Positions 1 to 64,000 of a stretch of DNA of 64,000 nt are shown in pieces. This DNA comes from Methylocystis parvus OBBP (GTDB lineage Bacteria > Pseudomonadota > Alphaproteobacteria > Rhizobiales > Beijerinckiaceae). The stretch is taken from assembly GCF_027571405.1 (NCBI RefSeq), contig NZ_CP092968.1, forward strand, positions 2,936,001-3,000,000, read 5' to 3'. How positions within the stretch are numbered: the first letter of the stretch is position 1; each line of letters opens with the position of its first letter. The translations under genes were made by a program, and so were the position numbers. The notes beneath the pieces are model-generated. The model saw nothing but the letters and a program-made list of their open reading frames with translations. It did not search any database and was not told the DNA's origin.

Positions 1-173
1 TTGAAGCGCGACATTGCGAAGAGAAGGCGGTCGACCGAGTCATCGTCTTTGAGCGTGCAGCCGGAAAGCATGGTCAGCGCGCCGAGAGAGAGGCTCTGCT
101 TGAGAAAGAGACGTCGTTCGACGCGTTGCAGCCGCGGCCGCAGATCGGAGAGCGTAAGCTTGCCGTTCTTCAT
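1..173 (-). CDS. Molybdopterin-dependent oxidoreductase, Tat-exported, N-terminal fragment (cut by window edge)
   Basis: Only the first 57 codons are inside the window. They begin ATG at 173 and encode a twin-arginine signal: RRLFLK followed by a small hydrophobic stretch and a Leu-Ser-Gly-Cys. This layout is typical of sulfite-oxidase/MsrP-like molybdenum enzymes exported folded by Tat. The start codon overlaps the stop of the upstream cytochrome b gene as ATGA, so the two are translationally coupled, as expected for a catalytic subunit and its membrane haem partner. The catalytic domain lies outside the window, so the substrate cannot be named; the enzyme class is inferred from the signal and the partner. 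Confidence 0.6.
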   Translation of the reverse strand, partial: MKNGKLTLSDLRPRLQRVERRLFLKQSLSLGALTMLSGCTLKDDDSVDRLLFAMSRF

Positions 174-784
174 TCCTCGCGCTCCAATTTGCCGGTCGCC
201 ATCGGCTTCAGCACGCCTTTGACGCCGAGCGCCAGAGCGACATGCGCAATAAGGAAAAGCGTCAGTCCCGCCATGGCGAAGAAATGCACGCGCCGCGCGA
301 CCTCGAACCCGCCCATGATGGCGGTCAGCTCCTGAAGCTGCACGGGCTTCCAGATGGCGAGTCCGGAAAGAATGGCGACGACGATCGCAGCGAGCGCGAA
401 GACATAGGCCGCCCTTTGCGCCGCATTGTAGTTCCCCGGCCGATGTTCGGCGCGGCCCGTCAAGGCCAGCCGCAGATCGCGCCAGACGATTCCGGGCCAG
501 AGCGGCAGGAAGCGGCGGCGGAAATGTCCGGTCAGGACGCCGTAAAGCACATAAGCGAGAAGGTTGATCGCGAGCAGCCACATGGCCGCGAAATGCCAGG
601 CGAGCGCGCCGGCGAGCCAGCCGCCCAGCGTGAAGCCGGCCGGAAATTCGAAACCGAAAAAGGGCGAGGCGTTGTAGATCCGCCAGCCCGACAGGATCAT
701 CACGATCACGGCGAAGGCGTTGATCCAGTGCAAAGCCCGCAAGAGAGGCGGGTGCACGGGCGGCCTTTCTTCTGTTGAGTTCAT
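170..784 (-). CDS. Cytochrome b561-type membrane subunit
   Basis: This is an integral membrane cytochrome b of about 204 residues with four hydrophobic segments. Candidate haem-ligand histidines sit in the contexts [21 protein letters not shown] and IAHVALAL, one in each helix region. It resembles the haem subunits that pass electrons between quinones and periplasmic molybdenum oxidoreductases, and the next gene on the same strand is such an enzyme, overlapping by ATGA. The ATG at 784 is chosen because a GGAG lies about six bases upstream; an ATG at 799 is the alternative. The family assignment is firm; the redox partner is inferred from adjacency. Confidence 0.8.
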
Positions 785-899
785 CTCCTCGCTCCGCATC
801 CTTGGCGGCAGCCTAGCTTACGCGCGCCGCGTTGACAGCTCCGCCACGATCCCCCAAGACGGCGCGGCCAATTCTCCTCGGCTAAAGTTAAGGCGGCAC

Positions 900-1910
900 A
901 TGCGCGTTTTCATCACCGGCACCGCAGGCTTTATCGGCTTTCATCTCGCGCGGCGCCTTCTCGCGGCGGGCCATTTGGTCGACGGCTATGACGGCATGAC
1001 GCGCTATTACGATCCGCGGCTGAAGGAGGCTCGGCGCGCGATTTTGCTGGCGCATGACGGCTATCGCGACACGATCGCCATGCTCGAGGACATGGAGGCG
1101 CTGACCAAAGCGGCGAAGCAAGCCGCGCCCGACGTGATCGTCCATCTCGCGGCCCAGGCCGGCGTGCGCTACAGCCTCGAAAATCCGCGCGCCTATGTCG
1201 AGGCCAATCTGGTCGGAACCTTCAATGTTCTGGAGGTCGCGCGCATGCTCGAGCCGCGCCATCTCCTCATCGCCTCGACGAGCTCGGTCTATGGCGCGAA
1301 TCCCACTGTGCCGTTTCTTGAAAGCGACCGCGCCGACGAGCCGCTGACGCTCTACGCCGCGAGCAAAAAGGCCGGCGAGGCCATGGCGCACAGCTATGCG
1401 CATTTGTGGTCGATCCCGACGACCATGTTCCGCTTCTTCACGGTCTACGGTCCGTGGGGACGCCCGGACATGGCGCCTTTGAAGTTTCTGGACGCGATCG
1501 AGAGCGGGCGCGCGATCGACATCTACAATCACGGAAACATGCTGCGCGACTTCACCTATATCGACGATCTCGTGGAAGGCGTCGCGCGGCTGATGGACTG
1601 CGTTCCCGCGCGCGACTCGGGCGACGCCTCCGTATCCGCGCAGGCGCCGTATCGCATCGTCAATATCGGCCGCGGCGCGCCCGTGCCTTTGCTCGATTTC
1701 ATCGACACGCTGGAAAGCGCGCTCGGCAAGCAGGCGACGCGCAATTATCTCGACATGCAGAAGGGCGACGTGCCGCGCACTTTCGCTTCGGCGGATTTGT
1801 TGGAGAGGCTGACGGGCTATCGGCCGCAAACGTCGGTGGAGGAAGGGGTGAAGGCGCTGGTGGAATGGTACCGGGAGTACCGGGCGACGAACGGGCCTCT
1901 GCGGCTTTGA
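900..1910 (+). CDS. NAD-dependent epimerase/dehydratase, UDP-glucuronate 4-epimerase type
   Basis: This is a short-chain (extended SDR) nucleotide-sugar epimerase of 336 residues. The Rossmann motif GTAGFIG is at residues 7-13, a TSS active-site stretch is near 127-129 and the catalytic YAASK is at 152-156. The segment [16 protein letters not shown] after the NAD fold is characteristic of UDP-glucuronate 4-epimerases (LpsL/Gla type), which make UDP-galacturonate for surface polysaccharide. The ATG at 900 starts immediately before the nucleotide-binding strand; longer upstream reading would add an unrelated extension. It stands alone, with opposite-strand genes on its left. Confidence 0.85.
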
Positions 1911-2003
1911 CATTCGTGTACGTGTCGATATTGTTTATGCTTATTGTTGAAACCCGCCTTCGTAGGCTTGGTAAAGAAATTTTAGCCGCAGGGAGAATTG
2001 AAA

Positions 2004-2948
2004 ATGCGATACGCGCTCGCTCCGATCATTTTTTTGAGCCTCATCACCGGCGCCAGAGCCGATTTCGTGCGGGACCATTTCGTTTTTCCGATCGTGGGCT
2101 CCGCCGCCGAGTGCATCACCGCCGAGGGGATCGGCCTTCCCGACGCCAAGCCAGCCAATTTCAAGACCGCCGACGAGGTGGAGCTGATCGGCTTTCATTT
2201 GCCGCCGCAGGACGAAAAGAAACCGCTCATCCTTTATTTCCATGGGCAGGGCGGGTTCCGGCCCAAACATTTTGAGGATCTGGTGAAGCATGGCTACGGC
2301 GTGATGGCTTTCGCCTATCGCGGCTATCACACTTCGAAGGGTTCTCCCAGTGAACAGGATCTCCTGAAGGACGCCGAGGCGATCTACGCCAAAGCGCGGG
2401 AAACCTATCTGCCCGAGCGTATCGTCGTGATGGGCGAGTCAATCGGCACGGGCGTCGCGACGATCCTTGCTTCGCATCACGAAGAGGCTGCGCTCGTGCT
2501 GGACTCGCCTTACGACAATACGCCGATGATCGGCTGGTCGCGCAATTTCATCCCTGTTTTCCTTAGCGACTTTTTCGTCGCCGACAAATTCCACGCCGAC
2601 GACGCGATCAGGAACCTGAAAGCCCCAGTCTTCGTGAGCGTCGGGTGTAAAGACGGCGCCATTCCGCATGAGCGTGGCGAGGCGCTTTACGAGCTCGCTG
2701 CTTCTCCCAAGAAACTAATCGCCGGCGTCTGCGTCAATCACATTCCACTCGCGAGCGCGGAACCGCATCATACTGAGGAGGAGAAGAGGGAAAGGAAGGA
2801 GATGCTGGCCAAGGCGATGGCCTGGATCGATCAGCCGGTCAATGGCGGCGCGCGGGAAGAGTGTCCGAAGACGAGCCCGAAATGCGGGGAAGAAAACGCT
2901 ATTCCAGCGCCAGCGCGGGCGGCCACGCCCTGCGCCGGCGGTCATTAA
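2004..2948 (+). CDS. Secreted alpha/beta hydrolase
   Basis: The protein has 314 residues with an N-terminal signal peptide (hydrophobic run ending GARA) and an alpha/beta-hydrolase fold. The nucleophile elbow is GESIG within VMGESIGTG, and an oxyanion-type segment YFHGQGG precedes it. It resembles the BEM46/YqiA-like serine hydrolases, whose substrates are mostly unknown. The ATG at 2004 is preferred over a TTG at 1998 because GGGAG at 1991-1995 gives normal spacing. The C-terminus is proline/cysteine rich and low in complexity. Its stop overlaps the stop of convergent lysA by four bases. Confidence 0.75.
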   Translation: MRYALAPIIFLSLITGARADFVRDHFVFPIVGSAAECITAEGIGLPDAKPANFKTADEVELIGFHLPPQDEKKPLILYFHGQGGFRPKHFEDLVKHGYGVMAFAYRGYHTSKGSPSEQDLLKDAEAIYAKARETYLPERIVVMGESIGTGVATILASHHEEAALVLDSPYDNTPMIGWSRNFIPVFLSDFFVADKFHADDAIRNLKAPVFVSVGCKDGAIPHERGEALYELAASPKKLIAGVCVNHIPLASAEPHHTEEEKRERKEMLAKAMAWIDQPVNGGAREECPKTSPKCGEENAIPAPARAATPCAGGH

Positions 2949-4210
2949 ACCCAGTCCGGCACGCGATCCATCGCAATAAGCTCCGCCACGCTCGGGCGCG
3001 GGCGGATCACGGCGTGGCGCGCGCCGTCGACCAGCACTTCCGGGATGAGCGGGCGGGTATTGTAGGTGCCCGCCTGCACGGCTCCATAAGCGCCGGCCGT
3101 CAGCACGGCGAGAAGCTCGCCGGGCCGCGCCTGCGGCATTTTGCGGTCGAGGGCGAGATAGTCGCCCGTCTCGCAGACCGGGCCGACGACGTCGGCGACG
3201 ATCTCCGCGCGGTCGCTTCCCTCGCGGAGAGGCAGAAGATCATGATGCGCGTCATAAAGCGTCGGGCGGACGAGATCATTCATGCCGGCGTCGACGATGA
3301 CGAAGGTCTTGGCCTCGCCCTGCTTCACATAAATCACTCGCGTCACCAGCACGCCGGCATTGCCGACGATGAGGCGGCCCGGCTCGAAGACGAGCTTGCA
3401 GCCGAGCGTTCCAAAATGCTTGCGCACGATCTCGGCGTAGCGCTCGGGATGGTAGGACTGCGGATCGTCGCTCTCGTGATAGGGAATGCCGAGGCCTCCG
3501 CCGAGATCGACATGGGCGATACGATGCCCGTCGGCGCGCAGGTCGCGCACCAGTTCGGCGAGCAGCGAGAAGGCCTCGTCGAAAGGCTCCAGATCGGTGA
3601 GTTGCGAGCCGATATGCATATCGGCGCCGGCGATCTCGATTCCCGGCAGCTTCGCGGCGCGGGCGTAGACCTCGCGGGCGTGCGACAGCGGCACGCCGAA
3701 TTTGTTTTCGGCCTTGCCGGTCGAAATCTTCTTGTGCGTGCGGGCGTCGACGTCTGGATTGACGCGTAGAGACACGGGCGCCTTGCGGGCTTTCGCCGAG
3801 GCGACGCGGGAGATGGCCTCGAGCTCCGGCTCGGATTCGACGTTGAAGCAGAAAATGCCGGCGTCCAGCGCCGCGGCGATCTCCTCATCCGTCTTGCCGA
3901 CGCCGGAAAAGGTGATCTTCTCGCCCGAAACGCCCGCCGCCAGCGCGCGGGCGAGTTCGCCGCCCGAGACCACGTCCATGCCGGCGCCTTCCCTGGCGAG
4001 CAGCCGCAGCACCGCCTGATTGGAATTGGCTTTCATGGCGTAGCAGACGAGCGCGTCGAGGCCCGCAAAGGCCTCGGAGAAGACGCGGAAATGCCGGCGG
4101 ATCGTCGCCGCCGAATAGCAGTAGAAGGGCGTCCCGACCGCGCTGGCGAGTTCGGACATGGCGACGTCTTCGGCGAAGAGCGCGCCGTTGCGATAATCGA
4201 AGTGGCGCAT
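2945..4210 (-). CDS. lysA: Diaminopimelate decarboxylase
   Basis: LysA catalyses the last step of lysine synthesis, meso-diaminopimelate to L-lysine plus CO2. The 421-residue protein is a fold-III PLP decarboxylase. The PLP lysine is K60 in CYAMKAN, followed by HIGSQ, the phosphate-binding GGGLGI and the C-terminal CETGD motif that supplies the dimer-interface cysteine. The length is normal for the family. It is transcribed directly behind the LptM-like lipoprotein gene with six bases between them, an order seen widely in alphaproteobacteria. Confidence 0.95.
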   Translation of the reverse strand: MRHFDYRNGALFAEDVAMSELASAVGTPFYCYSAATIRRHFRVFSEAFAGLDALVCYAMKANSNQAVLRLLAREGAGMDVVSGGELARALAAGVSGEKITFSGVGKTDEEIAAALDAGIFCFNVESEPELEAISRVASAKARKAPVSLRVNPDVDARTHKKISTGKAENKFGVPLSHAREVYARAAKLPGIEIAGADMHIGSQLTDLEPFDEAFSLLAELVRDLRADGHRIAHVDLGGGLGIPYHESDDPQSYHPERYAEIVRKHFGTLGCKLVFEPGRLIVGNAGVLVTRVIYVKQGEAKTFVIVDAGMNDLVRPTLYDAHHDLLPLREGSDRAEIVADVVGPVCETGDYLALDRKMPQARPGELLAVLTAGAYGAVQAGTYNTRPLIPEVLVDGARHAVIRPRPSVAELIAMDRVPDWV

Positions 4211-4216
4211 CGCGTC

Positions 4217-4489
4217 TTACAGCAGCGGATCGAGAGGGAAGGGATATTGCGCCGGCGGGCGATTGCCGATCGTCCCGGGAATCGGCGGCTCGGGCGCTTC
4301 GGGCGCGGCCTGTCCGGGAGCGGGTTTCGGCCCGCGTCCGGATTTGGCCGATGCGGCCGCCTGTTCGGCCTTCAACGCCTCGCCGCGCGCCTGCACGTCT
4401 GGCGGCAATTCCAAAGGCCCACGGCGTCCGCAGGCGGAAAGGCTCGCGGCGGCGAGGGCGAGAAGCAAGAGGGATCGGCGAAGCGTCAC
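4217..4489 (-). CDS. Small LptM-like lipoprotein
   Basis: This is a 90-residue lipoprotein. A short hydrophobic signal ends in the lipobox LSAC, followed directly by GRRGPLELPP. That sequence is characteristic of the YifL/LptM family, which helps mature the LPS-export machinery at the outer membrane. The rest is proline/alanine rich. The GTG at 4489 places the signal peptide at the very N-terminus; an ATG at 4564 would add 25 polar residues that do not look like a signal. The gene precedes lysA, a frequent alphaproteobacterial pairing. Confidence 0.7.
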   Translation of the reverse strand: MTLRRSLLLLALAAASLSACGRRGPLELPPDVQARGEALKAEQAAASAKSGRGPKPAPGQAAPEAPEPPIPGTIGNRPPAQYPFPLDPLL

Positions 4490-4616
4490 AGGCGGAGTCC
4501 GGCGTTTCTGGAGAACGCCGGCACTATAGTCATTGCGGTCGAAAAGGCGAGAGCGCCGCGTCATAACGTGGGCGTGGAGCCCCGCCCGTCGCGCAGCGGG
4601 CCGGGCAGGGAGATCT

Positions 4617-5864
4617 TCAGCTCACCTTGCGCTTCAGCAGCCGGCTCGCGGCGCGCTTGGCGAGTTCGCGGATCTGACGGCGCGCATGGTCGCGGCGGCA
4701 GCTCGAAAGGAAATCCCTTTCGCGGCGCGCGCGCAGCGAGACGGCGAGGTCGCAGACGCCGATCCGGTCCGGCCAGAGCTTGTCGATCATGGGGTGGTTG
4801 GCGATGGCGCAGCTGTCGGCATATTCAAGGTCCCCGCGCTGGAGATGCGCCTTGGTCTGCTCATAGACGAGCTGGACGCCCGGCGCCTGGGAACGCAGCG
4901 ACTCGTCGAAGGCGATCTTCCAGCAATAGCTGCGGCCCTGGCTCTCCAGAACGATCGCCATGGCGATGGGTTTGCCGTTGAGGCGCAACGACTGAATTCT
5001 GCACCGCTTCTCGGCGGCGAGGAGGCGCGTCGCGCTGCGCAGGAAGGTCGCCAGCGCGGGCTCGGAGAGGAAGGCGCCGCGTCCGGCCTTCCAGCCGGCG
5101 GCTTCGAGCGCCATGAATTCCTCCGCCGCGACGCGGACGTCTTCCGGCGTCTCATGCGATTCGAACGTCAGGCGGCCCATTTCGCGCAGGCGGCGGGCCT
5201 GACGGCGCATATCGGCGAGCTTCTTCTTGGAGCCCGCGCGGGCGCAAAGTTCGTCGGCGTCGCCGCCCGGCAACAGCGCCGCGCGCTCATAGGAGTCGAG
5301 AATCTTCAGCCTGCGGGCCCCCGAAGTCGCGGCGCGCTCCAGCGCCCGGCGGAATTTCCCGTCGGCCGGCATGCGGGCGAAGACGACGCCGGTCGATTTG
5401 CCCCGCGCCTCCATCCATTCGAGGAAGGCTTCGATCGTCTCGGCCGCCATGTCGCGGTCCACGAGGGGCGTCGCGAGCGCCGCCTGCTTGTGGAGCCACA
5501 GGCGGGTCAGGCCGTCGCCCGTCAGCGGATTGGCGGCGACGATCGGGAAGAGGCCCATCATCCGCCCGGCGCCGTTCTTGACGACGATGAAACGCGGCCG
5601 CTCGCTCACGGGGAAATGGCGCGCCGCCGAAAGCGCGAAGCCCGGCTCGTAGAAGGCGTTGGGTTCGAGCGCGCGGGCGGCGAGGTCGGCCCAGGCGGCC
5701 TGGAGGGCGTCGAGGCGCTCGATCGACGCCTCCTCCGCCTCGAGGACCTTGGCGGCGTCGACGTCGACGCCGGCGACGAGGCGCGGGGCGGGACGGCCGT
5801 CGGCCAATCCGAATTCGGCCATGGCGAAAGCGATCCCTTTGATGTTCAGGAACGGCGCGACCAT
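4617..5864 (-). CDS. GNAT-family acyltransferase (CelD/BioF2-like)
   Basis: The protein of about 415 residues resembles the Acetyltransf_6 (CelD/BioF2) group, which has two GNAT folds in tandem. Recognisable family stretches include FYEPGFALSAARHFP, a GLFPI strand in the first half and SLRLNGKPIAMAIVLES in the second, where the acyl-CoA-binding strand is expected. Family members are found in polysaccharide or lipid modification loci, but no such operon is present here and the substrate is unknown. The ATG at 5864 is nine bases after AGGAAG; a TTG at 5873 and an ATG at 5822 are alternatives. Confidence 0.75.
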   Translation of the reverse strand: MVAPFLNIKGIAFAMAEFGLADGRPAPRLVAGVDVDAAKVLEAEEASIERLDALQAAWADLAARALEPNAFYEPGFALSAARHFPVSERPRFIVVKNGAGRMMGLFPIVAANPLTGDGLTRLWLHKQAALATPLVDRDMAAETIEAFLEWMEARGKSTGVVFARMPADGKFRRALERAATSGARRLKILDSYERAALLPGGDADELCARAGSKKKLADMRRQARRLREMGRLTFESHETPEDVRVAAEEFMALEAAGWKAGRGAFLSEPALATFLRSATRLLAAEKRCRIQSLRLNGKPIAMAIVLESQGRSYCWKIAFDESLRSQAPGVQLVYEQTKAHLQRGDLEYADSCAIANHPMIDKLWPDRIGVCDLAVSLRARRERDFLSSCRRDHARRQIRELAKRAASRLLKRKVS

Positions 5865-6036
5865 CTTCGGCAACTTCCTCTTCTGTCCCGTTTTGAGCCA
5901 GTTCGGGTGAGATTTCGGGACGCTCGCCCCGCCTCTCCCCGGTCTGACGGGAAAGCTTCAAGCCCGGCGCCATCGTCGTTCACCGCGTCGCCTTCGGTCG
6001 CTTTACGCCGGGGGCGCGCCATGTTTAGGTCCTGGC

Positions 6037-6588
6037 ATGAACATGATCCGACTTTTCTTCGTCGCGGCGGGACTGCTCGCATCGGCCTCGGTCGAGGCGG
6101 CGGTGCGCATATCGATCGATCTCTCCAAACAGCGGCTGACCGCCATGCGCGGCGGCGAGACGGTGGTGTGGAAAATATCGAGCGGCCGGCCGGGCTATGA
6201 GACGCCGGCCGGCCATTATTCCGTCATGCGCATGGAGGCGGACCACCATTCCGACGAATATGAGCAGGCGCCGATGCCCTATGCGATCTTCTTCTCGCCG
6301 CGAGGGCTCGCGATCCATGGCACTTTCGAGCGCGGCCTCGGCTCTCCGCGCTCCCATGGCTGCGTCCGCCTCGCGATCGGCAACGCCCAGAAACTCTTCC
6401 AATGGGTGGAGGAGGAGGGCGGCGCGTCCATCGACATCGTCGGAGGGACGCAGAGCGCCGATCGCGGTTTCCGCGAGGAACCGCCCGGCGTGGAGCGGGT
6501 CGAGCGCCGCCGGCCGGCGCGGCGCATGCGGCCCGCGGAGCCCGATTACCCGGAATATGTCCCGGATCAGGCCTATCGCTGGTACTGA
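6037..6588 (+). CDS. L,D-transpeptidase (YkuD), secreted
   Basis: This is a periplasmic cell-wall enzyme of 183 residues with a signal peptide ending around SVEAA. The YkuD catalytic block reads HGTFERGLGSPRSHGCVRL, which holds the conserved HGT and the SHGCVR nucleophile cysteine. The enzyme type makes 3-3 peptidoglycan cross-links or attaches proteins to peptidoglycan. The first part of the fold (ISIDLSKQRL, SSGRPGYETPAGHY) is typical. The C-terminal 40 residues are Arg/Pro rich and outside the domain. It is a single gene upstream of dxs, separated by a hairpin-containing spacer. Confidence 0.9.
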   Translation: MNMIRLFFVAAGLLASASVEAAVRISIDLSKQRLTAMRGGETVVWKISSGRPGYETPAGHYSVMRMEADHHSDEYEQAPMPYAIFFSPRGLAIHGTFERGLGSPRSHGCVRLAIGNAQKLFQWVEEEGGASIDIVGGTQSADRGFREEPPGVERVERRRPARRMRPAEPDYPEYVPDQAYRWY

Positions 6589-6685
6589 CCGCGCGTCGGT
6601 TTCCGTTGAAACGTTGCGAGCGCGCAACAGTCCTCCAAGAATCAAATCCGACGTGCGGCTCCGCATTTGCCGCGCCCCGGCTTAG

Positions 6686-6723
6686 CGGCTATCCCTAGAA
6701 TTTGTGAAATTTGCGGATAGCCG
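6686..6723 (+). promoter_or_regulatory. Inverted repeat just upstream of dxs
   Basis: The nine-base arms CGGCTATCC (6686-6694) and GGATAGCCG (6715-6723) are perfectly complementary. The spacer contains a smaller AATTT/AAATT palindrome. The structure ends 18 bases before the dxs start codon. It could be an operator or a 5' UTR hairpin; there is no T-run, so a terminator is unlikely. Confidence 0.45.
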
Positions 6724-6741
6724 TAGACGAGAGAAAAGCCT

Positions 6742-8670
6742 TTGACGACATCGAAGACCCCCCTTCTCGATCACATCCCGACGCCGCAAGAGCTGCGGAA
6801 GCTTCAGCCCGGCCAGCTCAAGCAGGTCGCGGAGGAGCTGCGTCGCGAGACGATCGACGCGGTTTCGGTGACGGGCGGCCATCTGGGCGCGGGTCTTGGC
6901 GTCGTCGAACTGACGGTGGCGCTGCATTACGTCTTCAACACCCCGGATGACCGCATCATCTGGGACGTCGGCCACCAGACCTATCCGCACAAGATCCTCA
7001 CCGGCCGCCGCGACCGCATCCGCACCCTGCGCATGGGCGGCGGCCTTTCGGGCTTCACCAAGCGCGCCGAAAGCGAATATGACGCCTTCGGCGCCGGCCA
7101 TTCCTCGACCTCGATCTCGGCCGGCCTCGGCATGGCCATCGCGCGCGACCTCGCGGGCGGCGACAATCACGTCGTCGCCGTCATCGGCGACAGCTCCATG
7201 TCGGCGGGCATGGCCTATGAGGCCTTGAACAACGCCGGCGCGCTGGATTCGCGCCTCATCGTCATCCTCAACGACAACGACATGTCCATCGCGCCGCCCA
7301 CCGGCGCCATGTCGGCCTATCTCGCCCGCCTCGTCTCGGGCGGCGCCTATCGCTCCATCCGCGACGCGGCGAAGCAACTCGCCTCGCATCTGCCGCGCTT
7401 CATCTACGACAAGGCGCGCAAGGCCGAGGAGTTCTCGCGGAGCTTCATCACCGGCGGCACCATGTTCGAGGAGCTCGGCTTCTATTATGTCGGGCCGATC
7501 GACGGGCACAATCTCGACCATCTGCTGCCCGTGCTGATGAATGTCCGCGACAAGGATGACGGCCCGGTGCTGGTCCATGTCGTGACGCAGAAGGGCAAGG
7601 GCTACGCCCCGGCCGAAGCCGCCGACGACAAATATCACGGCGTCGTGAAGTTCGACGTCGAGACCGGCAAGCAGTTCAAGCCCAAGGCCAACGCCCCGTC
7701 CTATACGGGCGTCTTCGCCAAGGCGCTGATCGCCGAAGCCGAGCATGACGACAAGATCGTCGCCATCACCGCGGCCATGCCGTCCGGCACGGGGCTGGAC
7801 GCCTTCGGCAAGCATTTTCCCAGCCGCACTTTCGACGTCGCCATCGCCGAGCAGCACGCCGTGACCTTCGCGGCCGGCCTCGCCTGCGAGGGCTACAAGC
7901 CTTTCTGCGCCCTCTATTCCACCTTCCTGCAGCGCGGCTACGATCAGGTCGTGCACGACGTCGCGATCCAGCATCTGCCGGTGCGCTTCGCCATTGACCG
8001 CGCCGGTCTCGTCGGCGCCGACGGCCCGACTCACGCCGGGGCCTTCGACATCGCCTATCTCGGCTGCCTGCCGGGCATGGTGGTGATGGCCGCCGCCGAC
8101 GAGGCGGAGCTGATGCATATGGTCTCGACCGCGGTGGCCTATGAGGAAGGCCCGATCGCCTTCCGCTATCCGCGCGGCGAGGGCGTGGGCGTCGAGCTGC
8201 CCGAACGCGGCGAGGTTCTCGAAATCGGCAAGGGCCGCATCCTGCGCGAAGGCTCGAAAGTCGCGCTGCTGACGCTGGGCACCCGCCTCGCCGACGCGAT
8301 GAAGGCCGCCGAGGAGCTGGAAAATTACGGCGTCTCGACCACCGTCGCCGACGCGCGCTTCGCCAAGCCCGTCGACCGCGACCTCCTGCGCCGCCTCGCG
8401 GCCAATCACGAAGTCCTCATCGCCGTCGAGGAAGGCTCGATCGGCGGCTTCGGCGCCCAGGTCTTCCAGGCGCTTTCCGACGACGGCCTGCTCGACGGGA
8501 CGCGCGGCGCCTTCAAATTCCGCAGCATGATCCTGCCCGACGCCTATATCGACCACGACAAGCACGAAATGATGCTCGCCAAGGCGATGCTCGACTCGAA
8601 GGCGATGGTCGCCAAGGCGCTGGAGCTTCTCGGCGACGAGAAGGGCGCGGCGCGGGTGATGATCGCGTAA
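6742..8670 (+). CDS. dxs: 1-deoxy-D-xylulose-5-phosphate synthase
   Basis: Dxs condenses pyruvate and glyceraldehyde 3-phosphate to start the MEP isoprenoid pathway. The 642-residue protein has the full transketolase-like layout: a thiamine-diphosphate domain with [10 protein letters not shown] and the [16 protein letters not shown] metal/TPP motif, a pyrimidine-binding domain with the catalytic glutamate in [10 protein letters not shown], and a C-terminal domain. The start is TTG at 6742, preceded by the purine-rich GAGAGAAAAG. No in-frame ATG occurs near the expected N-terminus [14 protein letters not shown] rare start codon behind a hairpin may lower translation of this flux-controlling enzyme. 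Confidence 0.95.
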
Positions 8671-8677
8671 GGGGCGG

Positions 8678-9994
8678 CTACGCCGTTTCGTTGTCCCGCA
8701 CGATCAGGCGCGGATATTTCTTCGCGCCCGGCTTCGTCAGATCGCCCGGTAGGAAGTTCATCCCCGCCGTGGCGATCACCGCGCCCTTTCGCGCGCTGAT
8801 TCTGTTGCGCGCGACGAGCGCGTCGCCGGCGCCGTCGCCCGTCGCGAGCGCGACGCCGTAATCGACTCCCGAAATTTCATTCGCCTCGGCGCGCAAATTC
8901 TCCCGCCAGCCGCCGAGCGCGATGCCGATCCAGCCCGGGCCGACGATCCTGTTGCCGGTCACGTCGACATTCTTCTCGGCGAGAATGCCGGTCAGCCACA
9001 GCATTTCCGGGCCGAATTCCGGGTCGTTCACGCCCTTGCGCATATTGACGATGGTGTTGCCAGAAACGATCGCGCCGTCCGTGCCTTTGTCGGCGTTGGC
9101 GATCGCGATGCCGGCGCCGGCGTCCTCGATGCGATTGTCCTTGAAGGTCGAATTTTTCGCGCCGAATTCGGCGTACATCGCCTTTTCGCCGAAGCTCTTG
9201 CAGTCATTGCCGATCACCTCGACATGATGCGCGCCATTGTTGCGGACGGCGGTGTAGACGCAGCGGTAGATGCGGTTCCTCTCGACGCGCACGACGCCCG
9301 CGCCCCAGACGAAGACGCCGTTTCCATAAGGGCCGTTGCCGCCCGAACGGTTGTCGATGTCCTCGATGAGATTGTTGCGCAGGCGCGAGCCGTCATAACG
9401 GCCGGGCGAGGTCGCGTAGATCAACACGCCATTGTCGCCGCAGCGCCGGACGTGATTATTGTCGATGTCGACGCCGAGCCCGTCGAGGGAATAAAGGCCG
9501 ACATCGATCACGTCGGAAATCTCATTCTGCGCGACAACGCCGCCGCAACGGGTGAGGTTGATCCCCCGCGCGGAAGAATGGCGAATAGCGCAGCCCCGGA
9601 TCGAGAGATTGACGACGTCGGAAAAATCGAGAAGCCCCTTGTCTTTCGGCGTGAAGCCGGCGCCGCCGTCGAAGACGATGTTTTCGAGCGTGATCCGCCG
9701 CGCCATGGCGGCGGAGATGAGCGGGCCGACGCCGGAGAGCTTGAGCACGGTGCGGCCCGGAACGCCGATGAGGATCGCGCCGTCGGGGAGGTCGAGGCCC
9801 ATAAGGGAGGTCTCTCCGGCGGGGAGCGTCACGGCGGCGCCTTTGAGCGACGCCTCGCGCAGACGCTGGGCGAGGTCCAGACTCCGCGCCGCGGCGATGG
9901 GCGCGGGCAGGCAAGGCGACGCGCTCGCGGCGCCGCAAAGGCGCAACATATGGCGGCGGGAGAGTTGAGAAGAACGATGATTGCTGCGCAACAT
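8678..9994 (-). CDS. Tat-exported parallel beta-helix repeat protein (TIGR03808-like)
   Basis: The protein has 438 residues. A twin-arginine signal (SRRHMLRL followed by a small hydrophobic run) leads into a body dominated by pectate-lyase-like parallel beta-helix coils with recurring N-x-I/V and G-V-x-I patterns, for example ARGINLTRC and DNGVLIYA. It matches my memory of the uncharacterised alphaproteobacterial family of twin-Arg-translocated repeat proteins. Such folds often bind or cleave polysaccharide, but no catalytic cluster is obvious. The ATG at 9994 places the twin arginine 18 residues in; a start at 10072 would overlap the divergent gene. Confidence 0.75.
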   Translation of the reverse strand: MLRSNHRSSQLSRRHMLRLCGAASASPCLPAPIAAARSLDLAQRLREASLKGAAVTLPAGETSLMGLDLPDGAILIGVPGRTVLKLSGVGPLISAAMARRITLENIVFDGGAGFTPKDKGLLDFSDVVNLSIRGCAIRHSSARGINLTRCGGVVAQNEISDVIDVGLYSLDGLGVDIDNNHVRRCGDNGVLIYATSPGRYDGSRLRNNLIEDIDNRSGGNGPYGNGVFVWGAGVVRVERNRIYRCVYTAVRNNGAHHVEVIGNDCKSFGEKAMYAEFGAKNSTFKDNRIEDAGAGIAIANADKGTDGAIVSGNTIVNMRKGVNDPEFGPEMLWLTGILAEKNVDVTGNRIVGPGWIGIALGGWRENLRAEANEISGVDYGVALATGDGAGDALVARNRISARKGAVIATAGMNFLPGDLTKPGAKKYPRLIVRDNETA

Positions 9995-10058
9995 TGACGG
10001 AGTGTGCCGGGTCTCGGCGCGACGGTCGAGGCTTGCGTTAAAGAACGGTAAATGACGG

Positions 10059-10514
10059 ATGATCGCGTTCATTCGGGAGGCCGGGGAAGCTTCTCAGGCG
10101 CCTGGCGCTTACGCTCTCTGGCTGAGGCTACCCGCGCCTCTCCCGGTGAAAGCCGGTAAAGCAGCCGTCCGCCTCGCTCCCGGCGACTATTTCTATTGCG
10201 GTTCCGCCAAGGGCGCCGGCGGCCTGAGGGCCCGGCTCGCGCGGCATATGCGGAAGGAAAAACGCGCGCATTGGCATGTCGATCAGCTCACCGCGGCGGG
10301 CGCGGTTCTCGGCGCTTTCATTGTCGAGGGCGGGAGCGAATGCGCGCTCAACGCGGCGCTTTCCAACTTCCCCACGCCGCTGCCGGGCTTCGGCAGCACG
10401 GATTGCCCGCGCTGCATCTCGCATCTGCGCTATTTTCCGCCCGGCGCGCGGCTTCCTTCGCCTTGGGAAAATGCTAGGAAGGCGGCGAATTCACTGACCC
10501 CGCCTCCCCCTTGA
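10059..10514 (+). CDS. GIY-YIG-type protein of the DUF123/Uri family
   Basis: This 151-residue protein belongs to the DUF123 group, a variant of the GIY-YIG nuclease fold. Visible family features are GAYALWLRL at the start, [22 protein letters not shown] in the middle, HWHVDQL, and the late [12 protein letters not shown]. The reaction and target are unknown; a role in DNA metabolism is only inferred from the fold. The last codons (Leu-Thr-Pro-Pro-Pro-Pro) run into the dispersed repeat at 10501-10573, so the native C-terminus may have been altered by the repeat. Confidence 0.75.
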
Positions 10515-10573
10515 GGGGGAGGTCGCGCGGCCTTCAGGCCGCGCGGGAGGGGGCGACTCCCGAGTGGGAGCGC
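10501..10573. repeat. Dispersed palindromic intergenic repeat
   Basis: The stretch holds nested palindromes: CCTCCCCC/GGGGGAGG, then CGCGCGGCC, a three-base loop and GGCCGCGCG, then a run of GGAGGGGG. Related G-rich/C-rich palindromes occur at 48.3-48.4 kb and 63.5-63.7 kb. It lies between the GIY-YIG gene and hisS and overlaps the 3' end of the former. Confidence 0.6.
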
Positions 10574-10593
10574 TCGCTGGAAGCAGTCTGTCG

Positions 10594-12096
10594 ATGTCCA
10601 AACAAGATTCCACACTTAAGGTTGAAGCCCGCAGCCCGCGCGGTTTCGCGGATCGCGAGGCGGGCGAGATCGCGGCGACGAACCGCATGCTCGACGTCAT
10701 CCGCTCGGTCTATGAGCTTTACGGCTTCGAGGCGCTCGAAACCCCCGCCTTCGAATATACCGACGCGCTCGGCAAGTTCCTGCCCGATCAGGACCGGCCG
10801 AACGAGGGCGTCTTCTCCCTTCAGGACGATGACGAGCAGTGGCTGTCGCTGCGTTACGACCTCACCGCGCCGCTCGCGCGCTATGTGGCGCAGAATTTCG
10901 ACCGCATCCCGAAGCCCTACCGCTCCTATCGCTGCGGCCCGGTGTTCCGCAACGAGAAACCGGGGCCGGGGCGCTTCCGCCAGTTCATGCAGTTCGACGC
11001 CGATACGGTGGGCTCCGCTTCGCCCGCCGCCGACGCCGAGATCTGCATGATGGCCGCCGACGCGCTCGAGAAGCTCGGCGTGGCGCGCGGCGATTACGTC
11101 ATCAAGATCAACAGCCGCAAGGTTCTGGACGGCGTGATGGAGGCGATCGGCGTCGGCGGCGAGGAGAACGCCGGGCGCCGCCTCGTCGTTCTGCGGGCCA
11201 TCGACAAGCTCGACCGGCTCGGGCCGGACGGCGTGCGCCAGCTCCTGGGCGAGGGCCGCAAGGATGAGAGCGGCGACTTCACGAAAGGCGCGGGCCTGCC
11301 CTTGCCGGCGATCGACACCATTCTCTCCTTCAGCCTTGGCGGGCAGTATAAAGACGGCAAGCCGCAATTCGATCTGTTCGGCCTGCTGGGTAAGAGCGAC
11401 GTCGGCGCGCAGGGCGCGGAGGAGCTTCTCGAAATCGAGGATCTCGCGCGCGACGCCGGCTATGGGCCGGACCGCATCCGCATCGACCCTTCGGTCGTGC
11501 GCGGGCTCGAATATTATACAGGCCCCGTCTTCGAGGCCGATCTGACCTTCGAGACGCGTGACGAGAAGGGCCATCCGGTGCGCTTCGGTTCGGTCGGCGG
11601 CGGCGGCCGTTATGACGGACTCGTCGGACGTTTCCGGCCGGAGAATACGCCCGCGACCGGCTTCTCCATCGGCGTGTCGCGACTCTTCGCGGCGCTAAAG
11701 CTCGTCGGCAGCCCCATCGTCACGGCGCAGCCGCATGTCGGACCAGTCGTCGTGCTGGCGCTCGATAAGGACCGGCTCGCCGATTATCAGCGCATGGTCG
11801 GGCAGCTTCGCGTCGCCGGCGTCGCCGCCGAACTTTATCTCGGCGCGGCGGGCATGAAGGCGCAGATGAAATATGCCGACCGGCGCCGCGCGCCGCTCGC
11901 GATCATTCAGGGCTCGGACGAAAAGGCGAAAGGCGAAGTTCAGATCAAGGACCTCGTCGCCGGCGCAAAGGCGGCCGCCGGCATCGCGACCAATGAGGAA
12001 TGGAAGGCCGCGCGCCCCGCGCAATTTTCCGCGCCGGAGAGCGAGCTGGTCGAAGAGGTGAGAAAGGCGCTGGCGGCGCAGCGCGAGCAGGGCTGA
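10594..12096 (+). CDS. hisS: Histidyl-tRNA synthetase
   Basis: HisS charges tRNA-His with histidine. The 500-residue class II synthetase shows motif 2 ([14 protein letters not shown]), the histidine-specific [14 protein letters not shown] and a C-terminal anticodon-binding domain. It is longer than E. coli HisS and carries the alphaproteobacterial form of motif 2; in this lineage the enzyme is known to pair with tRNA-His that can lack the usual G-1. The ATG at 10594 (MSKQDS) is chosen over an upstream in-frame ATG at 10564, which falls at the edge of the repeat. Confidence 0.95.
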
Positions 12097-12141
12097 CGAA
12101 TCTGCGACACTGGGGATCGGGTGAAGGTCTCCTCATCCTGA

Positions 12142-13037
12142 GAGTCCGTTTGAGAATGGTTGAAGGCTTGTCGCTGGCGTGATTCAAGCACGGGATGTGG
12201 ACCCGAGCGAATCGCGCCAAGATGGCCGCCATTGAAAAGCAAACCAAGCGGTATCCGACAGATTTGACCGACGAGGAGTGGACGCGCGTCGAGGCGTTTC
12301 TTCCGTCGCCAGCGCGGCGAGGACGAAAGCCCTCTGTGGAGTTGCGCGAGGTTTTGAACGCCATCCGCTACATCGCTCGCGCCGGCTGCGGCTGGCGCAT
12401 GCTGCCGAAGGACTTTCCGCCTTGGCAGACCGTTTACTGGTGGTTTCGTCGCTTCATGCGCCGCTTTCTTTTCGAGACGATCCATGACGTGGCTCTGATG
12501 ATCGACCGCGAGCGCGCGGGCCGCGAGGCGAGCCCTTCGGCAGGCGTCATCGATAGTCAGTCGGTGAAAGCGCCCGCCGCGAAAACCCGAGGCTACGACG
12601 CCGGCAAGAAGATCAACGGGCGCAAACGCCACATCGCCGTGGACACGGACGGACGGCTGCTCATGGTCAATCTGACGACGGCGGATATTTCCGACTCCGC
12701 GGGCGCGCAGCAGGTTCTCGACGCCATTCGTAAGCGCTGGCCGTGGATCAAACATCTATTCGCCGACGGCGCCTATGATCGAAGGAAACTCATGGATAAG
12801 GCGGCGTTCAAGGACTTCGTCGTCGAGATCGTGAAGCGCATCGACGCCGATCCAGGCTTCAAAGTCCTGCCGCGACGCTGGGTGGTTGAGCGAACCTTTG
12901 GCTGGATGACCCGCTGGCGACGCCTCGTGCGCGATTACGAAAAGCGCATCGACGTCTCCAAGGCCATGATCCACGTCGCTCTCGGTGGACTCCTCTTGCG
13001 CAGGATCGCGCACTGAAATCAATTCTCAAACGGACTC
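12142..13037 (+). mobile_element. IS5-family insertion sequence, IS1031-like, complete (896 bp)
   Basis: The terminal inverted repeats are GAGTCCGTTTGAGAAT at the left and its perfect complement at the right, 16 bases each. A three-base direct repeat TGA flanks the element (12139-12141 and 13038-13040), matching the TNA target duplications known for the IS1031 group of IS5. One uninterrupted transposase gene fills the interior. Intact ends, target duplication and ORF suggest a fairly recent, possibly active copy. Confidence 0.9.
12195..13016 (+). CDS. IS5-family transposase
   Basis: This is a DDE transposase of 273 residues encoded in a single frame. It starts with the DUF4096-type N-terminal domain (DLTDEEWTRVEAFLP, RRGRKP, NAIRYIARAGCGWRMLP). 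The catalytic residues are the first Asp in GVIDSQSVK, the second in LFADGAYDRRK and the Glu in VVERTFGWMTRWRRL. All motifs are intact and no frameshift is present. An internal ATG at 12222 (MAAIEKQ) could be the true start. It lies wholly within the inverted repeats at 12142 and 13037. Confidence 0.93.
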   Translation: MWTRANRAKMAAIEKQTKRYPTDLTDEEWTRVEAFLPSPARRGRKPSVELREVLNAIRYIARAGCGWRMLPKDFPPWQTVYWWFRRFMRRFLFETIHDVALMIDRERAGREASPSAGVIDSQSVKAPAAKTRGYDAGKKINGRKRHIAVDTDGRLLMVNLTTADISDSAGAQQVLDAIRKRWPWIKHLFADGAYDRRKLMDKAAFKDFVVEIVKRIDADPGFKVLPRRWVVERTFGWMTRWRRLVRDYEKRIDVSKAMIHVALGGLLLRRIAH

Positions 13038-13100
13038 TGAGGAGCGAGCGAAGCTCGCGTCTCGAAGGAGAGGAGACCTTCATTTCCCGAACTTTGGAAC

Positions 13101-13150
13101 TCGCCTTCGTGCTTCGAGACACCGCCTTCGGCGGTTCCTCAGCATGAGGG
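13101..13150. repeat. Dispersed palindromic repeat, second member
   Basis: In the reverse direction this carries the same cores as the IS-split element (CATGCTGAGGA and GTCTCGAAG), but with an inner stem ACCGCC-TTC-GGCGGT. It fills the spacer before the universal stress gene. Confidence 0.6.
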
Positions 13151-13257
13151 CGAGGATTGTCGTCCTTCGCCCGATCGCCCTGCCTGCGACAACGCCGGTC
13201 TAGGCGCGCTCCCCTCGCCGATATAGGTTTAGCCCGAAGAACAAAGGGAGATGCGCA

Positions 13258-14079
13258 ATGATCGGCGAGCCGCCCAAATCCATCGTTCATCCGACGGACC
13301 TCTCCTTCGCCAGCCAGGAGGCCTTCGCCCATGCGCTGCGCATCGCCGTCGCGACGCAGGGCGTGCTGCATCTCTTGCACATAGAGGCGGCCGAGCAGCA
13401 GGAGACGGACGACTGGGACCGCTTTCCGCATGTGCGGGAGATGCTGGCGCGCTGGCGCATGATCGAACCGGCCGCCTCGCGCGCCGAGGTCGCGGAAAAG
13501 CTCGGCGTCCAATTCGTGAAGGCCACGGTGGAGTCGGCCTCGCCCGTGCAGGGCGTCGCGGCCTATGTCACGAAGCATCTCGGCGACCTGATGGTGCTGA
13601 TGACGCATAACCGTTCTGGGCTCGAGCGCTGGCTCGAGGAGTCGGTCGCCGAGGAAGCGGTGCGCGAGACGCGCGCGCCGGCGCTTTTTCTGCGCGAGGA
13701 TCAGACCGGCTTCATCGATCGCGAGACGGGCAAGGTGAAGCTCGACACGGTGCTGATGCCGGTCGAGGCGAGCGTGCCGCCGCTCGACGCCTTCCGGCAC
13801 ATCGCCGATTTCGCCCATGCGCTCAACCCGGCCGCCGATATCATGCTGCTGCATGTCGGGGACGATCTGCCGATCTTCGACGGCCTCCTGCCGCATATCG
13901 AATTGCGCAAAGGGGCGCCGGTCGAGACGATCCTATCTTATGCGACGGAAATCGGCGCCGATCTCATCGCCATGCCGACGCAAGGGCGCCGCGGCCTGCT
14001 CGACGCGCTGCGAGGCTCGACGACCGAGCGCGTGCTCCGGGGCGCGCCCTGCCCGGTTTACGCCGTGCCGGCGAAGTAA
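13258..14079 (+). CDS. Universal stress protein, tandem UspA domains
   Basis: The 273-residue cytoplasmic protein has two Usp folds, roughly residues 5-150 and 160-273. The second ends with the ATP-binding signature MPTQGRRGLLDALRGSTTERVL (G-x2-G-x9-G-S/T), so nucleotide binding is likely there. The first has a degenerate version, MTHNRSGLERWLEES. Tandem Usp proteins support survival under stress; no specific signal can be deduced. The start ATG follows GGGAGATGCGCA. Confidence 0.88.
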   Translation: MIGEPPKSIVHPTDLSFASQEAFAHALRIAVATQGVLHLLHIEAAEQQETDDWDRFPHVREMLARWRMIEPAASRAEVAEKLGVQFVKATVESASPVQGVAAYVTKHLGDLMVLMTHNRSGLERWLEESVAEEAVRETRAPALFLREDQTGFIDRETGKVKLDTVLMPVEASVPPLDAFRHIADFAHALNPAADIMLLHVGDDLPIFDGLLPHIELRKGAPVETILSYATEIGADLIAMPTQGRRGLLDALRGSTTERVLRGAPCPVYAVPAK

Positions 14080-14087
14080 GGACGGCC

Positions 14088-14166
14088 GTCATTGCGAGCG
14101 TAGCGAAGCAATCCAAGGCTGCGATGTGGCTCTGGATTGCTTCGTCGTTTCACTCCTCGTAATGAC
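14088..14166. repeat. Dispersed inverted repeat (GTCATTGCGAGCG type)
   Basis: This is a long imperfect hairpin. The left part GTCATTGCGAGCGTAGCGAA pairs with the right part ending CGTAATGAC, and an inner pair CAATCCA/TGGATTG closes around a short loop. Similar elements are known as dispersed repeats in several Hyphomicrobiales. It sits between the universal stress gene and the convergent META-domain gene. Confidence 0.55.
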
Positions 14167-14177
14167 GGGGTTGGGCG

Positions 14178-14681
14178 TTACAACGCCCGCTGGAACTTCA
14201 GAACGCCGCCCTTGAAGCCCTTGAGGGTCAACTCGTCGCCTTTCACGTCCCAATAGGGGCCGGAGAGCAGCACGTTCCAGTAGTCGCGCTCCATGCCCGC
14301 CAGGGCGCCGTCGCAGCCGCGCTCATTGACCGCCGGCATGGCGCGGGGGCCGAGGCGGTCCGGGCCGATGATGAAGACGCCCGACCAGTTCTTGCAGCCG
14401 GAAAAGCCGTTGGCGCGTCCCGTCGAATCGATATTGATCCACATCTCGACCGGCGGCGCCTTGCCGTTGATCTCGACGAGATTGAAATTGCGGTTGTGCG
14501 GGAAAGGCACGTAGCGCGGAATGCCGCCCGTATCCTTGTTGCCGGCGGCCTCGCCGCCTTGCTGCTGTTCCTGACCCTGCTGGCCTTCCTCGGCGGGCTT
14601 GGCGCGCTTCTTGGCGTCGGCCGGGCCGGCGATCATCGCCGCGCAAAGGGCGCAAGCGAGGATCGAAAAGAATTTGTTCAT
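14178..14681 (-). CDS. Secreted META-domain (HslJ-like) protein
   Basis: The protein has 167 residues with a signal peptide ending PADA, a charged Gln/Glu-rich linker (residues about 25-50) and a domain resembling META/HslJ. The pattern STGRANGFSGCKNWSG corresponds to the family's G-F-x-G-C-N signature, and the C-terminus has LTLKGFKGGVLKF. META domains are found in heat-shock and envelope proteins of unknown biochemistry. The start is well supported by GGGAGG upstream. It appears to be monocistronic. Confidence 0.6.
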   Translation of the reverse strand: MNKFFSILACALCAAMIAGPADAKKRAKPAEEGQQGQEQQQGGEAAGNKDTGGIPRYVPFPHNRNFNLVEINGKAPPVEMWINIDSTGRANGFSGCKNWSGVFIIGPDRLGPRAMPAVNERGCDGALAGMERDYWNVLLSGPYWDVKGDELTLKGFKGGVLKFQRAL

Positions 14682-14889
14682 TGGCGTCCTCCCAGATCAC
14701 GCCGCCTGTTCAGCCCGCGTGATTCCTTTTTAGTATCCAGCGCCTTTAGCATCCTGCGCCCGCTCGATGCGAAAGACCGCTTCCGGCTTTTTCGCTGCGC
14801 GCGCCGGGGGCGCTGTCGATTGCGCGCAAAACAGCCCGAATCGCGGCGCGGCGCGCGGGAACCGGGAAGCTAAAGCCCAACCGCCGCAA

Positions 14890-15885
14890 TCACAACATGC
14901 TGGGCAGCACGCGGTCCGGCGGCCGGTGGCCGTCCATGAAGGTCTTGATGTTGATGATGACCTTTTCGCCCATGTCGACGCGGCCCTCGATCGTGGCCGA
15001 ACCCATATGGGGGAGCAGCGTCACCTTGCCGGCTTGCGCGAGCTTCAAAAGCTTGGGCGAAACGGCGGGCTCGTGCTCGAAAACGTCGAGGCCGGCGCCC
15101 GAAATCTCGTTCGCCTCCAGCATGCGCACCAGGGCGTTCTCGTCCACGATCTCGCCGCGCGCGGTGTTCACGAGAATGGCGTGCGGGCGCAGATGCTTCA
15201 GCCGGCGCGCCGAGAGAAGGTGATAGGTCGCCGGCGTATGCGGGCAGTGGATCGACACGATGTCGACGCGCGCCAGCATCTGGTCGAGCGACTCCCAATA
15301 GGTCGCCTCGAGGCCCTCTTCGATTTCGACGGGCGCGCGGCGGCGATTGTGATAGTGGATGGAGAGGCCGAAGGCCTTGGCGCGGCGCGCCAGCGCCTGG
15401 CCGATGCGGCCCATGCCGACGATGCCAAGGCGCTTGCCGGTGATGCGGTGGCCGAGCATCCAGGTCGGCGACCATCCGGCCCATGTGCCCTCCGGGATCG
15501 CCCGCGCGCCCTCGACGAGCCGGCGCGCCACCGAGAGGATCAGCGCCATCGTCATGTCGGCCGTGTCTTCCGTCAGCACGCCGGGCGTGTTGGTCACAGT
15601 GACGGAGCGGCCGAGGGCGGACGCGACGTCGATATTGTCGACGCCATTGCCGAAATTGGCGATGAGCTTCATCTGCTCGCCGGCCTGCGCGATGAGGTGC
15701 GAATCGATCCTGTCGGTGATGGTCGGCACCAGCACCTCGGCGGTGCGCATCGCCTCCGCCAGCTCTTCAGGCGTGAGCGGCTTGTCGCTCTCATTGAGCC
15801 GGGTGTCGAAGAGCTCGCACATGCGGGTCTCGATCACTTCCGGCAGGCGGCGCGTCACGACAACGAGCGGCTTCTTTTTCGGCAT
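14890..15885 (-). CDS. D-isomer 2-hydroxyacid dehydrogenase (glyoxylate/hydroxypyruvate reductase type)
   Basis: This is an NAD(P)-dependent D-2-hydroxyacid dehydrogenase of 331 residues. It has the nucleotide-binding GMGRIGQALARR, the catalytic Arg in NTARGEIVD, the Glu in GLDVFEHEP and the His in LLPHMGSAT. It most resembles GyaR/GhrB glyoxylate and hydroxypyruvate reductases. Hydroxypyruvate reduction is a serine-cycle step in methylotrophs, but the dedicated serine-cycle enzyme sits in other operons, so the role here is open. The ATG at 15885 (MPKKKPLVVV) is chosen over an upstream start at 15972 that would add a basic non-conserved tail. Confidence 0.88.
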   Translation of the reverse strand: MPKKKPLVVVTRRLPEVIETRMCELFDTRLNESDKPLTPEELAEAMRTAEVLVPTITDRIDSHLIAQAGEQMKLIANFGNGVDNIDVASALGRSVTVTNTPGVLTEDTADMTMALILSVARRLVEGARAIPEGTWAGWSPTWMLGHRITGKRLGIVGMGRIGQALARRAKAFGLSIHYHNRRRAPVEIEEGLEATYWESLDQMLARVDIVSIHCPHTPATYHLLSARRLKHLRPHAILVNTARGEIVDENALVRMLEANEISGAGLDVFEHEPAVSPKLLKLAQAGKVTLLPHMGSATIEGRVDMGEKVIINIKTFMDGHRPPDRVLPSML

Positions 15886-16136
15886 GTTGCGCTTCGTCCT
15901 CCCGGCTCGCTCGGTTTTTGCTGCGTAGCGAAAACTCGAAAAACCCGTTACAACCCATCTAGACCGCGACACTCCCGCCGGCCAGGGGCGAGAAAATTGC
16001 GCAAGCGACGCGGCGATCCGCTCGCCTTCAACCCGGTCTTAACGACGGCAAGCGACATAAAGACGATGCCACCGTTGCTGCATTTTCGTTCCTAGCAGAT
16101 GACGGGCCAAAGACAAGACGAGCGATCGACTCCATC

Positions 16137-16667
16137 ATGCGGCGACGGGAAAGCGAAAATTCGACGGGCTTGTGCGCGAGTCTCGGCCTTCTTGCCCTTC
16201 TTCTGGCCGCCACGGCCGCCACGGCGCAGGAGCCACAAAAGGGGCCGGTGAGCAATTTGCCCATTCCGCGATATGTCAGCCTCAAATCCGACCGCGTGAA
16301 CGTCCGCGAGGGGCCGAGCAAGGAGCATCCCACGGTCTGGATCTATCAGCGCGCCGGCCTGCCTGTGGAAATCACCGCCGAATTCGAGACCTGGCGGAAG
16401 ATTCGCGATTCGGAGGGCTCCGAAGGCTGGGTGCTGCATTCGCTCCTTTCGGGACGACGGACCGCCCTCGTCGCGCCCTGGAAGAAGGAGCCGCAAACGC
16501 TCGTCGCCCCGGACCATGCGACCCCGGTCGCCAAGCTCGGCCCGGGGGTGATCGGAAGTCTGCGCGGCTGCGACGGCAAATGGTGCCGCCTCGCGGGGCA
16601 AGGCTTCGACGGCTATATGCCGCAGGAAAATCTCTGGGGCGTCTATCCCGGCGAAAAAGTGGAGTAG
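16137..16667 (+). CDS. Secreted bacterial SH3-domain protein
   Basis: The protein has 176 residues with a signal peptide ending TATAQ and two bacterial SH3 (SH3b) segments. The first begins SLKSDRVNVREGPSKEH and continues to WRKIRDSEGSEGWV; the second ends CRLAGQGFDGYMPQE. This domain order matches the COG3807-type periplasmic proteins that often neighbour 2-hydroxyacid dehydrogenase genes in alphaproteobacteria, as here (divergent). Binding to peptidoglycan or peptides is the usual inference for SH3b domains; the actual function is unknown. Confidence 0.8.
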   Translation: MRRRESENSTGLCASLGLLALLLAATAATAQEPQKGPVSNLPIPRYVSLKSDRVNVREGPSKEHPTVWIYQRAGLPVEITAEFETWRKIRDSEGSEGWVLHSLLSGRRTALVAPWKKEPQTLVAPDHATPVAKLGPGVIGSLRGCDGKWCRLAGQGFDGYMPQENLWGVYPGEKVE

Positions 16668-16673
16668 GCGCCC

Positions 16674-17030
16674 TTACGGCAGGCGCGACTTGAGTTGCTC
16701 GAGGCAGCTCGCCAGCATGGCCTTGCTGAAGGGCTTGGTCACCACCGGCGCCGCCGCATGCGCGGCCAGAACGCCGTGCGCGCCATAGCCGGTCACGAAG
16801 GCGAAAGGCTTCTTTCGTCTTTCGAGCACGCCCGGCAGGACATGGGCTTTCTGTCCATTGAGATTGACGTCGAGAAAAGCGAGATCGAAATCGCCTGTCG
16901 CCGCCAGCTCCAGCGCCTGCTGGACATTCCCCGCGACGCCGACGACCTCGCAGGCCAGCTCCTCCAGAAAAAGCTCCAGGGCCATGGCGATCACCGCCTC
17001 GTCTTCGACGATCAGGACGCGGGGAGTCAT
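16674..17030 (-). CDS. Single-domain response regulator
   Basis: This is a 118-residue receiver domain without an output domain. It has the acidic pocket VEDE near the N-terminus, the phosphoacceptor D54 in LAFLDVNLNG, and the lysine in VVTKPFS. Its ATG overlaps the stop of the upstream HWE kinase gene as ATGA, so the two form a coupled pair. A stand-alone receiver probably signals through protein contact, for example in a stress phosphorelay, but no partner is visible. Confidence 0.88.
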   Translation of the reverse strand: MTPRVLIVEDEAVIAMALELFLEELACEVVGVAGNVQQALELAATGDFDLAFLDVNLNGQKAHVLPGVLERRKKPFAFVTGYGAHGVLAAHAAAPVVTKPFSKAMLASCLEQLKSRLP

Positions 17031-18010
17031 TTCAGCACCTCTGCGCAAAGGGGAACATGGATGTCGCAGCGCAATCCCTGCGGCGCATAATCGAGCCGCA
17101 CCGCGCCGCCGGCGTCGGCGGCGAGCGTGCGTTCGATCAGCCGCGTTCCGAAACCCTTCCGGCTCGGCGCCGCGACGGCGGGGCCGCCCGTCTCCAGCCA
17201 TGAAAAAATTAGGCGCGGCGCGATGGCGCAGAAATCGACGCGCCAGCTTATCGCGACCCGCCCGTCTCCGGAGAGGGAGCCGAATTTAACGGCGTTGGTG
17301 CAGAGTTCATGCAGGGTCATGGCGAGCGCGGCGGCGACGCTGGGCGAGAGATCGACCTCGGGTCCGTCGACGTCGAAATTGGCTGCGCCCGCCGGGGCGA
17401 TCGCCGTCCGGACCAGTTCGACGATCTTGGCGCGCGTCCAGCTCTCACTTGTGAGAATGTCGTGCACGGCGGCGAGGGCGAGGAGTCGGTTTTCGAAAAG
17501 CTCGGCGGCGTCGGGCTTCATCTCGCGCAAGGAATGCGCGGCGATGGAGTGAATCGTCGCGAGCGTATTCTTGACCCGGTGATTGAGTTCGTTGACGAGA
17601 AGCTGCAATCTTTCGCGATCGCGCTCCTGTTCGGTGACGTCGGTGTTCGAGCCGTACCAGCCGACGATGGAGCCGTTTTCCCGAAGCGGCTGGATGCGCG
17701 TCAGGAACGGTCTGTACGCCCCGTCTTTCCCGCGCAGCGGGAAGGTCATCTCGAAGGATTCGCCGCGCTCGATGGCGTATATCCAGCGTTCAAGCATTTT
17801 GGGGAGCACGTCGGGATGGTGCACCGATTGCCAGCCCCAGCCGGCCATCTCTTCCGGCGTCGTCCCCGTATATTCGTACCAACGTCTGTTGTACCAGAGG
17901 ACCCAGCCGTCGGGCCGCGCCATCCAGGCCAGATTCGGGATCGAGTTGGCGAGCGCTTTGAACTGCGCATAGCTGATTTCCGGTTCTGCATGCGCAGGCG
18001 GCAGGCCCAT
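17027..18010 (-). CDS. PAS-HWE sensor histidine kinase
   Basis: This is a soluble HWE/HisKA_2 histidine kinase of about 327 residues. A PAS domain (IPNLAWMARPDGWVLWYNRRWYEYTG style, about 25-130, with a PAC motif near GWYGSNTDVTEQE) is followed by the HWE phosphoacceptor box NELNHRVKNTLATIHSIAAH and the ATP-binding HELCTNAVKFGSLS. The family's name-giving WRV-type stretch is present. No transmembrane segment is seen. It is coupled to the downstream receiver by an ATGA overlap. The start at 18010 is an ATG with weak GGGG upstream; a TTG at 18043 is possible. Confidence 0.88.
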   Translation of the reverse strand: MGLPPAHAEPEISYAQFKALANSIPNLAWMARPDGWVLWYNRRWYEYTGTTPEEMAGWGWQSVHHPDVLPKMLERWIYAIERGESFEMTFPLRGKDGAYRPFLTRIQPLRENGSIVGWYGSNTDVTEQERDRERLQLLVNELNHRVKNTLATIHSIAAHSLREMKPDAAELFENRLLALAAVHDILTSESWTRAKIVELVRTAIAPAGAANFDVDGPEVDLSPSVAAALAMTLHELCTNAVKFGSLSGDGRVAISWRVDFCAIAPRLIFSWLETGGPAVAAPSRKGFGTRLIERTLAADAGGAVRLDYAPQGLRCDIHVPLCAEVLK

Positions 18011-18156
18011 CGCGTCACCCCGTCTTTTCCGCGAAAGCCGCAAAAGAATCCGTTCCCGCTCCTCGGCGTCGCGCGCGGGCTTGGGTTCTTAAACAAGGGA
18101 AGTGGCGTCGCCCGACGAGCCGTCAAGGCGGGTCGCGGCGCGTTTGTCGGGCAGGC

Positions 18157-18621
18157 CTAGCCCTCGTCCCGCCGCAGCCGGACGACGACGTCGACGCGAT
18201 CGATCCGCATCCCCTTGGGCGGCGTCGGCAGGTCCATGACCGCGACCTTGGAGCCGGGAATGTCGTGAAGCTCGCCGTCCTCCTCGATCAGGAAATGGTG
18301 ATGGGCGCTGACATTGGTGTCGAAATAGACCCGCGCGCCGTCGACCGCGATCTCACGCAGCAGCCCGGCGTCCGTGAACTGATGCAGCGTATTGTAGACC
18401 GTGGCGAGGGAGACCGAGAGATTGGCGGCCACCGCTTCGTCATAAAGGCGCTCGGCCGTCACATGGCGGTCGTAACCCTGAAAGAGTAATTCGCCCAGCG
18501 CGAGACGCTGGCGGGTCGGGCGCAGCCCCGCCGCCGTCAACATGTCGTGGACGGATTTGCGCTCCGGAAAGTCCGGCAAGAGCGGTCGGTTGGCGAAAGC
18601 GTCCATGTTTCGGCGGCTCAT
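18157..18621 (-). CDS. irr: Iron response regulator Irr (Fur family)
   Basis: Irr is the haem-responsive Fur-family repressor/activator of iron metabolism in Hyphomicrobiales. The 154-residue protein has the winged helix with LRPTRQRLALGELLF and SVSLATVYNTLHQFTDAGLL, followed by YFDTNVSAHHHFL, the histidine-rich stretch typical of Irr. The N-terminal GCPWHDV-type haem regulatory motif of Bradyrhizobium Irr is absent (here PDFPERKSVHDML), as in several other Irr proteins. It lies divergent from fabA-fabB-fabI, a conserved arrangement. Start alternatives are 18606 and 18651. Confidence 0.9.
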   Translation of the reverse strand: MSRRNMDAFANRPLLPDFPERKSVHDMLTAAGLRPTRQRLALGELLFQGYDRHVTAERLYDEAVAANLSVSLATVYNTLHQFTDAGLLREIAVDGARVYFDTNVSAHHHFLIEEDGELHDIPGSKVAVMDLPTPPKGMRIDRVDVVVRLRRDEG

Positions 18622-18895
18622 GACACCCAGAATTTCTTTGACCAATACCAAAAAACCGCGGAAACCTCAACTTCCCGCGCGGCTTTCTGCGCCGCGGCGG
18701 CCCCGAAGCCGGCGGGAAGCAGGCGCTTCCGGCGCGCCTTTGGCTATGTTACGGATCGTCCGCCCATAAGAGCCGGCTTCGCCCAGACGGCGTGAAGCCG
18801 GGGCATAACAAGCGGGCGGCGCGCCTCTCGACGAGGAAATCGCGCAGGGTGGGGAACAGGGCTTGTCGACAAGCTCCAGCGGAGGCTTAACGCAC

Positions 18896-19402
18896 ATGAG
18901 CGAGAGACGCTCGTCATTCGGCTATGAGGATTTGTTGGCCTGCGGACGCGAGGAGCTGTTCGGCCCCGGCAATGCGCAATTGCCCCTGCCGCCGATGCTG
19001 ATGTTCGACCGCATCACCGAAATTTTCGAAGAGGGCGGCGCCCATGGCAAGGGCTATATGCGCGCCGAGCTCGACGTGAAGCCGAGCCTCTGGTTCTTCG
19101 ACTGCCATTTCAAGGGCAATCCCGTCATGCCCGGCTGCCTCGGCCTCGACGCGCTGTGGCAGATGGTCGGCTTTTACATCGCCTGGCTGGGCAATCCCGG
19201 CCGCGGCATGGCGCTCGGCGTCGGCGAGGTGAAATTCTCGGGTCAGGTGCGCCCGCACACCAAGCTCGTGACCTATGGCATCGATTTCACCCGCGTGCGC
19301 ACCGGCAAGCTGGTGATCGGCCTCGCCGACGGCTGGGTCGCGGCGGATGGCGAGCGCATATACGAGGCCAAGGACCTCAAAGTCTGCCTCGCGCCGGCGT
19401 GA
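18896..19402 (+). CDS. fabA: 3-hydroxydecanoyl-ACP dehydratase/isomerase
   Basis: FabA dehydrates 3-hydroxydecanoyl-ACP and isomerises the product to the cis-3 form, the branch point to unsaturated fatty acids. The 168-residue hot-dog-fold protein has the active-site His71 in [13 protein letters not shown] and Asp85 in LGLDALWQM. The ATG at 18896 follows GCGGAGG. It heads the fabA-fabB-(small gene)-fabI run divergent from irr. Confidence 0.95.
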
Positions 19403-19437
19403 GCGGGACGGAATGGCAGAATAAAGTACGGCAGCCG

Positions 19438-19480
19438 CATCCTTCGAGACGCGAGCTTCGCTCGCTCCTCAGGATGAGGT
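19438..19480. repeat. Dispersed palindromic repeat, third member
   Basis: It has the core CCTTCGAGAC, the inner stem GCGAGC-TTC-GCTCGC and the core CTCCTCAGGATGAGG. It is an inverted copy of the element split by the IS at 12.1-13.1 kb. Confidence 0.65.
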
Positions 19481-19499
19481 TCTGGATAGGGTAGACGGC

Positions 19500-19570
19500 G
19501 CCGGGCGGTTTTCCTCATCCTGAGGAGGCGGCGCAGCCGCCGTCTCGAAGGGCGAGGAAAACCGCCCGGC
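19500..19570. repeat. Dispersed palindromic repeat, fourth member
   Basis: The outer arms GCCGGGCGGTTTTCCTC (19500-19516) and its perfect 17-base complement (19554-19570) enclose the common cores CATCCTGAGGAG and GTCTCGAAGG, with an inner stem GGCGGC-GCA-GCCGCC. It lies between fabA and fabB, so the operon transcript would carry a strong hairpin. Confidence 0.75.
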
Positions 19571-19608
19571 ATGCGAAGCGGCGAGGGCCGCCGCCAGGGG
19601 AGAGAAAG

Positions 19609-20832
19609 ATGAGACGAGTCGTCGTCACCGGCATGGGCATCGTGTCGTCGATCGGCAATACGACGCAGGAAGTGCTCGCCTCGCTGCGCGAGGCGAAGCC
19701 CGGCATCGTGCGGTCGGAGAAATACGCCGAACTCGGCTTCCGCTCGCAGGTCTACGGCCTGCCGACGCTCGACCCCGCGACGGTCGTCGACCGGCGCGCC
19801 ATGCGCTTTCACGCGACCGGCACGGCCTGGAACCATGTCGCCATGGATCAGGCGATCCGCGACGCCGGCCTCACCGAGGCGGAAATCTCCAATGAGCGCA
19901 CCGGCATCATCATGGGCTCGGGCGGACCCTCCACCCATACGCTCGTCGAGTCGGCGGACATCACCCGCACAAAGGGCCCCAAGCGCGTCGGCCCCTTCGC
20001 CGTGCCGAAATGCATGTCGTCGACGGCTTCGGCGACGCTGGCCGTCTGGTTCAAGATCAAGGGCGTGAACTATTCCATCTCTTCCGCCTGCGCGACGTCG
20101 AACCACTGCATCGGCAACGCCTATGAGCTGATCCAGTACGGCAAGCAGGACATGATTTTCGCCGGCGGCTGCGAGGAGCTGGAATGGGAGCTCTCCGTCC
20201 TCTTCGACGCGATGGGCGCCATGTCCTCTTCCTATAATGACCGCCCGGCGACGGCCTCGCGCGCCTATGACAAGAATCGCGACGGCTTCGTGATCGCGGG
20301 CGGCGCGGGCGTGCTGGTGCTCGAGGAATATGAGCACGCCAAGGCCCGCGGCGCGAAGATCTACGCCGAAGTCGCCGGCTATGGCGCGACCTCCGACGGC
20401 CATGACATGGTCGCGCCCTCGGGCGAAGGCGCGGTGCGCTGCATGCAGCAGGCGCTCGCCACCGTGAAATGCCCGATCGACTACATCAATCCGCACGCCA
20501 CCGCGACGCCGGTCGGCGACGCCAAGGAGATCGAGGCGCTGCGCGTCGTCTTCGGAACGGGCGACAAATGCCCGCCCATCGCCGCCACCAAATCGCTCAC
20601 CGGCCATTCGCTCGGCGCCACCGGCGTGCAGGAGGCGATCTATTCGCTGCTGATGATGCAGAACGGCTTCATCTGCGAGAGCGCCAATATCGAGGAGCTT
20701 GATCCGGATTTCGCCGACATGCCGATCATGCGCGAGCGCCGCGACAATGTGAAGCTCGGCGCCGTGCTGTCGAACTCCTTCGGCTTCGGCGGCACCAACG
20801 CCACGCTGATCTTCAAGCATCCAGACGCCTGA
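19609..20832 (+). CDS. fabB: Beta-ketoacyl-ACP synthase I
   Basis: FabB elongates acyl-ACP with malonyl-ACP and is required for the unsaturated branch started by FabA. The 407-residue thiolase-fold protein has the catalytic triad Cys161 ([11 protein letters not shown]), His in [12 protein letters not shown] and His in [13 protein letters not shown]. The start ATG follows GGGGAGAGAAAG. It shares one base with the next gene (TGATG), showing coupling. Confidence 0.95.
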
Positions 20833-21221
20833 TGAAAAAACGCGCCTTGCGATTTGCCGTCGCCGGGCTCGTTCTCGCGACCCCGGCGGCGAGTTCCGCG
20901 TTTCAAGGAAAGTATCTCGTCGGCGACGAAGACGGCCATCAGTTCCTCGATGTCGAGAAATCGCCGGACGGGCGCTATGGCGTCAAATTCGACGTCTCGA
21001 ACCGGGGCTGCGAGGGCAAGCTCGATGGGCGCGGCGTCGTCCGCAACGGCGCGCTCGTCATGCGACCCAAGGAGCCTTTCGGCGCTTCGGACAAATGCGT
21101 CGTGAGGGCGAAGCGCAGCGGCGAGTCGCTTTCGGTGAAAGAGAAGGGCTGTCTCGCCTGGCACGGCGTGGCCTGTGATTTCGAGGGGGATTACCAGCCC
21201 CGCAAAGCGCCCGGAAAATAG
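20832..21221 (+). CDS. Small secreted protein of unknown function in the fab operon
   Basis: The protein has 129 residues with an N-terminal signal peptide (basic KKR, hydrophobic core, ending SSAF). The mature part contains four cysteines in GCEGK, DKCVV, GCLAW and ACDFEG, which could form two disulfides, and is predicted to be mostly beta. Its ATG overlaps the fabB stop, so it is co-translated. I do not recognise the family. A periplasmic protein between fabB and fabI has no obvious role in fatty acid synthesis. Confidence 0.7.
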   Translation: MKKRALRFAVAGLVLATPAASSAFQGKYLVGDEDGHQFLDVEKSPDGRYGVKFDVSNRGCEGKLDGRGVVRNGALVMRPKEPFGASDKCVVRAKRSGESLSVKEKGCLAWHGVACDFEGDYQPRKAPGK

Positions 21222-21260
21222 GCCGGGCGGCTTTTTCCATTGCGTGAGGACAAACGCTAG

Positions 21261-22070
21261 ATGACGGTTTCTTCCAGTTTGATGCAGGGTAAGCGCGGGC
21301 TCGTGATGGGCGTCGCGAACGATCATTCGATCGCCTACGGAATTGCGCGCGTGCTGGCCCGCCATGGCGCGCAGCTCGCCTTCACCTATCAGGGCGAGGC
21401 GCTGGGCAAGCGCGTGAAACCGCTCGCCGAGGAGATGGGCTCCAATCTCGTGCTCCCCTGTGACGCCGAGGACATCTCCACCGTCGACGCCGTTTTCGCG
21501 CGCCTCAAGGAGGAATGGGGCGAGATGGACTTCCTCGTCCATTCCATCGCCTATTCCGACAAGAGCGAATTGAAGGGCCTCTACGCCGACACGTCGCGCG
21601 AGAATTTCATCCGCACCATGGTCATTTCCTGCTTCTCCTTCACGGAGGCCGCAAAGCGCGCCGCGGCGATGATGAAGGACGGCGGCTCCATGGTGACGGT
21701 GAGCTTCGGCGGTGGCACGCATGTCATGCCGAATTACAATGTCATGGGCGTCGCCAAGGCGGCGCTCGATTCCTCCGTGCGCTATCTCGCGGCGGATTTC
21801 GGCGATCGCGGCATTCGCGTCAACGCGCTGTCGCCCGGACCGGTGCGCACAATGGCCGGCGCCGGCATCACCGGCGCGCGGGCGATGGGCGCCTTTCAGA
21901 AGCAGCACTGCCCGCTGCGGCGAATGATCACGCTGGATGAAATCGGCGGCTCGGCTCTCTACTTCTTGTCCGAGCTTTCCGGCGGCGTGACCGGCGAGAT
22001 CCATCTCGTCGACGCCGGCTACAATATCATGCTGCAGCCGCGCCCGGAGGATTTGAACGGGGGCGAGTGA
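21261..22070 (+). CDS. fabI: Enoyl-ACP reductase (NADH)
   Basis: FabI reduces trans-2-enoyl-ACP in the last step of each elongation cycle. The 269-residue SDR has GVANDHSIAYGIA at the NAD site and the catalytic NYNVMGVAKAAL (Tyr-x6-Lys). The residue equivalent to E. coli Tyr146 is Phe (VSFGGGTHVMPNY); Phe is, to my knowledge, usual in this irr-linked FabI group. GAGGAC precedes the ATG. It completes the fabA-fabB-fabI set. Confidence 0.93.
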   Translation: MTVSSSLMQGKRGLVMGVANDHSIAYGIARVLARHGAQLAFTYQGEALGKRVKPLAEEMGSNLVLPCDAEDISTVDAVFARLKEEWGEMDFLVHSIAYSDKSELKGLYADTSRENFIRTMVISCFSFTEAAKRAAAMMKDGGSMVTVSFGGGTHVMPNYNVMGVAKAALDSSVRYLAADFGDRGIRVNALSPGPVRTMAGAGITGARAMGAFQKQHCPLRRMITLDEIGGSALYFLSELSGGVTGEIHLVDAGYNIMLQPRPEDLNGGE

Positions 22071-22145
22071 ATCGCGCTTCCCGCCGAAGTGGAAACCGGT
22101 TCGGCGACGGAAGGCGTGAAAAGAAAAGATGAGAGGAGAGGATAA

Positions 22146-22466
22146 ATGAAACGCGCGCTTTTCTCGATGTTCATTTTCCTTTCCGGCGCCGCGCCGGGTG
22201 TGGCGGAGAGCGCCAGTTCAGGCTCCGGGACGGGGCTCATAGAAGGCGTTTGCGCGACCTGCCATGCGGTCGACGCCGACCCCAACGCCAAGAGCCCGGA
22301 CCCCAAGGCGCCGCGCTTCGTCGATGTGGCGAAAATGCCCTCGACGACGGAGCTGTCGATCAAGGTCTTCCTGCGCTCTTCGCACAAGAACATGCCGGAT
22401 TTCATCCTCGGGGCCGACGAGATCGACAAGGCGACGGCGCATATTTTGGGGTTGAGGAAGAAATAG
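22146..22466 (+). CDS. Monohaem c-type cytochrome
   Basis: This is a small periplasmic cytochrome c of 106 residues. It has a signal peptide, the haem motif CATCH (Cys36, Cys39, His40) and a probable axial methionine in HKNMPDFIL. The short class I layout resembles small electron carriers in respiratory or methylotrophic chains. A strong GAGGAGAGG precedes the ATG. It follows fabI by about 75 bases and may be independent. No specific partner is indicated. Confidence 0.85.
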   Translation: MKRALFSMFIFLSGAAPGVAESASSGSGTGLIEGVCATCHAVDADPNAKSPDPKAPRFVDVAKMPSTTELSIKVFLRSSHKNMPDFILGADEIDKATAHILGLRKK

Positions 22467-22478
22467 GGCCGTCTGTCT

Positions 22479-22643
22479 TCAACCGCCTACGAGGTTCAGG
22501 CGTTTTTCGATGCGTTCGATCCTCAACTGGATCGAAGCGATGGAGCCGTCCTGTGCGACTTCGCTTTGCATCTCCGCGCGGTTACGCGCAGTGTAACCGC
22601 TACGGAATATTATGGGAACGATAATCGCCGCGCAATTCTGCAT
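22479..22643 (-). CDS. Possible small protein with C-terminal coiled-coil segment
   Basis: A 54-codon open frame runs from ATG at 22643 to TGA at 22479-22481. The second half reads like protein (IASIQLRIERIEKRLNLV), with heptad spacing typical of short coiled coils. There is no convincing ribosome-binding site. An internal ATG would give about 30 residues. It could equally be the remnant of a longer decayed gene. I do not recognise it. Confidence 0.25.
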   Translation of the reverse strand: MQNCAAIIVPIIFRSGYTARNRAEMQSEVAQDGSIASIQLRIERIEKRLNLVGG

Positions 22644-22667
22644 ACAGAGATGAGCGGCGAGAAGGCG

Positions 22668-23015
22668 TCACGCCGCCATCTTACGTCCGCTCATCTTGCG
22701 GCATTCCTCCGCGCAGCGGCGGCATTCAGCGGCGCAGTCCTTCATGTCGGGGATCGGATCGCATTCCTTTGCGCAATCCTCGCAGACATCGGCGCAGAGA
22801 CGGCAGAAATCGGCGGCGCGCGGGGCCTTCATCAGCATCATGCCGGCGGCGTCGCGGCACATCTCGCCGCAGGCGATCATGGCGCGAAAATGCGGAGGCT
22901 TCACATGGTCGCCGCCCTTTTCGAGGCAATGCGTCATCGCCATTCCGAAACACATCTGATAGCAGCGCAGACATTCGTCGATGCAGCGCTGCATCTCGCT
23001 CGACATCATGTGCAT
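22668..23015 (-). CDS. Cysteine-rich four-helix copper-binding protein (Csp-like)
   Basis: The protein has 115 residues, 16 of them cysteines, arranged mostly as C-x2/3-C pairs along predicted helices (CIDECLRC, CRLCADVCEDCAKEC, CAAECRRCAEEC). This is the pattern of the DUF326/copper storage proteins (Csp), four-helix bundles that hold many Cu(I) ions inside the bundle. There is no signal peptide, which suggests a cytosolic Csp3-like protein rather than Tat-exported Csp1. The ATG at 23015 begins the conserved region; longer upstream reading adds non-conserved Arg/Pro sequence. Csp proteins were first described in methanotrophs, where copper supports methane oxidation. Confidence 0.85.
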   Translation of the reverse strand: MHMMSSEMQRCIDECLRCYQMCFGMAMTHCLEKGGDHVKPPHFRAMIACGEMCRDAAGMMLMKAPRAADFCRLCADVCEDCAKECDPIPDMKDCAAECRRCAEECRKMSGRKMAA

Positions 23016-23107
23016 CGCTTTTCCCCGTGGTTCGCGTCCCCCGGCTTCCGGGCAGCTAGGCCGCCTCTCGTGCGGATCAACCCCGACCCGGCGGCGGACT
23101 CTTTTGC

Positions 23108-23141
23108 TTGACTCTTTCGGCTGTGAGAACAAATATCGAAC
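23108..23141 (+). promoter_or_regulatory. imuAB promoter with overlapping LexA (SOS) box
   Basis: TTGACT at 23108-23113 and AAATAT at 23131-23136 are separated by exactly 17 bases, a good sigma-70-type promoter. The alphaproteobacterial LexA site GAAC-N7-GAAC (equal to GTTC-N7-GTTC) lies at 23127-23141 and covers the -10 element, so bound LexA would block initiation. The imuA ATG is 44 bases downstream of the box. Confidence 0.85.
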
Positions 23142-23184
23142 ACGCGCCCAGGCGCCTCTCGCAAAATTAGGAATTCGGGAACCG

Positions 23185-24033
23185 ATGTCGCAGGGCGGCT
23201 TATCGGAACGCATCGGCTTTTTGCGTCGCCGGATCGCCGCGATCGAGGCGCGGGACGGCGCGGCGCGTCCGCGTGCGGCGGGGAGCGGTTTTCTCGATGC
23301 GCTTTTCGCAGGATGCGGGGGGCTCGCCGAAATCTTTTCCGCCCGCCCGCCGGACGTTCCCGCAGCCGCGGCCTTCGCTCTGGCCATGGCGCTGCGCGCC
23401 CGGGCGGCGCGGGGCGGCGGGGCGATGGTCTTCATTGTAGAGGATTTCGGCGCCGGGGAGTTCGGCCTGCCTTATGGGCGGGGTCTCGCGGGGGCGGGGC
23501 TCGATCTTTCCCGCTTCGCGCTCGTGCGCGCGCGCCGGCCGCGCGAGACGCTCTGGGCCATGGAGGAGGCGCTGAGAAGCCCCGCCTGCGCGGCCGTCGT
23601 CGCCGAAAGCGCGGTCGATCCCCGGCTTTACGATCTCGCCGCCTCGCGCCGCCTTCTGCTCGCGGCGCGGCGGGGCGGGACGCTGGGCCTGCTCGCGCCG
23701 CAGGGGAGCGAGGCGGCGCGTTTCTCCAGCGCCGCGGAGCTGCGCGCGGAGATCGCCGCCGCGCCGCCGCACATGCGCTCCCATGCCGAGGAACCTGCGC
23801 GGCAGGCGTCTCGAAGCGTCCGGCCGCCGCTTTTGCCCTTCGCTCCCTTCCGCTGGCGGCTGCGGGTCTTGAAGGCCCGCGCCGGCCTCTTTGGCGAAAT
23901 CGATCCGTCGCAATGGCGCGACATCGTCTTCGATCCTGAAAAAGCAGCGTTCCGTCATGCGTTTTCTAAGCGTCTTCCTGCCGAGGCTTCCGACCGACCG
24001 GTTGTTGCGGAGCCTGAACGGCGCCGCGCCTGA
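23185..24033 (+). CDS. imuA: ImuA-like SOS mutagenesis protein
   Basis: ImuA is a RecA/SulA-like partner of the ImuB-DnaE2 translesion mutasome. The 282-residue protein has the family layout: a start MSQGGLSERIGFLRRRIAAIE, the segment GGLAEIFSARPPDVPAAAAFA and the core GAMVFIVEDFGAGEFGLPYGRGLA. Its C-terminal region contains a stretch (about residues 200-213) whose DNA matches a dispersed repeat at 23784-23820. The gene overlaps imuB by 77 bases, showing tight coupling. A LexA box covers its promoter. Confidence 0.8.
   Translation: MSQGGLSERIGFLRRRIAAIEARDGAARPRAAGSGFLDALFAGCGGLAEIFSARPPDVPAAAAFALAMALRARAARGGGAMVFIVEDFGAGEFGLPYGRGLAGAGLDLSRFALVRARRPRETLWAMEEALRSPACAAVVAESAVDPRLYDLAASRRLLLAARRGGTLGLLAPQGSEAARFSSAAELRAEIAAAPPHMRSHAEEPARQASRSVRPPLLPFAPFRWRLRVLKARAGLFGEIDPSQWRDIVFDPEKAAFRHAFSKRLPAEASDRPVVAEPERRRA
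23784..23820. repeat. Dispersed repeat core inside the imuA coding sequence
   Basis: The sequence CATGCCGAGGAACC, a small stem CCTGC-GCG-GCAGG and GTCTCGAAGC match the cores of the intergenic palindromic family, best in the orientation of the 13101-13150 member. It is in frame with imuA and adds no stop codon. Confidence 0.5.
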
Positions 24034-25525
24034 AACTTCCAAAGGTTCGGAGCGCGCGGCTCTGGCCCTTTACGCCCGCGTGAAGGGGGCGGAGCGGCTC
24101 ACGGCCGTCGACGCGTGCGCCCAAAAGCTCGGACTCGTCCCCGGCCTCGCGGTCGTTGACGCCCGCGCCCGCTGTCCGACGCTGGCGCTCGCCGAGGCCG
24201 ACCCGCAAGCCGACGCCGCGCTCATTGAAGCCCTCGCCGATTGGAGCCGCCGCTTCACGCCGCTCGCCGCGCCTGATCCGCCGGACGGGCTGATGCTCGA
24301 CGTGACGGGCGCGGCGCATCTCTTCGGCGGCGAGGCCGCGCTTCTCGACGACATCGAAACCCGGCTGCGGCGCCTCGGTTTTTCCGCCCGCGCCGCGCTG
24401 GCCCCGGGACCCGCGCTCGCCCGCGCGCTGGCGCGCTTTTCCAATGTGAGGCGCGTCGCGGAGGCGGCGGCGCAGGACGAATTGGACGCGCTCGCCGCGG
24501 GCTTGCCCATCGACGCGCTGGGCGTGGCGGCGGAAACGCGCGCCGGCATGCGCCGCGCCGGGCTCCGTTCCGTCGGCGATCTTCTCTCGCGCCCCCGCGC
24601 GCCGCTCGCCGCCCGTTTCGGTCGCGAGGCGCTGACTCGGCTCGACGCGCTGACCTGCCGGATACGCGACCCCATAACCCCCCGTTTCGAGGCCCCGGCC
24701 TTCATCGCCGAACGCCGCTTTCCGGACGGGCTGACGCAGCAGGCCGATCTCGAGGCGACGCTCGAGCGCCTCGCCGCCGGTCTTTGCCCCATGCTCGAGC
24801 GCGCGGGCGTCGGCGCGCGGCGGCTTGAGGCCGTCTTCTACCGCGTCGACGGCGCCGTGAAGCGCATTGCGGCCGGGACGAGCCGGCCCTTGCGCGATCC
24901 CGCCCGCCTCGCCGCGCTGCTCATCGAGCGGCTCGCGGCGATAGCGGAAGAGGGGCTCGACACCGGCTATGGCTTCGACGTGCTGCGCCTTTGCGCGCGC
25001 GAAGTCGAAACCGCGCCGCCGCCGCAGACGGCGTTCGCCGTCTCCAATTCACGGACGGATTTTCGTGGGGAGGCGAATGACGCCGATTTCGCCGATCTTC
25101 TCGACAGGCTCGGCGCGCGGCTCGGCCTTCGCCGGGTGCGGCGGCTCCATGCGCAGGAGGCGCATCTCCCCGAATTCGCCGTCGCCGCCGTTCCGGCCGC
25201 GTTCGGCCCGCCGCAAAGCTTCCCGCCGCAGGAGGCGGTGCGGCCGCTGCGGCTCTTCGAGCGCCCGGAGCCTATCGAAACGATCGCCCTTTTTCCCGAC
25301 GGCCCGCCCTTGCGCTTCCGCTGGCGGCGCGTGCTGCATGACGTCGTCGCCTATGAGGGGCCGGAGCGCCTCGCGCCGCCCTGGTGGGGCGAGGCGCGGG
25401 ACGGCCTCACCCGGGATTATTTCCACGCGCAGGACAGGGACGGCCGGCTCTTCTGGCTTTTCCGCGAAGGGCTTTATGCACAGGAGACGCAAGCGCCGCG
25501 CTGGTTCGTCCACGGTCTTTCCTGA
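23957..25525 (+). CDS. imuB: ImuB, Y-family polymerase-like protein
   Basis: ImuB is a catalytically degenerate Y-family polymerase that tethers the DnaE2 mutasome to the sliding clamp. The 522-residue protein begins MRFLSVFLPRLPTDRL and has the typical LDVTGAAHLFGGE in place of the polymerase metal-binding stretch. The ATG at 23957 lies inside imuA. The downstream gene is a membrane protein, not dnaE2, so the usual third gene of the cassette is missing here and may be elsewhere in the genome. Confidence 0.88.
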   Translation: MRFLSVFLPRLPTDRLLRSLNGAAPETSKGSERAALALYARVKGAERLTAVDACAQKLGLVPGLAVVDARARCPTLALAEADPQADAALIEALADWSRRFTPLAAPDPPDGLMLDVTGAAHLFGGEAALLDDIETRLRRLGFSARAALAPGPALARALARFSNVRRVAEAAAQDELDALAAGLPIDALGVAAETRAGMRRAGLRSVGDLLSRPRAPLAARFGREALTRLDALTCRIRDPITPRFEAPAFIAERRFPDGLTQQADLEATLERLAAGLCPMLERAGVGARRLEAVFYRVDGAVKRIAAGTSRPLRDPARLAALLIERLAAIAEEGLDTGYGFDVLRLCAREVETAPPPQTAFAVSNSRTDFRGEANDADFADLLDRLGARLGLRRVRRLHAQEAHLPEFAVAAVPAAFGPPQSFPPQEAVRPLRLFERPEPIETIALFPDGPPLRFRWRRVLHDVVAYEGPERLAPPWWGEARDGLTRDYFHAQDRDGRLFWLFREGLYAQETQAPRWFVHGLS

Positions 25526-25663
25526 AAGCCGCGTCTTGACTCATCGACAGGCGCTCCCAAGCTACAAAGCGTCCGCGCGTCATCTTGACGTCATGTTTTC
25601 CAGACGAAGTCGTTTGGCGGCGCCGGTCGCACGACCGGGCTTCGCCCTTCACGCGAGCGGCAG

Positions 25664-26728
25664 ATGCGAAAAGACGAGGACCTCGCTATCTCTTCACAGC
25701 CCGGCCTGCCAGCCGTCATCAGGCGCAAAAGCTTTTTCGAGACCTTGCAAGACCGACTGCCGCATGGCGCCGTCCATATTTTCGGAGCGCTCGCAAGTCT
25801 CGCGCTTTTCGGCGTCGCCGCCTATATCCTCGCCGGCGTTCTCTCCAATATCCGTTACGCGGATCTTGTTGAGGCGCTGAAGGCGACGAGCGGCGCCCAG
25901 ATCCTCGCCGCGCTCTTCTGCGTGACGATCTCCTATGTCGCGCTGACGGGCTACGACTTCGCCGCCTTGCGCCAGATCCGTCATCACGCGCCCTATCGCA
26001 TCACGGCGCTGGCGTCTTTCGCGAGTTTCGCGCTGTCCTTCAATCTCGGCTTTCCGGTCGTCACCGGCGCCGCGATACGCTACTGGATCTATTCCCGCGT
26101 GCAGATGACCGCGCTGCAGGTCGCAAACATCACGGTCATCACCGGGGTCACCTTCTGGCTGGGCATGACGACGGTCATCGGCTTCGCGCTGGTGAAGGGA
26201 GCGGAATCCCTCGCCGCGCTCGATGGTCTTCCCGTCGCGATGCATATGGCGCTCGGCGTTCTCATTCTCGCCGGCGTCGCGGGCTATGGGGCCTGGGTCG
26301 CGCTGGAGCCGCGCCATATCCGTCTTCGCGGCCATGTGCTGGAGATGCCGGGCGTCGGATCGACGATCGCGCAAGTGATCGTCGGCGCCGTCGACATCTG
26401 CGCGGCGGCGGCGGCGCTTTACATGCTGCTGCCGCAGGGCGTGCATCTCGACTTCACGGCCTTTCTCGCCGTCTATGTCTTCGCCTGCAGCCTCGGCGTG
26501 GTGAGTCACGCGCCGGGCGGCATCGGCGTCTTCGAGGCCACCATGCTGCACGCGCTGCCGGGCGCGTCGCAGGAAAGCGTGCTGGCCTCGCTTCTTCTGT
26601 TCCGCGTCATTTATTACTTCCTGCCCTTCATCGTCGCCCTGGCGGTGCTCGGCGCAGACGAAGGCGCGCGCCGCTGGGGCGCCTTGCGCGAAGCGGTCGC
26701 GCGCATCATTGAAGAACGCGCGCCTTGA
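25664..26728 (+). CDS. Membrane protein of the lysylphosphatidylglycerol synthase TM/flippase family (UPF0104)
   Basis: This is an integral membrane protein of 354 residues with about eight hydrophobic segments. It has the family features SFALSFNLGFPVVTGAAIRYW and SHAPGGIGVFEA. It corresponds to the N-terminal flippase half of MprF; the cytoplasmic aminoacyl-transfer domain is absent. Lipid translocation is therefore an inference, and aminoacylation would need a separate protein. It lies between imuB and phoR on the same strand, 26 bases before phoR. Confidence 0.8.
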   Translation: MRKDEDLAISSQPGLPAVIRRKSFFETLQDRLPHGAVHIFGALASLALFGVAAYILAGVLSNIRYADLVEALKATSGAQILAALFCVTISYVALTGYDFAALRQIRHHAPYRITALASFASFALSFNLGFPVVTGAAIRYWIYSRVQMTALQVANITVITGVTFWLGMTTVIGFALVKGAESLAALDGLPVAMHMALGVLILAGVAGYGAWVALEPRHIRLRGHVLEMPGVGSTIAQVIVGAVDICAAAAALYMLLPQGVHLDFTAFLAVYVFACSLGVVSHAPGGIGVFEATMLHALPGASQESVLASLLLFRVIYYFLPFIVALAVLGADEGARRWGALREAVARIIEERAP

Positions 26729-26753
26729 GCGATTGACCTGAAAGCCAAACGCA

Positions 26754-27824
26754 ATGCCGCCGAAAAAATGGCCCGCCGAAGATAAGCTCGGCCCGGTTAT
26801 CGACGCCTTTCCGGAGCCAGTCTTCGTCATCGACGCCGAGACCCATGCGCTCGCCTTCAACGGCGCGGCGCGCGCGCTGGCGCCGACGCTGCGCATCGGC
26901 GAGCCTCTTTCCCGCAGCCTCCGCTCGCCCGACATGCTCGACGCCGCCATGCGCGTCCTCGCCGGCGGCAAGGCGGAAAAGGCGTCATGGGTCGAGCGTC
27001 TGCCGCTCGAGCGCTGGTTCGAAGCGCATATCGCGCCCATCCACTTCGCGGGCTATGAGACGGCGGCGATGATCAGCATGCGCGATCTCACCGAGGCGCA
27101 TCGCGTCGAGCGCATGCGCGTCGATTTCGTCGCCAACGCCAGCCATGAATTGCGCACCCCGCTCGCGTCGCTTCTCGGCTTCGTCGAGACCCTGCAGGGG
27201 CCGGCGAAGAACGATCCCGCGGCGCGAGACAGATTTCTGAGCATCATGCGCGAACAGGCGCAGCGCATGGCGCGTCTCGTCGACGATCTGCTGTCGCTCT
27301 CGCGCATCGAACAGCATATGCATGTGCGGCCGGCCGAGAGCGTCGATTTCACCATGCTCGTCGCGCATATCGTCGACACGCTCACGCCGATGGCCGAGGA
27401 AAACGACATTCCGCTCGCGCTCGATCTCGAACCCAACGTCATCGTCCCCGGCGATCGCGACGAACTTGCGCGCATCGTCGAAAATCTCGTCGAGAACGCG
27501 ATCAAATACGGCCGATGCGAAGGCGCGCCCCGTCCCATCGAACTCAATCTGGCGCGAAAGGGCGTCTACGCCGTCTTCTCCGTGCGCGACCATGGGCCGG
27601 GCGTGGCGCAGGAGCATATTCCGCGCCTGACCGAGCGCTTCTATCGCGTCGACGCCGGCAAGAGCCGCGCGAAAGGCGGGACGGGGCTCGGGCTCGCGAT
27701 CGTCAAGCACATCGTCCTTCGCCATCGCGGAAGGCTCGGCATCGAGTCCGGATTGGGGGCGGGATCACTGTTCCGCGTAACGCTCCCCGCCGTCGACGCC
27801 GCTCTGCAACATGCTAGTAAGTAG
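26754..27824 (+). CDS. phoR: Phosphate regulon sensor histidine kinase
   Basis: PhoR phosphorylates PhoB when phosphate is scarce. The 356-residue protein has an N-terminal PAS-like region (about 10-110), the phosphoacceptor His131 in FVANASHELRTPLASL, the N box NLVENAIKYG and the G boxes DHGPG and GGTGLGLAIVKHI. No transmembrane segment is visible, unlike E. coli PhoR, so membrane contact would have to come through PstB/PhoU. The gene heads the run phoR-pstSCAB-phoU-phoB, and a Pho box separates it from pstS. Confidence 0.9.
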   Translation: MPPKKWPAEDKLGPVIDAFPEPVFVIDAETHALAFNGAARALAPTLRIGEPLSRSLRSPDMLDAAMRVLAGGKAEKASWVERLPLERWFEAHIAPIHFAGYETAAMISMRDLTEAHRVERMRVDFVANASHELRTPLASLLGFVETLQGPAKNDPAARDRFLSIMREQAQRMARLVDDLLSLSRIEQHMHVRPAESVDFTMLVAHIVDTLTPMAEENDIPLALDLEPNVIVPGDRDELARIVENLVENAIKYGRCEGAPRPIELNLARKGVYAVFSVRDHGPGVAQEHIPRLTERFYRVDAGKSRAKGGTGLGLAIVKHIVLRHRGRLGIESGLGAGSLFRVTLPAVDAALQHASK

Positions 27825-27844
27825 TTGAATATTTGCAGTTATTA

Positions 27845-27873
27845 TAGTCATAAAATTGTAACATAAACGTCAC
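27845..27873 (+). promoter_or_regulatory. Pho box, three PhoB half-sites
   Basis: Three heptamers, TAGTCAT, TTGTAAC and ACGTCAC, are spaced by four A/T-rich bases each (11-base period). They resemble the CTGTCAT-N4-CTGTCAT PhoB consensus. The site is about 90 bases upstream of pstS and lies just after the phoR stop, so it probably drives pstSCAB-phoU-phoB under phosphate limitation. Confidence 0.7.
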
Positions 27874-27960
27874 AAAACTCTGTTGCCGCGTCGCTAAGAA
27901 CGAAGCGGAGCAGGCGCTGCGCGCCTCTCGATTGGTTCTCGAGCTGAAAGCGATCATCAA

Positions 27961-29004
27961 ATGATCTCCAAGATTTTGACGCGCGCCGCCATCGCGACCG
28001 CCGCCGTCGCAGCTATGGCCGGCGCCGCGCTCGCCCTGGACATTTCTGGCGCCGGCGCCACCTTCCCCTATCCGATCTACGCCAAATGGGCGGAGACCTA
28101 TAAGGCGGAAACCGGCAACGGCCTCAATTACCAGTCGATCGGCTCCGGCGGCGGCATCAAGCAGATCAAGGCCCGCACCGTCACCTTCGGCGCCTCCGAC
28201 AAGCCGCTGAAGGCGGACGAACTCGACGCCGGCAGCCTGGTGCAGTGGCCGCAGGTCATCGGCGGCATCGTGATGGTCGTCAATCTCGACGGCGTCGCGC
28301 CCGGCGATCTCGTTCTCGACGGCCCGACCGTCGCCAAGATCTTCCTCGGGGACATCAAGAGCTGGGACGACGCGGCGATCAAGAAGCTGAATCCGAAGGC
28401 CAAGCTTTCCGCCACGCCGATCGTCGTCGTTCACCGTTCGGACGGATCGGGCACGACCTTCAACTTCACCAACTATCTCTCCAAGGTCTCCGCGGACTGG
28501 AAGAGCAAGGTCGGCGAAGAGTCGGCCGTCGAATGGCCGGCCGGCATCGGCGCCAAGGGCAATGAAGGCGTCGCCAACAACGTGTCCAACACCAAGGGCG
28601 CGATCGGCTATGTCGAATATGCCTACGCCAAGCAGAACAAGCTGACGCACACGAAGCTCGTGAACGCCGCCGGCAAGGTCGTCGCGCCGGGCCTGGAGAG
28701 CTTCCAGTCCGCCGCCGCCAGCGCCGATTGGGCGAAGGCGCCGGGCTTCTACCAGATCATCACCAACGAGCCGGGCGCCAAGTCCTGGCCGATCTCCGCC
28801 GCGACCTTCATCCTTCTGCCGAAGGACCCGAAGGACGAGGCCGCCGCCGCGGAAGCGCTGAAATTCTTTGGCTGGGCCTTCGACAAGGGCGCCAAGCAGG
28901 CCGAGGAGCTGGACTATATCCCGATGCCCAAGCCGGTCGTCGAGCTCATCAAGAAGAGCTGGGCGAATGTGAAGGGCGCCGACGGAAAGCCGCTCGCGCA
29001 TTAA
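27961..29004 (+). CDS. pstS: Phosphate ABC transporter, periplasmic phosphate-binding protein
   Basis: PstS captures inorganic phosphate for the high-affinity PstSCAB importer. The 347-residue protein has a signal peptide ending GAALAL and the phosphate-binding motifs [30 protein letters not shown] and [12 protein letters not shown]. It follows the Pho box. A strong hairpin at 29070-29095 separates it from pstC and may allow more PstS than membrane subunits to be made. Confidence 0.95.
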
Positions 29005-29069
29005 GCCGCAGCGACGCCCGATTGCGGCGTCCGCGCCGGCGGTTCAAAGATGAGCCGCCATAAAGAAAG

Positions 29070-29095
29070 GACGCCGGTTCGAACGAACCGGCGTC
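29070..29095 (+). promoter_or_regulatory. Perfect intercistronic hairpin between pstS and pstC
   Basis: Twelve-base arms GACGCCGGTTCG and CGAACCGGCGTC are separated by only AA. No T-run follows, and the pstC ribosome-binding site GGGAG begins right after it. It is more likely an mRNA-stabilising or processing element than a terminator. Confidence 0.6.
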
Positions 29096-29106
29096 GGGAG
29101 TTCTAA

Positions 29107-30144
29107 ATGACGACGACCGAGCCAAGGCGTGAATCCAACGAGGCTGGAACAATGTCGGATGTGATCCTGGAAAGCGTGGCTCCAAGCCGTTCCGCGCCCG
29201 TCGATCGCGCAAACGCGCTTGCCGGAATCGCGCTTGTCGACCGCATTTTCCATCAAGTGACGCGTATCGCCGCGATCATCGTGCTGGCGCTCCTCGGCGG
29301 CGTCATCCTGTCCCTGGTCCACGGTTCTCTGCCGGCGATCAAGGCCTTCGGCGTCGGCTTCCTCTTCTCGCAGGCCTGGAACCCGGTCACGGACAATTTC
29401 GGCGCGATGCCGGCGATCTACGGCACGATCGTCACGTCGATCATCGCCATGCTCATCGCGGTGCCGGTGGGCCTCGGCGTCGCGACCTTCCTCACCGAGC
29501 TCTGCCCCCATCCGCTGCGCCGGCCGATCGGCGTCGCGATCGAGCTGCTCGCCGGCATTCCCTCGATCATCTACGGCATTTGGGGTCTCTTCGTTCTGGC
29601 GCCTTTCGTCCAGACCTACGTCCAGCCGGGGCTGATCTCGCTCTTTGGCGACGTGCCGGTGCTCTCGACCCTCTTCGCCGGGCCGCCTTACGGCATCGGC
29701 ATGCTGACGGCGGGCTTCATCCTCGCCATCATGGTCCTGCCCTTCATCGCCTCGATCTCGCGAGACGTCTTCGATACGGTTCCTCCGGTTCTCAAGGAAG
29801 CGGCGACGGGCCTCGGCTGCACGACATGGGAGATGATGCGCCATGTCGTACTGCCCTATACGCGCGTCGGCGTGATCGGCGGCGTCATGCTCGGGCTCGG
29901 CCGCGCGCTCGGCGAGACGATGGCCGTCACTTTCGTCATCGGCAACGCCCACAAGGTCTCGCCCTCTCTGCTGGCGCCGGGCACGACGATCTCCGCGACG
30001 ATCGCCAATGAGTTCACCGAGGCCGTCGGCGACATCTACACTTCCGCTCTCATCGAGCTCGGCCTCATCCTCTTCGTCATCACCTTCATCGTCCTCGCGA
30101 TCGCGCGTTACATGCTGATGCGCATCGAGCGGAAGTCGGCTTAA
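29107..30144 (+). CDS. pstC: Phosphate ABC transporter permease
   Basis: PstC is one of the two inner-membrane channel subunits of the phosphate importer. The 345-residue protein has six main hydrophobic segments and the permease EAA-type loop [20 protein letters not shown]. Family landmarks include [17 protein letters not shown] and [16 protein letters not shown]. The ATG at 29107 has GGGAG six bases upstream; another ATG at 29152 is possible. It is followed after 13 bases by pstA. Confidence 0.93.
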
Positions 30145-30157
30145 GGAAAAGCGCGCC

Positions 30158-31000
30158 ATGTCTCTCTACGCCGCGCGCCGCAAGCGCAATTCGATGGCGA
30201 CGGGTCTCGCCTGGGGGGCCGCGATATTCGGCCTCGCCTGGCTCTTTCTGATCCTCGCTTCGCTTTTCTATGAAGGCGTCAAGGGTCTGTCGCCCGCGGT
30301 CTTCACGCAGATGACGCCGCCGCCCGGCAGCCAGGGCGGCCTGATGAACGCGATCGCCGGCTCGCTCCTCATGACGGTCATCGGCGTCGCGATCGGCACG
30401 CCGCTCGGCATGCTCGCCGGCACCTATATGGCGGAATACGGCCGCTACTCGAAGCTCACCACGGTGGTGCGCTTCATCAACGACATTCTGCTCAGCGCGC
30501 CGTCCATCGTCATCGGCCTCTTCGTCTACACCCTGCTCGTCGCGCCGATGGGCCATTTCTCCGGCATATCCGGCGCGGTCGCGCTCTCGATCCTCGTCGT
30601 GCCGGTCGTTCTCCGCACGACGGAGGACATGCTGTTGCTTGTGCCGGGTTCGCTGCGCGAGGCGGCGGCCGCGCTCGGCGCCCCGCGCGCGCATGTCATC
30701 GTGCATGTCGCCTATCGCGCGGCGAAGGCCGGCATCGTCACCGGGGTCCTGCTCGCGGTCGCGCGCGTCTCGGGCGAGACGGCGCCGCTTCTCTTCACCG
30801 CGCTGAACAACCAGTTCTGGAGCACGGATCTCAATGCGCCGATGGCGAGCCTGCCGGTTGTCATCTTCCAGTTCGCATTGTCGCCCTACAAGGATTGGCA
30901 GCAGTTGGCCTGGACCGGCGCGCTGCTCATCACTGTCGCCGTGCTTGCCTTGTCGATTACAGCCCGCGCCTTGAGCGCCGGCCGGAGAAAAGCGAAATGA
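30158..31000 (+). CDS. pstA: Phosphate ABC transporter permease
   Basis: PstA is the second permease of the phosphate importer. It has 280 residues and six hydrophobic segments. The coupling loop reads [19 protein letters not shown], and the conserved [15 protein letters not shown] follows. Its stop overlaps the pstB start as ATGA, so the ATPase is translated in step with it. Confidence 0.93.
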
Positions 31001-31782
31001 ACGCCCCCGCTCAGGTGAAAGAACACACTGTAACCAAGGTTTCGGTTCGCAGTCTGGATTTCTATTACGGCTCGACGCGCTCGCTGAAGTCCATCTCGCT
31101 GCCGCTGCACGCCAACAAGGTGACGGCCTTCATCGGGCCGTCGGGCTGCGGCAAGTCGACATTGCTGCGCGTGCTGAACCGGATGTACGATCTCTATCCC
31201 GGCCAGCGCGCCGATGGCGAGGTGCTGCTCGACGGAGAGAATATTCTCGATCCCGCGGTCGACCTCAATGCGCTGCGCGCGCGCATCGGCATGATCTTCC
31301 AGAAGCCGACGCCCTTCCCCATGTCGATCTACGAGAATGTGGCTTTCGGCGTGCGTCTCTATGAAAAGCTCTCGCGCGCCGAGATGGACGCGCGCGTCGA
31401 GCAGGCGTTGCGCGGCGCGGCGCTTTGGGACGAAGTGAAGGACAAGCTTCAGTCGAGCGGTCTCGGCCTCTCGGGCGGCCAGCAGCAGCGTCTCTGCATC
31501 GCGCGCAGCGTCGCCGTGCAGCCGGAGGTCATCCTTTTCGACGAGCCCTGCTCCGCGCTCGATCCCATCTCGACCGCCAAGGTCGAGGAGCTGATCGAGG
31601 AGCTCGCCGCGCAATACACCATCGCCATCGTCACGCATAACATGCAGCAGGCGGTGCGCGTCTCGGACTATACGGCCTTCATGTATCTCGGCGAGCTTGT
31701 CGAATTCGGGGATACGGACGAGGTCTTCAACAGGCCGAGAGAAAAGCGCACCCAAGACTACATCACCGGCCGCTTCGGCTGA
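30997..31782 (+). CDS. pstB: Phosphate ABC transporter ATP-binding protein
   Basis: PstB energises phosphate uptake. The 261-residue ATPase has Walker [10 protein letters not shown] (47-55), the Q-loop [15 protein letters not shown], the signature [14 protein letters not shown], Walker [14 protein letters not shown] and the switch His in VTHNMQQA. The ATG at 30997 inside the pstA stop is chosen because the conserved protein starts there. Confidence 0.95.
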
Positions 31783-31803
31783 AGCTCATTTAAGGAAATC
31801 GCG

Positions 31804-32520
31804 ATGACCGACCATACCGTCAAGTCCTACGACCGCGATCTCGAAGCGTTGGGACGTCGCATCTCTGAAATGGGCGGCGTCGCCGAAAAGATGCTCTCCG
31901 AGGCGATGGAGGCCTTGTCGAATCTCGACGTCGAACTCGCCAAGCGCGTCGTTTCGAGCGATCCCCGCCTCGACGCTTTGCAGCGCGAGGTCGAGGAAGC
32001 CGCGATCATGACGATCGCCCGCCGCCAGCCGCTCGCCATCGATCTGCGCGAATGCATCGCCGCTATTCGCATCTCCGGCGACATCGAACGGATCGGCGAT
32101 CTCGCCAAGAACATCGCCAAGCGCACGCTCAAGATCGCGACGGAAGCCCGCCTGCCGCGCGCCATCGTCGGCCTCAAATCGATGCATGAGATCGCGGCGA
32201 CGCAGCTCAAGGACGCGCTCGACGCCTATGCCGAGCGCGACGTCGAGCGGGCGCGCGCCGTCTGGGAGAACGACGCCGATCTCGACGCTCTGGAAGACTC
32301 GGTGTTTCGCGACCTTCTCACCTTCATGATGGAGGATCCGCGCAACATCTCCTTCTGCACGCATCTCCTGTTCTGTTCGAAAAATCTCGAGCGCATCGGC
32401 GATCACACGACCAACATCTCCGAAACGATCGTCTATCTCGTCACCGGCGAGGCCATGCCGATGGAGCGGCCGAAGCTGCGCCCCGCCGGCTTCGCCGGCG
32501 AGGGTGAAGCCGCGCAATGA
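31804..32520 (+). CDS. phoU: Phosphate signalling complex protein PhoU
   Basis: PhoU links the Pst transporter to PhoR and keeps PhoB silent when phosphate is plentiful. The 238-residue all-helical protein has two PhoU repeats with the conserved E-x-x-R-I-G-D patterns in ISGDIERIGDLAKNIAKR and KNLERIGDHTTNISE, which bind metal clusters. It ends in an ATGA overlap with phoB. Confidence 0.95.
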   Translation: MTDHTVKSYDRDLEALGRRISEMGGVAEKMLSEAMEALSNLDVELAKRVVSSDPRLDALQREVEEAAIMTIARRQPLAIDLRECIAAIRISGDIERIGDLAKNIAKRTLKIATEARLPRAIVGLKSMHEIAATQLKDALDAYAERDVERARAVWENDADLDALEDSVFRDLLTFMMEDPRNISFCTHLLFCSKNLERIGDHTTNISETIVYLVTGEAMPMERPKLRPAGFAGEGEAAQ

Positions 32521-33263
32521 ACGAACCGATCGTCCAAACAGCTCTCCGCGAGGGCAAGAGCGACCGCGCGCCGCGAATTCTCGTCGTTGAGGACGAGGTC
32601 CCGCTTGCGACGCTCCTTGTCTATAATCTCGAAGCCGAGGGCTATCAGGTCGAGCATGTCGACAATGGCGACGAAGCCGAGCTTCGCATCGCCGAGTCGC
32701 CGCCAGACCTCGTTCTGCTCGATTGGATGCTGCCCGGCGTTTCCGGACTCGAAATCTGCCGGCGCCTGCGCGCCCGCGACATCGCCCGGGACATGCCGAT
32801 CATCATGCTGACGGCGCGGGGCGAAGAGGCCGAGCGCGTGCGCGGCCTTTCGGTCGGCGCCGACGACTATGTGGTGAAGCCCTTTTCGACGCCGGAATTG
32901 ATGGCCCGCGTGCGCGCGCTCCTGCGCCGCGCCCGCCCTGAGCGCGTCGCCTCGAAACTGACGCTGGGCGATATCGACCTCGATCGGGAAACGCGCCGGG
33001 TGCGCCGTTCCGGCCGTGAGATCCATCTCGGCCCGACCGAGTTCCGTCTGCTCGAATATTTCATGGAGAAGCCGGGCCGCGTCTTTACGCGCGCGCAGCT
33101 GCTCGACAGCGTCTGGGGCATGTCGGCGGAGATCGACGAGCGCACGGTCGACGTGCATGTCGGACGCCTCCGCAAGGCGCTTATTCGCGGGCGGGAGAAA
33201 GACCCGATCCGCACCGTGCGCGGCTCGGGCTATTCCTTCGACGAGACTTTCGGCCGCGATTAG
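32517..33263 (+). CDS. phoB: Phosphate regulon response regulator
   Basis: PhoB activates phosphate-starvation genes by binding Pho boxes such as the one at 27845. The 248-residue protein has an OmpR-type receiver with D69 in LVLLDWMLPG and K in YVVKPFS, then a winged-helix domain ending with the recognition region RTVDVHVGRLRKAL and the hairpin TVRGSGYSF. It begins inside the phoU stop codon. Confidence 0.95.
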   Translation: MNEPIVQTALREGKSDRAPRILVVEDEVPLATLLVYNLEAEGYQVEHVDNGDEAELRIAESPPDLVLLDWMLPGVSGLEICRRLRARDIARDMPIIMLTARGEEAERVRGLSVGADDYVVKPFSTPELMARVRALLRRARPERVASKLTLGDIDLDRETRRVRRSGREIHLGPTEFRLLEYFMEKPGRVFTRAQLLDSVWGMSAEIDERTVDVHVGRLRKALIRGREKDPIRTVRGSGYSFDETFGRD

Positions 33264-33328
33264 CCTTCGCCGTCAAGCGCGGGAACGCTTTGGGCGCGCC
33301 CTCGACGCAGCCTTATCTCACGTCGCCG

Positions 33329-33871
33329 TCAAGCGAAGCGCGGCGCCTTGAGCTGCTCGCGGGCGCGGCGGCGGTCCTGCGCGGGCTGATAGGCGACGCG
33401 CGCGTGATGGGCGCAATAGGGCCCGCCGCCGATCGGCGACTTGCCGCCGCAGAAACGAAATTCGGGCGTCGTCGGATCGCCCATGGGCCAGCGGCACATG
33501 GATTCGCGCAGCTCCATCAGCGTCACGCGTTCGGACATCGGAATGACGACTTCCTCTTCCGGCTGGGCGCGGGCGACGACGAGCGCCTGCGGCGCGAAAG
33601 CGAGCGCCACATTGCCATGGACCACATGTCCGCCGCCGCGCGGCGCGGGAGCCGCGGCGACGCCGACGGCCGCCGTGCGGGGAGCCTTTGCGGCGCGGGG
33701 GCGGGGGGCGCTCGCGGTCTTCGCGCGCTCCGCGAGACCGAGCCGGTGAATCTTGCCGATAACGGCGTTGCGCGTGATGCCGGGACCCAGTTCGGCGGCC
33801 ACCTGACTCGCGCTGAGGCCGTCGCTCCAGAGTTTACGCAACAGCTCGACGCGTTCATCGGTCCAAGACAT
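33329..33871 (-). CDS. gcrA: GcrA-type cell cycle regulator
   Basis: GcrA is a sigma-70-binding transcription co-activator of alphaproteobacteria that senses CcrM methylation (GANTC). The 180-residue protein has the DNA-binding N-terminus MSWTDERVELLRKLWSDG with GITRNAVIGKIHRLGL, an Ala/Pro linker, and the sigma-interacting C-terminus with CRWPMGDP, FRFCGGKSPIGGGPYCAHH. TGGAGGTC precedes the ATG. A GAATC site lies at 33913-33917 in its upstream region. It converges with phoB. Confidence 0.93.
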   Translation of the reverse strand: MSWTDERVELLRKLWSDGLSASQVAAELGPGITRNAVIGKIHRLGLAERAKTASAPRPRAAKAPRTAAVGVAAAPAPRGGGHVVHGNVALAFAPQALVVARAQPEEEVVIPMSERVTLMELRESMCRWPMGDPTTPEFRFCGGKSPIGGGPYCAHHARVAYQPAQDRRRAREQLKAPRFA

Positions 33872-34195
33872 ATTTGACCTCCAAGCGGCCGGTTCGAGCG
33901 TGGAATTCGACAGAATCCCTCATCGTCCGCTGCGCCGGAAGAACCAGCGGCGATACGACGCGCACCGAAACACGAGAAGCGCCATACGGGAGAAACGCGC
34001 CCGATCCGGCGAGAAAACTAACGCGTTCTTTTGAATCACGGGCGTGAGTCGCTGGCAAGCAAAAGGCGGGGTTCTCAACAGGGTTTGTGCGCGCTTTTGC
34101 CCGCGACTGTTGCCCGCGCGACTCACCGCATGGCGATTTTCGAGCAAAACTGAGGCGTTGGCGGGCGCTGCGCGCTCTTGCGCGCTTGTTAGCAT
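33872..34195. other. Non-coding stretch between gcrA and the argD promoter
   Basis: No convincing gene is seen. The segment must hold the gcrA promoter on the minus strand. It contains two GANTC (GAATC) sites at 33913 and 34033. Open frames here lack ribosome-binding sites and conserved-looking sequence. A small RNA ending at the terminator-like hairpin at 34239-34270 cannot be excluded. Confidence 0.4.
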
Positions 34196-34224
34196 TTGAC
34201 CCAATGGGCCTGCTTGCTTAAAAT
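34196..34224 (+). promoter_or_regulatory. Promoter upstream of argD
   Basis: TTGACC (34196-34201), a 17-base spacer and TAAAAT (34219-34224) make a near-consensus sigma-70 promoter. Transcription would start near 34231, directly before the hairpin at 34239. Confidence 0.7.
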
Positions 34225-34238
34225 CGGACACTCAAATT

Positions 34239-34270
34239 GCCGCCCTGCAAAGGGCGGCGCTTTGTTTTTT
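34239..34270 (+). terminator. Intrinsic terminator-like hairpin in the argD leader
   Basis: The stem GCCGCCCT/AGGGCGGC with a GCAA loop is followed by GCTTTGTTTTTT. It lies between the -10 element and the argD start, so it could attenuate argD or end a very short RNA. It could also terminate an unseen plus-strand transcript from upstream. Confidence 0.65.
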
Positions 34271-34319
34271 GGGCTCAGGCGGCGGCGCATCGGCCGCCCA
34301 GTGGTCTTGGAGCTTGCTT

Positions 34320-35516
34320 TTGACTTCTGCGCTCTACCCGACCTATGCGCGCGCCGACGTGATCTTCACGCGCGGCGAAGGCCCCTGGCTCTTCGCGGAG
34401 AATGGCGACCGCTATCTCGACTTCGCCTCGGGCGTTGCGGTTCTCTCGCTCGGCCACGACCATCCGCATCTCGTCGCGACGCTGAAGGCCGCGGCGGAAA
34501 AGCCTTGGCATATCTCCAACCTTTTCCAGATACCGCAGGCGGAAGCGCTTGCGCGCCGTCTGGTCGAGGCGACCTTCGCCGACGTCGTGTTCTTCTGTAA
34601 TTCGGGCGCCGAGGCGGTCGAATGCGCCATCAAGACCGTCCGCAAATATCATGCGGCCAATGGCCAGCCTGAGCGCTACCGCCTCATCACCTTCGAAGGC
34701 GCCTTTCACGGCCGCACGCTGGCCACCATCGCCGCTGGCGGAAACCCGAAATATCTCGACGGCTTCGGCGCGCCGACGCCCGGCTTCGACCAGGTTCCCT
34801 TCGCCGATCTCGAAGCGGTGGAGGCTGCGATTACGGATGAAACCGCCGGCTTCCTGCTGGAGCCCGTTCAGGGCGAAGGCGGCCTGCGCGTCTTCCCCAG
34901 GGAATTTCTGCTCGAACTGCGCAAGCTCTGCGACGCGCGGGGCCTGCTCATGGCGCTGGATGAAGTTCAGTGCGGCGTGGGGCGCACGGGCAAGTTCCTC
35001 GCCTGCGAACATGCCGGCGTCGCGCCGGACGTCGTCGCGCTCGCAAAGGGCCTCGGCGGCGGCTTCCCCATCGGCGCCTGCCTCGCGACAAGCGAAGCGG
35101 CCAAGGGTATGACGCTCGGGACGCATGGCTCGACTTTCGGCGGCAATCCGCTCGCGACCGCCGTCGGCGGCGCCGTGCTCGACGTCGTCTTGTCCGAAGG
35201 TTTCCTGCCGCGCGTCGCCGCGCTGGGGAGCCTCTTGCGCCAGCGTCTCGCGGAACTCGAGGACCGCTATCCGAAAATCATCGAGACGGCGCGCGGCGAG
35301 GGCCTGATGTTCGGGGTCAAGACGCGCGTCCCCAATGGCGATTTCGCCGCCGCCGCGCGCGCGGAAGGTCTGCTGACCGTGCTCGCGGGCGACAATGTCG
35401 TGCGCCTGCTGCCGCCGCTGATCATCGACGAAGGCCATATTTCGGAGGCCGTTTCACGCCTCGACAAAGCCTGCGCGCGGCTCGCCGCGCCAGCCAAGCA
35501 GTTGGGAGCGGCGTGA
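34320..35516 (+). CDS. argD: Acetylornithine aminotransferase
   Basis: ArgD converts N-acetylglutamate semialdehyde to N-acetylornithine in arginine synthesis. The 398-residue class III aminotransferase has [22 protein letters not shown], the PLP-contacting Asp214 in ALDEVQCG and the PLP Lys243 in [10 protein letters not shown]. The start is TTG at 34320, seven bases after GGAG; the ATG at 34269 would add 17 residues read from the leader. It overlaps argF by one base (TGATG). Confidence 0.92.
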
Positions 35517-36460
35517 TGACCGCGCATTCGATGACGCGGCCGCGTCATTTCCTCGATCTGTCGGATTTCAACGGCGGGGAGCTGCGCCACATTCTCGATC
35601 TGGCCAAGTCGCTGAAGGCCAAACGCGTCAAGGGAGCGCCGCCGGCCGAGCGGCCGCTCGCCGGCAAATATCTCGCAATGGTCTTCGACAAGCCGTCGAC
35701 CCGCACGCGCGTCTCCTTCGACATCGCCATGCGCGATCTCGGCGGCGAGACCATCATGCTCACCGGCGGCGAGATGCAGCTCGGCCGCGGCGAGACCATC
35801 GCCGATACGGCGCGCGTGCTGTCGCGCTTCGTCGACGCGGTGATGATCCGCATCCTCTCGCATGACGATCTGACGGAGCTCGCGCGCCACGCCACGGTCC
35901 CGGTCATCAACGGACTGACCAAGCTTTCGCATCCCTGCCAGATCATGGCCGATCTCCTGACCTTCGAAGAGCGTCTGGGACAGATCGACGGCCGCGCCGT
36001 CGCCTGGGTCGGGGACAGCAACAATGTGCTGGCGAGCTGGGTCCACGCCGCGGCGCGCCTCGGCTTCACGATCAATGTGGCGACGCCGGCGGAGCTCGCG
36101 CCGCCCCAGAGCCTGATCGACTGGGCCAGGGCGAATGGCGCGGCGATGAATCTCATGCGCGATCCTTACGCCGCCGTCGCGGGCGTCGACGCCGTCGTCA
36201 CCGATTGCTGGGTCTCGATGGGCGACGAAGACGAGGACTTCCGCCGCGCCGTTCTCGCGCCATATCAGGTCGACGCCAAACTCATGCGCGCCGCCGCCAA
36301 GGACGCCGTCTTCATGCATTGCCTGCCCGCCCATCGCGGCGAGGAAGTCACCGACGACGTCATGGACGGGCCGCAATCGGTCGTCTTCGACGAGGCCGAG
36401 AACCGGCTCCACGCCCAGAAGGGCGTGCTCGCATGGTGCCTCGCGCCGGGGATCGCTTGA
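35516..36460 (+). CDS. argF: Ornithine carbamoyltransferase
   Basis: ArgF makes citrulline from ornithine and carbamoyl phosphate. The 314-residue protein has the carbamoyl-phosphate motif STRTR (61-65), HPCQIMADL in the middle, and the ornithine-binding [11 protein letters not shown]. It is coupled by single-base overlaps to argD upstream and hslO downstream. Arg-gene order argD-argF-hslO is frequent in alphaproteobacteria. Confidence 0.95.
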
Positions 36461-37413
36461 TGGTCGAGGCGCGGAGCCGCCTCGTCTCGTCCGAGGCGAA
36501 GGACGATCGCGTCACGCCCTTCGCCGTGGAGGCGCTCGATCTGCGCGGGCGGCTCGTCCGGCTGGGACCGACGGTCGACGCGGTGCTGAAACATTACGAC
36601 TACCCGCCGCGGGTCGCGCGCCTCCTCGGCGAGGCCATGGCGCTTGCGGCGCTCCTGGGCTCGATCCTGGAGTCGCATGGGCGCTTCCAACTGCAGACGC
36701 GCAGCGACGGCTCCGTCGACATGCTGGTCGTCGATTACGACGCGCCGGGCAAGCTTCGCGGCTTCGCCCGCTTCGACGCCGCCCGGCTCGCCGAAATTTC
36801 CGACCCCGAGCCCGCCGCTCTGCTCGGGCGCGGCCATCTCGCGCTCACCATCGAGCGCGAGGAGGACGCCGCCCGCTATCAGGGCGTCGTGCCCCTCGAA
36901 GGCGAGAGCCTCGCCGAAGCCGCACACGCTTATTTCCGCCAGTCGGAGCAAATCCCCTCCTTCGTGCGCCTCGCGGTGGGCGAGGTCGTCACGCCCGGCG
37001 GCCGCGCTTGGCGCGCCGGCGGCCTGCTTTTGCAACATCTCCCTGTCGCGGGCTCTCGCCTGCGCGATCTCGATCCGGGCGACGCGCCCGACGGCGGCGG
37101 CGCGCAAGAGGAAGACGACGCCTGGACCGAAGGGCAGGCGCTCGCCGCCACGATCGAGGATCACGAACTCGTCGATCCGTCGCTCTCGGGCGAGCGGCTG
37201 TTGTTCCGGCTTTTCCACGAGCGCGGCGTGAAAGTTTTCAACGAGCGCCCGGTCGAGGAATTCTGCCGGTGCTCGACGGAGCGCATCGAGCGGCTGTTGA
37301 AGAGCTTCACGCCGCAGGAGCGCGCCGACATGGTGGGAGACGACGGCCGCATCGGCGTCACCTGCGAATTCTGCGCGACGTTCCGGAGCTTCGATCCGGC
37401 GGCATTCGACTGA
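36460..37413 (+). CDS. hslO: Hsp33 redox-regulated chaperone
   Basis: Hsp33 holds unfolding proteins during oxidative stress. The 317-residue protein carries the C-terminal zinc switch CRC, about 30 residues later CEFC (the C-x-C/C-x2-C set), which releases zinc and forms disulfides when oxidised. The N-terminal core is typical (LRGRLVRLGPTVDAVL). It starts within the argF stop codon. Confidence 0.93.
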   Translation: MVEARSRLVSSEAKDDRVTPFAVEALDLRGRLVRLGPTVDAVLKHYDYPPRVARLLGEAMALAALLGSILESHGRFQLQTRSDGSVDMLVVDYDAPGKLRGFARFDAARLAEISDPEPAALLGRGHLALTIEREEDAARYQGVVPLEGESLAEAAHAYFRQSEQIPSFVRLAVGEVVTPGGRAWRAGGLLLQHLPVAGSRLRDLDPGDAPDGGGAQEEDDAWTEGQALAATIEDHELVDPSLSGERLLFRLFHERGVKVFNERPVEEFCRCSTERIERLLKSFTPQERADMVGDDGRIGVTCEFCATFRSFDPAAFD

Positions 37414-37429
37414 CCGGGTAATCGCATTG

Positions 37430-37458
37430 TCGAGACGCCTGCGCGGCGGGCGTCTCGA
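37430..37458. terminator. Palindromic hairpin between hslO and a convergent gene
   Basis: The ten-base arms TCGAGACGCC and GGCGTCTCGA flank a nine-base loop. There is no T-run, so termination efficiency is uncertain. It contains the GTCTCGAAG core of the dispersed repeat family and lies between the two convergent stops. Confidence 0.45.
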
Positions 37459-37471
37459 AGCGCGTCGGCGG

Positions 37472-37825
37472 CTACGCCACGTTCGCCGTCTGCGTAAAGC
37501 TCTTGCAGGTGCACGACCCCAGGCTCCTGCAAGGCGAGAGCTGGAAATCGCCGTTGAAAATCCGCCCGCCGCGCGCGGCTTCCTTCACCGCGCAACTGCC
37601 GCAGGGGCATTGCTCGATCGAGGCGAGGGCCGTGGCGACGCCGGTGCGCACGACCGCCTGACCGCCTTCATTGGTCACGCGTATGAAGGCGCCGGGGCTT
37701 TCTCCGACGCGAAGCGCGAGAACTTCCACATAGCACCAGATGGCCGCGCCGTTCGGGACGTCGATCCGCTCGGCGATGAGCGGCGCGTCTCCACGGCGCG
37801 AATATTCGAAGGTGAATGAGGCCAT
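37472..37825 (-). CDS. Cysteine-containing protein of unknown function
   Basis: The protein has 117 residues without signal peptide or membrane segment. A C-terminal cluster of six cysteines (QCPCGSC near residue 78, then PCRSLGSCTCKS) looks able to bind metal or an iron-sulfur cluster. The N-terminal half, beginning MASFTFEYSRRGD, is predicted beta. I do not recognise the family. The start at 37825 is the first ATG; the ribosome-binding site is weak. Confidence 0.55.
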   Translation of the reverse strand: MASFTFEYSRRGDAPLIAERIDVPNGAAIWCYVEVLALRVGESPGAFIRVTNEGGQAVVRTGVATALASIEQCPCGSCAVKEAARGGRIFNGDFQLSPCRSLGSCTCKSFTQTANVA

Positions 37826-37972
37826 CCACAAAAGCCTTTGGCGGAAATTTCAGCGTGCGCATTGTAGAAGCACATAACGTCGAAATTGTAATTTTGCGGC
37901 GCCGCATTGGTTGCTGGCCGTTCATCATTTCAGAAGGCGGCGTATCGCCGCTCTCGCCTTGCCAGAGCAGGC

Positions 37973-38002
37973 GATATGAAATAACTTATAAATCATCATA
38001 TC
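37973..38002. promoter_or_regulatory. A/T-rich inverted repeat upstream of the HupE-like domain gene
   Basis: GATATGA (37973-37979) and TCATATC (37996-38002) form a perfect inverted repeat in an unusually A/T-rich stretch. The left part GATATGAAATAACTTATA resembles, at 14 of 18 positions, my recollection of alphaproteobacterial Zur-type operators. The gene starts 65 bases later. The regulator is unproven. Confidence 0.35.
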
Positions 38003-38067
38003 GTATCAAGCTGCGGCGCGATCTTGCAAAATCGGGGCGCGTCCGAGTGAGTTTCCAGCGAAGGCCA

Positions 38068-38616
38068 ATGGATCGCAAGCCTTTCACCGACGCTTTCCTG
38101 CGCAGCTTCGGCGCGGCGTGCGGCGTTCTCCCGCTTTTGACGCCGGCGCTCGCCGCCGAACCGAAAGCCTATCTTCAGAGCAATATTTCCACCGCCACGA
38201 TCGTGGAGGCGCCCATCGGATATTCTGTCGAGGTGACCATTCTGGCTTCGGATTTCGAAGAAATGTTCTTCAAGACCGCGGCCGAGCGAAGGGGCGTCGA
38301 TCTTTCCGGTCCGGGAATTCTCGAAGTCGAAATCGGCAGATATTTCGCCAAACGCATCGCGATGCGCGACCGCGAGGGAAATCCCTGCGCGAGCGAAGTG
38401 GAGCGGGCCGGCGAGGATGCCGCGAACGATGAGGGCGTGCGCGTATCGCTGACCTTTCGGTGCGCCAGCCGTGACACGCTCTATGACGCGAGTAAATTTC
38501 TCGCCTCGCAGGGCGCGCGCGCCTGGCAGGTCGTGACCATTATCAACGGCGGCGCGCATCGGCAGATCATGGTCAATGCGGAAAGTCCGCCGGCGCCGGT
38601 GAGCGCGCCGCAATAA
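38068..38616 (+). CDS. Stand-alone periplasmic domain related to the N-terminus of HupE/UreJ-type proteins
   Basis: The protein has 182 residues with a signal peptide ending PALAA. Its mature part aligns along its length with the periplasmic N-terminal domain of the convergent HupE/UreJ-like protein. ASDFEEMFF matches GADIERIFA, GVDLSGPGILEVEIGRY matches DVDLTEPGVIEGMIGKF, and the cysteine in REGNPC matches EEGQVC. The membrane part is missing. ATG 38068 is chosen for the signal peptide; the longer upstream frame is not coding-like. The function is unknown; it may compete with or assist the neighbouring transporter-like protein. Confidence 0.65.
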   Translation: MDRKPFTDAFLRSFGAACGVLPLLTPALAAEPKAYLQSNISTATIVEAPIGYSVEVTILASDFEEMFFKTAAERRGVDLSGPGILEVEIGRYFAKRIAMRDREGNPCASEVERAGEDAANDEGVRVSLTFRCASRDTLYDASKFLASQGARAWQVVTIINGGAHRQIMVNAESPPAPVSAPQ

Positions 38617-38634
38617 GGCGGCGGCCGCCGCTCG

Positions 38635-39768
38635 TCACGCCATCGGGAAGAAGAGCCAATAGACGCCCGCGCAAGCGACGGCGGCGGAGCATATCTGCAC
38701 CAGACGCGGATTGCGCTCGCCATTGAAAAAGCGCTTGTCGATCAGGACGAGCGACGGGACGACGATCAGCACGACGCCGATCTGGCCGACTTCGACGCCT
38801 ATGTTGAAACTCGCCAGCGCCGGCACGATGGCGCGTTGCGGCACGCCCATTTCGATCAGACCGCTCGCGAAGCCGAAGCCGTGCACGAAGCCGAAAAAGA
38901 ACGTATCGCGCCAGCGCCCCTCGACCTTGCGCGTGAAAAAATTCTCCAAAGCCACATAGACGATCGAAAGGGCGATGGCGATTTCGGTCCAGCGGCTGGG
39001 GATGTCGACGATTTGCAGCGCCGCCAGCGACAGCGTGATCGAATGCGAGATCGTGAAAGCAGTGACAATCTTGACGACCGGCCAGGCGCGCGTCGCCCAC
39101 AATATGACGGCGATGAGAAAGCAGATATGGTCGTAGCCGGTGACGATATGCTCGACGCCGGCGGAAAAAAACTTCGGCGCAAGCTGCCAGGGCGTCAACA
39201 AGGGCTTCGATAGATCGATCGGCGCGTCGCCGGGGAAAATCATGACCTGGCCCGGCGCGGGTTCGCGGCCCGATTTCTGCGCCTCGGTCAATTGCGACTC
39301 GTCTCCCTTCTCCCCAATGCTGACGAGATGTTTCGCGCGACGCCCCTGCGCCTCGAGCAGCCGGAAGGGATTATAGAAAATCTGTCCGGAAACGCCGCTG
39401 CAATCTACGTGCAGAACGGCTTTCTGATCGTAGGGATTGGACGGGTCCTCGCCCACCGATCCGACCTTGCTCGGACAGACCTGCCCTTCTTCATTTTGCA
39501 GATCCACGCGCTGCTGGATGAATTTGCCGATCATGCCTTCGATCACGCCCGGCTCGGTCAGATCGACGTCGCCGAGCGTCGATTTGTTCTCGGCGAATAT
39601 GCGCTCAATGTCCGCGCCGAGGAATCCGACCTCCACGCGGTAGCGGCCGCCGCCTTCCGGTACGATGCGACTGCTCGAAATGTCGGCGGTATGGGCGCGC
39701 GCCTCTCCTGCAGCGCCGCAAAACACAAAAGTCAGAATGATCGCGAAAAGCCTGAGACTACCCGCCAT
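38635..39768 (-). CDS. HupE/UreJ-family membrane protein with periplasmic N-terminal domain
   Basis: The protein has 377 residues. A signal peptide ending EARA is followed by a periplasmic domain (about 25-180) and then a C-terminal six- to seven-segment membrane domain of the HupE/UreJ_2 type. The latter includes EHIVTGYDHICFLIAVILW, FTISHSITLSLAAL and FGFVHGFGFASGL, with conserved His/Asp suited to metal transport. HupE/UreJ proteins are linked to nickel or cobalt handling, but this subgroup is uncharacterised. AGGAG precedes the ATG. It is divergent from copC. Confidence 0.8.
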   Translation of the reverse strand: MAGSLRLFAIILTFVFCGAAGEARAHTADISSSRIVPEGGGRYRVEVGFLGADIERIFAENKSTLGDVDLTEPGVIEGMIGKFIQQRVDLQNEEGQVCPSKVGSVGEDPSNPYDQKAVLHVDCSGVSGQIFYNPFRLLEAQGRRAKHLVSIGEKGDESQLTEAQKSGREPAPGQVMIFPGDAPIDLSKPLLTPWQLAPKFFSAGVEHIVTGYDHICFLIAVILWATRAWPVVKIVTAFTISHSITLSLAALQIVDIPSRWTEIAIALSIVYVALENFFTRKVEGRWRDTFFFGFVHGFGFASGLIEMGVPQRAIVPALASFNIGVEVGQIGVVLIVVPSLVLIDKRFFNGERNPRLVQICSAAVACAGVYWLFFPMA

Positions 39769-39803
39769 TGCGCCGGCTCCTTGACGCAGCGAGACGACGC
39801 GGC

Positions 39804-39831
39804 GTATGCAATAAATCTTCATAATGCATAC
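39804..39831. promoter_or_regulatory. Inverted repeat between divergent hupE-like and copC genes
   Basis: GTATGCA (39804-39810) and TGCATAC (39825-39831) are perfect complements, and extending to ten bases keeps nine matches. The spacer is A/T rich. The position, 35 bases before the HupE-like start, fits an operator for a metal-responsive regulator. Confidence 0.4.
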
Positions 39832-40062
39832 TGTCGGCGTCAAAACAAGGCGGAGTCGCGGCGCGTCGTCAACCGCCCAACGGCCTCGCGCGGATCGCCG
39901 AGAAGAGTACAATGCGTCGCATGCAGGAATTCGCCGATGGTCCCGGTCGAGAGCAATAATGGAGACCCGCATCAGATGACGCCGACCGCAATGACTGAAG
40001 CGCGCCGCAGGGAGCGTCGTCGCTCCGCCGAAAAGGAATGCAAGGAAGCCGGCGGCTCGGTC

Positions 40063-40428
40063 ATGCGCGCCGTTCGCCGCGCGGCGTGCGGCGCCATGAT
40101 GATCATTGGCGCAACGGGCGAAGCGGCTTTCGCCCATGCGATCATCGTCCGCACGTCGCCGCCGCAAAGCGGCGTCGGCGCCGCCGACATAGGGAAAGTC
40201 GAAGTTTGGTACGACGCCGGCATTCGCGACGCCTTCGTCGCGCTGGCCGTCGTCAATGCGTCGGGCGAGCGCATCGACAAGCGCGACGCGGCGATCGACG
40301 CTTCCGATCCCGCGCATGTCGCTGTCGGCGTGAATGCGCTGACGCAAGGCAAATACACGGTCCGCTACCGCGCCCTGTCAGCCGATGGTCATATCGTCAG
40401 CGGCGCCTGGGAATTCGAAGTCAAGTAA
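40063..40428 (+). CDS. copC: CopC-like periplasmic copper-binding protein
   Basis: The protein has 121 residues. A signal peptide (MRAVRRAACGAMMIIG...) ends FA, so the mature protein starts HAIIVRTSPP. The N-terminal histidine is the Cu(II) ligand known in CopC, and the C-terminal DGHIVSGAWEFEV supplies the second conserved His. The rest is the CopC beta-barrel (GVGAADIGKVEVWYDAGI). The fused CopD importer domain is absent. An earlier ATG at 39976 would add 29 mostly charged residues; 40063 is chosen from the signal peptide. Confidence 0.8.
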   Translation: MRAVRRAACGAMMIIGATGEAAFAHAIIVRTSPPQSGVGAADIGKVEVWYDAGIRDAFVALAVVNASGERIDKRDAAIDASDPAHVAVGVNALTQGKYTVRYRALSADGHIVSGAWEFEVK

Positions 40429-40469
40429 GAGAGCGGCAAATCGCTCCTGCTAAAGGAAGGAAGCGCGAG

Positions 40470-41039
40470 ATGATCCCGACGCGGCGTCTCAATCTCATAT
40501 TGTTCGTCGGCATCGTTGCGCTTCTCGGCGTTAACGGGGTCGTGTTCTCTTATGGTCTTTGGGGACCGCGGTTCAATCAATATATGAGCGATTTCTGGAA
40601 GGCGCATGTGCTTCAACCCGCCGTCAAGGCGGGCGATCGAACGATCTCCGAATGCCTTGGCGTGAGCGATTTCTATTCGGCGCATCTCACGACATATTTT
40701 CTGGCCGATTCCGCCGACAGCGCGGGCGGCGCGACTGACGATATGAGCAAATATGACGAATATTGCGACCGCGTCCCGGGGACCGGAAAGGTTATTTTCG
40801 CCGTTACGCTGATGGAGAAGGAAGCCAGAAACGAGGCCGTTGCACTGTCGTTTCACGCCTATCAGTCCGGCGGAACGCTGAAGCCGCTCGCTTCGCTTCC
40901 GCCCAGGCCTCATGGCGCCGGCATGCTCACGCTCGACGCAACCGTTCCTCACAAGGGAAAATATCTTCTCAAGCTCGCTTTCGGCGAGGCGAAGAACAAG
41001 GAGGACATTATCGAAATGCCGATCTCCGTCGGGGAGTGA
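40470..41039 (+). CDS. Membrane-anchored periplasmic protein of unknown function
   Basis: The protein has 189 residues with one N-terminal transmembrane helix (about 8-28) and a periplasmic domain. Two cysteines (SECLGV and EYCDRV) could form a disulfide; the C-terminal half looks like a beta-sandwich (GAGMLTLDATVPHKGKYLL). AAGGAAGG precedes the ATG. It follows copC by 41 bases and is probably in its operon. I do not recognise the family. Confidence 0.65.
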   Translation: MIPTRRLNLILFVGIVALLGVNGVVFSYGLWGPRFNQYMSDFWKAHVLQPAVKAGDRTISECLGVSDFYSAHLTTYFLADSADSAGGATDDMSKYDEYCDRVPGTGKVIFAVTLMEKEARNEAVALSFHAYQSGGTLKPLASLPPRPHGAGMLTLDATVPHKGKYLLKLAFGEAKNKEDIIEMPISVGE

Positions 41040-41061
41040 GACCGGATCGGCGACGCTGTCT

Positions 41062-42261
41062 TCAAGAAGCGCGACGGCGTGCTCGTCCTTTGCCGCGCCA
41101 TCGCATGAAGCCGGTCATGTAGAGGAGAAGCGGCGTCAACCCGATCAGAAAGACGAGCGGGCGGCCGAATTCGCCAAAAGCCTCGCCGCTGTGCAAAGGG
41201 TGGAGCCACTCCAGAAACGTCTCGCCCGCCGTGAAGTTTTTGCGATTCTGCACGCCCAGCACGCGGCCGCTATATTGATCGACGCCGACATTTCGAAACG
41301 TGCTCGATCGGCTGGGTTCGTCCAGGGCCTGCTTTCCGACGACATAGACGCCGCTCGGGGCGCTCGGCAGGGAAACCCAGAGAATCCTGCCATCGGGGAA
41401 GATCTTGTCCGCGGCGGCGATGGCCGCGCCGACAGGAATCGGCGACTGACCGGGCGCGGGGGCCGATCTCCCAAAGTCAGCTTCGCCGCCCACGGGTGAG
41501 AATAAATTCACGGCGGCGCGCGTCGCCGGTTTGAAGATCATGGCGGCGCCGGTCGCCAGCATGACCAGCAAGACAGCCGCCATATAGACGCCAACGCTCC
41601 TATGCAGGTCGTAGACGACTCGCTCCGAGCTCGCGCCCCATTTCACCTTGAGACCGAGGCGCCAGTCGCCGCCGCGCGGCAGCCACAAATAGACGCCGAT
41701 AAGGACGGACGCCAGTATGGCGATGGCGAGGCACCCAATGAGGTAAGCGTTGTTGACGCCGAGCAGCAGCGTCCAGTGGAACGCCATCAGAATCCGGATC
41801 AGCGGCTGCGAATAGATGTCGTCGCCATGAAGGCTCACGCGCTGTCCCTTGACCTTCGCAGTATAGGGATCGACGAACGTTTCGTAGAAGTAAGCGTCGA
41901 GGTCGTCCGTCTCCGCCATATAGCCGACCGTCGCCGCGGCGCCCTTGTGACGCGGCATGGTCAGCCTCTCCAATTTGGCGCCGGGCGGCATGGACGCCGC
42001 TGCCGCCGCCAGGATGTCGTCGGGAGATATGAAGACGGGCTGCGCGGGCGTCTCGACGCGCATGAGCGGCGCGTTCAACGATTCGTCGATGTCCTCGCGA
42101 AAGGCGAGAAGAGCGCCGCTCAGACCGATCAGAACGAAGATCGCGCCCGCGAAGAGACCGACAAATTGGTGGATGCGCAGGAAGACGCGGCGCACATGAT
42201 CTCGCGACCGGGCGCCGGGCGCCGATTGTTTCGCCTCATTCTCGAATCTCGACTCCATCAT
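41062..42261 (-). CDS. PepSY-associated membrane protein (PiuB/siderophore-utilisation type)
   Basis: The protein of about 399 residues has four transmembrane segments in the PepSY_TM layout. The first helix region is RIHQFVGLFAGAIFVLIGLSG, an internal PepSY-like periplasmic domain follows, then AFHWTLLLG, VVYDLHRSVGVYMAAVLLVM and a final helix before a basic tail. Such proteins often accompany TonB receptors and act as ferric-siderophore or haem-linked reductases. No receptor is adjacent. The start could also be GTG at 42273. Confidence 0.8.
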   Translation of the reverse strand: MMESRFENEAKQSAPGARSRDHVRRVFLRIHQFVGLFAGAIFVLIGLSGALLAFREDIDESLNAPLMRVETPAQPVFISPDDILAAAAASMPPGAKLERLTMPRHKGAAATVGYMAETDDLDAYFYETFVDPYTAKVKGQRVSLHGDDIYSQPLIRILMAFHWTLLLGVNNAYLIGCLAIAILASVLIGVYLWLPRGGDWRLGLKVKWGASSERVVYDLHRSVGVYMAAVLLVMLATGAAMIFKPATRAAVNLFSPVGGEADFGRSAPAPGQSPIPVGAAIAAADKIFPDGRILWVSLPSAPSGVYVVGKQALDEPSRSSTFRNVGVDQYSGRVLGVQNRKNFTAGETFLEWLHPLHSGEAFGEFGRPLVFLIGLTPLLLYMTGFMRWRGKGRARRRAS

Positions 42262-42312
42262 GCGGGGGATCACTCTTTGTCGGTTCGGCTTCGAGGCGAC
42301 TCCACGCGCGGA

Positions 42313-42411
42313 TTATCTTTTTCTCTTTTCGATAACAGCCAAAATCACCCCGCCGACGATGACGCCGATCCAGGTCACGATGATCAAAAGCCAGGCCTGC
42401 TCGCTCCACAT
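42313..42411 (-). CDS. 32-residue single-span membrane peptide
   Basis: The open frame begins ATG at 42411, seven bases after GGGAG, and encodes MWSEQAWLLIIVTWIGVIVG, then seven more mostly hydrophobic residues and EKRKR. It ends TAA at 42313. A single hydrophobic helix with a basic C-terminal tail is the form of small accessory subunits such as CydX-like peptides. It is about 50 bases upstream of the PepSY gene on the same strand, so it may be a partner of it. No homologue is known to me. Confidence 0.6.
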   Translation of the reverse strand: MWSEQAWLLIIVTWIGVIVGGVILAVIEKRKR

Positions 42412-42707
42412 TTGCGGCTCCCGGTCGTAAAGGATCTTGCGGTAAGCAGTATCACATAAGCGATCACACTCCTACGCCCATCGCGCTGAGCCCTTGAGGA
42501 ATTGAAGACGGCGCAAACGCCCCGCCCACAAACGTCATGTCCCCGGAGGCGCGTCGCCTGTGCGCTTCCTCACGGCTCCCGCGGTCGCGCGGCGTTAGTC
42601 TGATCGCATTCGACGGCGGGCATTGACCGTCAGCGCGCAGCCGCTCCGCCAATTCCGGGCCAGATCGAAACAGAGCGGCGCACGCCGCTTTCGAGGAGAA
42701 AATTGCT

Positions 42708-44054
42708 ATGCGCCCAGGCATCTCATCGCTTGCCGCCGTCTATTTGTTCGCGGCCTTCGCCGCGCCGCCGGTCGCCGCGCAAACGAACGCCAACGCCGAC
42801 ATCTGCGCGGCGGGCGACGACGGGGCTTTCTCGGCCTCGCAGCGCATTGCGGCCTGTAATGCGCTGATCAAGGCCGCGAAGCGCGCGCCGAAAGAACTCG
42901 CCGACGCCCTCGTCAATCGCGGCGCGGCGAATTGGTACGTGGATAAAATGAAGCAGGCTTTCGCCGATCTCGATCGCGCCATCGCGCTCGATCCGAAAAA
43001 CGCCAAGGCCTTTCGCGAACGCTCGAACGCCTATCGTTCCGTTGGCGATCTCGACCGGGCGCTGATCGACGCCAACGAGGCGGCGCGGCTCGATCCGAAG
43101 GACGCGAAGGCCCTCGACAATCGCGGCAACGTCTTCAACGAAAACGGGCAATATGACCGCGCGATCGAAGACTATAACGAAGCGCTGCGGCTCGATCCGA
43201 CTTTCAGCATGGCGTTCAGGGATCGCGGCGCGGCCTATTATTTCAAGAAAGATTACGAACGCGCGATCAAGGACTGTGACGAGGCCATCAAACTCGATCC
43301 GCGAAGCGACCGCGCTTTTTCCAATCGCGGCGCCGCGTATAAGAAGCTTGGCCGCAACGCGCAGGCCATCGCCGACGAAAGCGAGGCGATCAAGCTCGAT
43401 CCGACCGTGCCCGAATATTTCGACAATCGCGGGCTGTCCCACGCGGAAAATGGCGAGTTCGACCGCGCCATCATCGATTACGACGAAGCCATCCGCATCG
43501 ATCCACAGGCGAAATTCCTGACCAATCGCGGCGACTCCTATCAGGCGAAAGGCGAACTCGACCGCGCCGTCGCCGATTATGACCGCGCGCTCAAACTCAA
43601 CCCCGGATTTGACAAGGCCTACAACAATCGAGGCGCCGCGTTCCGCAAGAAGGGCGATCTCGATCGCGCGATCGCCGATTATGAGGAGGCGCTGCGGGTC
43701 AATCCGCGGCTGGATGCGGCCGCCGAAAATCTTGCGGCCGTCCGGCAGGAGCGCGACCGGCGCAACCTGATTTCCGAGAGGACGCGTCCGACTTTCGCTT
43801 GCGGAAGAGGGAACAGCGCCGTCGAAAAGGCCATCTGTTCCGACCCGGACCTCACCCGGCTCGACCGCCAGATCGACGACGCCTATAAGGCCGCGCTTTC
43901 GAGATTGGATCGCAGGGGCGTCGCGCGCTTGCAGAAGGAGCAGCGCAGCTTCATCGCCAAGCGCGACAAATCCTTCGGCGATCCCGATTACCAGCTCAAG
44001 CGGGAGCTCGAAGCGCGTCTTTCGGCGCTACGCGCGAAGACGGGCGGAAACTGA
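42708..44054 (+). CDS. Secreted TPR protein with C-terminal LprI-like domain
   Basis: The protein has 448 residues. After a signal peptide (to about residue 25, ending VAAQ) come about nine regular 34-residue TPRs, several with the diagnostic F/Y-x-NRGAAY and DRAIADYDEALRLDP patterns, over residues 55-335. A short linker leads to an LprI (DUF1311)-like domain, from FACGRGNSAVEKAIC to RELEARL, whose two cysteines probably pair. TPR arrays bind proteins; LprI-like domains include lysozyme inhibitors. The precise role is unknown. GAGGAG precedes the ATG. Confidence 0.8.
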   Translation: MRPGISSLAAVYLFAAFAAPPVAAQTNANADICAAGDDGAFSASQRIAACNALIKAAKRAPKELADALVNRGAANWYVDKMKQAFADLDRAIALDPKNAKAFRERSNAYRSVGDLDRALIDANEAARLDPKDAKALDNRGNVFNENGQYDRAIEDYNEALRLDPTFSMAFRDRGAAYYFKKDYERAIKDCDEAIKLDPRSDRAFSNRGAAYKKLGRNAQAIADESEAIKLDPTVPEYFDNRGLSHAENGEFDRAIIDYDEAIRIDPQAKFLTNRGDSYQAKGELDRAVADYDRALKLNPGFDKAYNNRGAAFRKKGDLDRAIADYEEALRVNPRLDAAAENLAAVRQERDRRNLISERTRPTFACGRGNSAVEKAICSDPDLTRLDRQIDDAYKAALSRLDRRGVARLQKEQRSFIAKRDKSFGDPDYQLKRELEARLSALRAKTGGN

Positions 44055-44074
44055 TCGCTTCAACCGCCAAGGAA

Positions 44075-45466
44075 TCAGCGCCCGGCTCCGACGCATGTTT
44101 CGACCCTGATCCGCGTTCCCTTGCCGGGCGCGCTCTCCATCTCCAGCGTCGCGCCCGCCAGCGCGGCGCGCTCGCGCATGCCGGCGACGCCAAAATGGCC
44201 CGGCGTCGGGGTCTGCGGGTCGAAGCCGGCGCCGTCGTCTTCGATCGTCATCTCCGCGCCGGCTTCACTTGACTTCATGGAGATCGAGACGCGCTTTGCG
44301 CCGGCATGCAGCTCGATATTGCGCAGAGCCTCGCGCAGCACGGCGGCGAAGAGCGTCTCCGTCTCCGGCGCGAGCGGCGTTTCTGCGTCGAAATCGAGCG
44401 TCAGGACGATGTCGGTCCGCCGCGCCTCGAATTCCTTGGCGACGCCGCGCAGATCGACATTCTCGCGCCGCGCCGCGCGGGTCTGGGCGATGGCTTCGCG
44501 CGCCTCCCGCAGGCCCTGCCGCGCCTCGACGTCGAGTTCGGCGAGCGCGGCTTTCGCTTCGGGGTCGCCCGTCTTCTTGGCGATGAGCCGGGCCTGCGCA
44601 ATCATCGTCACGATGGAGCGCGCCAGCGTGTCGTGCAGGTCATGCGCGATGCGCAGCCGCTCATTGGCGATCGCCGCGGCGCGGGCTTCTTCCTGCGCCT
44701 TCTCCTGAGCGACGCGCAGCCGCCGTTCGGCGGTGACGTCGCGGCTCACCGCCTGAAACTCGCCGCCCGCCTCTGGGCCGAGAAAGCTCACCTCCCAGGC
44801 CAGCCAGACGACGCGGCCCTTTGCGTCGCGGGCGGTCTGTTCGAAAACGGCGCGCCCCTCGGCCGCGCGCGCCAGGCGCCAGGGCGCGCCGTCGGCGGGA
44901 AAGAGATCGCTCATGGCCGCGCCGACAAGCGCGTCCTGCGCGCGGCCAAGGAAACTCGCCGCCGCGCGGTTCGCGAAGACGAGCCGGAAATCCGGGCCGA
45001 AGCGCAGAACGAGATCATCGGAGGATTCGACGATGTCGCGATAGAGCGCGTCGGCGGCCCGCAGGCGCGCAGCGGCGGCGTCAGCCTGCTGCCGCAGGAT
45101 CTGCTTCTCCCGCCGATCCGAAGCCATGAGCCGGTCGATCTGCTCGCCGGCATGGTCGGGCGCGGTGACGACGACATAGACGCGCGCATTCTCGCTCCAG
45201 GAGACCGACACCGTCACGCGCGGGCCCTCGTCGCCGACGCGCACCGAGGGCAGAACCATGGGCTCGCCGCTTTCGCGCAATTCCGCGAAATTCGCCTCCA
45301 TATGGGTCAGCAAAGGCGCGTCGCAGGCGGGCGCGCCCGCGGGCGGCAGCCATTGGCTCAACGGACCGAGGCGGCTCGCGACGACGAGACGCGCGTCGAT
45401 CACGCCGAGCCCGAACTGCCCCCTTTCGAGCGCCTCGCCGAAAATGCTTTGATCCGTCAGCCCCAT
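44075..45466 (-). CDS. PAS sensor histidine kinase, NarX/DesK-type (HisKA_3)
   Basis: The protein has 463 residues. The N-terminal region (about 1-110) is a PAS-like sensor, a second PAS (about 145-255) has the PAC strand GGEFQAVSRDVTAE, and a coiled coil leads to the HisKA_3 box NERLRIAHDLHDTLARSI with the phospho-His. The ATPase domain has REALRNIELHAGA and GAGFDPQ. No transmembrane helix is seen. Its cognate LuxR-type regulator is not adjacent. The start ATG 45466 avoids the divergent gene; upstream reading to 45637 would cover it. Confidence 0.8.
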   Translation of the reverse strand: MGLTDQSIFGEALERGQFGLGVIDARLVVASRLGPLSQWLPPAGAPACDAPLLTHMEANFAELRESGEPMVLPSVRVGDEGPRVTVSVSWSENARVYVVVTAPDHAGEQIDRLMASDRREKQILRQQADAAAARLRAADALYRDIVESSDDLVLRFGPDFRLVFANRAAASFLGRAQDALVGAAMSDLFPADGAPWRLARAAEGRAVFEQTARDAKGRVVWLAWEVSFLGPEAGGEFQAVSRDVTAERRLRVAQEKAQEEARAAAIANERLRIAHDLHDTLARSIVTMIAQARLIAKKTGDPEAKAALAELDVEARQGLREAREAIAQTRAARRENVDLRGVAKEFEARRTDIVLTLDFDAETPLAPETETLFAAVLREALRNIELHAGAKRVSISMKSSEAGAEMTIEDDGAGFDPQTPTPGHFGVAGMRERAALAGATLEMESAPGKGTRIRVETCVGAGR

Positions 45467-45533
45467 GCCGAAAAGAATAGCGAAAACGGCCTGTGACAAT
45501 CTATATGCATTTCGCCGCTCTCGAGAAACGCCA

Positions 45534-46229
45534 ATGACCGAAGGCTTCGTCTTTACGCCATCCCCGCGCCCTTCCGTCGCCGTCGCGGGGGACGCCCGCC
45601 GCTTTCCGGTGCGCCGCATTTTCTGCGTGGCGCTCAATTACGCCGAGCACGCCCGCGAAATGGGGAAGGAGCCCGGCGCCGAGCCGCCCTTCTATTTCGC
45701 CAAGCCCGCCGACGCCGTCGTCAAGGACGGCGCGACCATCGCCTTTCCAAGCCTGACCCGGAATCTGCATCACGAGATCGAGCTGGTCGCCGCGCTCCAT
45801 TCGGGCGGGCGGGACATTGCGCCGCAACAGGCCCTCGATTGCGTCTTCGGCTACGCCGCCGGGATCGACCTCACGCGGCGAGATCTTCAGACCGCCGCGC
45901 GCAATTCGGGCAAGCCATGGGATTTCTCGAAGGGCTTCGACAATTCCGCGCCGATCGGGGCGATCCGCCCGGCGGCCGCGATCGGCCATCCGGCCAGTGG
46001 GCGCATCGCGCTCTCGGTCAATGGCGGTCTGCGCCAGCAGGGCGATCTTTCCGACATGATCTGGAGCCTGCCGCAGATCATCGCCGACATTTCCCGCTAT
46101 GTCGCGCTCGCGCCGGGCGACCTTATCTTCACCGGCACGCCCTCCGGCGTCGCCGCCATGCAGCCGGGCGACCATGCGGAGGGCGAGATCGAGGGGGTGG
46201 GGTCGGTCAGCGTCAGCTTCGCAGCCTGA
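45534..46229 (+). CDS. Fumarylacetoacetate hydrolase-family protein
   Basis: This is a FAH-fold hydrolase/isomerase/decarboxylase of 231 residues. It has the metal-binding Glu-x-Glu in NLHHEIELV, FYFAKPADAVV, the loop FGYAAGIDLTRRDLQ and LAPGDLIFTGTPSGVAAMQPGD. Small single-domain members act as acylpyruvate hydrolases, oxaloacetate decarboxylases or in aromatic degradation; the substrate cannot be chosen here. It is divergent from the sensor kinase. Confidence 0.88.
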   Translation: MTEGFVFTPSPRPSVAVAGDARRFPVRRIFCVALNYAEHAREMGKEPGAEPPFYFAKPADAVVKDGATIAFPSLTRNLHHEIELVAALHSGGRDIAPQQALDCVFGYAAGIDLTRRDLQTAARNSGKPWDFSKGFDNSAPIGAIRPAAAIGHPASGRIALSVNGGLRQQGDLSDMIWSLPQIIADISRYVALAPGDLIFTGTPSGVAAMQPGDHAEGEIEGVGSVSVSFAA

Positions 46230-46383
46230 CCGACGCTCCTTCTACTTTTTCGGCGGGCTCCGAGCCTGAGTTGCGCGAACCGGGCAAAGGCGGCTATTTG
46301 GCTTCGCCGTTGAATATGCCGGGAGACGCGCGGCGCATGCCCTTTCTGACCGCCTTTGCGCCAGCCGCCGCGAGCGCCGCTCC

Positions 46384-47886
46384 ATGACCAAGCCGGTCGA
46401 TCTCGACCCCGATGATTGGGACGCCTTCCGCGCCGAGAGCCACCGCGCCCTCGATCTCATGATCGATTATCTGCGCGGCCTTCGCGAACGCCCGGTCTGG
46501 GTCCCGCCGAGCGACGAGGCGAAGGCGCGTTTCGACCGCGACCTTCCGCGGGAGGGGCGCGAGCTATCCGCCGTGCTCGCGGATTTCGACCGCTACATCA
46601 AGCCTTTCGCCACGGGCAACATCCATCCCATGTTCATGGGCTGGGTGCAGGGGGCGGGGACGCCCGTCGGCATGATTGCGGAAATGCTCGCCGCCGGCAT
46701 GAACTCCAATTGCGGCGGCCGCAATCACATTGCGATCGACGTGGAGCGCCAGATCGCCAAATGGATGGCGCAGGCCTTCGGCTTCCCGCAGGACGCGTCG
46801 GGCATTTTCGTGACCGGCGCGTCCATGGCGAATTTTCTCTCGCTGCTCGTCGCGCGGGATCAGGCCTATGGCGACAAGGACGTCCGCCTCAACGGCCTTT
46901 GCGCGCGAGAGGGTCAGCTCATCGCCTACGCTTCTCGCGAGGCCCATAATTGCGTGCGGCAAGCCATGGAGCTTGCCGGGCTCGGCGCCAGACATCTCCG
47001 GCTCATCCCTTCCGACGGCAATCGCCGGATGAAGATCAGCGCCCTGCGCCACGCCATTTCCGCCGACCGCGCCGCGGGCTTCCGGCCCTTTCTCATCGTC
47101 GGCACGGCGGGGACGGTGGATACGGGCGCGGTCGATCCGCTCGACCGCCTCGCCGACGTCGCCCATAGCGAGGATATGTGGTTCCATGTCGACGGCGCCT
47201 TCGGGGCGCTGGCGGCGCTCTCGCCGGCGCTCAAGCCGCTGGTCAAGGGGCTGGAGCGGGCGGACAGCATCGCCTTCGATTTCCATAAATGGCTGCATGT
47301 TCCCTATGATGCGGGCTTCTTCCTCGTCCGCGACAAGGATGCGCACAGACGCGCCTTCGCCGCCAACGCCGCCTATCTGTCGCGCGCCCCGAGGGGTCTG
47401 GCGGCGGGCGACACCTGGCCCTGCGATCTCGGCCCCGATCTCTCGCGCGGTTTCCGGGCGCTCAAGGCCTGGATGACGATCGAGACCTTCGGGACGAAGA
47501 AGCTCAGCGAATGCATTGAGCAGTGCTGCCGCATGGCCAAGCGGCTGGAAGGCTGGATCGCCAAGTCCGACGCTTTCGTCATGCGCGCCCCGGTCGCGCT
47601 CAATATCGTCTGCTTCGGGGTGAAGGAGGACGATGACGGCTCCCTCGCCCGCGAGATCGTGATGGAGCTGCACGAACGCGGCGAGGCCGCGCCCTCGCTG
47701 ACGATCCTCGACGGCGTCCCGGCCATCCGCGCGGCGATCATCAATCACCGCACCCATGAGGAAGATATCGACGCCTTCACAATCTTCCTTGACGCGGCGC
47801 TGCGGCGCGCGCGGAAAGAGCCGCATGATTTCGGCGCGCTGGTGGAGCCGCACGGACCGGGGAAGACGCGGTTGTCGGAGGATTGA
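46384..47886 (+). CDS. PLP-dependent amino acid decarboxylase (group II, DDC family)
   Basis: The 500-residue fold-I decarboxylase has the DDC-family N-terminus (SHRALDLMIDYLRGL), TGNIHPMFMGWVQG, TGASMANFLSL, the PLP-ring stacking and Asp region WFHVDGAFGA and the PLP Lys in FDFHKWLHVPYDAGF. Relatives decarboxylate aromatic amino acids, glutamate or diaminobutyrate; the motif set is closest to aromatic-L-amino-acid decarboxylases, but substrate cannot be assigned safely. It appears monocistronic, following the FAH gene on the same strand. Confidence 0.9.
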   Translation: MTKPVDLDPDDWDAFRAESHRALDLMIDYLRGLRERPVWVPPSDEAKARFDRDLPREGRELSAVLADFDRYIKPFATGNIHPMFMGWVQGAGTPVGMIAEMLAAGMNSNCGGRNHIAIDVERQIAKWMAQAFGFPQDASGIFVTGASMANFLSLLVARDQAYGDKDVRLNGLCAREGQLIAYASREAHNCVRQAMELAGLGARHLRLIPSDGNRRMKISALRHAISADRAAGFRPFLIVGTAGTVDTGAVDPLDRLADVAHSEDMWFHVDGAFGALAALSPALKPLVKGLERADSIAFDFHKWLHVPYDAGFFLVRDKDAHRRAFAANAAYLSRAPRGLAAGDTWPCDLGPDLSRGFRALKAWMTIETFGTKKLSECIEQCCRMAKRLEGWIAKSDAFVMRAPVALNIVCFGVKEDDDGSLAREIVMELHERGEAAPSLTILDGVPAIRAAIINHRTHEEDIDAFTIFLDAALRRARKEPHDFGALVEPHGPGKTRLSED

Positions 47887-48075
47887 CGACGGCCGCATCC
47901 CCGCATCATGGCCGCGCTTGTCGCCCCCGTCCACGCCGAAGCAAAACCGTTCCGAGCGTGTCGGAAAGCCGACAAAGCCAGCCGGCGCGTGAAGCAAGTT
48001 ATTGATTATTATATGATCATACTAGGCCCGCTCCTTGCATCTTCGTCCGCGACGACTTTCCCCGCGAGGAGAACC

Positions 48076-48306
48076 ATGCCGCTCTACGCCTATAGCTGCA
48101 ATGACTGCGAAGCCGAGTTCGAGCTGCTCGTGCGTTCCTCCGACACGCCGGAATGCCCGGCCTGCAAGTCGCAAAAGCTGACGCAACAGCTCTCGCGCAT
48201 CTGCAAGGAGATCAAATATCCCGCCATCGCCAAATCCTGGCGTCGCCGCGCGGCCGCCGAGGGGGATTTGTCGAATTTCAGCAAGGCCGAGCGCGGGAAA
48301 CTTTGA
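48076..48306 (+). CDS. FmdB-type zinc ribbon protein
   Basis: This is a 76-residue putative regulatory protein. The family signature MPLYAYSCNDCEAEFE holds the first C-x2-C pair, and ECPACKS holds the second, forming a zinc ribbon. The C-terminal tail is basic and variable. FmdB proteins were named from the formamidase/amidase operon of Methylophilus; their real function is unclear. GAGGAG precedes the ATG. Confidence 0.85.
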   Translation: MPLYAYSCNDCEAEFELLVRSSDTPECPACKSQKLTQQLSRICKEIKYPAIAKSWRRRAAAEGDLSNFSKAERGKL

Positions 48307-48436
48307 GGCGCGGCCTCCTCCCCGGCCCTCCCCCGCAAGCGGGAAAGCTGGCCGTCCGCCGCCGTCACATTGACAAGGCTGATCGCAAGCGTCCCCTCTC
48401 CCACGAAGTGGGGGAGGGACAGGGAGGGGGCGCCGC
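48303..48436. repeat. Two dispersed G/C-rich palindromes
   Basis: One palindrome has CCCTCCCCCGC-AAGC-GGG, the other CCCTCTCCCACGAAGTGGGGGAGGG. Both belong to the same general family as those at 10.5 kb and 63.6 kb. They fill the spacer between the FmdB gene and cobT. Confidence 0.55.
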
Positions 48437-48497
48437 CGCCGCCTTCTACAACCTCTCCGACTTGCTCCTTTTCGCGCGCCCGCGCATATAGTGGCGA

Positions 48498-50429
48498 ATG
48501 CCTCCCGCGCCGACGAACCGCCGCCCCGCATCCCCCAAGGAAGCCCCGCAGGAGCCCTTCAAACGGGCCGTCTCCGGCGCCATGCGCGCCATGGCGAAAT
48601 CGCCGAAGCTCGAGGTGAGCTTCGCGCCCGAGCGGCCGTCTCTGATCACGACGGAAGAGGGGGCCAAGGCCCGGATCACCGAGCCCTCGCGCAAGCTCAC
48701 GGCCAAGGAGGCCGCGATCGTGCGCGGCCAGGCTGATTCTCTTGCGCTGCGTCTCGCCTGCCATGACGACGCCGTTCACCGCCGCCACGCCCCAGACTCG
48801 ATGGAGGCGCGCGCCGCCTTCGACGCGATGGAGCAGGCGCGCGTCGAATCGATCGGCGCGCGGCGCATGACGGGCGTCGCCGCCAATATCGGCGCGATGC
48901 TGGAGGACCGCTACGCCCGCAACCATTCCGAAAAGATCGCGAGCCGCGAGGATGCGCCGCTCGAGGACGCGCTCGCCTTGATGGCGCGCGAACGCCTCAC
49001 CGGGCTGGAGCCGCCGCCCCATGGCGCGAAGATCGTGGCGTTCTGGCGGAGCCTGATCGAGGAGCGCGCCGGCGCCGATCTCGACCGGCTCACCGGCGCC
49101 GTCGAGGATCAGAAGCATTTCGCCCAGATCGTGCGCGAGCTTCTGTCCCATCTCGACATGGCCGGCGCGGAGGCCCCGGAGGAGACCGAGGCCGAGGCCG
49201 AATCCGAAGACGCGCCGCAAAATCCGGACGAGAGCGAAGAGCAGCAGCAGGAAGAGGACAAGGCGAAAAGCGCCGCCGAGATGGAGACCGCGCTCGCCGC
49301 GGAAGATTCCGAACAGGAAGGCGAGAGCGAATCCGCCGAGGCGCCCTATGGGGAAACCGCGGAGGAATCGGAGGACGGCGATATGGAGGAGGCGTCCGAC
49401 GCGCGCCGCCCCGCGCCGCAAAACGCCGACCGCTCCGGCCCCGATTACCGCGCCTATACGACCCGCTTCGACGAGACCGTCCGCGCCGAGGAGCTGTGCG
49501 ACACGGAAGAGCTCGACCGTCTGCGCGCCTATCTCGACAAGCAGCTCCAGCATCTTTCATCGGTGGTCGGCCGCCTCGCCAACCGCCTGCAGCGCCGCCT
49601 CATGGCGCAGCAGAGCCGCAGCTGGGAGTTCGACCTCGAAGAGGGCATGCTCGATCCCGCGAAACTGCCGCGCGTCATCATCGACCCGCAGCAGCCTCTA
49701 TCCTTCAAGCGCGAGAAGGACATGGAGTTCCGCGACACGGTGGTCACGCTGCTGCTCGACAATTCCGGCTCCATGCGCGGGCGCCCGATCACCGTGGCCG
49801 CCACCTGCGCCGACATTCTCGCCCGCACGCTCGAGCGCTGCGGCGTGAAGGTCGAGATTCTCGGCTTCACCACCCGCGCCTGGAAGGGCGGCCAGTCGCG
49901 CGAATTGTGGATCAACGAGGGCAAGAAGCCCAATCCCGGCCGCCTCAACGACATCCGCCACATCATCTACAAGGCGGCCGACGCTCCCTGGCGGCGTGCG
50001 CGGCGCAATCTCGGCCTGATGATGCGCGAGGGTCTCCTCAAGGAGAATATTGACGGCGAGGCGCTGGACTGGGCGCATCGTCGCCTTCTGGCGCGGCCCG
50101 AGCAGCGGCGCATTCTGATGATGATCTCGGACGGCGCGCCGGTCGACGATTCGACGCTCTCGGTCAATCCTGGCAATTATCTCGAGCGCCATCTGCGTCA
50201 GATCATTCATGAGATCGAGACCAAATCGCCCGTTGAGCTTATCGCGATCGGCATCGGCCACGACGTCACGCGCTATTACCGCCGCGCCGTGACCATCGTC
50301 GACGCCGAAGAGCTGGGCGGCGCCATGACCGAAAAACTCGCGGAGCTGTTCAGCGAGAATAACGGTCCCGCCCAGGTCCCCATGCCGGCGCGCCCGCGCG
50401 CCGCGCCCCTCGTCGCGGCGCGCGCTTAA
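48498..50429 (+). CDS. cobT: Cobaltochelatase subunit CobT
   Basis: CobT, with CobS and CobN, inserts cobalt into hydrogenobyrinate a,c-diamide in aerobic vitamin B12 synthesis. The 643-residue protein has an N-terminal helical region, a very acidic linker (about 230-320) and a C-terminal von Willebrand A domain with the MIDAS DNSGSM near residue 420 and the late [11 protein letters not shown]. CobS is not adjacent, though it usually precedes cobT. The ribosome-binding site of the ATG at 48498 is weak. Confidence 0.93.
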
Positions 50430-50471
50430 CCAAAGCTTCACCGTAATTTCATATGAAGTCGCCGTGACAAA

Positions 50472-50490
50472 AATTGTCGCGGCGACAATT
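50472..50490. promoter_or_regulatory. Perfect palindrome downstream of cobT
   Basis: AATTGTCGC, one central G and GCGACAATT form a 19-base perfect palindrome. It lies 43 bases after the cobT stop and about 98 before the small membrane gene. No T-run follows, so an operator is as likely as a terminator. Confidence 0.4.
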
Positions 50491-50587
50491 AGAATTGCAA
50501 CCAATTCACGCGAGCGCGCGTTAATCAGGGCGCGCCAACGTCAATGAGCGCGCGAGGGAACAAGCGTGGCTTCGGGAGTTCAGTGAC

Positions 50588-50713
50588 ATGGCGTTGATGA
50601 GAAAGGTGCGCCGGGAGGCGCCTGAATTCGAGAAAGTAGCGTGCGTGACGGCGATTTGCGCGCTGGCGACCCTGCCGTTGGCCTTCTGCGCGGCGATCAC
50701 GATTTTCGCCTGA
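50588..50713 (+). CDS. 41-residue possible membrane peptide
   Basis: An ATG at 50588, nine bases after GGGAG, opens a frame of 41 codons ending TGA at 50711-50713. The first 17 residues are charged (MALMRKVRREAPEFEKV). The remainder is one hydrophobic segment with three cysteines (ACVTAICALATLPLAFCAA). A hairpin with arms AAGGGGCGCC/GGCGCCCTT follows at 50726-50751. It is 210 bases upstream of the protease-nuclease gene. The family is unknown. Confidence 0.45.
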   Translation: MALMRKVRREAPEFEKVACVTAICALATLPLAFCAAITIFA

Positions 50714-50922
50714 GTCGAGAGAGAGAAGGGGCGCCATGCGGCGGCGCCCTTCAGACGCGCGCCGTCATCATTCTGTCTGGCGCGGCGTGTATTTCCGTTC
50801 AAGTTCGTTGCGTTTGCATCGGGGCGTTTCGAAAAATTCGTTTCTGGCGGCCAGCCTGTCGCATTTTGTTCGGCCAATGCCGGCGACCCTTTCGATGAGC
50901 CCTCATTTTCGGGGAGGGCCGC

Positions 50923-53067
50923 GTGGACCGCGACAAAATCGATCAGGGGGCGCTCGACGCCTTTCACAACCTTGTCGAGAGCACCAGGGAGAAACGCCGC
51001 GAGGCGCGCCGTCTCGTCGCGACCGGCCGCTGGCGCGAGATCGAGGACGACGTCTCGCGGGCCGTCGCCTATTTCTCGAAACGCGCGCCGCGCGCTGCGG
51101 GGGCGGAGGCCGCGAGAGGGTCGCTCGACTTCCAGCCGGTTTCTTTCCTGACGACCGGCGCGCTTGCGCGGAACGCCGTCGCCTATGTCGAGTCGCCGCT
51201 GAACGGCGCGACGGCGACCGGATTTCTCATCAGCCCGCGCCTTTTCCTCACCAATCATCATGTGCTCGAGAGCGACGCCCATGCGCGCGGCGCGCTGATC
51301 ACCTTCCGGCGGGAATTCGAGAACGGCCATTTCGTCGCGACGACGGTCTTCAAGCTCGATCCAGACCGCTTTTTCATTTCGTCGCCGGACAATGATCTCG
51401 ATTTCGCGCTGGTCGCGGTCGGAGAGCGGACGGCTGGCGCCGAGACGCTCGACGCCTTTTCCTATTGCGTCCTGTCGAACAAGCCGGACAAGCATGTCAA
51501 AGGGATGAGCGTCAACATCATCCAGCATCCGCTCGGCATGCATAAGATGGTGACGGTGCGTAACAACATCCTGCAGGAGCGCACGGCGCGCAGCCTGCTT
51601 TACGAGACCGATACGGAACATGGCTCGTCCGGCGCGCCGGTTTTCAACGACGAGTGGGAGCTGATCGCGCTTCATCATTGGGGCGAGCCCGCGCTTGCGC
51701 TCGGCGACAGCGATCTCATCAACCGCAATCTGCAGGTGAATGAGGGCGTGCGCATCAGCGCGCTCTATGAACGTTTCGACCAGATTCTGCCGACCCTGGA
51801 AGGCGAGAAGCGCACGCTCCTCGCCGAGGCGCTCGATTTCGCCAAAAACGCGCCCGCCGCGCCGACGGAAAAGAAGCTCGGCGGCCCGGCGCCCGCCCCC
51901 GCCGCCGAATCCCTCTCATCTTCAGGAGCCGTCATGCCCGCCGCCAATCCGCAACCCGCCGCCGTCGAAGCCGTTCGAGCCGCGGCCGGCGAACTGAAGA
52001 TCGTTGTGCCGATCGAAATTTCGGTGCGCATCGGCGGCGCGGGCGTGGCCGGGCTTGCGGCGGGCGGCCTCGCGCCCGCGCCTCTGGCGCCTGCGGAGCA
52101 GAAACAATTGCTGCGCGCGGCGGAGGCCTTGCGCATCGATCCCGACTACGCCTCGCGAAGCGGCTACCGGGAAGATTTCATCCCGGGCCATACCGTGCCG
52201 CTGCCGAGCCTCTCGGCGAAGCTCCTCAAGCAGATCGCGCCTCTGCGCGCCGGCGAAGCCGATGCGGAGAGCGGCCTGCTGAAATATGAGCATTTCAGCG
52301 TCGTCATCAACAAGACGAAACGCATCGCGATCTATACCGCGACCAATATAGACGGCGCGACCTATCTCGACGTCAATCGCAGCACCGGTCAGGTCGCCGC
52401 CGCCGAAGCCGACCAGTGGTTCAAGGATCCGCGCGTGAGCGCGGGCTTCGTGCTCGACCAGACCTTCTATTCGGACTGGTCGCATATTTTCGATCGCGGC
52501 CATCTCACCCGGCGCAGCGATCCGACCTGGGGCGACGCGGACACGGCCGAGCGCGCCAATGCCGACACTTTTCATTTCACCAATTGCTCGCCCCAGCATT
52601 TCCGCTTCAACCAATCGGCCAAATTCTGGCAGGGCGTGGAGCGCTTTGTTCTGGAGAACGGCGTGCTGGCCGACGATGCGCGCAAGCCGCTCTGCGTCAT
52701 TCAGGGCCCGATCTATGACGAAAAAATCGATCGGACGGCCGACGACGTGCAAATACCGTCCTCTTTCTTCAAGATCGTCGTCTGGAAAGGCAAATCGGGC
52801 CTGAAGTCGGTCGGGCTCGTGGTCGATCAGTTCAACCTGCTCGACGAAACGCGCAAGAATCTCGGCGGCCCGAAAGATCTCGCCAGCGTCGACGTCCAGC
52901 ATTGGCGCGTCTCGGTTCAGTCGATCGAGAAGCGGACCGGCCTGAATTTCGGCGACGCGATGCGCGCCGCGGACACGATCAACCTCGCCGGTCAGCCGCA
53001 GGTCGGCGCCGAGGCGCTGATCCGCGTGACGAAATTCTCGGATTTGCTGCCGCCGGTCTTGGAATAG
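50923..53067 (+). CDS. Trypsin-like serine protease fused to DNA/RNA non-specific endonuclease
   Basis: The protein has 714 residues and no signal peptide. The N-terminal 50 residues are helical and charged. Residues about 75-285 are a trypsin-like domain with the triad His113 (LTNHHVL), Asp160 (DNDLDFALV) and Ser236 (HGSSGAPVF). A Pro/Ala linker (310-350) leads to a NUC1-type ββα-metal nuclease (about 400-710) with the catalytic DRGHL at 524-528 and NCSPQHFRFNQ downstream. The start is GTG at 50923 behind GGGGAGGG. Fusions of this kind are suspected intracellular conflict effectors; the trigger and target are unknown. Confidence 0.85.
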   Translation: MDRDKIDQGALDAFHNLVESTREKRREARRLVATGRWREIEDDVSRAVAYFSKRAPRAAGAEAARGSLDFQPVSFLTTGALARNAVAYVESPLNGATATGFLISPRLFLTNHHVLESDAHARGALITFRREFENGHFVATTVFKLDPDRFFISSPDNDLDFALVAVGERTAGAETLDAFSYCVLSNKPDKHVKGMSVNIIQHPLGMHKMVTVRNNILQERTARSLLYETDTEHGSSGAPVFNDEWELIALHHWGEPALALGDSDLINRNLQVNEGVRISALYERFDQILPTLEGEKRTLLAEALDFAKNAPAAPTEKKLGGPAPAPAAESLSSSGAVMPAANPQPAAVEAVRAAAGELKIVVPIEISVRIGGAGVAGLAAGGLAPAPLAPAEQKQLLRAAEALRIDPDYASRSGYREDFIPGHTVPLPSLSAKLLKQIAPLRAGEADAESGLLKYEHFSVVINKTKRIAIYTATNIDGATYLDVNRSTGQVAAAEADQWFKDPRVSAGFVLDQTFYSDWSHIFDRGHLTRRSDPTWGDADTAERANADTFHFTNCSPQHFRFNQSAKFWQGVERFVLENGVLADDARKPLCVIQGPIYDEKIDRTADDVQIPSSFFKIVVWKGKSGLKSVGLVVDQFNLLDETRKNLGGPKDLASVDVQHWRVSVQSIEKRTGLNFGDAMRAADTINLAGQPQVGAEALIRVTKFSDLLPPVLE

Positions 53068-53154
53068 CGCGAGAGGGCGGCGCGGCGCGCGGTCGATCGT
53101 CCATCGCGAACGTTAAGAGAGGGCCGTGCGAAAACCGCGCTCCCTCTTACGCGC

Positions 53155-53949
53155 TCAGGACGGCTCGGCGATGGGCCATTCGCCCTTATAGACGCCGCCC
53201 TGATTGTCATGCGCGACGACGCGCATCGTCTTCGCGCCGTTCGGCGCATAGCTGAAACGGAAATTCGGGTCTTCCGACAGGGAGATTCCGCCCTCCATCT
53301 TGAAAATCAGCTCGTCCCCCTGCCAGACCTCGACGGCGTCGACATAATGCGCGGGCGTGTAGGCGCGGGTGATCTGATCCATCTGCATGCCGGAATTATT
53401 CGGGTGGCGGATCATGATCTGCGCCTCGCGCCTGCCGGCGGCGGCGCTCCTGAATTCGCGGTATTTCATCTTGCCCATATTGGCGAGCGCCTCGTCCGGG
53501 TCCTTGCCGGCGGGAGCCGAGCAGCCGCCCGAAGCCTTCACGAATTCCGCCTCCGAATGCAGCTTGCCGTCGCGCGTCTCCGCCACGGCGTGGACATTGG
53601 TGTAGCTGTTCACGCGCACGCGCGTTTCGATGAAGTCGACGCCCGCCTTCTCGCCCAGCGTGAAGCTCGCGGCCATGGGCATCGGATTCTGGTCGATGAC
53701 GAGCGTCGCGGCTTTCACCTTTGCGGGGTCCGCGAAGCGCATGGTCATCGGCACGATGGCCGCGTCCTCCGCGCGCTTGGGCGCGTCGAGCGAGATCGTC
53801 CCGTCGGCCGGCGCGATCTCGCGGCCGTGGAAAATATCCGTAACGAGACTCGGCCAGGGATCGGGGGCGTTGGATTCGGCCAGCGCCGCCGACGAGGCGA
53901 AGGCGGCGACGATGAGAGCGGCGGCGCGCGCGGCGCGAGCGAGGGACAT
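53155..53949 (-). CDS. Quinoprotein dehydrogenase-associated SoxYZ-like carrier
   Basis: The periplasmic protein has 264 residues with a signal peptide ending ALAE. It resembles SoxY fused to SoxZ: the SoxY-like part covers about 30-150 and contains SGGCSAP, with a possible carrier cysteine, and the SoxZ-like part is IMIRHPNNSGMQMDQ onward. This family is known from loci of PQQ-dependent alcohol dehydrogenases, where it is thought to carry an intermediate. The metallohydrolase gene lies 62 bases upstream on the same strand; xoxF is divergent. Confidence 0.85.
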   Translation of the reverse strand: MSLARAARAAALIVAAFASSAALAESNAPDPWPSLVTDIFHGREIAPADGTISLDAPKRAEDAAIVPMTMRFADPAKVKAATLVIDQNPMPMAASFTLGEKAGVDFIETRVRVNSYTNVHAVAETRDGKLHSEAEFVKASGGCSAPAGKDPDEALANMGKMKYREFRSAAAGRREAQIMIRHPNNSGMQMDQITRAYTPAHYVDAVEVWQGDELIFKMEGGISLSEDPNFRFSYAPNGAKTMRVVAHDNQGGVYKGEWPIAEPS

Positions 53950-54011
53950 TGCGTTTCTCCCGGACTTTGGCGCAAGATTAGCGCAGACCGGGGCGTCAGG
54001 GTGAGACAAAG

Positions 54012-54947
54012 TCACGGCTCCTCCCATTCCAGCTCCGCAAAGCCCGCCGTCGCATTTCGAATGTTGTAATCCTCGAAAAGCGCCCACTTCCCGCGCTCGT
54101 CGCTCCCCGCCGCGGCGGCGGCCTCCTTCACGCTCTCGCCCTTTTTGATCGCGGCGCGCAGATCGGCGGTGAGCCGCGTGAGATAAGCCCGCTCGTCGTC
54201 GAGCGCCTTCGGCCAGGGGGCGACGAGCGGCCCGTGTCCCGGCACGACGCGCTCGGCCTTGACGCTGGCGAGCTTCTCGGCGACGTCGAGGAAGCCGAGC
54301 AGACTGCCGTCCACCACCGGCACATGCCGCAGGAACAGAAGATCGCCGGCGAAGAGCGTGCCGGTCTTTTTGTCGAGCGCGGTGAGGTCGGCCTCGCTAT
54401 GCGCCGTCTTCCAGGCTTGAAGGACGATTTCCCGCCCGCCGAGATCGAGCGTCGCCGAATCGCTTACGGTCAGCGTCGGCGCGACGATGGTCACGCCGTC
54501 GAGCGCGTCGCCCATCGTCTGGCGGAAGGCGGCGAGATAATGCTCGCCCCGGAGACTGAGGGCGCGCGGCAGATTTTTATGCCCGACAAAGGTGACGCCG
54601 TCCCCGGCGAAAGCGCCGTCGCCGAAGACATGGTCCGGATGGGCGTGGGTGTTTATGACATAGCGGATGGGCTTTTGCGTTTTCTCGCGCAGCGCTGCGA
54701 GGAAGGCGCGGCCCTCCAAAAGACTGCCGCCCGTATCAATCACCGCGACCGCGTCGTCGCCGACGATCGCGCCGAGATTGGCGATGCCGCCCAGATTTTC
54801 CCGATTCATCGGGGACGTTTCTCCCTGATGCGCATAGACGCCGGGCGCGATCTCCTCGAGGCCGAAATACGGGGCGGCGGCGCCGGGCGCGGGAAAGAAG
54901 GGCAGCGCGGCGAGGGCGGCGGCGAGCGTGAGAAAACGGCACAACAT
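54012..54947 (-). CDS. Quinoprotein relay system zinc metallohydrolase
   Basis: This is a secreted metallo-beta-lactamase-fold hydrolase of 311 residues. It has a signal peptide and the zinc motif THAHPDH (His101, His103, Asp105, His106), then the metal-ligand His in KTAHSEADLT and in VPGHGPL. It matches the metallohydrolase type found beside SoxYZ-like carriers in PQQ dehydrogenase loci. A role in repair or processing of a dehydrogenase-linked intermediate is only an inference. It is co-directional with the SoxYZ-like gene. Confidence 0.85.
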   Translation of the reverse strand: MLCRFLTLAAALAALPFFPAPGAAAPYFGLEEIAPGVYAHQGETSPMNRENLGGIANLGAIVGDDAVAVIDTGGSLLEGRAFLAALREKTQKPIRYVINTHAHPDHVFGDGAFAGDGVTFVGHKNLPRALSLRGEHYLAAFRQTMGDALDGVTIVAPTLTVSDSATLDLGGREIVLQAWKTAHSEADLTALDKKTGTLFAGDLLFLRHVPVVDGSLLGFLDVAEKLASVKAERVVPGHGPLVAPWPKALDDERAYLTRLTADLRAAIKKGESVKEAAAAAGSDERGKWALFEDYNIRNATAGFAELEWEEP

Positions 54948-54977
54948 CTTGATTTACCTAAGAGCTTCACCGTTGCA

Positions 54978-55005
54978 GCACGCCTAGCCGAGGCGTGTGC
55001 TTTTT
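54978..55005 (+). terminator. Weak terminator-like hairpin upstream of the xoxF promoter
   Basis: The stem GCACGCCT/AGGCGTGT closes on AGCCG and is followed by GCTTTTT. It lies just before the xoxF -35 element. It may insulate the promoter from upstream transcription. Confidence 0.35.
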
Positions 55006-55009
55006 GCGA

Positions 55010-55038
55010 TTGCGATTCAGGCGACGGCGACATATTAT
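55010..55038 (+). promoter_or_regulatory. Candidate xoxF promoter
   Basis: TTGCGA (55010-55015), a 17-base spacer and TATTAT (55033-55038) form a plausible sigma-70 promoter. A start near 55045 gives a 5' leader of about 187 bases before the xoxF ATG. Confidence 0.55.
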
Positions 55039-55231
55039 CCCGCCGTTTCCGAGTTAGAACATGCCTTCCGGACGGGAACCGGGAGCATCTCGCCGCTTTC
55101 GCGTTTTTCGCACGAGGGGCGCGAGACGAAAACGGAAAACGCCTTCCCAATGTCGAGGCGCCCCGAGAGGCGCGACGTCGGAGGCGGCGCAACGATAAGG
55201 CGCGCCACGGCGTCGTCAGGAGGAAAAGCTC

Positions 55232-57097
55232 ATGCATAAGCTGTTGTTGTCGACTTCAGTTGGCATTCTCGCGCTGTTCGCCGCGGGCGCCGCGTCTGCT
55301 GATGACGAGTTGCTCACGTTGCAGAAGGACGCCAGGCAGTGGGCGTTGCCGACGGGCGACTACGCGAATCTGCGCCATTCGGGGCTGAAGCAGATCACGG
55401 CGGAGAATGTTGGGAAGCTTGCTCCTGCGTGGCAGTTCTCGACGGGCGTCCTGCGCGGCCATGAAGGCGCGCCGCTGGTCTTGAACAACGTCTCGGTCAC
55501 GGATTCGTCGGGCAAGACGCTGACGACGGACGTGATGTATCTGCATACGCCGTTCCCGAACATCGTCTATGCGCTCGACGCGAAGGACCCGGCGCATCAG
55601 ATCCTCTGGAAATATGAGCCCAAGCAGGACCCGTCGGTGGTTCCGGTGATGTGCTGCGACACGGTCAATCGCGGCCTCGCCTATGGCGACGGCAAGATCT
55701 TCCTGGCGCAGGCCGACACGACGCTGATCGCGCTCGACGCCAAGACCGGCAAGCTGGTCTGGTCGGTGAAGAACGGCGATCCGGCCAAGGGCCAGACCTC
55801 GACGGCCGCCCCGCATGTGTTCAAGGACAAGGTGCTCGTCGGCATCGCCGGCGGCGAGTTCGGCGTGCGCGGCCACATCACGGCCTATTCGGTCAAGGAC
55901 GGCAAGCTGGTCTGGCGCGGCTACTCCATGGGCCCCGACGCCGACACGCTGATCGAGCCGGGCAAGACCACGCATCTCGGCAAGCCGGTCGAGAAGGACT
56001 CAGGGATCACGACCTGGGAAGGCGATCAGTGGCAGACGGGCGGCGGCACGACCTGGGGCTGGTACAGCTACGATCCGGAGCTGAACCAGATTTTCTACGG
56101 CTCGGGCAACCCCTCGACCTGGAACCCCAATCAGCGTCCGGGCGACAATCGCTGGTCGATGACGCTTTGGTCGCGCGACCTCGACACCGGCAAGGCGAAG
56201 TGGGTCTACCAGATGACGCCCCATGACGAGTGGGACTATGACGGCATCAACGAGGTGATCCTCGCCGACCAGGACATTGGCGGCAAGAAGGTGAAGACGG
56301 CGGTTCACTTCGACCGCAACGGCTTCGCCTATACGCTGGACCGCACCAATGGCGAGCTGCTGGTCGCCGAGAAGTATGATCCGGCGGTGAACTGGGCGAC
56401 GAAGGTCGATCTGGACAAGTCGTCCAAGACCTATGGGCGCCCGCTGGTGGTCGACAAATATTCGACGCAGCACAATGGCGAGGACACGAACACGCAGAAC
56501 GTCTGCCCGGCCGCTCTCGGCTCGAAGGACGAACAGCCTGCGACGTTCGATCCGGCGACGCAGCTGTTCCTCGTTCCGACGAACCATGTGTGCATGGACT
56601 ATGAGCCGTTCCGCGTGTCTTACACGGCGGGCCAGCCCTATGTCGGCGCGACGCTGGAAATGTTCCCGGCGGGCAAGGTTCTGGGCGACGGCACGAACCA
56701 TACGGGCAACTTCATCGCCTGGGACGCCAAGACGGGGAAGATCGTCTGGTCGAACAAGGAGCAGTTCTCGGCTTGGTCCGGCGCGGTGTCGACGGATGGC
56801 GGGGTGACCTTCTACGGGACGCTTGAGGGCTATCTGAAGGCGGTCGATTCGAAGACGGGCAAGGAGCTTTACAAGTATAAGACGCCGTCGGGCATCATCG
56901 GCAATGTGATGACCTATGAGTCGGCCGGCAAGCAGTATGTGGCGGTTCTGTCGGGCGTCGGCGGCTGGGCGGGCATCGGCCTGGCGGCCGGCCTGTCCAA
57001 GTCCAACGAAGGCCTCGGCGCCGTCGGCAACTACGCCTCGCTCGCCAACTACACCGCCCTCGGCGGCGTGCTGACCGTCTTCGCCCTGCCGAACTAA
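55232..57097 (+). CDS. xoxF: Lanthanide-dependent PQQ methanol dehydrogenase XoxF
   Basis: XoxF oxidises methanol in the periplasm using PQQ and a lanthanide. The 621-residue protein has a signal peptide ending SADDE, the eight-bladed quinoprotein propeller, the vicinal disulfide Cys141-Cys142 and the active-site segment HDEWDYDG. There Asp335 is the catalytic base and Asp337 is the extra acid diagnostic of lanthanide binding (Ala in the calcium enzyme MxaF). AGGAGG precedes the ATG. xoxG and xoxJ follow on the same strand. Confidence 0.97.
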
Positions 57098-57134
57098 GCA
57101 GGACATAAGACGTAAGGTCGCATCTTTGAAAACT

Positions 57135-57176
57135 GGCGCTCGGCGTAGCCCTCGTTTAAGGGTGACGCCGGGCGCC
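57135..57176 (+). promoter_or_regulatory. Intercistronic hairpin between xoxF and xoxG
   Basis: GGCGCTCGGCGT (57135-57146) pairs with ACGCCGGGCGCC (57165-57176), with one G-T pair, and an inner CCCT/AGGG extends the stem. No T-run follows. It probably stabilises the abundant xoxF message or reduces xoxG expression. Confidence 0.55.
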
Positions 57177-57219
57177 ATCGTTTAGATGTCGAATAAAAAA
57201 CCTGATCAGGGAGAGAGTG

Positions 57220-57744
57220 ATGAGATCGTCGCTTGCCGGGGCGCTGGCCCTGGGCGTCATGATGTTTGCGGGAACCTCCGCCTTTGTTGGAACCTCAGCC
57301 ATGGCCGAGGCGCCCGGAGACCCCAAGGCCGTCAAATCCGAGAACGGCAAATATTTCGACGCGAAAGGCGATCCCACCTACAATATCGGCGCCGATGGCT
57401 CGGTCGATTGGTACACCTTCTCCGGCTATCGCCGCTATCACGCCGAATGCCATGTCTGCCACGGTCCGAATGGCGGCGGCTCGACCTATGCGCCGGCCCT
57501 CAAAGAGTCGGTGAAGCGCTTCAACTACGCCGAATTCGCCGGCATCGTCATCGGCGGCCGTCAGAACGGCAACAGCGTCATGCCGGCCTTCGCCGACAAT
57601 AAGAACGCCGTCTGCTATATTGACGACCTCTATGTGTATCTGCGCGCCCTCTCCACCGGCGCCGTCCAGCCGGGCCGCCCGGAAAAGAAGGAAGCCGCGC
57701 CCGAGGCCTTCAAGAAGGCCGAAGCCGAGTGCATGAAGAAGTAA
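57220..57744 (+). CDS. xoxG: Cytochrome c associated with XoxF
   Basis: XoxG is the periplasmic electron acceptor of XoxF. The 174-residue protein has a signal peptide, the haem motif CHVCH (Cys77, Cys80, His81) and the probable axial Met in NSVMPAFADN. Further cysteines in AVCYIDDLY and EAECMKK suit the four-cysteine methanol-metabolism cytochrome family. GGGAGAGAG precedes ATG 57220, with a GTG three bases earlier as alternative. A terminator follows. Confidence 0.9.
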   Translation: MRSSLAGALALGVMMFAGTSAFVGTSAMAEAPGDPKAVKSENGKYFDAKGDPTYNIGADGSVDWYTFSGYRRYHAECHVCHGPNGGGSTYAPALKESVKRFNYAEFAGIVIGGRQNGNSVMPAFADNKNAVCYIDDLYVYLRALSTGAVQPGRPEKKEAAPEAFKKAEAECMKK

Positions 57745-57774
57745 TTTCGATCCTCGACCGGAAGATCGCCGATC

Positions 57775-57815
57775 CGGCCCGGAAGCCTTGCGCTTCCGGG
57801 CCGTTTTCGTTTTTT
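57775..57815 (+). terminator. Intrinsic terminator after xoxG
   Basis: The 11-base arms CGGCCCGGAAG and CTTCCGGGCCG, with a seven-base loop, are followed by TTTTCGTTTTTT. It ends the xoxF-xoxG transcript; xoxJ would need read-through or its own promoter. Confidence 0.85.
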
Positions 57816-57906
57816 CCCGTGGCGATTTCAGCGAGGCGCGATTATCTGGAGAGAAAGAAAATGCGGAACGCGTCTCATGCGTTCGCGATCGATCGGGAGC
57901 ATTCGC

Positions 57907-58803
57907 TTGAAGCGGGAGAACATTTTCAAAAGACGCCGGCGCGCTTCCTCGCTCGCCGTCCTTCTCGGCCTCGCCGTCGCGCCGGCCGCCGCGCAGCATC
58001 TGGGTCCGGATTTCGGCGCCAAGGGTTCCGACAATGCCGGCGGCATCGAACTCATCGATCCCAAAGTGCTGCGCGTCTGCGCCGATCCGAATAATCTGCC
58101 TTTTTCAAATGAGAAGGGCGAAGGCTTCGAGAACAAGCTCGCCGAGCTTCTCGCCGCCAAACTCTACAAAGAGCTCGCTTACGTCTATTATCCCGGCGCG
58201 ACCGGCTTCGTGCGCAACACGCTCAACGCGCATCTTTGCGACGTCGTCATCGGCATGCCGCAGGGCAATGATCTCGTCCAGTCGACAAACCCCTATTACC
58301 GCACGACCTACGCCATCGTGACGCGCGCGGGGTCCGATCTCGACGGCGTCAAGGATCTCGACGATCCGCGTTTGAAGGATAAGAAAGGCAAGATCGGCCT
58401 CGTCGCCAATACGCCGCCCGGCAACATACTCGCCAAGAACGGCATGATCGGGCTCGTGAAGCCCTATCCGCTGATGATCGATACGCGCGTCGAATCGTCG
58501 AGCGCGGCGATGATCCACGATCTCGAAACCGGAACGATCGACGCCGCGCTGCTCTGGGGTCCGATCGCCGGCTATTACGCCAAAAAGTCGAGCGCGAAAC
58601 TCGACGTCGCGCCGATACCCGAGACGCCCGGAACGCGCATGGCGTTCCGCATCGGCTTCGGCGTGAGGCATTCCGACCAGAACTGGAAGCGCGAGCTCAA
58701 TACGCTGCTGACGCAGAATAAAGCCGAGATCGACAGGATCCTCGCCGATTACGGCGTGCCGACGCTGGATGAGGCCGGCCAGCCGGCCGCAAAGGCGCCC
58801 TGA
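57907..58803 (+). CDS. xoxJ: XoxJ, quinoprotein-associated periplasmic solute-binding-like protein
   Basis: XoxJ resembles periplasmic binding proteins and is thought to help mature or load XoxF. The protein of about 298 residues has a basic signal peptide and then ELIDPKVLRVCADPNNLPFSNEKGEGFENKLAE, typical of the MxaJ/XoxJ group; the cysteine in NAHLCDVVIG may pair with Cys in RVCADP. TTG 57907 is preferred for the GGGAG seven bases upstream and a compact signal; ATG 57877 is the alternative. Its stop shares a base with the next ATG. Confidence 0.88.
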   Translation: MKRENIFKRRRRASSLAVLLGLAVAPAAAQHLGPDFGAKGSDNAGGIELIDPKVLRVCADPNNLPFSNEKGEGFENKLAELLAAKLYKELAYVYYPGATGFVRNTLNAHLCDVVIGMPQGNDLVQSTNPYYRTTYAIVTRAGSDLDGVKDLDDPRLKDKKGKIGLVANTPPGNILAKNGMIGLVKPYPLMIDTRVESSSAAMIHDLETGTIDAALLWGPIAGYYAKKSSAKLDVAPIPETPGTRMAFRIGFGVRHSDQNWKRELNTLLTQNKAEIDRILADYGVPTLDEAGQPAAKAP

Positions 58804-59360
58804 TGCGACGCGGCGCGCTGAGCCTTCTGGCTTTCGTCTTCGCCGTTTCTCCGGCAATGGGGGAAACCAAGGCGGCGCGGCCTCAGGAGCCGGAAGGCTA
58901 CCGCATGGAGGCTTTCCGCGCCCCCGTGCCCGCGACGCTGAAAGGCGCGACGGTCATCGACACTGCGACGGCCTTCGAGATGTGGCGCGCAAAGTCGGCC
59001 GCCTTTATCGACGCGCTTCCTCATGCGCCGAAACCTGACGGTCTGCCCGGAAACGCGGTTTGGCGCGAGCAGCCGCGCTTCGACATTCCTGGCGGGCTCT
59101 GGCTCCCCGATACGGGCTTCGGCGCACTTTCCGGGGCGACGCAGCGCTACTTTGAAAAAGGGTTGGAGAAAGCGACCGCCGCCGACAGGAACAAGCCGGT
59201 CGTTTTCTATTGCCTGCGGGATTGCTGGATGTCGTGGAACGCGGCCAAGCGCGCGCTGAATCTCGGCTACGCCAAAATCTATTGGTATCCGGAGGGGACG
59301 GACGGATGGGTGGCGGCGAAACACCCGCTCGAGGAAAAGAAGCCCGAGCCGAGAGAATAG
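58803..59360 (+). CDS. PQQ-dependent catabolism-associated CxxxCW protein
   Basis: This is a secreted rhodanese-like protein of 185 residues with a signal peptide ending MGET. The diagnostic motif is FYCLRDCWMSWNAAKRA, with two cysteines and a tryptophan at the position of a rhodanese active loop. The family is found next to PQQ alcohol dehydrogenases. It is co-translated with xoxJ through a one-base overlap. The chemistry is unknown; a redox or sulfur-carrier role beside the SoxYZ-like protein is plausible. Confidence 0.85.
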   Translation: MRRGALSLLAFVFAVSPAMGETKAARPQEPEGYRMEAFRAPVPATLKGATVIDTATAFEMWRAKSAAFIDALPHAPKPDGLPGNAVWREQPRFDIPGGLWLPDTGFGALSGATQRYFEKGLEKATAADRNKPVVFYCLRDCWMSWNAAKRALNLGYAKIYWYPEGTDGWVAAKHPLEEKKPEPRE

Positions 59361-59368
59361 AGGCGGGC

Positions 59369-59902
59369 ATGGGACGGTTGGCGGATGTTTATTTGCCGGA
59401 GTTCCAGTTCGCCGAACGCCACGAGGGTGTCGCCGCGGCTTCGCCTCGACAGATTTTCGCCGTCATCCCGACCCTGTCGGTCTCCGACGACGCGGCCCTG
59501 CGCGCGCTGATCGCTCTGCGCGAAACGCCGGCGCGCCTGCTGGGACGGAAGCGGGATGCGCCTTTCGGCATGGACCGATTCACGAAGCTCGGTGAAAGCG
59601 GAACGGAGATCGCCTTCGGCTTGTGCGGCCGGTTCTGGCGCGCCGATTACGGCCTCGTTTCAATTCGCGACGCAGCGGCCTATCGCGCTTTCGCCGCGCC
59701 GGGCGTGCCGAAGCTTTTGATGTCCTTCGACCTCGAAGCGACGGCAGGGGGGACGAAAATTCTCACCGAGACGCGCGTCCACTGCCCGGACGCGGACGCC
59801 TATCGCGCCTTTGCGCCCTATTGGTTCGCCATCCGGCTCGGAAGCGGTTTTATCCGCCGCCGCATGCTCGGCGTCATCTCGCGACGCGCCCGCCTGGCGT
59901 GA
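59369..59902 (+). CDS. Uncharacterised SRPBCC-like protein
   Basis: This is a 177-residue soluble protein. The C-terminal pattern TETRVHCPDADAYRAF...YWFAIRLGSGFIRRRML resembles uncharacterised START/SRPBCC-like proteins seen in many bacteria. No catalytic motif is visible. The ATG at 59369 follows AGGCGGG eight bases after the CxxxCW gene, so it is probably the last gene of the xoxJ operon. The fold assignment is from memory and tentative. Confidence 0.6.
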   Translation: MGRLADVYLPEFQFAERHEGVAAASPRQIFAVIPTLSVSDDAALRALIALRETPARLLGRKRDAPFGMDRFTKLGESGTEIAFGLCGRFWRADYGLVSIRDAAAYRAFAAPGVPKLLMSFDLEATAGGTKILTETRVHCPDADAYRAFAPYWFAIRLGSGFIRRRMLGVISRRARLA

Positions 59903-60529
59903 TCACTCCATATCCGCCTCTATCTTTCGCGCCAGCGCGCCGAGCCGTTGTTCGATCAGCGCCGGGCTCTCGCAGACATAGCTCACCATTTTGCGCTGCT
60001 CATCGAAAAGCCGCACGCGCCATTGCAGCGCCTCGCTGGCCTTCTTGACCGCCTCGGGGTCCGGCGGCTTCCGGTTCTGGAGATCGAAGAAAGCCTGCGT
60101 CTCCTCGCGCGTCTTTTCGGCCATTTCCTTGAGGCGGCGCCCGAAACGGTCGAGACCGTTGACGACTTCCAGCCGCTCGCCGGTCAACCGGTCATAGAGG
60201 CCGCCAAAGAGCAGCGTGAGACGGTCCTTGCGACCGGCGCCGGCATTCTTCGCAAAATCGTCGATGAGCCTCTCCGCTTCCTCGAGAGGCGTGCGGCGCG
60301 GCGCGATGCGGGAGACGAAATCAGCGATGGCGGGGTCCTCGCGCCAGCTCTTGCGCGCCTGATCGACGGAAGGGCCGGTCCAGACGCCCGCGAGAGCAAT
60401 GTCGGGCACGCGCACCTGCTTGCAGGGCCAATCGCCCTGCATGGTCTGGGCGCCCGCGGGCGCCGATGCGCATGTGACCGTTAAAAGCGCGAGGATAACG
60501 CGCTGGCGGATCGTGGTTCTGCTGTGCAT
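59903..60529 (-). CDS. Secreted protein of unknown function
   Basis: The protein has 208 residues with a signal peptide ending AGAQ. The mature start MQGDWPCKQVRVPDIALAGVWTGPS includes one cysteine near the N-terminus, which may pair with SYVCESP near the C-terminus. The rest is helical and charged. I recall similar proteins beside methanopterin/quinoprotein genes in methylotrophs but cannot name a function. It is divergent from the HisA-like gene, with only 16 bases between the two start codons. Confidence 0.65.
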   Translation of the reverse strand: MHSRTTIRQRVILALLTVTCASAPAGAQTMQGDWPCKQVRVPDIALAGVWTGPSVDQARKSWREDPAIADFVSRIAPRRTPLEEAERLIDDFAKNAGAGRKDRLTLLFGGLYDRLTGERLEVVNGLDRFGRRLKEMAEKTREETQAFFDLQNRKPPDPEAVKKASEALQWRVRLFDEQRKMVSYVCESPALIEQRLGALARKIEADME

Positions 60530-60534
60530 GCCGC

Positions 60535-60540
60535 TATAAT
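60535..60540 (+). promoter_or_regulatory. Consensus -10 element adjoining the HisA-like start codon
   Basis: TATAAT ends five bases before the ATG at 60546, so transcription would begin at or next to the start codon and give a leaderless mRNA. No ribosome-binding site is present. The -35 region is poor. Confidence 0.5.
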
Positions 60541-60545
60541 GCCCC

Positions 60546-61247
60546 ATGCAGGTCATTCCCGTCATCGATATTCGCAACGGCGTCGTGGTGCGCGCCGTAG
60601 CCGGACGACGCAAGGACTATGCGCCGATCGTAACGCCGCTCGCGACGTCGAGCGCGCCGCTCGACGTCGCGAGCGGCCTGATGTCGCTCCATTGTTTCAA
60701 TGCGCTCTATATCGCCGATCTGGACGCCATCGAAGGGCGCGGCGACAATCGCGCGTCGATCCGCGCGATCGCGGAAGGTTTCCCGCAACTTCGCTTGTGG
60801 GTCGATGCGGGTTTGCGCCGGGTCGCGGAGGCGCGCGACTGGCTCGAAATGGATAATGTCGACGTCGTTTTCGGCAGCGAAACGATTGGCTCGCCGGAGG
60901 AAATCGCCTGGGTGACGGAGAATGCGCGCGCGATCCTGTCCCTGGATTTCAAGGGACGACTCTTTCTTGGGCCGGAGACGCTGTTGTTCTCGCCGGAAAT
61001 CTGGCCCCGCCGCGTCATCGTGATGACGCTGCATCGCGTCGGCGCGGGCGCCGGGCCTGATCTCGCGCGCGTCGCCCATATTGCGGCCGACGCAGGAGAC
61101 CGGACCATGATCGCAGCGGGCGGCGTGCGCGACATGGCGGACCTGCGCATGCTCGAAAGAAGCGGCGCGGCGGGCGCGCTCGTCGCGACGGCGCTGCATG
61201 ACGGGCGTCTCGGCCGCGACGACCTTCTGCGGCTCTCGCAAAAATAA
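60546..61247 (+). CDS. HisA/HisF-like TIM-barrel protein of the methylotrophy region
   Basis: The 233-residue TIM barrel starts MQVIPVIDIRNGVVVRA, as HisA does, and keeps the first catalytic-type Asp in IPVIDI and a phosphate-binding AAGGVRDMADL. The middle is diverged from true HisA. HisA-like genes occur in the fae/tetrahydromethanopterin clusters of methylotrophs and are suspected in cofactor synthesis. It converges on fae2 across a shared terminator. Confidence 0.8.
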   Translation: MQVIPVIDIRNGVVVRAVAGRRKDYAPIVTPLATSSAPLDVASGLMSLHCFNALYIADLDAIEGRGDNRASIRAIAEGFPQLRLWVDAGLRRVAEARDWLEMDNVDVVFGSETIGSPEEIAWVTENARAILSLDFKGRLFLGPETLLFSPEIWPRRVIVMTLHRVGAGAGPDLARVAHIAADAGDRTMIAAGGVRDMADLRMLERSGAAGALVATALHDGRLGRDDLLRLSQK

Positions 61248-61273
61248 AAGGGGAGCCGAAAAGGCTCCCCTTT
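61247..61273. terminator. Bidirectional terminator between the HisA-like gene and fae2
   Basis: AAAGGGGAGCC and GGCTCCCCTTT flank a GAAAA loop. On the minus strand it is followed by TTTTATTTTT, so it is a good terminator for fae2; on the plus strand it is followed by GAAAAAG and is weaker. Confidence 0.8.
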
Positions 61274-61294
61274 GAAAAAGCCTCGTCGCTGCGA

Positions 61295-61867
61295 TCAGTT
61301 CGCGGCGAAGGGATGCTTCGCGGTCACGCGCTCCTGGACGACGCGCTCGGCCTTGGGGTCGCCCTTCATCGCGCGGGCGATGGCTTCCTTCGTGGCGGCG
61401 TAGTTGAAGTCCTGGATCTTCTGGTCGTCATTGGCTTCCCAATGAATGAACACGCCGACGCAGATGAACAGGTCTTCGGCCTTGTCGAGCGGAATGACGC
61501 CTTCGGCGACCGAATCCGCAACGGCCTTGGCGACGCCATGCTGCGCGGGGCCGAACATCTGAACGGCCTGCTTGGCGTTCTTGATGGTCACCTTGTTGAA
61601 CATCATGGTGTAGGGCTTGACGAGCAGGTTCGGCGCGATGACCGCGAGCAGCGTCGTGAAGCCGTCCTTGTTGTTCACGAGACCGTTGGCGAACGCCTTT
61701 TCGGCCGCGGAGCCGCGCGGACCCATGATCAGGTCGATATGGGCGACCTCATTGCCGTCGCCGACGAGCGACTCGCCGACGCCGGTCTTGGCGCTGGACG
61801 AACCGCCGAAGCCCGTCGCCGGCTTCGGAAACAGCGCGCCCAGAATCTTTTCAAAGAAAGAAGCCAT
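61295..61867 (-). CDS. fae2: Formaldehyde-activating enzyme paralogue with N-terminal extension
   Basis: This is a Fae-family protein of 190 residues. The core [22 protein letters not shown] holds the catalytic His, and [13 protein letters not shown] and the C-terminus AKHPFAAN match true Fae. An extra N-terminal stretch ([20 protein letters not shown] plus a Ser/Gly linker), about 21 residues, is absent from fae1. Substrate-site residues are retained, so it may be active. The alternative start at 61876 adds three residues. It is transcribed behind fae1. Confidence 0.9.
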
Positions 61868-61985
61868 TGTTCTCATCCCTCCCGGCGCCATTCGCGTCCT
61901 GCGGCGTCTTTCTATTCGCGCACGCGCGGAGCCCGATGTTATTTTTCAGACGCCGGAATTGAGCGGCGTCTCTCGAACGGCTGAA

Positions 61986-62010
61986 CGGGGAGCCGATGCC
62001 CGGCTCCCCG
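61986..62010 (-). terminator. Hairpin downstream of fae1
   Basis: CGGGGAGCCG and CGGCTCCCCG pair around a five-base loop. The stem sequence is nearly the same as in the fae2 terminator, but no T-run follows on the minus strand, so it may only slow transcription or stabilise fae1 mRNA. Confidence 0.55.
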
Positions 62011-62037
62011 AAAAACGACTCAAAAGCCGACCGAACC

Positions 62038-62547
62038 TCAGTTCGGGGCGAAGGGGTGCTTGGCGTCGTTGCGCTTGGCGACGACTTCCGAGGCCTTCGG
62101 CTCGCCGGCGACGGCGCGGGCGATGGCTTCCTTCGTGGCGGCGTAGTTGTAGTCCTGGATCTTCTTGTCGTCGTTGGCGTCCCAGTGGATGAACACGCCG
62201 ACCGAGATGAACAGGTCGTCGGCTTCCTCGACCGGGATGATGCCTTCGGCGACCGCGTCGGCGACGGCCTTGGCGACGCCGTGCTGGGCCGGGCCGAACA
62301 TCTGGACGGCCTGCTTGGCGCCCTTGATGGTGACCTTGTTGAAGAGGATCGTGTTGGGCTTGCAGAGCAGGTTCGGGGCGACGACCGCGAGAAGGGTCGT
62401 GAAGCCGTCCTTGTTGTTGACGAGCGCGTTCGCGAAAGCGAGCTCGGCGGCCGAACCGCGCGGTCCAATGATCAGGTCGATATGCGCCACTTCGTTGCCT
62501 TCGCCGACGAGCGACTCGCCGACCAGCATCTTGTTGATCTTCGCCAT
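62038..62547 (-). CDS. fae: Formaldehyde-activating enzyme
   Basis: Fae condenses formaldehyde with tetrahydromethanopterin to methylene-H4MPT, the main formaldehyde detoxification and oxidation entry in methylotrophs. The 169-residue protein has the family length and the motifs [20 protein letters not shown] (catalytic His22), [17 protein letters not shown] and [13 protein letters not shown], ending AKHPFAPN. The start is preceded by GGAAAGGAAA. It is followed by fae2. Confidence 0.96.
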
Positions 62548-62684
62548 GTGCGTTTCCTTTCCAGTTCCCCCTAGCGTTCGCGCGCATAGCGCCGCGAGCG
62601 CACCTATCCTTCGTTTTCGGCGTCAGGCAGAAAGGCCCGACCGGTTGGCCAGATAGCCGCGAGACCACCCCGCGCGGCGCGGAC

Positions 62685-63641
62685 TCAACCATTTTTGTGC
62701 GCGCTTGCCAAGATGGGCGCCAGGGAATCGGCGAAAAGAACGGCCACCGTCAGATCGGCGCTGGTGCCGGGATTCAGCCTGTTTTCCTTAAGCTTACGGT
62801 CATAGGCGAGCGCGATGGAGAAGGCGCCTCCGCCTTCGGCGCCTGAGATTTGATCTCGAACCGTCGCGGCTTCGACCCGCAGGAGGTCGGCTTTTTCGAC
62901 TCCGTATTTGCGGGCGATGTGGCTGTCCGGAAAAGCGGCGAGGAAGGCCATGAATATGTCGAGCGTCGCGCGCGCGGCGTCGCGGCCTTTTTCCCGGGCG
63001 TTGCGCAACGCATCGAGGCCCGTCTCGAAAATATCGGCGAAATCATGCGCATATTGATAGCCGATGCGGTCGCGGTCGGCCGAAGCGCGCATGGCGTCGA
63101 GCAGCGTGACGTCGGCCGGGCCGGCGACGTCATGAGCCGAGGCCGAGCCGAGCCCGGCCGGATTGGCGCGCAGAATGGCGCGGAAGGCGGCCTGCGCGTC
63201 GGCGACGTCGAGGGCGGCGAGCGCGCGTGCGGTCTCGTCGCGCAGATCGGCGCCTTGCGCCGTCAACGCCGCATGGGCGAGCGGCGCGCAGAGCAGCACA
63301 ATGCCGAGATTGGTGTTCTGCCCCACGGCCGCCCAGGTCGCCTCCACTGCGCCGAGAATGCGCGCGCCGACTGTGAGGCCGGGGCCGGCGATGAAAGGCG
63401 CGGCGGCCTTGGCGCTGGCGATGAAATCCCGCGCCTCCATGCCGTGGCCGGGCGCGAAATGGTGGACATTGCCGGGCTTGGGCGCGGCGAGTTCGGCCTC
63501 GCAGGCGGCGACGAAGGCGGCGGCGACGGCCTGCGCCCGCGCGTCGTTTGCGGGGAGCGGGTCGGAGTGAGGGGCAGAGGCGGTCTCCCTCGCCCCGCTT
63601 GCGGGGAGAGGGTTGGGGTGAGGGGCAGGGGGAAGTGTCAA
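62685..63641 (-). CDS. CitG-like (triphosphoribosyl-dephospho-CoA synthase-type) protein of the H4MPT region
   Basis: The protein of about 318 residues belongs to the CitG/MdcB-like family, with APKPGNVHHFAPGHGM, GQNTNLGIVLLCAPLAHA and SSAHDVAGPAD-type motifs. Homologues in methylotroph C1 clusters (the Orf5 type) are linked to methanopterin synthesis. The only start codon found for the longer frame is TTG at 63641. The first 38 residues are largely two translated copies of a dispersed repeat (PHPNPLPASGAR, PHSDPLPANDAR), so the native N-terminus may be lost or replaced. Confidence 0.75.
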   Translation of the reverse strand: MTLPPAPHPNPLPASGARETASAPHSDPLPANDARAQAVAAAFVAACEAELAAPKPGNVHHFAPGHGMEARDFIASAKAAAPFIAGPGLTVGARILGAVEATWAAVGQNTNLGIVLLCAPLAHAALTAQGADLRDETARALAALDVADAQAAFRAILRANPAGLGSASAHDVAGPADVTLLDAMRASADRDRIGYQYAHDFADIFETGLDALRNAREKGRDAARATLDIFMAFLAAFPDSHIARKYGVEKADLLRVEAATVRDQISGAEGGGAFSIALAYDRKLKENRLNPGTSADLTVAVLFADSLAPILASAHKNG

Positions 63642-63734
63642 TTCTGTCAGCTCATGGTCCGCCGTGAGACGGAAAGGCGCGGAAAGCCGCCTCGCCCCTC
63701 ACCCTAACCCTCTCCCCGCAGTGCGGGGAGAGGG
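63548..63734. repeat. Cluster of three dispersed palindromic repeats overlapping gene ends
   Basis: Copies lie at about 63548-63576 (GCGGGGAGCGGG, partial), 63585-63631 (CCCCGCTTGCGGGG core) and 63680-63734 (CTCTCCCCGC-AGT-GCGGGGAGAG). They form the N-terminal codons of the CitG-like gene and the last codons of the ATP-grasp gene. Confidence 0.65.
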
Positions 63735-64000
63735 AATCATGGCGAGCGCGTCGGCGGCCAGACGCTCGGCGATGGAGAAGGGCGCGATGCGTTGCAGGCC
63801 GCTCCAGCCGGGCATGGAGTTGACCTCCAGCGCCATGGGTTTTCCGTCTGCCCCGGCGATCAGGTCGACTCCGGCCATGACCGTCCCCATCGCTTCCGAC
63901 GCCGCGAGCGCCATATCGCGCTCCGCCTTTGTCGGCGCCGCCGCGACGGGGCGCGCGCCCTGGCGGACATTGGTGATCCAATGGCTGGAGCGCCGCTTCA
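63699..64000 (-). CDS. ATP-grasp ligase, RimK/MptN type, C-terminal fragment (cut by window edge)
   Basis: One hundred codons lie inside the window. They contain HWITNVRQGARPV, EAMGTVMAGVDLIAG and the ATP/metal-binding LEVNSMPGWSGLQ of the RimK-like ATP-grasp family. Members in this gene neighbourhood (OrfY) are thought to add glutamate to a methanopterin-type cofactor. The final residues (IPSPRTAGRGLG) come from a dispersed repeat. The N-terminal part is outside the window. Confidence 0.85.
   Translation of the reverse strand, partial: KRRSSHWITNVRQGARPVAAAPTKAERDMALAASEAMGTVMAGVDLIAGADGKPMALEVNSMPGWSGLQRIAPFSIAERLAADALAMIPSPRTAGRGLG

Follow-up and report, generated by a model that had tools for sequence, protein, structure and literature searches.

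Kaur 2020 (PMC7159879) described, as System 3, a "NucA-trypsin" system in which a nuclease and a trypsin-like peptidase are fused or encoded in one operon, found it mostly in alphaproteobacteria, and predicted that the protease releases the effector. EAD1, STAND/Death-like and further peptidase partners accompany just a subset of these systems (PMC7159879). In the Caulobacter LypABC CARD-NLR-like system, LypC works with LypA and LypB and carries a trypsin-like protease followed by an EndA/NucA-like nuclease; its protease serine is essential for lysis, its nuclease mutants H471A and N505A still lyse, and the LypC of C. endophyticus has no nuclease (PMC13236601). Tuck 2025 (PMC12799240) described MBL pro-nuclease and trypsin pairs in Hachiman, AVAST, Lamassu and DRT, with proteolytic activation of the pro-nuclease shown in trans, and a caspase-nuclease, canu, that likewise follows a protease-activated nuclease logic. 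That a trypsin-NucA fusion releases its nuclease is an idea already in print (PMC7159879). Here we describe a fusion of this type from Methylocystis parvus OBBP and a protease cassette that it shares with proteins carrying other effectors.

Architecture and conservation of the fusion protein

The window, the whole 64,000-nucleotide stretch of DNA analysed, carries on its plus strand a protease-nuclease fusion gene (50923..53067; 714 aa) with a GTG start and, immediately 5' of it, a purine-rich stretch, GGGGAGGG. Pfam places Trypsin_2 at residues 98-250 (E 5.6e-21) and Endonuclease_NS at residues 452-680 (E 3.4e-39), so that, as in NucA-trypsin systems, a trypsin-like peptidase is fused to an Endonuclease_NS nuclease; NCBIfam gave no match for the protein. 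An N-terminal conserved region (residues 1-82, 50923..51168, plus strand), in which R25, R29, E41, R46 and E62 are kept, is a possible sensing or assembly part, and a profile search of solved structures returned no usable match to its fold. It is followed on the same strand by a V8/S1B-like serine protease (residues ~83-285, 51169..51777) with the triad H113 (51259-51261), D160 and S236, then by a Pro/Ala-rich linker (residues 286-359, 51778..51999) that holds a conserved island at ~319-329 in close homologues, a conserved strand motif, IVVPIEISVRIG (residues 360-371, 52000..52035), a second, variable linker (residues 372-395, 52036..52107) and an Endonuclease_NS (NucA/EndoG) nuclease (residues ~396-690, 52108..52992) with DRGH at 524-527 and N554. 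The gene has a GC content of 0.64 and a GC3 of 0.81, near the values of its neighbours. A promoter scan found no sigma-70-like site, and terminator-like sites numbered 6, versus 3.4 in shuffles.

The closest solved structure to the protease is glutamyl endopeptidase V8 (profile E 1.1e-8), followed by the Spl and exfoliative proteases, while the nuclease is closest to mitochondrial EndoG, a weak match (E 0.0008). Both the His-Asp-Ser triad and the V8-like profile are thus present and, as in V8, the alignment places Thr at Ser-5 and His at Ser+15. Unlike V8-like (S1B) proteases, the fusion is multi-domain, has no signal and carries Asp at Ser-6, which we take to be the trypsin-like residue for that position. 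Each of these three residues is found in all 120 listed homologues; because V8-like (Ser-5, Ser+15) and trypsin-like (Ser-6) residues are mixed, the cleavage preference is not readable from the sequence. The PADLOC profile RT-Protease_XI, a reverse transcriptase fused to a protease, was rejected, as just its protease end matches.

Our first homologue search scored 8000 candidates and found 571 homologues. The 120 listed are 51-66% identical to the fusion, itself excepted, and 71 of them make up alignment A1. Both Pfam domains occur in every one of the 120 listed (of 571), as do H113, D160 and S236 in the alignment and D524, G526 and H527 of the nuclease motif; R525 is kept in 116. The preliminary description of this DNA, drawn from its letters, had proposed an intact trypsin triad and a DRGH nuclease in one 714-residue chain, and had named poor conservation of the catalytic residues as grounds against its reading; the chain is as it described, and the residues are anything but poorly conserved. 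Its further claim that the protein has no signal peptide agrees with hydropathy: within the first 60 residues of the fusion the 12-residue Kyte-Doolittle mean never exceeds 0.27, so no hydrophobic stretch is seen at its N-terminus, and by the same measure the 120 listed homologues have a median of 0.30 and a maximum of 1.9, reached by one outlier.

Among 35 wider relatives that we fetched, a set that includes L053 and L069, with another or no recognised C-terminal domain, the triad is complete in 35, H527 is kept in 34 and D524 in 28, the nuclease motif being more variable than the protease triad. Between the two Methylocystis copies, from OBBP and from Methylocystis sp. SC2, the protease is 69% identical, the nuclease 78% and the first linker 38%, with NG86 dN/dS values of ~0.12 for the protease and 0.10 for the nuclease that are rough because dS exceeds 1.5. 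Purifying constraint thus acts on a single chain that has an intact V8-like protease, a variable linker with one conserved strand-like motif, and the intact motif of a non-specific nuclease.

A sporadic accessory gene and its neighbourhoods

Pfam identifies the gene upstream of the fusion as CobT. On the 3' side lie a SoxYZ-type gene and then a metallo-beta-lactamase-fold gene, both on the minus strand, and further downstream a PQQ-dehydrogenase, a weakly matching cytochrome c and a solute-binding-type gene. The MBL-fold gene (54012-54947), two genes 3' of the fusion and on the opposite strand, has a signal-like start; in other systems, MBL nucleases are the partners of proteases. The preliminary description had placed the fusion as an island between cobT and xox genes; the cobT side and the lone accessory gene stand, and "xox" was that description's own label.

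We compared the locus by blastn with 15 loci fetched from relatives. Ten match the window without a break up to 50703-50717 and resume at 53137-53195; the other five match piecewise up to 50703-50705 and resume at 53150-53153. At the SC2 locus the match also spans the fusion gene. Together with the junction sequences, these comparisons set the stretch missing from gene-less relatives at approximately 50714..53151, so the fusion gene stands alone in an insertion or deletion of ~2.4 kb. The closest relative of the fusion, 67% identical, is that of SC2, which sits in the same place beside the SoxYZ-type gene, with a gene bearing molybdopterin oxidoreductase domains between it and cobT. We then searched 39 genomes of the genus for cobT and the SoxYZ-type gene, taking the gap as the bases between the matched parts. 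The gap is 308-789 bases in 19 genomes, 1836-1982 in 8, 4205 in SC2 and 2731 in M. parvus OBBP; in the remaining 10 the two genes are on different contigs or distant from each other, or one of the two is incomplete or absent. Hence 27 of the 39 have the pair with a gap too small for the fusion gene, and the ~1.9-kb gaps are presumed to hold a relative of the molybdopterin oxidoreductase gene of SC2.

The OBBP and SC2 fusions are sisters in the tree with full SH-aLRT support, and such same-place sister copies fit either one old gain followed by many losses or transfer within the genus. A close form of the fusion occurs in 2 of 37 genus members; the family as a whole reached E 0.001 in 13 of 61 relatives, close and full-length solely in OBBP and SC2. 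Counting its own genome, it was found in 3 of 385 genomes of a class sample at E 1e-60 and in 16 of 397 of an order sample at E 1e-40. A Herbaspirillum family sample gave 7 of 392 at E 1e-60, one distant and six at 52-56% identity, these six including the centre genome, which was chosen for having the gene. Among plasmids, 116 records matched, and in 13 of them the match took in 80% or more of the query. No relative turned up in one scan of viral contigs, and the three annotated phage records that matched did so over the nuclease part, so a phage origin was rejected. The fusion is therefore a sporadic accessory gene, gained or lost as a unit.

Two upstream elements that the preliminary description had linked to the gene turned out to lie outside the fusion system. 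The 41-aa hydrophobic peptide ORF (50588..50713, plus strand), beside cobT and without a Pfam match, is encoded in recognisable form in all 15 sampled Methylocystis loci, 14 of which have no fusion there, and in SC2 another gene separates it from the fusion. The palindrome AATTGTCGC-G-GCGACAATT (50472..50490), 42 nt past the end of the cobT ORF, occurs just once in the genome, and its exact arms stand side by side in none of the 15 relatives' loci on either strand. Pfam, applied to nine neighbouring genes and the 41-aa ORF with no EAD1 model among those used, gave no STAND/Death-like or further peptidase partner. Neighbouring CARD/NLR genes or a second protease were likewise rejected, being absent from the window neighbours put to Pfam: the adjacent CARD-protease and NLR-like genes of LypABC/CARD-NLR systems were not found beside the fusion, nor was any LypA- or LypB-like gene among the nine annotated neighbours either side. 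The genome as a whole has one Endonuclease_NS match and ten Trypsin_2 matches, fusion included; five of the nine other Trypsin_2 proteins, viewed in context, are unlike the fusion beyond a 24-residue match (E 0.009).

We also looked at the genes around the relatives, compiling 80 neighbour proteins and putting 40 to Pfam; L054, where no gene was called, was excluded from the context table. No match was returned for 10 of these 40, and 23 are ordinary genes of metabolism, transport, regulation, repair or translation; the other 7, two of them weak matches, may have a conflict flavour. The conflict-flavoured matches are an S1/P1 nuclease and a SLOG match (L042), an REase-ARP (L076), a subtilase-trypsin protein (L067), a protease (L068) and, below cut-off, a patatin (L063) and an endonuclease/phosphatase (L060). 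PADLOC on 20 neighbours gave strong matches solely to SIR2 and HerA, both near L046, a Rhizobium plasmid on which these genes (11349-14344) lie ~1.3 kb downstream of the fusion relative. On Bradyrhizobium conjugative plasmids (L042 and L043) the relative is followed by the S1/P1 nuclease gene, whose product has a signal-like start as judged by eye, and a SLOG/LOG-like gene. On two Cupriavidus plasmids (L044 and L045) the relative is found inside a type II secretion cluster, with gspF on one side and gspG on the other. Across 37 loci in which the family gene was called, a few of them duplicated, 15 surrounding proteins contain a Walker A motif, one of these also being trypsin-like (L067). The preliminary description had asked whether homologues occur in defence islands. 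Most neighbours put to Pfam are ordinary and there is no consistent defence neighbourhood; the neighbourhoods neither prove nor exclude a defence role, and a role against phage is unproven.

The linker strand and the shared protease cassette

The Pro/Ala linker is 94-139 residues long in the 120 listed homologues, and P363 within it is invariant in all of them, flanked by beta-type residues. The consensus around it, [IV]P[LI]x[IV][ST]V, is common to relatives with other effectors, and we predict from its composition in these sequences that it forms a beta strand. One such relative (L053, from the same genus, genome G023) has the protease and the strand, but Endonuclease I at its C-terminus. 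Trypsin_2 is joined to Endonuclease I also in proteins from Planctomycetaceae (L007), Acidimicrobiia (L008) and Olivibacter (L009), none of which matched our first, strict expression for the strand.

A search with the protease-linker part of L053 found 4467 proteins. Sorted by reading their Pfam domains, the 120 listed comprise 59 with Endonuclease I, 51 with a class-3 lipase and 10 others, including one calcineurin-like. The motif lies 80-180 residues past the catalytic Ser in 117 of the 120 Endonuclease_NS proteins, 56 of the 59 with Endonuclease I, all 51 lipases and 7 of the 10 others, versus shuffle expectations of 5.2, 2.0, 2.8 and 0.4, respectively; these counts give its prevalence and are not a blind test, because the expression was written after the Endonuclease_NS motif and some relatives had been viewed. 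Its median distance from the catalytic serine is 120-128 residues. With at most 45 proteins per class, hhalign matched the linker-strand parts at 96.0% (Endonuclease_NS with Endonuclease I), 84.2% (Endonuclease_NS with lipase) and 99.9% (Endonuclease I with lipase), and the C-terminal parts at 0.2-0.3%, which is no match between effector classes. With a looser expression, all 6 calcineurin-type and both PLD-type proteins that have Trypsin_2 show the strand, and in the four calcineurin/PLD-type proteins and one lipase protein that were scanned, Pfam places the effector C-terminal to the protease. We conclude that one protease-strand cassette precedes five effector domains: Endonuclease_NS, Endonuclease I, class-3 lipase, calcineurin-like and PLD.

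One protein (P0127, 412 aa) stops seven residues past the motif, which suggests where the protease module ends; another short protein (P0132) has no strand motif. The fifth position of the motif is mostly E in the Endonuclease_NS clade, Q in the lipases and mixed in the Endonuclease I fusions, and we saw in the motif no obvious scissile residue common to the effector classes. On a protease-only tree built from 66 chosen proteins, accounting for the five effector labels takes 9 changes against a minimum of 4, so a single origin of each effector class was set aside; as well-supported branches force few of these changes, repeated swapping of effectors is suggested, not shown. The proteases of L067 and L068 are very different from those of the other proteins in the tree. 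These two are Endonuclease_NS fusions with a different trypsin type and a similar strand motif; Pfam finds protease domains beside both, and the subtilase-trypsin protein that L067 adjoins recalls Kaur's description. Some proteins, P0277 among them, have a calcineurin-like domain fused to a caspase domain; that of P0277 is 35% identical to the corresponding domain of P0201, a protein with the protease cassette.

The main text of PMC7159879 contains no word beginning "lipase" and no "endonuclease I", and its account of the NucA-trypsin system makes no mention of the strand motif or of the cassette on other effectors. Our searches of the open-licence literature returned no account of this cassette joined to Endonuclease I, lipase, calcineurin-like or PLD domains. 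Wein et al. are said to have described, in 2025, phospholipase and endonuclease variants of CARD-NLR systems, so some of the effector exchange may have been reported there. What is new here is the linker strand motif and the protease-strand cassette before other effectors.

Proposed mode of action and relation to known systems

Taking these observations together, we judge the case evenly balanced that the gene would encode a NucA-trypsin protein acting by itself in the cytosol as a suicide or conflict enzyme, with a protease-gated nuclease. In the course of events that we infer, the fusion would be kept inactive at rest, its strand serving the protease module as a latch or docking element, until some trigger switches on the protease, perhaps through the N-terminal 80 residues or by oligomerisation. 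The active protease would then cut the linker in cis or in trans, freeing or unmasking the nuclease, which would degrade DNA or RNA and kill or arrest the cell; phage or other invading DNA would be the most plausible occasion. Protease gating of the nuclease, also put forward in the preliminary description, fares well in some respects: both domains are present, no export signal is seen, the 2020 prediction is in print, and the same protease-linker cassette stands ahead of five exchangeable effectors, which favours and strengthens a proteolytic gate. Against it, mutation of the nuclease in LypC left lysis unaffected, the neighbourhoods show no consistent defence setting, the effector classes have no obvious scissile residue in common, and in wider relatives the nuclease motif varies more than the triad.

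That dispensability (PMC13236601) is the starting point of a LypC-like alternative, in which the protease is the working part, cutting another host protein and so triggering lysis, with the nuclease secondary or structural. We regard this as unlikely, though not far-fetched. It is in keeping with the essential serine of LypC, with lysis by H471A/N505A and with the nuclease-free C. endophyticus protein (PMC13236601), and also with the invariant triad and varying nuclease motif of the 35 fetched relatives; yet both active sites are invariant in the 120 listed homologues, the nuclease is better conserved than the protease between the two Methylocystis copies, the spacing between the active sites is different (175 residues in LypC, 291 here), and LypC needs LypA and LypB, which have no likeness among the nine annotated neighbours either side. 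The two Cupriavidus plasmids with a relative between gspF and gspG, and the Bradyrhizobium relatives that precede an S1/P1 nuclease with a signal-like start, would suit a degradative enzyme whose export needs no classical signal and which breaks down protein and nucleic acid outside the cell. Such export seems improbable, given that the family, one outlier apart, has no N-terminal hydrophobic segment, that a protein must carry a Sec or Tat signal to take the type II route, and that no secretion-system gene is found among the 40 neighbours put to Pfam. A housekeeping enzyme of cytosolic turnover is more improbable still: the 23 ordinary neighbours of the 40 and the equally ordinary annotated neighbours in the window would agree with it, but the gene turns up rarely and unevenly, in 7 of 392 genomes of the Herbaspirillum family sample and 3 of 385 of the class sample, and is cleanly absent from 14 of the 15 relatives' loci.

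Returning to the gated suicide enzyme, we tentatively propose, as something that could well prove wrong, that one-gene suicide devices form a large, unrecognised class in which a fixed V8-like protease and latch-strand linker serve as a universal release switch and unrelated effectors are exchanged. The calcineurin-like domain of the same kind on a caspase elsewhere hints that switch and effector may both be swapped. If the proposal is right, bacteria keep, in one protein, a counterpart of the killer enzymes that proteases release in animal cell death, its effector being an exchangeable module, and the conserved strand offers a way to recognise such devices by sequence even where the effector is not a known one. 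The shared cassette with its exchangeable effectors deserves to be followed.

Set beside the systems described, the fusion resembles the MBL pro-nuclease pairs in the protease-activated nuclease logic proposed for it, but those pairs have an MBL nuclease in a separate gene and a sensor-fused protease (PMC12799240), whereas the fusion carries a nuclease of a different fold on the protease chain itself. Like LypC, it has protease then nuclease in one chain; unlike LypC, in which Ser296 and His471 by the published numbers are 175 residues apart, it has 291 residues from Ser to His (PMC13236601). It is closest to the NucA-trypsin systems, as it joins an Endonuclease_NS-type nuclease to a trypsin-like peptidase, and differs from some of them in being a lone gene without STAND or subtilisin partners; since partners are optional in that group, their absence is compatible with membership (PMC7159879). 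For the window, the upshot is a solitary gene assigned to a predicted class and stripped of its two supposed partners.
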